This document shows positions 1 to 13,999 of a DNA stretch of 13,999 nt, one piece after another (the first letter of the stretch is position 1; each line of letters starts with the position of its first letter). The translations under genes were made by a program, and so were the position numbers. Source of the DNA: an uncultured Trueperaceae bacterium (lineage in GTDB: Bacteria > Deinococcota > Deinococci > Deinococcales > Trueperaceae). The notes beneath the pieces are model-generated. The model was not told the origin of the DNA. It ran no database searches and was given only the letters and a program-made list of their open reading frames with translations. Location of the stretch: positions 1 through 13,999 of the forward strand of contig CALCHY010000347.1 in the NCBI GenBank assembly GCA_937907415.1. Reading direction: 5' to 3'.

Positions 1-253
1 ACCGCAGAACGCATGCGCGTGCGCCTCTGCCCCTGGCAAAACCCTCTCGCGGCGTGACTGTTCAAATGCCTCGATGAGGGACGCGTGAGAGTGTAGAGTG
101 ACGAATAGCGCAGAAGAAGACCGCCAGTGGGGAATCGAAGTGGGAACTCGATGGATGTAGCTATCGGTTCTGGGTCAGTCATTGGCCCAATGGGGTGTTC
201 CTGCGCCATAGCCCGTTGCGCAATCAAGGCGCAGGGCATCGGGAGGTCGAATA
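1..253. other. Non-coding flank and leader before the protease gene
   Basis: No gene could be supported here. Frame +1 is open from base 1 to a TGA at 55-57, so up to 18 codons could be the end of an upstream gene, but nothing in them is recognisable. The stretch just before the protease holds inverted repeats (180-192 and 200-235) and a good Shine-Dalgarno site, GGGAGG, at 241-246. I found no convincing -35/-10 pair. Confidence 0.5.
200..235 (+). repeat. Inverted repeat in the leader of the S8 protease gene
   Basis: CCTGCGCC at 200-207 is matched by GGCGCAGG at 228-235, a perfect 8-bp stem around a 20-base loop. The loop contains the palindrome TTGCGCAA (216-223). A second short inverted repeat, CATTGG-C-CCAATG, lies at 180-192. 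The stem ends five bases before the Shine-Dalgarno site, so it could affect translation of the protease if it is transcribed. Function is inferred only. Confidence 0.35.
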
Positions 254-1687
254 ATGAGGTTCCGTTTCAGAGCCCGCTTCATGCCACTGGTCACGCTGGC
301 CATACTGGGCCTACTCCTGGCGGCCTGTAGCAATCAACCTGCTGCCGTGCAAGCCGTCCCCGTCGAGACCGCCGCCGTAAGTGGCCCGCAGACCGACTTC
401 CTCATCGTTGGCAAGGGGAACCTCAAGAAGGGCCTCGAGGCCGTTGCGGCCGCCAACGGCGACTCGCTGCGCGTCATCTCTCAAGGCGCTGGACTTGCGG
501 CGGTGACTACCGCTAACCCCGATGCCTACGCTAAGTTCGGCAGCGTAGTACGCGACGTGCGCGTGCAGTGGCTCGAGCCGGTAGAGAACGTCGCCCTCGA
601 GATCGACGCTGGCAGCCCGCCGTTCAGCGATTCCACTGACACATACTTCAACCTGCAGTGGGGCCACACGGCCGTCGGCGCGGTTGAGGCCTGGGAGGCC
701 GGCGTTCGTGGCGCCGGTGTCACGGTGGCGGTTCTCGACACCGGTTTCGACACGGATCACCCGGACTTGGCTCCTAACATCTCCCCGTTGAGCGCCGACT
801 TCACGGGTGAAGGTCTCACTTACACCCTCACCGACACATTCAGCCACGGCACGCATACCGCAGGTACGATCGGTGCGGCAGAGAACGGCCGCGGGACCAT
901 CGGGATCGCACCTGACGTTAGCCTCTTGCTCGTCAAGGTACTCGGCGACGAGGGCAGCGGCACCTTCGAGGACGTCATGAGCGGCATCATCTACGCCGCA
1001 GACAACGGCGCTGACATCATCAACATGAGCCTGGGCGCACTGTTCTACAAGGCGGGGTTCTGGGACGACTTGGGCACCGAAGATCCGGTCGACGACGAGT
1101 GGGTGAGCGCCCGCGACGTCGCCGAGCTCGCGAACGCCATGGCTGCGGCCGTCAGGTACGCCACCCAGAAGGGCGTGTTGGTAGTGGCTTCGGCCGGCAA
1201 CAGCGCTATCAACTTCGATGGCGCTGGCGCCCTCATCACGCTGCCCGGCAGCGCGCCTGGTGTGATCACGGTCGGCGCTAGTGCGCCGACGGGCTGGATC
1301 CCGCAACTAATAGCTGGTCAGGAGCCGAAGTTCGACGTTCTGGCGTCGTACTCGAACTATGGGCGCTCGCACCTCGACTTCACCGCCCCCGGTGGCGATA
1401 CCGCCTACCCCGGCAACGAGCTGTGCCGCGTGGTCGTTACCCAGTACTGCTACGTGCTGGACTTAGTCTTCTCCACCGGCAATGGCGGCTACTACTGGTC
1501 CGGCGGCACCAGCATGGCTGCTCCGCACGTGGCTGGGGTAGCCGCCCTGATCCTGTCCGAGTACGGCGGTTCCGGTAGCCTAAAGCTCGCTCAGCTCGAG
1601 GCGCAGCTCCGGTCGCGTGCTCTCGACGTTGGCCAGCCTGGCAACGACGCCGAGTTCGGCATGGGGATGATCCACACCGGTTACTGA
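254..1687 (+). CDS. Secreted lipoprotein subtilisin-like serine protease (S8 family)
   Basis: This 477-residue protein is predicted to be an extracytoplasmic serine endopeptidase tethered by lipid. The N-terminus has arginines, a hydrophobic stretch (11-22) and a lipobox LAAC with Cys25. Residues about 47-110 look like an S8 propeptide (I9-like) that chaperones folding and is then cleaved. The catalytic domain, about 130-470, carries the full triad: Asp162 in LDTG, His198 in SHGTH and Ser420 in GGTSMAAPH. The oxyanion-hole Asn316 lies in SAGNS. All key residues are intact, so it should be active; the substrate is unknown. The ATG at 254 is chosen because GGGAGG lies seven bases upstream and it opens directly into the signal peptide. 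No same-strand gene follows closely: a strong hairpin and a convergent regulator lie downstream, so it is probably monocistronic. Confidence 0.96.
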   Translation: MRFRFRARFMPLVTLAILGLLLAACSNQPAAVQAVPVETAAVSGPQTDFLIVGKGNLKKGLEAVAAANGDSLRVISQGAGLAAVTTANPDAYAKFGSVVRDVRVQWLEPVENVALEIDAGSPPFSDSTDTYFNLQWGHTAVGAVEAWEAGVRGAGVTVAVLDTGFDTDHPDLAPNISPLSADFTGEGLTYTLTDTFSHGTHTAGTIGAAENGRGTIGIAPDVSLLLVKVLGDEGSGTFEDVMSGIIYAADNGADIINMSLGALFYKAGFWDDLGTEDPVDDEWVSARDVAELANAMAAAVRYATQKGVLVVASAGNSAINFDGAGALITLPGSAPGVITVGASAPTGWIPQLIAGQEPKFDVLASYSNYGRSHLDFTAPGGDTAYPGNELCRVVVTQYCYVLDLVFSTGNGGYYWSGGTSMAAPHVAGVAALILSEYGGSGSLKLAQLEAQLRSRALDVGQPGNDAEFGMGMIHTGY

Positions 1688-1738
1688 GTAGGTGCACGAG
1701 TGTCTGGCATCACGTATGCCTGACGCCGGGCGTTGGAT

Positions 1739-1771
1739 GGGGCCAGGGTCGTCTTAAGCGACCCTGGCCCC
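1739..1771. terminator. Strong convergent hairpin between S8 protease and MerR genes
   Basis: GGGGCCAGGGTCG at 1739-1751 pairs perfectly with CGACCCTGGCCCC at 1759-1771, a 13-bp stem around a 7-base loop. It lies between two genes that end facing each other (stops at 1685-1687 and 1802-1804), the classic place for a bidirectional terminator. Neither side has a proper T-run (only CTT on the plus side), so it may act as a transcript 3'-end stabiliser or need a factor. Confidence 0.75.
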
Positions 1772-1801
1772 CTTGATGTGAGCCGCGGCCTCAGAACGAG
1801 T

Positions 1802-2776
1802 TCACTTCTTCCTCGAGGATGCAAGATGCCGCTTGGGCCCCGCTTGCGCCTCGTCAAGCAGCCGCTTGGCGGCCTCGGCAGCGTCCTCCAGGCCGCTAGG
1901 CAGAACGTGCCCATAGCGCTTCAGGGCCGCGGCCGCTGGCCCGCCGAAAGCGACCTGCACCCCACTCGCCGCCGCCCGCAGGGCCTTGGCTACGGTGGCG
2001 GCCGCGGCGGAATCCTCCTCCATGACCACTCCGATTACCGCCATCCGCGCCCCGTTGCTCGAAACGGCCTCGACCCAGTCGGCGGCGGGAAGATCGCTTC
2101 CTACGTAGATTGTCTTCACGCCGAGCCGGCGGAGAGCCACGCCGAAGGCCAGCGCCCCCAACTCGTGGCGCGCGCCGGGCGGCAGGCCCACCACTACGTC
2201 GGCCCGCGCTGTGTCGCGGGACGCGGCGTCGTAGCGCTGCCCTAGCCAACGGAGGATCGCGGCGCTGGCCACATGCTCCCCTGCCACCGACACCTCGCCC
2301 GCAGCCCAGGCGTCGCCGACGGCCCGCAGTGCAGGGAAGAGCCTGGTCTCGACCGCCACCTCGAACCGGCCGGCGGCGGCGAAGTCGTGCAACAGATCGG
2401 ACAGCGTCGCGGCGTCCAGACGGGCAGCGGCGTCCACGAACCGCGCCTGGAGCTTCCCACTAGCTTCGGAGGCCGGGGTCGCATTAACGCCGTCAGGTGT
2501 TGCGGCCGCGGCCTCCGCAGCGCCTCGAGGTGCCGAGTTGTCCGCGGGTCGTCGCCCTTCCGCTGCCGTCAACACGTGGCCGGCGGCCTCACGCGCGCGC
2601 CAGCCGCTGTCGATGAGCTCGCGCATTGCTTCTAGCTGCGCGATGTCTGCTTCGCTGTATAGCCGGTAACCAGAGGGCGAGCGTTGCGGCTGCACCACGC
2701 CGTAGCGCTTCTCCCACGCCCTCAGAAGGTCGGGGGTGAGTCCCACGCGGTCGGCTGCCTCCCTGATCGTGAACAT
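1802..2776 (-). CDS. MerR-family regulator with B12-binding domain (CarH/LitR-like photoreceptor)
   Basis: A 324-residue DNA-binding protein. Residues 1-70 form a MerR winged helix (FTIREAADRVGLTPDLLRAW then the GYRLY wing). An alanine-rich linker follows (about 71-107), then a four-helix cobalamin-cap domain (108-185) and a Rossmann B12-binding domain (193-310). The CarH signature W-x9-EH is present as Trp157, Glu167 and His168. The axial cobalt ligand should be His204 in ARHELG, where the usual acidic first residue is Ala. Family members bind adenosylcobalamin in the dark as a DNA-bound tetramer, and light breaks the tetramer and relieves repression. The residue after Trp157 is Ala, where Thermus CarH has the His that ligates cobalt after light. 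The ATG at 2776 is chosen over an in-frame ATG 26 codons upstream because a -10 box lies only seven bases before it and the MerR domain begins at once. It is divergent from the DUF378-MMPL pair, its likely target. Confidence 0.93.
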   Translation of the reverse strand: MFTIREAADRVGLTPDLLRAWEKRYGVVQPQRSPSGYRLYSEADIAQLEAMRELIDSGWRAREAAGHVLTAAEGRRPADNSAPRGAAEAAAATPDGVNATPASEASGKLQARFVDAAARLDAATLSDLLHDFAAAGRFEVAVETRLFPALRAVGDAWAAGEVSVAGEHVASAAILRWLGQRYDAASRDTARADVVVGLPPGARHELGALAFGVALRRLGVKTIYVGSDLPAADWVEAVSSNGARMAVIGVVMEEDSAAAATVAKALRAAASGVQVAFGGPAAAALKRYGHVLPSGLEDAAEAAKRLLDEAQAGPKRHLASSRKK

Positions 2777-2783
2777 CAAGCCC

Positions 2784-2812
2784 AGTATAGAGGTTAGACA
2801 GAGGCTTGACAA
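2784..2812 (-). promoter_or_regulatory. Promoter of the MerR/CarH-like gene, probably leaderless
   Basis: On the minus strand TTGTCA (2812-2807) is followed after 17 bases by TATACT (2789-2784), close to consensus for the housekeeping sigma factor. Only seven bases separate the -10 box from the ATG at 2776, so the transcript should start at or next to the start codon. No Shine-Dalgarno site is present. Leaderless genes of this layout are common in Deinococcus and Thermus. Confidence 0.8.
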
Positions 2813-2835
2813 GCAACGAGCGCAACGAGTAGACT
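2806..2835 (+). promoter_or_regulatory. Promoter of the DUF378-MMPL operon
   Basis: TTGACA (2806-2811) is followed after 18 bases by TAGACT (2830-2835). The expected start of transcription is near 2842, giving a leader of about 55 bases before the DUF378 ATG. The -35 hexamer is the same DNA as the -35 of the opposing regulator promoter (TTGTCA on the other strand), so one bound repressor could block both. Confidence 0.75.
2813..2829. repeat. Tandem 8-bp repeat in the promoter spacer
   Basis: GCAACGAG occurs at 2813-2820 and again at 2822-2829, a perfect repeat with a 9-bp period. It fills almost the entire spacer between the -35 and -10 boxes of the DUF378 promoter and the gap between the two pairs of 11-bp repeats. 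It may be an extra binding site or a chance duplication. Confidence 0.5.
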
Positions 2836-2897
2836 CTGGACAAACCTTGAACAAGAGTTCTGGGTTTCAAAGCCTGATGGTACGGAAGGGAACACAC

Positions 2898-3113
2898 ATG
2901 CGCACGCTCAAGTTCATCTCAATGATCCTCGTAATCGTCGGAGCCCTCAACTGGCTACTCGTCGGCCTCTTCGGCTTCGACCTGGTGGCCGCCGTGACCG
3001 GCAACTCGTTCGGCGAGAAGAACGCTCTGTCGTCGATCGTCTACGTCCTCGTCGGACTGTCAGGGCTGGTCGTACTGCCGTCGGTGTTTACCGCGAAGCA
3101 GTCGGTCGCCTAA
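2898..3113 (+). CDS. DUF378 family small membrane protein
   Basis: A 71-residue protein with two predicted membrane helices (about 6-31 and 46-63). The block GALNWLLVGLFGFDLV at 15-30 is the hallmark of the DUF378 (YuzA-like) family, and the length is normal for it. The function of the family is not established. The ATG at 2898 is preferred over the in-frame ATG at 2877 because GGAAGGG (2884-2890) lies seven bases before it. It is the first gene after the promoter at 2806-2835, with the MMPL exporter 81 bases downstream on the same strand, so the two are probably co-transcribed and under the divergent CarH-like regulator. It may be an envelope-stress or accessory membrane protein, but that is a guess. 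Confidence 0.9.
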   Translation: MRTLKFISMILVIVGALNWLLVGLFGFDLVAAVTGNSFGEKNALSSIVYVLVGLSGLVVLPSVFTAKQSVA

Positions 3114-3194
3114 GCCACCCCACGCCCGCGAGCATGAGTGGCAACAACAACTCGCACCTGAGCCGTACCTGCGGAAGAGAGAGTGGAATCGAAC

Positions 3195-5282
3195 ATGCGT
3201 AAGGTCCGCGGCTTGGTGCCGCTCGTGCTCGCACTGATCTGGGTCGCCCTCACCGGCGTGGGCGGCCCTTACTTCGGCCGACTGTCGGAGGTCATCGAGC
3301 AGTCGAGGACCAGCTTCCTGCCGGCCAGTGCAGAATCGACTCGAGTGAGCGAGATCTTGGCGGCCTCCGCCCAGGCCGAGAACCCGCCGGCCATCCTCCT
3401 GTATCACGCGCCTGGCGGCTTCGACTCCGCCAAACGCGCAGGAGTAGAGGCCCAGTTCGCCGAGATCACGGCCTTGAGCGGGGTCGGTCAGTCATCGCCC
3501 CTCCTGCCTTCGCGCGACACCTCCGCCAACGGCGATCCGTTGGCGCTGCAGGCGTTCGTACTGATCGAGGGCGATCCACGCGAGGCCGTTCAAGAGATGC
3601 GGGCCATCACCGCCCAGCCGCCCGCTGGGGTGGAGGCCTACGTAACCGGCCCGGCCGGGCTCGTCGCAGACCTCTCGGGCGCGTTCGCCGGCATCGACGG
3701 GCTGCTACTCGCCGTCGCCGTGATAGCCGTCCTTATCATCCTGTTCATCGTCTATCGCAGCCCTATCCTCCCGCTCATCGTGCTGCTCAGCGCCGTCGCC
3801 GCGTTGGCCTCGTCGATCATCGCCGTGTACTACATGGCCGCCGCCGGCTGGATAAAGCTGGACGCGCAAGCGCAGGGCATCCTGTTCATCCTGGTGATCG
3901 GGGCGGCCACCGATTACGCGCTGCTGCTGGTGTCGCGCTTCCGCGAAGCGCTGCACGATGAGGAGGACCACCGCAAGGCGCTCGGCACCGCGTGGCGCGC
4001 CACCGTCGAGCCGGTGGTGGCCTCGGGCGGGACCGTCATCGTGGGGCTCCTGTGCCTGCTGTTCTCCGACCTCAACTCCAACAAGGCCGTCGGGCCGGTG
4101 GCGGCGTCGGGCATCTTGTTCGCCATGCTGTCGGTGCTCACGTTCCTCCCCGCCCTATTGGCGTTGTTCGGGCGGCGGGTGTTCTATCCCAACGCACCGC
4201 GGGTCGGGCTGGCGGAGCGTAGCGGGATCGGGTTCTGGGCCGCGGTGGCCAAGCTCATCGCCAGCCGACCGCGCACCGTATGGTCGGTTACATTGGTGGC
4301 GCTCCTCGCTGCCGCCGCCTTCGTGCCGCAACTACGCGCCACGGGCGTACCCGAGAGCGACTTCGTGCTCGGGTACTCGGAGGCGCGAAGTGGCGAGGCG
4401 GTGCGCGAGCGCTACTTCGCAGCTGGCGTCGGTACCCCTGTCATCGTGCTCGGCCGCCCCGAGCTGGCGGAGCAACTCCTGGCCACCGTGAAGGGCGTCG
4501 AGGGCGTCACGGGCGCCTCGATCACCGTCAGCGCTTCGGTGGTGTCCGGCCGCGGGGACGCCGCCGCTTCGCCGCTTCTCTTCCCTTTCGCAGGCGAGGA
4601 GTGGATCGAGATCGAAGCCACCCTCGCCTCCGCCGAGGGCAGCGACGCGGCCTCCGAAACGGTCAGGCGCCTGCGCACCGCCGTCCATGCGGTTGACGAG
4701 CAGACGCTGGTGGGCGGTGGCACCGCCGTCGACATCGACACGCGCGACACTGCCCGCGCCGACATCTTCAAGATCATCCCCATCGTCCTCGTGGCGATAA
4801 CCATCATGCTGATGTTGCTGCTCCGCTCGCTGGTCGCGCCGCTCATCCTGATAGCCACCACCGTCATCTCCTACCTGGCCACTCTCGGTGTGGCGGCGCT
4901 GGTGTTCAACCACCTGTTGGAGTTCCCAGGCGCCGATCCGAGCGTGCCGCTCTTCGGCTTCGTGTTCCTCGTGGCGCTGGGAATCGACTACAACATCTTC
5001 CTCACCACCCGCATCCGTGAGGAATCCATTGAGAGGGGCACACGCGAGGGCGTGCTGCACGGCCTGCTGGTGACGGGCAACGTCATCACCTCGGCCGGTG
5101 TCGTGCTGGCGGCGACCTTCGCGGCCCTCGGGGTGATCCCGATCATGTTCATGCTGCAACTGGCCTTCATCGTGGGCTTCGGCGTGCTGCTCGACACCTT
5201 CGTCGTGCGCTCGCTGCTGGTTCCCGGGCTGCTGTACGACATGGACAAACGCGTGTGGTGGCCGTCGAAGCTGTCGCGCTGA
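3195..5282 (+). CDS. MMPL/RND family transporter
   Basis: A 695-residue inner-membrane protein with the two-fold RND layout. One helix (about 5-22) is followed by a periplasmic domain (about 23-165), a block of helices (about 168-325), a further helix (362-378), a second periplasmic domain (about 380-525) and a final block of helices (527-676). Paired Asp-Tyr residues in the membrane, D240-Y241 in ATDYALLL and D598-Y599 in GIDYNIFL, match the proton-relay pairs of MmpL proteins. This supports proton-driven export of a lipid or hydrophobic molecule; the substrate is unknown. The start could instead be the GTG at 3183 (GGAAGAG just upstream); ATG 3195 is taken because it is a stronger codon with GAGTGGA seven bases before it. 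It is probably in an operon with the DUF378 gene, an unusual target for a CarH-like regulator, which more often controls carotenoid or photolyase genes. Confidence 0.94.
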   Translation: MRKVRGLVPLVLALIWVALTGVGGPYFGRLSEVIEQSRTSFLPASAESTRVSEILAASAQAENPPAILLYHAPGGFDSAKRAGVEAQFAEITALSGVGQSSPLLPSRDTSANGDPLALQAFVLIEGDPREAVQEMRAITAQPPAGVEAYVTGPAGLVADLSGAFAGIDGLLLAVAVIAVLIILFIVYRSPILPLIVLLSAVAALASSIIAVYYMAAAGWIKLDAQAQGILFILVIGAATDYALLLVSRFREALHDEEDHRKALGTAWRATVEPVVASGGTVIVGLLCLLFSDLNSNKAVGPVAASGILFAMLSVLTFLPALLALFGRRVFYPNAPRVGLAERSGIGFWAAVAKLIASRPRTVWSVTLVALLAAAAFVPQLRATGVPESDFVLGYSEARSGEAVRERYFAAGVGTPVIVLGRPELAEQLLATVKGVEGVTGASITVSASVVSGRGDAAASPLLFPFAGEEWIEIEATLASAEGSDAASETVRRLRTAVHAVDEQTLVGGGTAVDIDTRDTARADIFKIIPIVLVAITIMLMLLLRSLVAPLILIATTVISYLATLGVAALVFNHLLEFPGADPSVPLFGFVFLVALGIDYNIFLTTRIREESIERGTREGVLHGLLVTGNVITSAGVVLAATFAALGVIPIMFMLQLAFIVGFGVLLDTFVVRSLLVPGLLYDMDKRVWWPSKLSR

Positions 5283-5290
5283 CCGTGACG

Positions 5291-5310
5291 CCCCTCCCGG
5301 TTAGGCGGGG
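5291..5310 (+). terminator. Weak hairpin after the MMPL gene
   Basis: CCCCTCC at 5291-5297 can pair with GGCGGGG at 5304-5310 with one mismatch around a 6-base loop, nine bases after the MMPL stop. There is no T-run, so it is only a possible terminator. Confidence 0.3.
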
Positions 5311-5357
5311 AAGCGACGGCCGATCACCGGCAACCACAGGCTGAGCAGGTCGAGCGT

Positions 5358-5372
5358 CGTGCGTAACGCACG
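5358..5372. repeat. Short palindrome between MMPL and DinB genes
   Basis: CGTGCGT-A-ACGCACG is a perfect 7-bp inverted repeat with a single central base. It sits alone in the 231-base gap 5283-5513. It has the size of a dimeric-repressor site but is about 140 bases from the DinB start, so a role is uncertain. The rest of the gap holds only a possible -10 box, TAATAT at 5464-5469, with no good -35. Confidence 0.35.
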
Positions 5373-5513
5373 CAACGGTTCTCGACATGGGACTGTGGGG
5401 TATTTCGGTCGCCGTCCTCAGCGAAGCCCAGCGAGATCTGACCATTCAGGCCGTTGGCGCCTCTAATATCGAGCCGAAGACCTACTCATCGGGTCCAAGT
5501 TTAGGAGCAGCGC

Positions 5514-6092
5514 ATGAGTGAACCAGCTAGCCAGGCCGAGCGCTCGATACACAAGATGATTCCTTTCCCAGGGGCCGTACCAGAGGTGGGCGTGTGGCTG
5601 TGGGCCATGGGCGAGGTGAGGCGCAACCTGCTGAACACCCTAGCGCGCATCGAACGGGCGGGCTTCGGCCAGGCGTTCTACGACTGGCGAGGCCCTGACA
5701 GCGCCGACAACTCGGTTGGTTCGTTGCTGTATCACGTCGCTGGCGTCGAGCTGGGCTGGCTGTATTTCGACGTGCTCGGCACCGGCCTGCCAGCCGACCT
5801 GAAGGAGCTGTTCCCGCTCAACGACCGGACGGAAGACGGCAAGTTGAGGCACGTCAAGGACGTACCCATCGAGGAGCACTTGGCCAGGTTCAAGCGGGCG
5901 CGGCAGCGGTTCCTCGAGGTCGTAGGGGCCATGAGCCTTGACGAGTGGAACGACTTGAAGTCACCCGCTGGAGAGGACTACTCGATGACGCCAGCATGGA
6001 CGGTCTATCACCTGGTGGAGCACGAGTCAGGGCACCTGTACGAGGTCCGGCGGCTGGTGAGGAAGTGGTTGGAGACGCGAGGAGCGGGGTAA
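5514..6092 (+). CDS. DinB/YfiT superfamily putative metalloenzyme
   Basis: A 192-residue protein with the features of the DinB four-helix bundle: a histidine in the second helix (His74 in LLYHVAGVE) and a C-terminal pair spaced HxxxH (His170 and His174 in VEHESGHLYE), which together should bind a divalent metal. Members include bacillithiol or mycothiol S-transferases and many damage-induced proteins of unknown reaction, so the substrate cannot be stated. AGGAG at 5503-5507, six bases before the ATG, makes the start secure. It stands alone, with the preceding exporter 231 bases upstream and a decayed Nudix fragment immediately after its stop on the other strand. A possible -10 box (TAATAT, 5464-5469) is the only promoter hint. 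Confidence 0.88.
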   Translation: MSEPASQAERSIHKMIPFPGAVPEVGVWLWAMGEVRRNLLNTLARIERAGFGQAFYDWRGPDSADNSVGSLLYHVAGVELGWLYFDVLGTGLPADLKELFPLNDRTEDGKLRHVKDVPIEEHLARFKRARQRFLEVVGAMSLDEWNDLKSPAGEDYSMTPAWTVYHLVEHESGHLYEVRRLVRKWLETRGAG

Positions 6093-6094
6093 GG

Positions 6095-6211
6095 GCTCCA
6101 GCACAGGCCCGGCAGCGACATGGACTCGCTACCCTTAGCGGCGAGAATCCGGCCGTCCTTTACGAAGACTGCCCCAACTACGGTTATGCGCTTCTTCGTG
6201 GTTATGGCGCC
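6095..6211 (-). pseudogene. N-terminal remnant of a MutT-type Nudix hydrolase
   Basis: Read on the minus strand from 6211, the DNA encodes KKRITVVGAVFVKDGRILAA, then KGSESMSLPGLCWSP. This closely resembles the start of MutT/8-oxo-dGTP diphosphatases: first strand VVGAVxVxDGRILAA, then the MSLPGLWEFPGGK segment before the Nudix box. The similarity stops at the tryptophan. The Nudix box, with its catalytic glutamates, is absent, because the reading runs straight into the end of the DinB gene on the other strand. There is no ATG, GTG or TTG in a usable place; ATA at 6203-6205 occupies the position where an initiator would be expected. The stretch is therefore probably a decayed, truncated gene. 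The call rests on recognition of the motif and not on a search. Confidence 0.55.
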
Positions 6212-6290
6212 AGCGGGCGAACTTACCGCCTGGGTGCGGCCCGATCATCGCAGCAAGTGGGTGAGGCGATTGCTGCAGGGCTAGACCCGC

Positions 6291-7097
6291 TCAGGGGCGC
6301 CCCAGCACTTCGTCAAGGTTGGCCAACCTGTACGCGTGCGGAGTGGGGTCTCCACCAAGTAGGCGCGTAAGTTCCGCTCCGGCCTCGAGTAGGGCCGCAG
6401 CGAGAACCGGGCGCTCCGCCTCGCCGAAGCGCAGTGCCGGTCCTGCGAGGCTCATTGCGCCAACCAGGCCGCCTTCTGCGTCAAGTACGGGAACCGACAT
6501 CGCGTTGGTATCGGCGATCGTTCTGCCAGCGATCGAGAGCATCAAGACTTGGTCGCGCATGGCGGCTGCCTTCTCTGCAAAGGGTTCAGACCAGGCCGTT
6601 AGGACCTTGCCAGCAGCGCCCGTGTTCGCAGGAAACACGGTGCCCGGACGCAGGTAGTGGAGTATGCGGTGCTGAGTTGCGTGGACGCGGAAGAGGCAGA
6701 TGCGCTTGTCGCCCTCGCGGGCATAGAACGAGACGCTCTCGCCGGTGACGTCGGCCAAGTGCTGCATGACAGGCATGGCCAGGTCTCGCAGGTCAAACGA
6801 GTCGCGGTAAAGAGTCCCTAATCGGAACAGCGTTGGCCCCAGGCGGAACGCGCCGTCTGCTCCTCGCCGAAGCACTCCACCGTTCTCAAGTGAGGCAGCC
6901 AGGCGCAGCAGAGTGCTCTTGTAAAGCCCAGTGCGGCGCGCGAGCTCGGCCAGATCCAACTGCTGCGTCCCGTCGTCAAAGGCCGCCAGAATCGACAATG
7001 CACGGTCAACTGCGGCCACACCAACTTTGGTGTCGCTATCTCCGTTGTCCTTCACGAATCCCTGCGAGGTTGACAACTTGGCCCTCTCTCCTGACAT
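6291..7097 (-). CDS. IclR-family transcriptional regulator
   Basis: A 268-residue regulator of normal IclR length. The N-terminal winged helix-turn-helix covers about 25-85 (VDRALSILAAF, then LDLAELARRTGLYKSTLLR), and the effector-binding domain covers about 88-248 with the typical GAAGKVLTAW block at 160-169. Such proteins bind small metabolites and repress or activate neighbouring catabolic genes. It is divergent from the M20-ABC operon, with a 19-bp palindrome at 7124-7142 in the gap, so it most likely controls that operon and itself. The start is uncertain: ATG 7097 has no Shine-Dalgarno site, while a TTG seven codons later (7076) is preceded by AGGAGAGAGGG. Both give a complete domain. 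Confidence 0.94.
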   Translation of the reverse strand: MSGERAKLSTSQGFVKDNGDSDTKVGVAAVDRALSILAAFDDGTQQLDLAELARRTGLYKSTLLRLAASLENGGVLRRGADGAFRLGPTLFRLGTLYRDSFDLRDLAMPVMQHLADVTGESVSFYAREGDKRICLFRVHATQHRILHYLRPGTVFPANTGAAGKVLTAWSEPFAEKAAAMRDQVLMLSIAGRTIADTNAMSVPVLDAEGGLVGAMSLAGPALRFGEAERPVLAAALLEAGAELTRLLGGDPTPHAYRLANLDEVLGRP

Positions 7098-7121
7098 GAT
7101 GGCATAGCTCAAGAATAGAAT
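7091..7121 (+). promoter_or_regulatory. Possible promoter of the M20-ABC operon
   Basis: CTGACA (7091-7096) and TAGAAT (7116-7121) are separated by 19 bases, a rather long spacer. The -35 overlaps the start of the divergent iclR-type gene. Transcription would begin near 7128, inside the palindrome at 7124-7142, so a repressor bound there would block it. Weak evidence. Confidence 0.35.
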
Positions 7122-7123
7122 GT

Positions 7124-7142
7124 CGTTCTGCCTAGCAGAACG
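7124..7142. promoter_or_regulatory. Palindromic operator candidate for the IclR regulator
   Basis: CGTTCTGC (7124-7131) and GCAGAACG (7135-7142) form a perfect 8-bp inverted repeat with a 3-base centre (CTA). It lies 27 bases before the regulator ATG and about 43 bases before the M20 Shine-Dalgarno end. IclR proteins usually bind imperfect palindromes of about 13-17 bp in such divergent gaps, so size and place fit. There is no T-run, so a terminator is unlikely. Confidence 0.6.
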
Positions 7143-7171
7143 CGCACGTACCGGGCACTCACCTGCCCGAG

Positions 7172-7187
7172 GGAGGAGGACCCCATT
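7172..7187 (+). promoter_or_regulatory. Strong Shine-Dalgarno site followed by an ATT codon
   Basis: GGAGGAGGA (7172-7180) is the best ribosome-binding site in the window. Five bases after its AGGAGG core comes ATT (7185-7187), which is in frame with the M20 gene and has no stop before it. No ATG, GTG or TTG lies at a workable distance. This implies either initiation at AUU, as known for infC, or a G-to-T change in an ATG. It would add 30 residues to the M20 protein. Confidence 0.5.
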
Positions 7188-7274
7188 CCCGACGTAGCCA
7201 ACCGAAGTCCACGAGACCTCAGCACCTTCCATCCTGACGCACCAAGCGGGCCCGAAGTTGAGCGCTTCGAGGAG

Positions 7275-8447
7275 TTGAGTCAGCGGGTCGAAGCACTGCG
7301 GCCTCAATTGGAGGCGCTTGCGACAAGCATCCACAACCAGCCCGAGTTGGCGTTCGAAGAGCACCGCACGGTTGCTCGCCTGCTAGAGCCGCTCCAGCGC
7401 GCTGGCTTCGAGGTCGTACGTCCGCTTGGTGGGCTCGACACCGCCTTCCGCGCCACCCGGACGTTCGGCAAGGGCGGCCCGCGCATGGCTCTACTCGCCG
7501 AGTACGACGCCCTGCCAGAACTCGGCCACGCATGTGGCCACAACCTCATCTGTTCAGCAGCCGTAGGTGCCGCCATAACGGCCGCCGGGTACCTAGAACG
7601 CCAGGAAGTTGATTTCACGCTTGAAGTAGTTGGCTGCCCAGCCGAAGAGGGCGGCGGCGGCAAGATCATCCTCATCAACGCAGGCGCATTCGATGGAGTA
7701 GATGCGGCGCTCATGTTCCACCCCTCGCACCGCACCATGCCAGTGCGCAGCTCGCTGGCCGCCACGCGCCTGACGTTGAAGTTCTACGGTAAGGCCTCGC
7801 ACGCCGCCACCAACCCTCATCTGGGCATCAACGCGCTTGACGCCTGCATCCAGACCTTTAACGCCATCAACGCACTAAGGCAGCACTTCCCTGACGAGCA
7901 CCGCGTACACGGCATCATCAGCCACGGCGGCACCGCACCCAACGTGGTGCCTGACTTCGCCGAAGCGCGCTTTCTAGTGAGGCACCGCCGCCTCGAGCAA
8001 GTCATCGAACTGAAGGAACGGGTCGTGCGTGCGGCAGAAGGGGCGGCGATGTCGGTCGGGGCGCGCGTCGAGGTGGACGAGGGCATGATGCTGGCCGACC
8101 GCGTCAACAACTTCCCGCTAGCGCAACGCTTCGCTGGCTATCTGGTAGAGCAGAACATAGAGCTGCAGGAGCCGCCAACAGTAGGAGGCGTCGGCTCCTC
8201 CGACTTCGGGAACCTGAGCCATGTTCTGCCAGCCATTCATCCGTACGTGAAGATCGCGCCCGAAGGCACCTCCAACCACACCCCAGCTTTCGCTAAGGCA
8301 GCTGGTAGCCCAGAAGGACTAGCAGCCATGATCTCCGCAGCCAAAGCGTTAGCAGCCACAACCGTCGACCTGGCACTTGAACCAGAGCTTCTTGAGCGTG
8401 CCAAGGCCGACTTCGCAACCGCTGTCACTCAGCCGCTAGGCTCATAG
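7275..8447 (+). CDS. M20-family metallo-amidohydrolase (PM20D2/AbgB-like)
   Basis: Residue numbers count from the TTG at 7275 (390 residues). The family hydrolyses amide bonds of dipeptides, p-aminobenzoyl-glutamate or N-acyl amino acids with a two-metal centre. The metal-site motifs are all present: GHACGHN (Cys87 and His89), GCPAEEGGGGK (Glu124/Glu125), MFHP (His149) and NHTPAF (His335). The dimerisation-domain motif GKASHAATNP (His176) and NVVPDFAEARFLVR are also intact. No signal peptide is seen, so it acts in the cytoplasm. The coordinates give the shortest supported frame; the TTG has AGGAG touching it with no spacing, so the true start is more likely the ATT at 7185 behind a strong Shine-Dalgarno site. 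Its stop overlaps the ribosome-binding site of the solute-binding protein, so the enzyme probably acts on what the transporter imports. Confidence 0.93.
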   Translation: MSQRVEALRPQLEALATSIHNQPELAFEEHRTVARLLEPLQRAGFEVVRPLGGLDTAFRATRTFGKGGPRMALLAEYDALPELGHACGHNLICSAAVGAAITAAGYLERQEVDFTLEVVGCPAEEGGGGKIILINAGAFDGVDAALMFHPSHRTMPVRSSLAATRLTLKFYGKASHAATNPHLGINALDACIQTFNAINALRQHFPDEHRVHGIISHGGTAPNVVPDFAEARFLVRHRRLEQVIELKERVVRAAEGAAMSVGARVEVDEGMMLADRVNNFPLAQRFAGYLVEQNIELQEPPTVGGVGSSDFGNLSHVLPAIHPYVKIAPEGTSNHTPAFAKAAGSPEGLAAMISAAKALAATTVDLALEPELLERAKADFATAVTQPLGS

Positions 8448-8455
8448 GAGGCCGT

Positions 8456-9994
8456 ATGCCCGACGCACGTAGATCCCGCCGCCGCCCCGTTCTGAAGAGA
8501 ATGGCGCTGGTGCTGATTGGCTTGGCGCTGGTCGCCTTCGCCGGTGCACAGCGCACTCTGACCGTTGCCCAGACGGTGGACATCCCCGGCTTCGACCCCC
8601 ACAATCACGGACTAACCGCCGTGGAGGCCGTGATAACCAACGTCTTCGACTACCTACTGTTCCGGGACGCCAACGGCGACATCCAGCCCGCCCTTGCCAC
8701 GGGTTACGAGCAAGTCGATGACCTCACTTGGCGCTTCACGCTTCGCGATGGCGTTGTGTGGCACGACGGCGAGCCATTCACCGCCACTGACGTCAAGTTC
8801 AGCCTCGAGCGCGTAGCTCGAGACTCGTCACTGTTCGAGCACGACAGCTTCCAGCAGATCGCCGAGGTGGAGATCGTCAACGACCACGAGATCCTCATCC
8901 ACACCACCGGCCCGGACCCCGTGCTCCTCAACCGCGTGAGCCGCAAGGGCGCAGACATCGTTCCTAAGCACGTTATCGACGCGGTCGGCTGGGAGGGCTT
9001 CTCCGTCAACCCCGTTGGCACCGGTCCGTTCCGCTTCGTGGAGTGGGTGCGCGACGACCGCGTTGTCCTTGAAGCGTTCCCGGGCCACTGGCGCGGTGCG
9101 CCCACCTGGGACCGCCTCGTGTTCAGAGCCGTTCCAGAGGACGCCACCCGCGTGGGTGAACTGCTGACCGGTAACGTCGATATAGCCGTCAACTTCCCAA
9201 CGCAAGACGTCGAGCGCACCCGCGGCGCTGGTGCGGCGGACGTCGTGTCACAGCCAACCACCCGGATCATGATGCTGCTCTTCAACACTGCCGACGGTAA
9301 GGCCACCAGTGACCCGCGCGTGCGCGAGGCCGTAGAGCTGGCCATCGATAAGGAGCTGCTAGTTGAAGTGGTGGCGGGCGGCTTCGGAGTGCCAGTAGCG
9401 GCGCGCGTTTCGCCCGGTGTGGACATGGCGCCAATGAAGTACTACGACCGCAACGACTACAACCCTGAACGTGCCCAGGAACTGTTGGCCGAGGCAGGCT
9501 ACGGACCCGGCGACTTAACCATCGCGTTGCAAGGTCCGTCCGGACGCTACCCAGGCGATGCCGACACGCTGGCAGTCGTGCAGGTCATGCTCAAGGAAGT
9601 CGGCGTCAACTCTACCCTTGAGTCACTGGAGTGGAGCGCGTACAACAGCCGCATCTGGGGTGCAGACAACGTCGAGAACATCGCCCTCATCGGCCTGGCC
9701 AACTCGCTCTTTGACGGCTGGTTCGCCCTCCGTTCACTGCCGTGCGACGGTGCTTACGCTAAGCGCACCAACTGGTGCAACCCCGAGTTCGACAAGCTCC
9801 TGACGGAGGCCGAGTTCAACCTCGACCTCGACGAACGCGCCAGGCAGATCGAGGCGGCGTTCGATATCGTGGCGGTTGAGCGCCCCATGATCGCGCTATT
9901 CCAGATCGACGCGCTGGTCGGTGTTAGCAATCAGATCACCTGGCAGCCGCGCCCCGACGAGATGATCTGGGCATTCGACATCCAGCCTAAGTGA
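8456..9994 (+). CDS. Peptide-type ABC transporter solute-binding protein (SBP family 5)
   Basis: A 512-residue exported binding protein of the DppA/OppA/GsiB class. It has an arginine-rich n-region, a hydrophobic segment (about 16-29) and a likely signal-peptidase I site after AGA (residues 29-31). There is no lipobox Cys, so it is periplasmic or held otherwise. The family signature is clear at 91-120, including WRFTLRDGVVWHDGEPFTA and then DVKFSLERV. AGGAGG at 8446-8451 overlaps the TAG of the M20 gene, and the ATG follows four bases later, so the two genes are tightly coupled. A hairpin follows the stop, then two matching permeases. The ligand is likely a dipeptide, oligopeptide or acylated amino acid, inferred from the M20 neighbour. 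Confidence 0.95.
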   Translation: MPDARRSRRRPVLKRMALVLIGLALVAFAGAQRTLTVAQTVDIPGFDPHNHGLTAVEAVITNVFDYLLFRDANGDIQPALATGYEQVDDLTWRFTLRDGVVWHDGEPFTATDVKFSLERVARDSSLFEHDSFQQIAEVEIVNDHEILIHTTGPDPVLLNRVSRKGADIVPKHVIDAVGWEGFSVNPVGTGPFRFVEWVRDDRVVLEAFPGHWRGAPTWDRLVFRAVPEDATRVGELLTGNVDIAVNFPTQDVERTRGAGAADVVSQPTTRIMMLLFNTADGKATSDPRVREAVELAIDKELLVEVVAGGFGVPVAARVSPGVDMAPMKYYDRNDYNPERAQELLAEAGYGPGDLTIALQGPSGRYPGDADTLAVVQVMLKEVGVNSTLESLEWSAYNSRIWGADNVENIALIGLANSLFDGWFALRSLPCDGAYAKRTNWCNPEFDKLLTEAEFNLDLDERARQIEAAFDIVAVERPMIALFQIDALVGVSNQITWQPRPDEMIWAFDIQPK

Positions 9995-10001
9995 GGTAAC
10001 T

Positions 10002-10023
10002 GGGGCCGTCTTCCGGCGGCCCC
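10002..10023 (+). terminator. Intra-operon hairpin between binding protein and permeases
   Basis: GGGGCCGTC (10002-10010) pairs with GGCGGCCCC (10015-10023), nine base pairs with one G-T wobble and a TTCC loop. It starts seven bases after the binding-protein stop and has no T-run. Such structures in ABC operons commonly protect the upstream mRNA or attenuate readthrough, so that binding protein exceeds permease. It ends 12 bases before the permease ATG, which has no Shine-Dalgarno site. Confidence 0.6.
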
Positions 10024-10035
10024 ACCCCTAATCTC

Positions 10036-10956
10036 ATGCTTGCTTATCTAGCTCGTCGCGCTCTGCAGATGGTTCCGATCCTACTTGGGGTCGTGACGAT
10101 CATCTTCGTGCTGCTCCGCCTATCCGGCGATCCCGTGCGGCTCTACCTGCCGGAAGACGCCACCCACCAGCAGATCGCGCAGGTACGCTCTTCACTCGGC
10201 CTCGACCGGCCCATCTATGTCCAGTACGGCATCTATATAGCCCGCCTCGTCAAAGGCGATCTTGGCGAGTCCATCCGTTACCGCAACCAAGACGTGGCGG
10301 CCATCGTGATGGAGCGGCTGCCTGCCACCCTCGAGCTGGCGGGCGCCTCACTGCTCGTGGCCATCCTCATCTCGCTGCCGCTTGGCACCCTCGCCGCGCT
10401 TAACCGCAACCGCCTGCCCGATCTGCTGTCGTCGGCAGTCGCCATGTTGGGGCGCGCCATGCCCAACTTCTGGGTTGGCATCATGCTGATCTTGTTCTTC
10501 GGTATTCGCTTGGAGTGGTTCCCCGTTTCGGGGCGCAACGGCATCGGCAGCCTCGTGCTTCCAGCACTGACGCTCGGTGCCTCCATGGCAGCGCTGCTGA
10601 TGCGCCTGGTGCGCTCGGGGATGCTCGAGGTAATGAGCCAGGACTACGTGCGCACCGCCAAGGCGAAGGGCTTGCCCTGGCGCACAGTGGTCGTGAAGCA
10701 CGGCCTCCGCAATGCGCTCATCTCCTACGTAACGGTGTTGGGCCTCGAAGTCGCTGGCCTGATGGCGGGTGCGGTCATTACTGAGCAGGTGTTCGCCTGG
10801 CCCGGCATCGGGCGGCTGGCGATTCAAGCGATCAGTTCACTAGACATGTCCATCGTGCAGGCGGTGGTCATCCTGGCGTCCGTGGTGGTGATGGTTGCCA
10901 ACCTGGTGGTTGACCTCATGTACGCGCTCATCGACCCGCGCGTCAGGTACGCATGA
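10036..10956 (+). CDS. ABC transporter permease, DppB/OppB type
   Basis: A 306-residue inner-membrane subunit with about six helices. The first (about 9-28) is followed by a periplasmic loop containing GDPVRLYLP, then a core of helices (about 100-297) of the BPD_transp_1 domain. The EAA loop that docks on the ATPase is at about 203-227 (DYVRTAKAKGLPWRTVVVKH). Length and order match DppB/GsiC. The ATG at 10036 lacks a Shine-Dalgarno site and directly follows a hairpin, so translation may be weak or depend on readthrough from the binding-protein gene. Its stop overlaps the start of the second permease in ATGA. It forms the transmembrane channel with that protein. Confidence 0.96.
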   Translation: MLAYLARRALQMVPILLGVVTIIFVLLRLSGDPVRLYLPEDATHQQIAQVRSSLGLDRPIYVQYGIYIARLVKGDLGESIRYRNQDVAAIVMERLPATLELAGASLLVAILISLPLGTLAALNRNRLPDLLSSAVAMLGRAMPNFWVGIMLILFFGIRLEWFPVSGRNGIGSLVLPALTLGASMAALLMRLVRSGMLEVMSQDYVRTAKAKGLPWRTVVVKHGLRNALISYVTVLGLEVAGLMAGAVITEQVFAWPGIGRLAIQAISSLDMSIVQAVVILASVVVMVANLVVDLMYALIDPRVRYA

Positions 10957-11837
10957 GGGCCGCCACCGGCCGGGTGCGCCGCCGCCTACCAGTTGCGGTC
11001 CGCAGCCTGCTGCGCTCGCCAACCGGCACCATCGGCGTTGTGCTGGTGACGCTGTTCGTACTGGCCGCACTGTTCGCGCCTCAGATTGCGCCATTCGACC
11101 CGAACGCCACTAATCTGCGCGCCCGCCAGGTACCGCCGGCTTGGGTAGCAGGGGGCGGCACCCAGAACCTCCTGGGAACCGACCAGTTGGGCCGCGACAT
11201 CCTCTCCCGCCTGATCTTCGGCACGCGCGTGGCACTGATCGTGGGATTGGGAGGCGTAATGCTTACCTCGCTGGTTGGTGTAACGCTCGGGTTGCTTGCC
11301 GGCTACTTCCGCGGCCGCACCGACGCCATCATCTCCCGCAGCATCGACACCCTGTTGTCGATACCCAACGTGCTCCTCTACCTGGTGGCCCTCGGCGTCT
11401 TTGGGCCCAGCCTAGCCATGCTGATCATCGTCATCGGACTCGTTAACTGGACGACTTTCGCGCGAGTGGTGCGCGGCGAAGTGATAGCCGTGCGCGAACG
11501 GGAGTTCGTTGACGCGGCCCGCTCGAACGGTGCGCGGTCAGCGCGCGTGATCTTCAAGCACGTGCTGCCAAGCGTTAGCGGCCCGATCATGGTGGTAGGA
11601 ACGCTTAACGTGGCCACCATCATCATCCTGGAGGCGTCGCTGTCGTTCCTCGGCTTCGGGGTGCAGGCGCCAACGGTTACGTGGGGCCGCATGCTGGCTG
11701 ACGGCCGCGACTACCTCGCAACTGCCTGGTGGCTGGCCACCTTCCCAGGGATCACCATCACGCTTCTTGGACTAGGCCTGCTGTTCCTCGGCGACTGGCT
11801 GCGCGACCTGCTCGACCCCCGTCTGCGGGGGCGGTGA
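10953..11837 (+). CDS. ABC transporter permease, DppC/OppC type
   Basis: A 294-residue partner permease. It has the N-terminal OppC-type helix (about 26-43), the diagnostic LGTDQLGRDILSR segment (74-86) and the BPD_transp_1 helices (about 92-280). The ATPase-docking EAA loop lies at about 184-208 (EFVDAARSNGARSARVIFKH). LEASLSFLGFGVQAP at 226-240 is also typical of DppC. It starts within the last codons of the first permease (ATGA, 4-base overlap), implying translational coupling and equal amounts. No ATPase gene follows: the next gene is a flavodoxin with its own ribosome-binding site 120 bases downstream. The transporter must therefore use ATPases encoded elsewhere. Confidence 0.96.
   Translation: MRAATGRVRRRLPVAVRSLLRSPTGTIGVVLVTLFVLAALFAPQIAPFDPNATNLRARQVPPAWVAGGGTQNLLGTDQLGRDILSRLIFGTRVALIVGLGGVMLTSLVGVTLGLLAGYFRGRTDAIISRSIDTLLSIPNVLLYLVALGVFGPSLAMLIIVIGLVNWTTFARVVRGEVIAVREREFVDAARSNGARSARVIFKHVLPSVSGPIMVVGTLNVATIIILEASLSFLGFGVQAPTVTWGRMLADGRDYLATAWWLATFPGITITLLGLGLLFLGDWLRDLLDPRLRGR
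11816..11831 (+). terminator. Short GC hairpin at the end of the ABC operon
   Basis: CCCCCG (11816-11821) pairs with CGGGGG (11826-11831) around a TCTG loop, inside the last codons of the second permease. There is no T-run after it. It could mark the operon end but could equally be a by-product of the Asp-Pro-Arg-Leu-Arg coding sequence. Confidence 0.3.
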
Positions 11838-11957
11838 CAACAGGGGCAACGGGGTCGTCTCCTGGCAGTTTCGGGACAAAACGAACTAGCGCAGGTGCCA
11901 CCTGAGGCCCACTATCTAGCTGGCTGCAGAGTGCTTCCGGAAAGGGAGGCGATGCTA

Positions 11958-12497
11958 ATGCGGGCTACGGTCGTTTACGAGTCGATGTACGGCAACACGA
12001 GGGAGATCGCGCAGCGGGTTGCAGATGGCCTTCGCCGCCACATGGAGGTGGAGGTCTTCGAGGTGGGCGAGGCCCCGCAGGAACTTGGCGGCATCGACCT
12101 GCTGGTCGTGGGTGCGCCAACGCACGCGTTCGGCCTCAGCCGGGCCAAGGCGCGCGCGGATCTTGCCGAGAAGGAGGAGATAATCTCCGGCGGCGTTGGC
12201 GTCCGCGAGTGGCTGGAGGGGGTGACTGTCGGCTCGCGCTCCACCGCCGCGGCCGCGCTGACGACTATCGTCGACAAGCCGCAGTGGGTAAGGCGACTTG
12301 GCACCGCTGGCCGGGTGCTAGACCGTCGCCTTGAAGGCCTCGGGCTGCGCCTCCTTTGCCCCGCGGCGGGGTTCGAGGTGGCCGGCATGAAGGGGCCACT
12401 GATTAGCGGCGAGGCCGAGCGTGCGGAGGCGTGGGGTGAGGAGCTGGCGCTACTGGTCGAACAGCGCGTGACTGAACCGCTCCGCGAACTGGTTTGA
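11958..12497 (+). CDS. Flavodoxin-like protein
   Basis: A 179-residue cytoplasmic protein with a flavodoxin fold. The N-terminal VVYESMYGNTREIA (5-18) is the FMN-phosphate loop after the first strand, with Thr14 closing the (S/T)xxxxxT-type turn. VVGAPTHAFG at 50-59 is the second flavin-contact segment. It should carry electrons through bound FMN, but its partners are unknown. The ATG at 11958 is chosen because GGGAGG (11944-11949) is eight bases upstream; the ATG at 11952 would be only two bases away, and the open frame further up has no coding look. The last 48 bases overlap the end of the globin gene on the other strand. A redox link with that globin is possible but unproven. Confidence 0.88.
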   Translation: MRATVVYESMYGNTREIAQRVADGLRRHMEVEVFEVGEAPQELGGIDLLVVGAPTHAFGLSRAKARADLAEKEEIISGGVGVREWLEGVTVGSRSTAAAALTTIVDKPQWVRRLGTAGRVLDRRLEGLGLRLLCPAAGFEVAGMKGPLISGEAERAEAWGEELALLVEQRVTEPLRELV

Positions 12498-12839
12498 CGC
12501 CCCGAGAACCGCGCTGGCAACGCGAGGCTCGTAGATGGCCCTCAGCGTCTCATCGAAGAGCGCAAGCCAGTCGCCAAAGTGGCTCTTCGCGATGCCGGGA
12601 ACACCGAAGTGCGCGCCCAACGGGAAGCCCTCGTAACGCCCGCTGCGGAGCAGCACGCTCGACCAGAAGTTCTTCATCTGTGAGAGGTGCTTGTCCCAGC
12701 GGCCCTCGAGGCGGTCATTGAATACTGGCCCTAGCGTGGGGTGTTGCTGCACTGAGGCGTAGAAGCGTTCGACGAAGAGCGCTATGTTCTCCTCCGTCAC
12801 GCTTGTTGCGAGAGTGGTTACGGCGCTTTCGCTTGTCAC
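12450..12839 (-). CDS. Group III truncated haemoglobin
   Basis: A 129-residue globin. Features of the trHbIII group are seen in order: FVERFYASV (Tyr27 in the B10-like position), LGPVFN (37-41 region), W48 with H51 in WDKHL, the NFWSSVL helix, then YEGFPLGAH (69-77) and the proximal His87 in AKSHFGDWLALF, with Trp91. It should bind haem and a diatomic ligand such as oxygen or nitric oxide; the physiological role of the group is not settled. The start is GTG at 12839 with no clear Shine-Dalgarno site; a second GTG 13 codons later is possible but would trim the pre-helix. The 3' end overlaps the flavodoxin gene by 48 bases, convergently. The gene is divergent from the phosphoribosyltransferase gene across a 111-base gap. 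Confidence 0.92.
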   Translation of the reverse strand: MTSESAVTTLATSVTEENIALFVERFYASVQQHPTLGPVFNDRLEGRWDKHLSQMKNFWSSVLLRSGRYEGFPLGAHFGVPGIAKSHFGDWLALFDETLRAIYEPRVASAVLGASNQFAERFSHALFDQ

Positions 12840-12950
12840 TGTGGCAGGCTAGCACCTCACCTTAGTCGGCGGCGTTCGCGCTGTGACCGAGCTTGTTCGC
12901 CGCACCAAGGTCATCATCGGCGGCTGGGAGTCGGGTAGCATGCCGACCGG

Positions 12951-13670
12951 ATGTCGACGAACAGGCACTTCACCGAGCCGACCACCGCTTACTGGCAGGG
13001 CTTCACTGTCGAGGCCGAACTACCCGAGGGGGTTCGTGTTGGCGACGGGCCTTGGCGCTTCGGCTACCCCGTCGAGCTCCCCGATGGGCGCATCTTGGTG
13101 CTGCCCATTCGGCAACTCGCGGCGGACCCGTCGCTTGCCGTCGCGTCCCTCATAAGTAATCAGGCGGCGCTCGAGGTCGTCGACACGCTGGGCGCCATGC
13201 TCGCCGACCGCCTGAGGCCATACGAGCCGGAGGTCGTCGTCGGCATGCCGACACTCGGGTTGGCGTTCGCGCCGGTGGTCGCGAGGGAGTTGGGGCTCGA
13301 GCGCATGGTGCCGCTCGGGTACTCACGCAAGTACTGGTACGAGGAGTCGATGTCGGCGACGGTACGGTCGATAACTGCCCCGGATGACGCCAAGCGCGTC
13401 TACCTCGACCCGAACCTGGCGCCGCTCATCCGCGGCCGCCGAGTAGTGCTCGTCGACGACGTCGTTAGTAGCGGCACGACGCTCGACGCCCCTTGGCGGC
13501 TGGTTGAGTCGCTCGGGGCCGAGGTGCTCGCTTGCGGAGTAGTAATGCGCCAAGGCGCCAGGTGGGCCGCGACGCTCGGTCAGGAGCGGGCGGAGAAGGT
13601 TGTTGGCGTGTTTGATACCCCGCACTTCACCGCCGTGCCTGACGGCTGGGTGAGGCGCGGGCAGACCTAA
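12951..13670 (+). CDS. Phosphoribosyltransferase family protein
   Basis: A 239-residue protein with a type I phosphoribosyltransferase domain. The PRPP-binding motif is VVLVDDVVSSGTT at 165-177, with the acidic pair Asp169-Asp170. A flexible-hood segment with KYWYEESMSA lies at 127-136 and VVVGMPTLGLAFAP at 95-108. The N-terminal 60 residues are an extension not seen in the smallest family members. The base or acceptor cannot be stated: adenine, hypoxanthine-guanine and ComF-like enzymes share the fold. The ATG at 12951 has no Shine-Dalgarno site; TAGCAT at 12936-12941 could be a -10 box placing the transcript start almost on the ATG, but no -35 is visible. Its TAA overlaps the stop of the convergent thioesterase gene. 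Confidence 0.9.
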   Translation: MSTNRHFTEPTTAYWQGFTVEAELPEGVRVGDGPWRFGYPVELPDGRILVLPIRQLAADPSLAVASLISNQAALEVVDTLGAMLADRLRPYEPEVVVGMPTLGLAFAPVVARELGLERMVPLGYSRKYWYEESMSATVRSITAPDDAKRVYLDPNLAPLIRGRRVVLVDDVVSSGTTLDAPWRLVESLGAEVLACGVVMRQGARWAATLGQERAEKVVGVFDTPHFTAVPDGWVRRGQT

Positions 13671-13999
13671 CCCTGCGGCCTGACCGTTAGGCATTGCGTT
13701 AGCTGGCCGAAAGGCCCGAGCTCGTCGTGGAGCACGCTCGTGGTGAGGCCGAGGCCGGTCGGACCGAAGGAAACAGCGGTATCGAACCCGGTCCAGCCGA
13801 CTATTGGCGCGCGGAACAGGTGCACCGTCAAGTCGACGTTCGGGAAGGCGACCTCGTCGATCGGCTGCCGCACCGTCATGCCGTTAGCGGCGTCGAGCAG
13901 CCTGAGGGCGTTCGCGGTGGCGCTGACCTCCTCCCCGGCAACGAGACTGACGTCGCTGCGCAGCCAGAACTGCGCCCGGCCAGGCTCTTGCTCCGTGCG
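13667..13999 (-). CDS. TesB-like acyl-CoA thioesterase family protein (partial)
   Basis: The C-terminal 110 residues of a protein that enters from beyond the right edge. The frame is open to base 13999, so the ATG at 13879 is an internal methionine. The segments AQFWLRSDVSLVAGE, DEVAFPNVDLTVHLFRAP, GWTGFDTAVSFGPTGLGL and TTSVLHDELGPFG fit the acyl-CoA thioesterase-like 4HBT_3 (double hotdog) family in order, including the NxDLTVHLxR strand and the SxLHDExGPxG end. It should hydrolyse an acyl-CoA in the cytoplasm, chain length unknown. Its TAG at 13669-13667 overlaps the TAA of the convergent phosphoribosyltransferase gene, so no terminator fits between them. Confidence 0.85.
   Translation of the reverse strand, partial: RTEQEPGRAQFWLRSDVSLVAGEEVSATANALRLLDAANGMTVRQPIDEVAFPNVDLTVHLFRAPIVGWTGFDTAVSFGPTGLGLTTSVLHDELGPFGQLTQCLTVRPQG

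What the first reader, a model, noticed from the sequence alone, without database searches (positions are those of the whole stretch)
2784..2854. Divergent promoters sharing one -35 inside a repeat-built operator beside a CarH-like regulator
Seen: TTGTCA-17-TATACT on the minus strand and TTGACA-18-TAGACT on the plus strand use the same seven bases (2806-2812) as -35. The block is made of two pairs of 11-bp direct repeats (2791-2812 and 2833-2854) around a tandem 8-bp repeat. Known: Thermus CarH binds tandem 11-bp direct repeats overlapping a -35 box. Inference: one CarH-like tetramer bound here would silence both its own gene and the DUF378-MMPL operon, and a second could sit at the start site, giving a light-controlled switch with two sites.
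Basis: partly seen in the sequence, partly recalled or inferred. Interest (0 to 1): 0.75.

Follow-up and report, generated by a model that had tools for sequence, protein, structure and literature searches.

The report
Two-part CarH operator beside DUF378
The gap between two opposite-facing genes holds four copies of the DNA word recognised by the vitamin-B12 light sensor CarH, placed so that the bound sensor would cover both ends of a promoter, and the same layout recurs beside the same small membrane-protein gene in other bacteria, which points to an unstudied light-response switch.

Summary
All four 11-mers (2791, 2802, 2833, 2844) match the published CarH unit nnnnTnnACAn in register; the exact tandem form occurs twice in the window, both here (0.07 expected; 0 of 200 shuffles reach two). 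The neighbouring regulator is CarH-like by domains, AdoCbl residues and predicted fold. The layout is conserved: the -35 lies in the last unit of array 1, and array 2 starts at the -10. A blind genome scan gave 38 loci, 22 beside CarH-like genes and 12 with DUF378; heliorhodopsin, photolyase, fasciclin and DUF4397 genes recur nearby. In one class 12 of 13 DUF378 genes lie within 3.2 kb of CarH. Three DUF378 genes without a CarH neighbour lack the arrays. So the operator and its second site are supported. A shared -35 fits the nearest relatives but only 7 of 22 regions. Light control is likely, not secure: His132 of TtCarH, reported to couple light to tetramer break-up, is Ala158 here. Binding, repression and light response are untested. 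I judge it a new variant of a known kind: split operator, new target family, naturally H132A-like regulator.

The parts
1802..2776 (-). CarH-like regulator, 324 aa: MerR DNA-binding domain, B12-binding_2 and B12-binding domains; W157, E167, H168, H204 present, Ala158 where TtCarH has His132
   Evidence: Pfam; PDB sequence match to TtCarH; alignment; AlphaFold2 model; Foldseek
2791..2812 (+). Array 1: two tandem CarH-type units (2791-2801, 2802-2812); the second contains the plus-strand -35 and the minus-strand -35
   Evidence: TnnACA pattern; conserved layout
2833..2854 (+). Array 2: two tandem CarH-type units (2833-2843, 2844-2854); starts inside the plus-strand -10 and covers the expected start site
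   Evidence: position 1 base after the -10 in 12 of 20 regions with a -10 at 17/18 bp
2806..2835 (+). Promoter for DUF378: TTGACA-18-TAGACT
   Evidence: TA...T at 17 or 18 bp in 20 of 22 aligned regions
2784..2812 (-). Promoter for the regulator: TTGTCA-17-TATACT, predicted leaderless
   Evidence: minus-strand TA...T at 16-18 bp in 7 of 22 regions
2813..2829 (+). Tandem 8-bp repeat GCAACGAG between the arrays; not conserved
   Evidence: present; absent in 21 other regions
2898..3113 (+). DUF378 small membrane-protein gene, 71 aa, likely controlled gene
   Evidence: Pfam (72.8 bits); divergent from CarH in relatives
3195..5282 (+). MMPL-family transporter gene downstream; co-transcription with DUF378 is inferred only
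   Evidence: Pfam; no promoter-like site found in 3114-3194

Best explanation
The gap is the operator of the neighbouring CarH-like regulator. In the dark, with AdoCbl bound, the regulator assembles and its MerR-type heads bind two pairs of 11-bp units: one pair ending in the -35 (2791-2812), the other starting inside the -10 and running past the start site (2833-2854). This locks both ends of the DUF378(-MMPL) promoter. The first pair also covers the -35 and most of the spacer of the regulator's own leaderless promoter, so it represses itself too. Loss of the adenosyl group in light weakens binding and frees both promoters. Shown by sequence: the units, their fixed place on the promoter elements, their conservation, and the pairing with CarH and DUF378. 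Inferred: binding, repression, self-repression, light release, and the number of tetramers.
For: Published unit nnnnTnnACAn (PMC9304148 passages) in all four 11-mers; statistics. CarH-like protein. Two-array layout beside CarH in relatives. Blind pattern: 22 of 38 loci beside CarH-like genes, 12 with DUF378. Without motif selection: split score beats all 500 shuffles at 10 of 13 DUF378 genes of the class of G002 and at L118 and the window, and is reached in at most 4 of 300 shuffles at 20 of 23 CarH genes. TTGACA-to-pair distances there are only 30-31 (11) and 41-43 (8). Light-linked neighbours confirmed by Pfam: heliorhodopsin (L125, L138, L147), photolyase domains (L126, L140, L153). Normal 17-18 bp spacers argue for repression.
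Against: No binding or expression data. His132 of TtCarH is Ala158; TtCarH H132A is reported to stay mostly tetrameric in light, though an earlier report saw disassembly (PMC10442372 passages). NCBIfam CarH cutoff missed, 124.6 of 400 bits. 16 of 38 blind loci are not beside CarH; in the class of G025 the pattern (7 hits) is at control level (6). Some paired loci score weakly: L164 88/500, L170 14/500, L167 10/500; L188 67/300, L187 12/300, L180 291/300. No carotenoid gene was noticed in the window (10 proteins scanned).
Confidence: 0.7

Rival explanations
1. The regulator is an AdoCbl (B12 status) sensor rather than a photoreceptor: same operator and repression, but light matters little because the ligand that couples photolysis to dissociation is missing.
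For: Ala158 in place of His132; His in 0 of 19 DUF378-linked CarH against 45 of 114 others; H132A behaviour of TtCarH (PMC10442372 passages).
Against: Heliorhodopsin and photolyase genes recur beside the same operator. An earlier report of light disassembly of full-length H132A is cited in the same paper. His132 varies widely among proteins that keep W/E/H/H (40 of 123 His).
Confidence: 0.2
2. The regulator acts as a classical MerR-type activator that bends and untwists the promoter.
For: MerR-type DNA-binding domain.
Against: Spacers are 17-18 bp in 20 of 22 regions, not the over-long spacers of MerR activators (recalled); units flank the spacer instead of lying in it.
Confidence: 0.06
3. The repeats are chance resemblances to a -35 box and have no operator function.
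For: Generic repeat search does not list the 11-mers; with one mismatch the pattern is at chance; TTGACA itself fits the unit.
Against: Exact-form statistics; conservation at fixed spacing; array 2 is not a -35; arrays are missing at three DUF378 genes without a CarH neighbour.
Confidence: 0.03

Closest known systems
CarH of Thermus thermophilus and its operator (PDB 5c8d/5c8e; PMC9304148 and PMC10442372, passages)
   Same: Domain order, AdoCbl residues, fold; 11-bp nnnnTnnACAn units with the -35 inside one unit
   Different: There three contiguous units; here 2+2 units split by 20 bp over -35 and -10; Ala in place of His132; DUF378 instead of carotenoid genes
CarH operators of Bacillus megaterium and of myxobacteria (PMC9304148 passages)
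   Same: Units may overlap -35 or -10; in some myxobacteria one operator is expected to serve divergent promoters
   Different: Those described are tandem runs; a fixed split with a second array starting at the -10 was not in the passages seen
Heliorhodopsin genes with MerR-family neighbours (PMC11109279, passages)
   Same: A published neighbour group; at L125 and L138 the neighbour is CarH-like and the gap holds the split operator
   Different: The passages seen name neither CarH nor an operator; the window has DUF378 and no heliorhodopsin was found among the 10 proteins scanned

Membership tests
CarH/LitR B12 photoreceptor-repressors | MerR DNA-binding domain plus helical-bundle and Rossmann B12-binding domains | tested here: met
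CarH/LitR B12 photoreceptor-repressors | AdoCbl residues W131, E141, H142, H177 of TtCarH | tested here: met
   W157, E167, H168, H204, invariant in 25 of 25 sequences; residue list from PMC11796333 passages
CarH/LitR B12 photoreceptor-repressors | His132, upper ligand after photolysis in TtCarH | tested here: not met
   Ala158; but only 40 of 123 proteins that keep W/E/H/H have His there, so it does not define the family at large
CarH/LitR B12 photoreceptor-repressors | Operator of tandem 11-bp nnnnTnnACAn units overlapping the promoter | tested here: met
   Sequence only; binding not tested
CarH/LitR B12 photoreceptor-repressors | AdoCbl-dependent assembly and light-induced release | not testable with these tools
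   needs purified protein
NCBIfam NF052513 (CarH equivalog) | Score above the curated cutoff of 400 bits | tested here: not met
   124.6 bits; I therefore say CarH-like, not CarH equivalog
Classical MerR activators | Operator within an over-long 19-20 bp spacer (recalled) | tested here: not met
   18 bp here, 17 or 18 in 20 of 22 regions; units flank the spacer

The most novel reading that the evidence does not exclude
A clade of CarH photoreceptors that naturally lacks His132 uses a split operator clamping both ends of one promoter to control a light-response set outside carotenoid synthesis (DUF378, heliorhodopsin, fasciclin, DUF4397, photolyase). The layout spans several phyla, and regulator, operator and DUF378 moved together into a Trueperaceae-like host. 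DUF378 would then be a photoprotection or light-signalling membrane protein.
Probability: 0.4. Interest if true: 0.8.

Novelty: new variant of a known kind. Interest (0 to 1): 0.62.

Why it matters
It gives a functional lead for DUF378, a family of unknown function, and ties some heliorhodopsin genes to a known type of light-controlled repressor. It offers natural H132A-like CarH proteins next to His132-type CarH in the same bacterial family, so the disputed role of His132 in light release becomes directly testable. A two-array operator that covers both core promoter elements could also serve as a tight green-light switch.

Tried and rejected
Chance repeats: rejected and by conservation. The 8-bp tandem as an operator part: absent in 21 of 21 other regions. 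MMPL as a general partner: beside DUF378 only in the window among 123 sequences searched (many flanks are 1.5 kb). MerR-type activation: spacers are normal. A contiguous four-unit operator: its raw score was not above the split score in any of 23 regions (the split score had five spacings to choose from), and no TTGACA-to-pair distance of 11 occurs there. Near-identity search of plasmids: no match. Five blind hits (L141-L145) are another repeat family upstream of a DnaG-like ORF (Pfam confirmed for L144 only). In the class of G025 the blind pattern is at control level; only L128, L133 and L134 there lie beside CarH.

Selection effects: the 22 regions were chosen out of 121 unique upstream regions for a pair at 30-32, 36 or 37 bp, and 13 of the 22 had been found only by the pattern; the -10 and the minus strand were not part of the selection. 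Counts free of motif selection are. In one search one of 24 CarH loci was dropped (no N-terminus). In one search one of 23 loci (L122) had no DUF378 by my HMM. scan pair spacings 40-44, which does not model the 3+3 loci: L059 7/500, L070 9/500, L062 3/500, L049 10/500. In one search the best place at L189 was not the split site, although the exact pattern hit the same locus as L148. One automatic tree label rule was corrected. Fasciclin, photolyase, heliorhodopsin and DUF4397 calls are phmmer matches to single queries taken from L125, L126 and L131, so those loci match themselves; Pfam checked 6 proteins and 10.

Full report
OBSERVATION. The -35 hexamers overlap at 2807-2811 and together span 2806-2812. 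The 11-mers agree pairwise at 8 of 11 positions, and a generic repeat search does not list them. Their meaning appears on comparison with the published CarH unit, 5'-nnnnTnnACAn-3' (PMC9304148, passages seen). TNNACANNNNNTNNACA occurs twice in the window, both here; 0.07 expected, 0 of 200 shuffles reach two. With one mismatch allowed the count is at chance.

REGULATOR. The gene 1802-2776 (-) has MerR, B12-binding_2 and B12-binding domains. Its best PDB sequence matches are TtCarH. The AlphaFold2 model (pLDDT 86.2, pTM 0.64) has full-length TtCarH as top Foldseek hits; whole-chain rmsd is large (about 10-20 A), while rows covering about 200 columns, essentially the B12 domain, fit at 2.4-3.6 A. 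The TtCarH AdoCbl residues W131, E141, H142, H177 (PMC11796333, passages) correspond to W157, E167, H168, H204, invariant in 25 of 25 sequences. It misses the NCBIfam CarH cutoff (124.6 of 400 bits), so I call it CarH-like.

CONSERVATION. Among 80 loci from the protein-based scan of named genomes, DUF378 lies upstream of and divergent from CarH in L001, L002, L049, L059, L062 and L070; a family search added L089. Their gaps show two arrays, complete or with imperfect units; L059 and L070 have 3+3 units. To test the layout without gene content I scanned whole genomes with TTGACAN{24,32}TNNACANNNNNTNNACA, the tool adding a reversed-pattern control. Seventeen chosen genomes: 9 hits, control 0. 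Class of G025: 7 hits in 111 genomes, control 6. Class of G002: 19 hits in 177 genomes, control 0. Class of G124: 10 hits in 299 genomes, control 1. The sets overlap; together they give 38 loci, L123-L160. CarH-like genes lie beside 22 of 38; DUF378 is in 12, photolyase in 6, fasciclin-query matches in 7, heliorhodopsin in 4, DUF4397 in 3. Pfam confirmed heliorhodopsin in L125, L138 and L147 (258-263 bits), photolyase domains in L126, L140 and L153, DUF4397 in L126, L148 and L150, and fasciclin in L123, L131, L146 and L159; the others rest on phmmer. Of the 16 loci not beside CarH, three carry other light-set genes (L126, L131, L146), five are another repeat family upstream of a DnaG-like ORF, and eight are unexplained.

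COUNTS FREE OF MOTIF SELECTION. In the class of G002, DUF378 occurs in 13 of 177 genomes. By the coordinates are divergent from and adjacent to CarH, one is adjacent on the same strand (G293), one is 3.1 kb away (G265), and one (G211) has no CarH match but has the split operator (L146/L168). Against dinucleotide shuffles 10 of 13 promoters beat all 500; L167, L170 and L164 give 10, 14 and 88 of 500. The window and L118 (G025) also beat all 500. Three other DUF378 genes of that family (L119-L121), with no CarH in the 1.5-kb flanks, score 8, 6 and 9 of 16, which 206, 500 and 319 of 500 shuffles reach. Of the 24 strongest CarH loci in the class, 23 had a readable upstream region: 20 reach their split score in at most 4 of 300 shuffles; L187, L188 and L180 in 12, 67 and 291. 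In those 23 regions the distance from TTGACA to an exact tandem pair is 30 or 31 (11 times) or 41-43 (8 times, one unit further on) and nothing else up to 90. In the wider set L006-L080 (74 regions) distances are mixed: 31 is the commonest, 3 of 9 on the divergent strand and 1 of 3 on the other.

GEOMETRY. Across 22 aligned regions a TA...T hexamer lies 17 or 18 bp from TTGACA in 20; between it and the first T of array 2 there is 1 base in 12, 2 in 3, 3 in 3, and 7 or 8 in the two 3+3 loci. So the last unit of array 1 holds the -35 and the first unit of array 2 runs from the -10 over the expected start. In the window first unit to first unit is 42 bp, about four helical turns (arithmetic). On the other strand TA...T lies 16-18 bp from the same -35 in 7 of 22 (window, L127, L128, L152 at 17; L139, L140, L149 at 16), 7 of 66 cells against 6 of 418 at distant offsets. 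The shared -35 is credible here but is not a rule of the family.

HOST AND HISTORY. No host genome is held. A permease of the window matches G041 at 67% and G001 at 63%, both in the group of the Trueperaceae-titled L030; full-length matches listed for Chloroflexota-type genomes reach 43% at most. Against a simple picture, G025, which holds the closest regulator found in whole genomes, also matches this permease at only 43%. The window's regulator and L089 nest in a clade with Chloroflexota CarH (SH-aLRT 98-99), apart from the other CarH of the family of G001. This fits horizontal arrival of regulator, operator and DUF378 together (inference). DUF378-linked CarH proteins fall in three separate parts of the tree: 12 changes, at least 6 forced by well supported branches (133 rows, quick tree).

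LIGHT OR B12. PMC10442372 (passages) reports that TtCarH H132A mostly stays tetrameric in light and notes an earlier report of disassembly. The equivalent residue is Ala158; in 25 close sequences it is Ala 19, Ser 4, Glu 1, His 1. It is His in 0 of 19 DUF378-linked CarH and 45 of 114 others, and in 22 of 25 other CarH of the family of G001. These counts are not corrected for kinship. So light release in this clade must work without that ligand, or the protein senses B12. The light-related neighbours make me prefer light.

PRINT. DUF378 is in 10 papers of the library; none of the titles and abstract openings listed concerns CarH. CarH with heliorhodopsin: none. CarH with fasciclin: 5, unrelated by title. 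A MerR neighbour group for heliorhodopsin is published (PMC11109279, passages). The library holds open-licence papers only.

VERDICT. Binding, repression and light response remain to be shown.

Noticed in passing
L141-L145, around 1490-1560: Repeats built on CTTGACAAGG, partly inverted, upstream of a DnaG-like primase ORF in five genomes of the class of G002 (Pfam checked for L144 only). A separate conserved element, function unknown.
   Followed up: partly
L125 1501-2457; L138 586-1548: Heliorhodopsin gene divergent from a CarH-like gene with the split operator between them.
   Followed up: partly
L126 1-2351: A split-operator match lies between a photolyase gene and a DUF4397 gene without CarH in the fetched flanks; the genome has a CarH elsewhere.
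   Followed up: partly
L131 1501-2217: A second split-operator match in the Latescibacterota genome G123, before a fasciclin-domain protein gene.
   Followed up: partly
L133 and L134, 1501-1551: Two genomes of the class of G025 carry the pattern at a different spacing (34 bp) overlapping the start of a His132-type CarH frame on the same strand; may be self-control.
   Followed up: no
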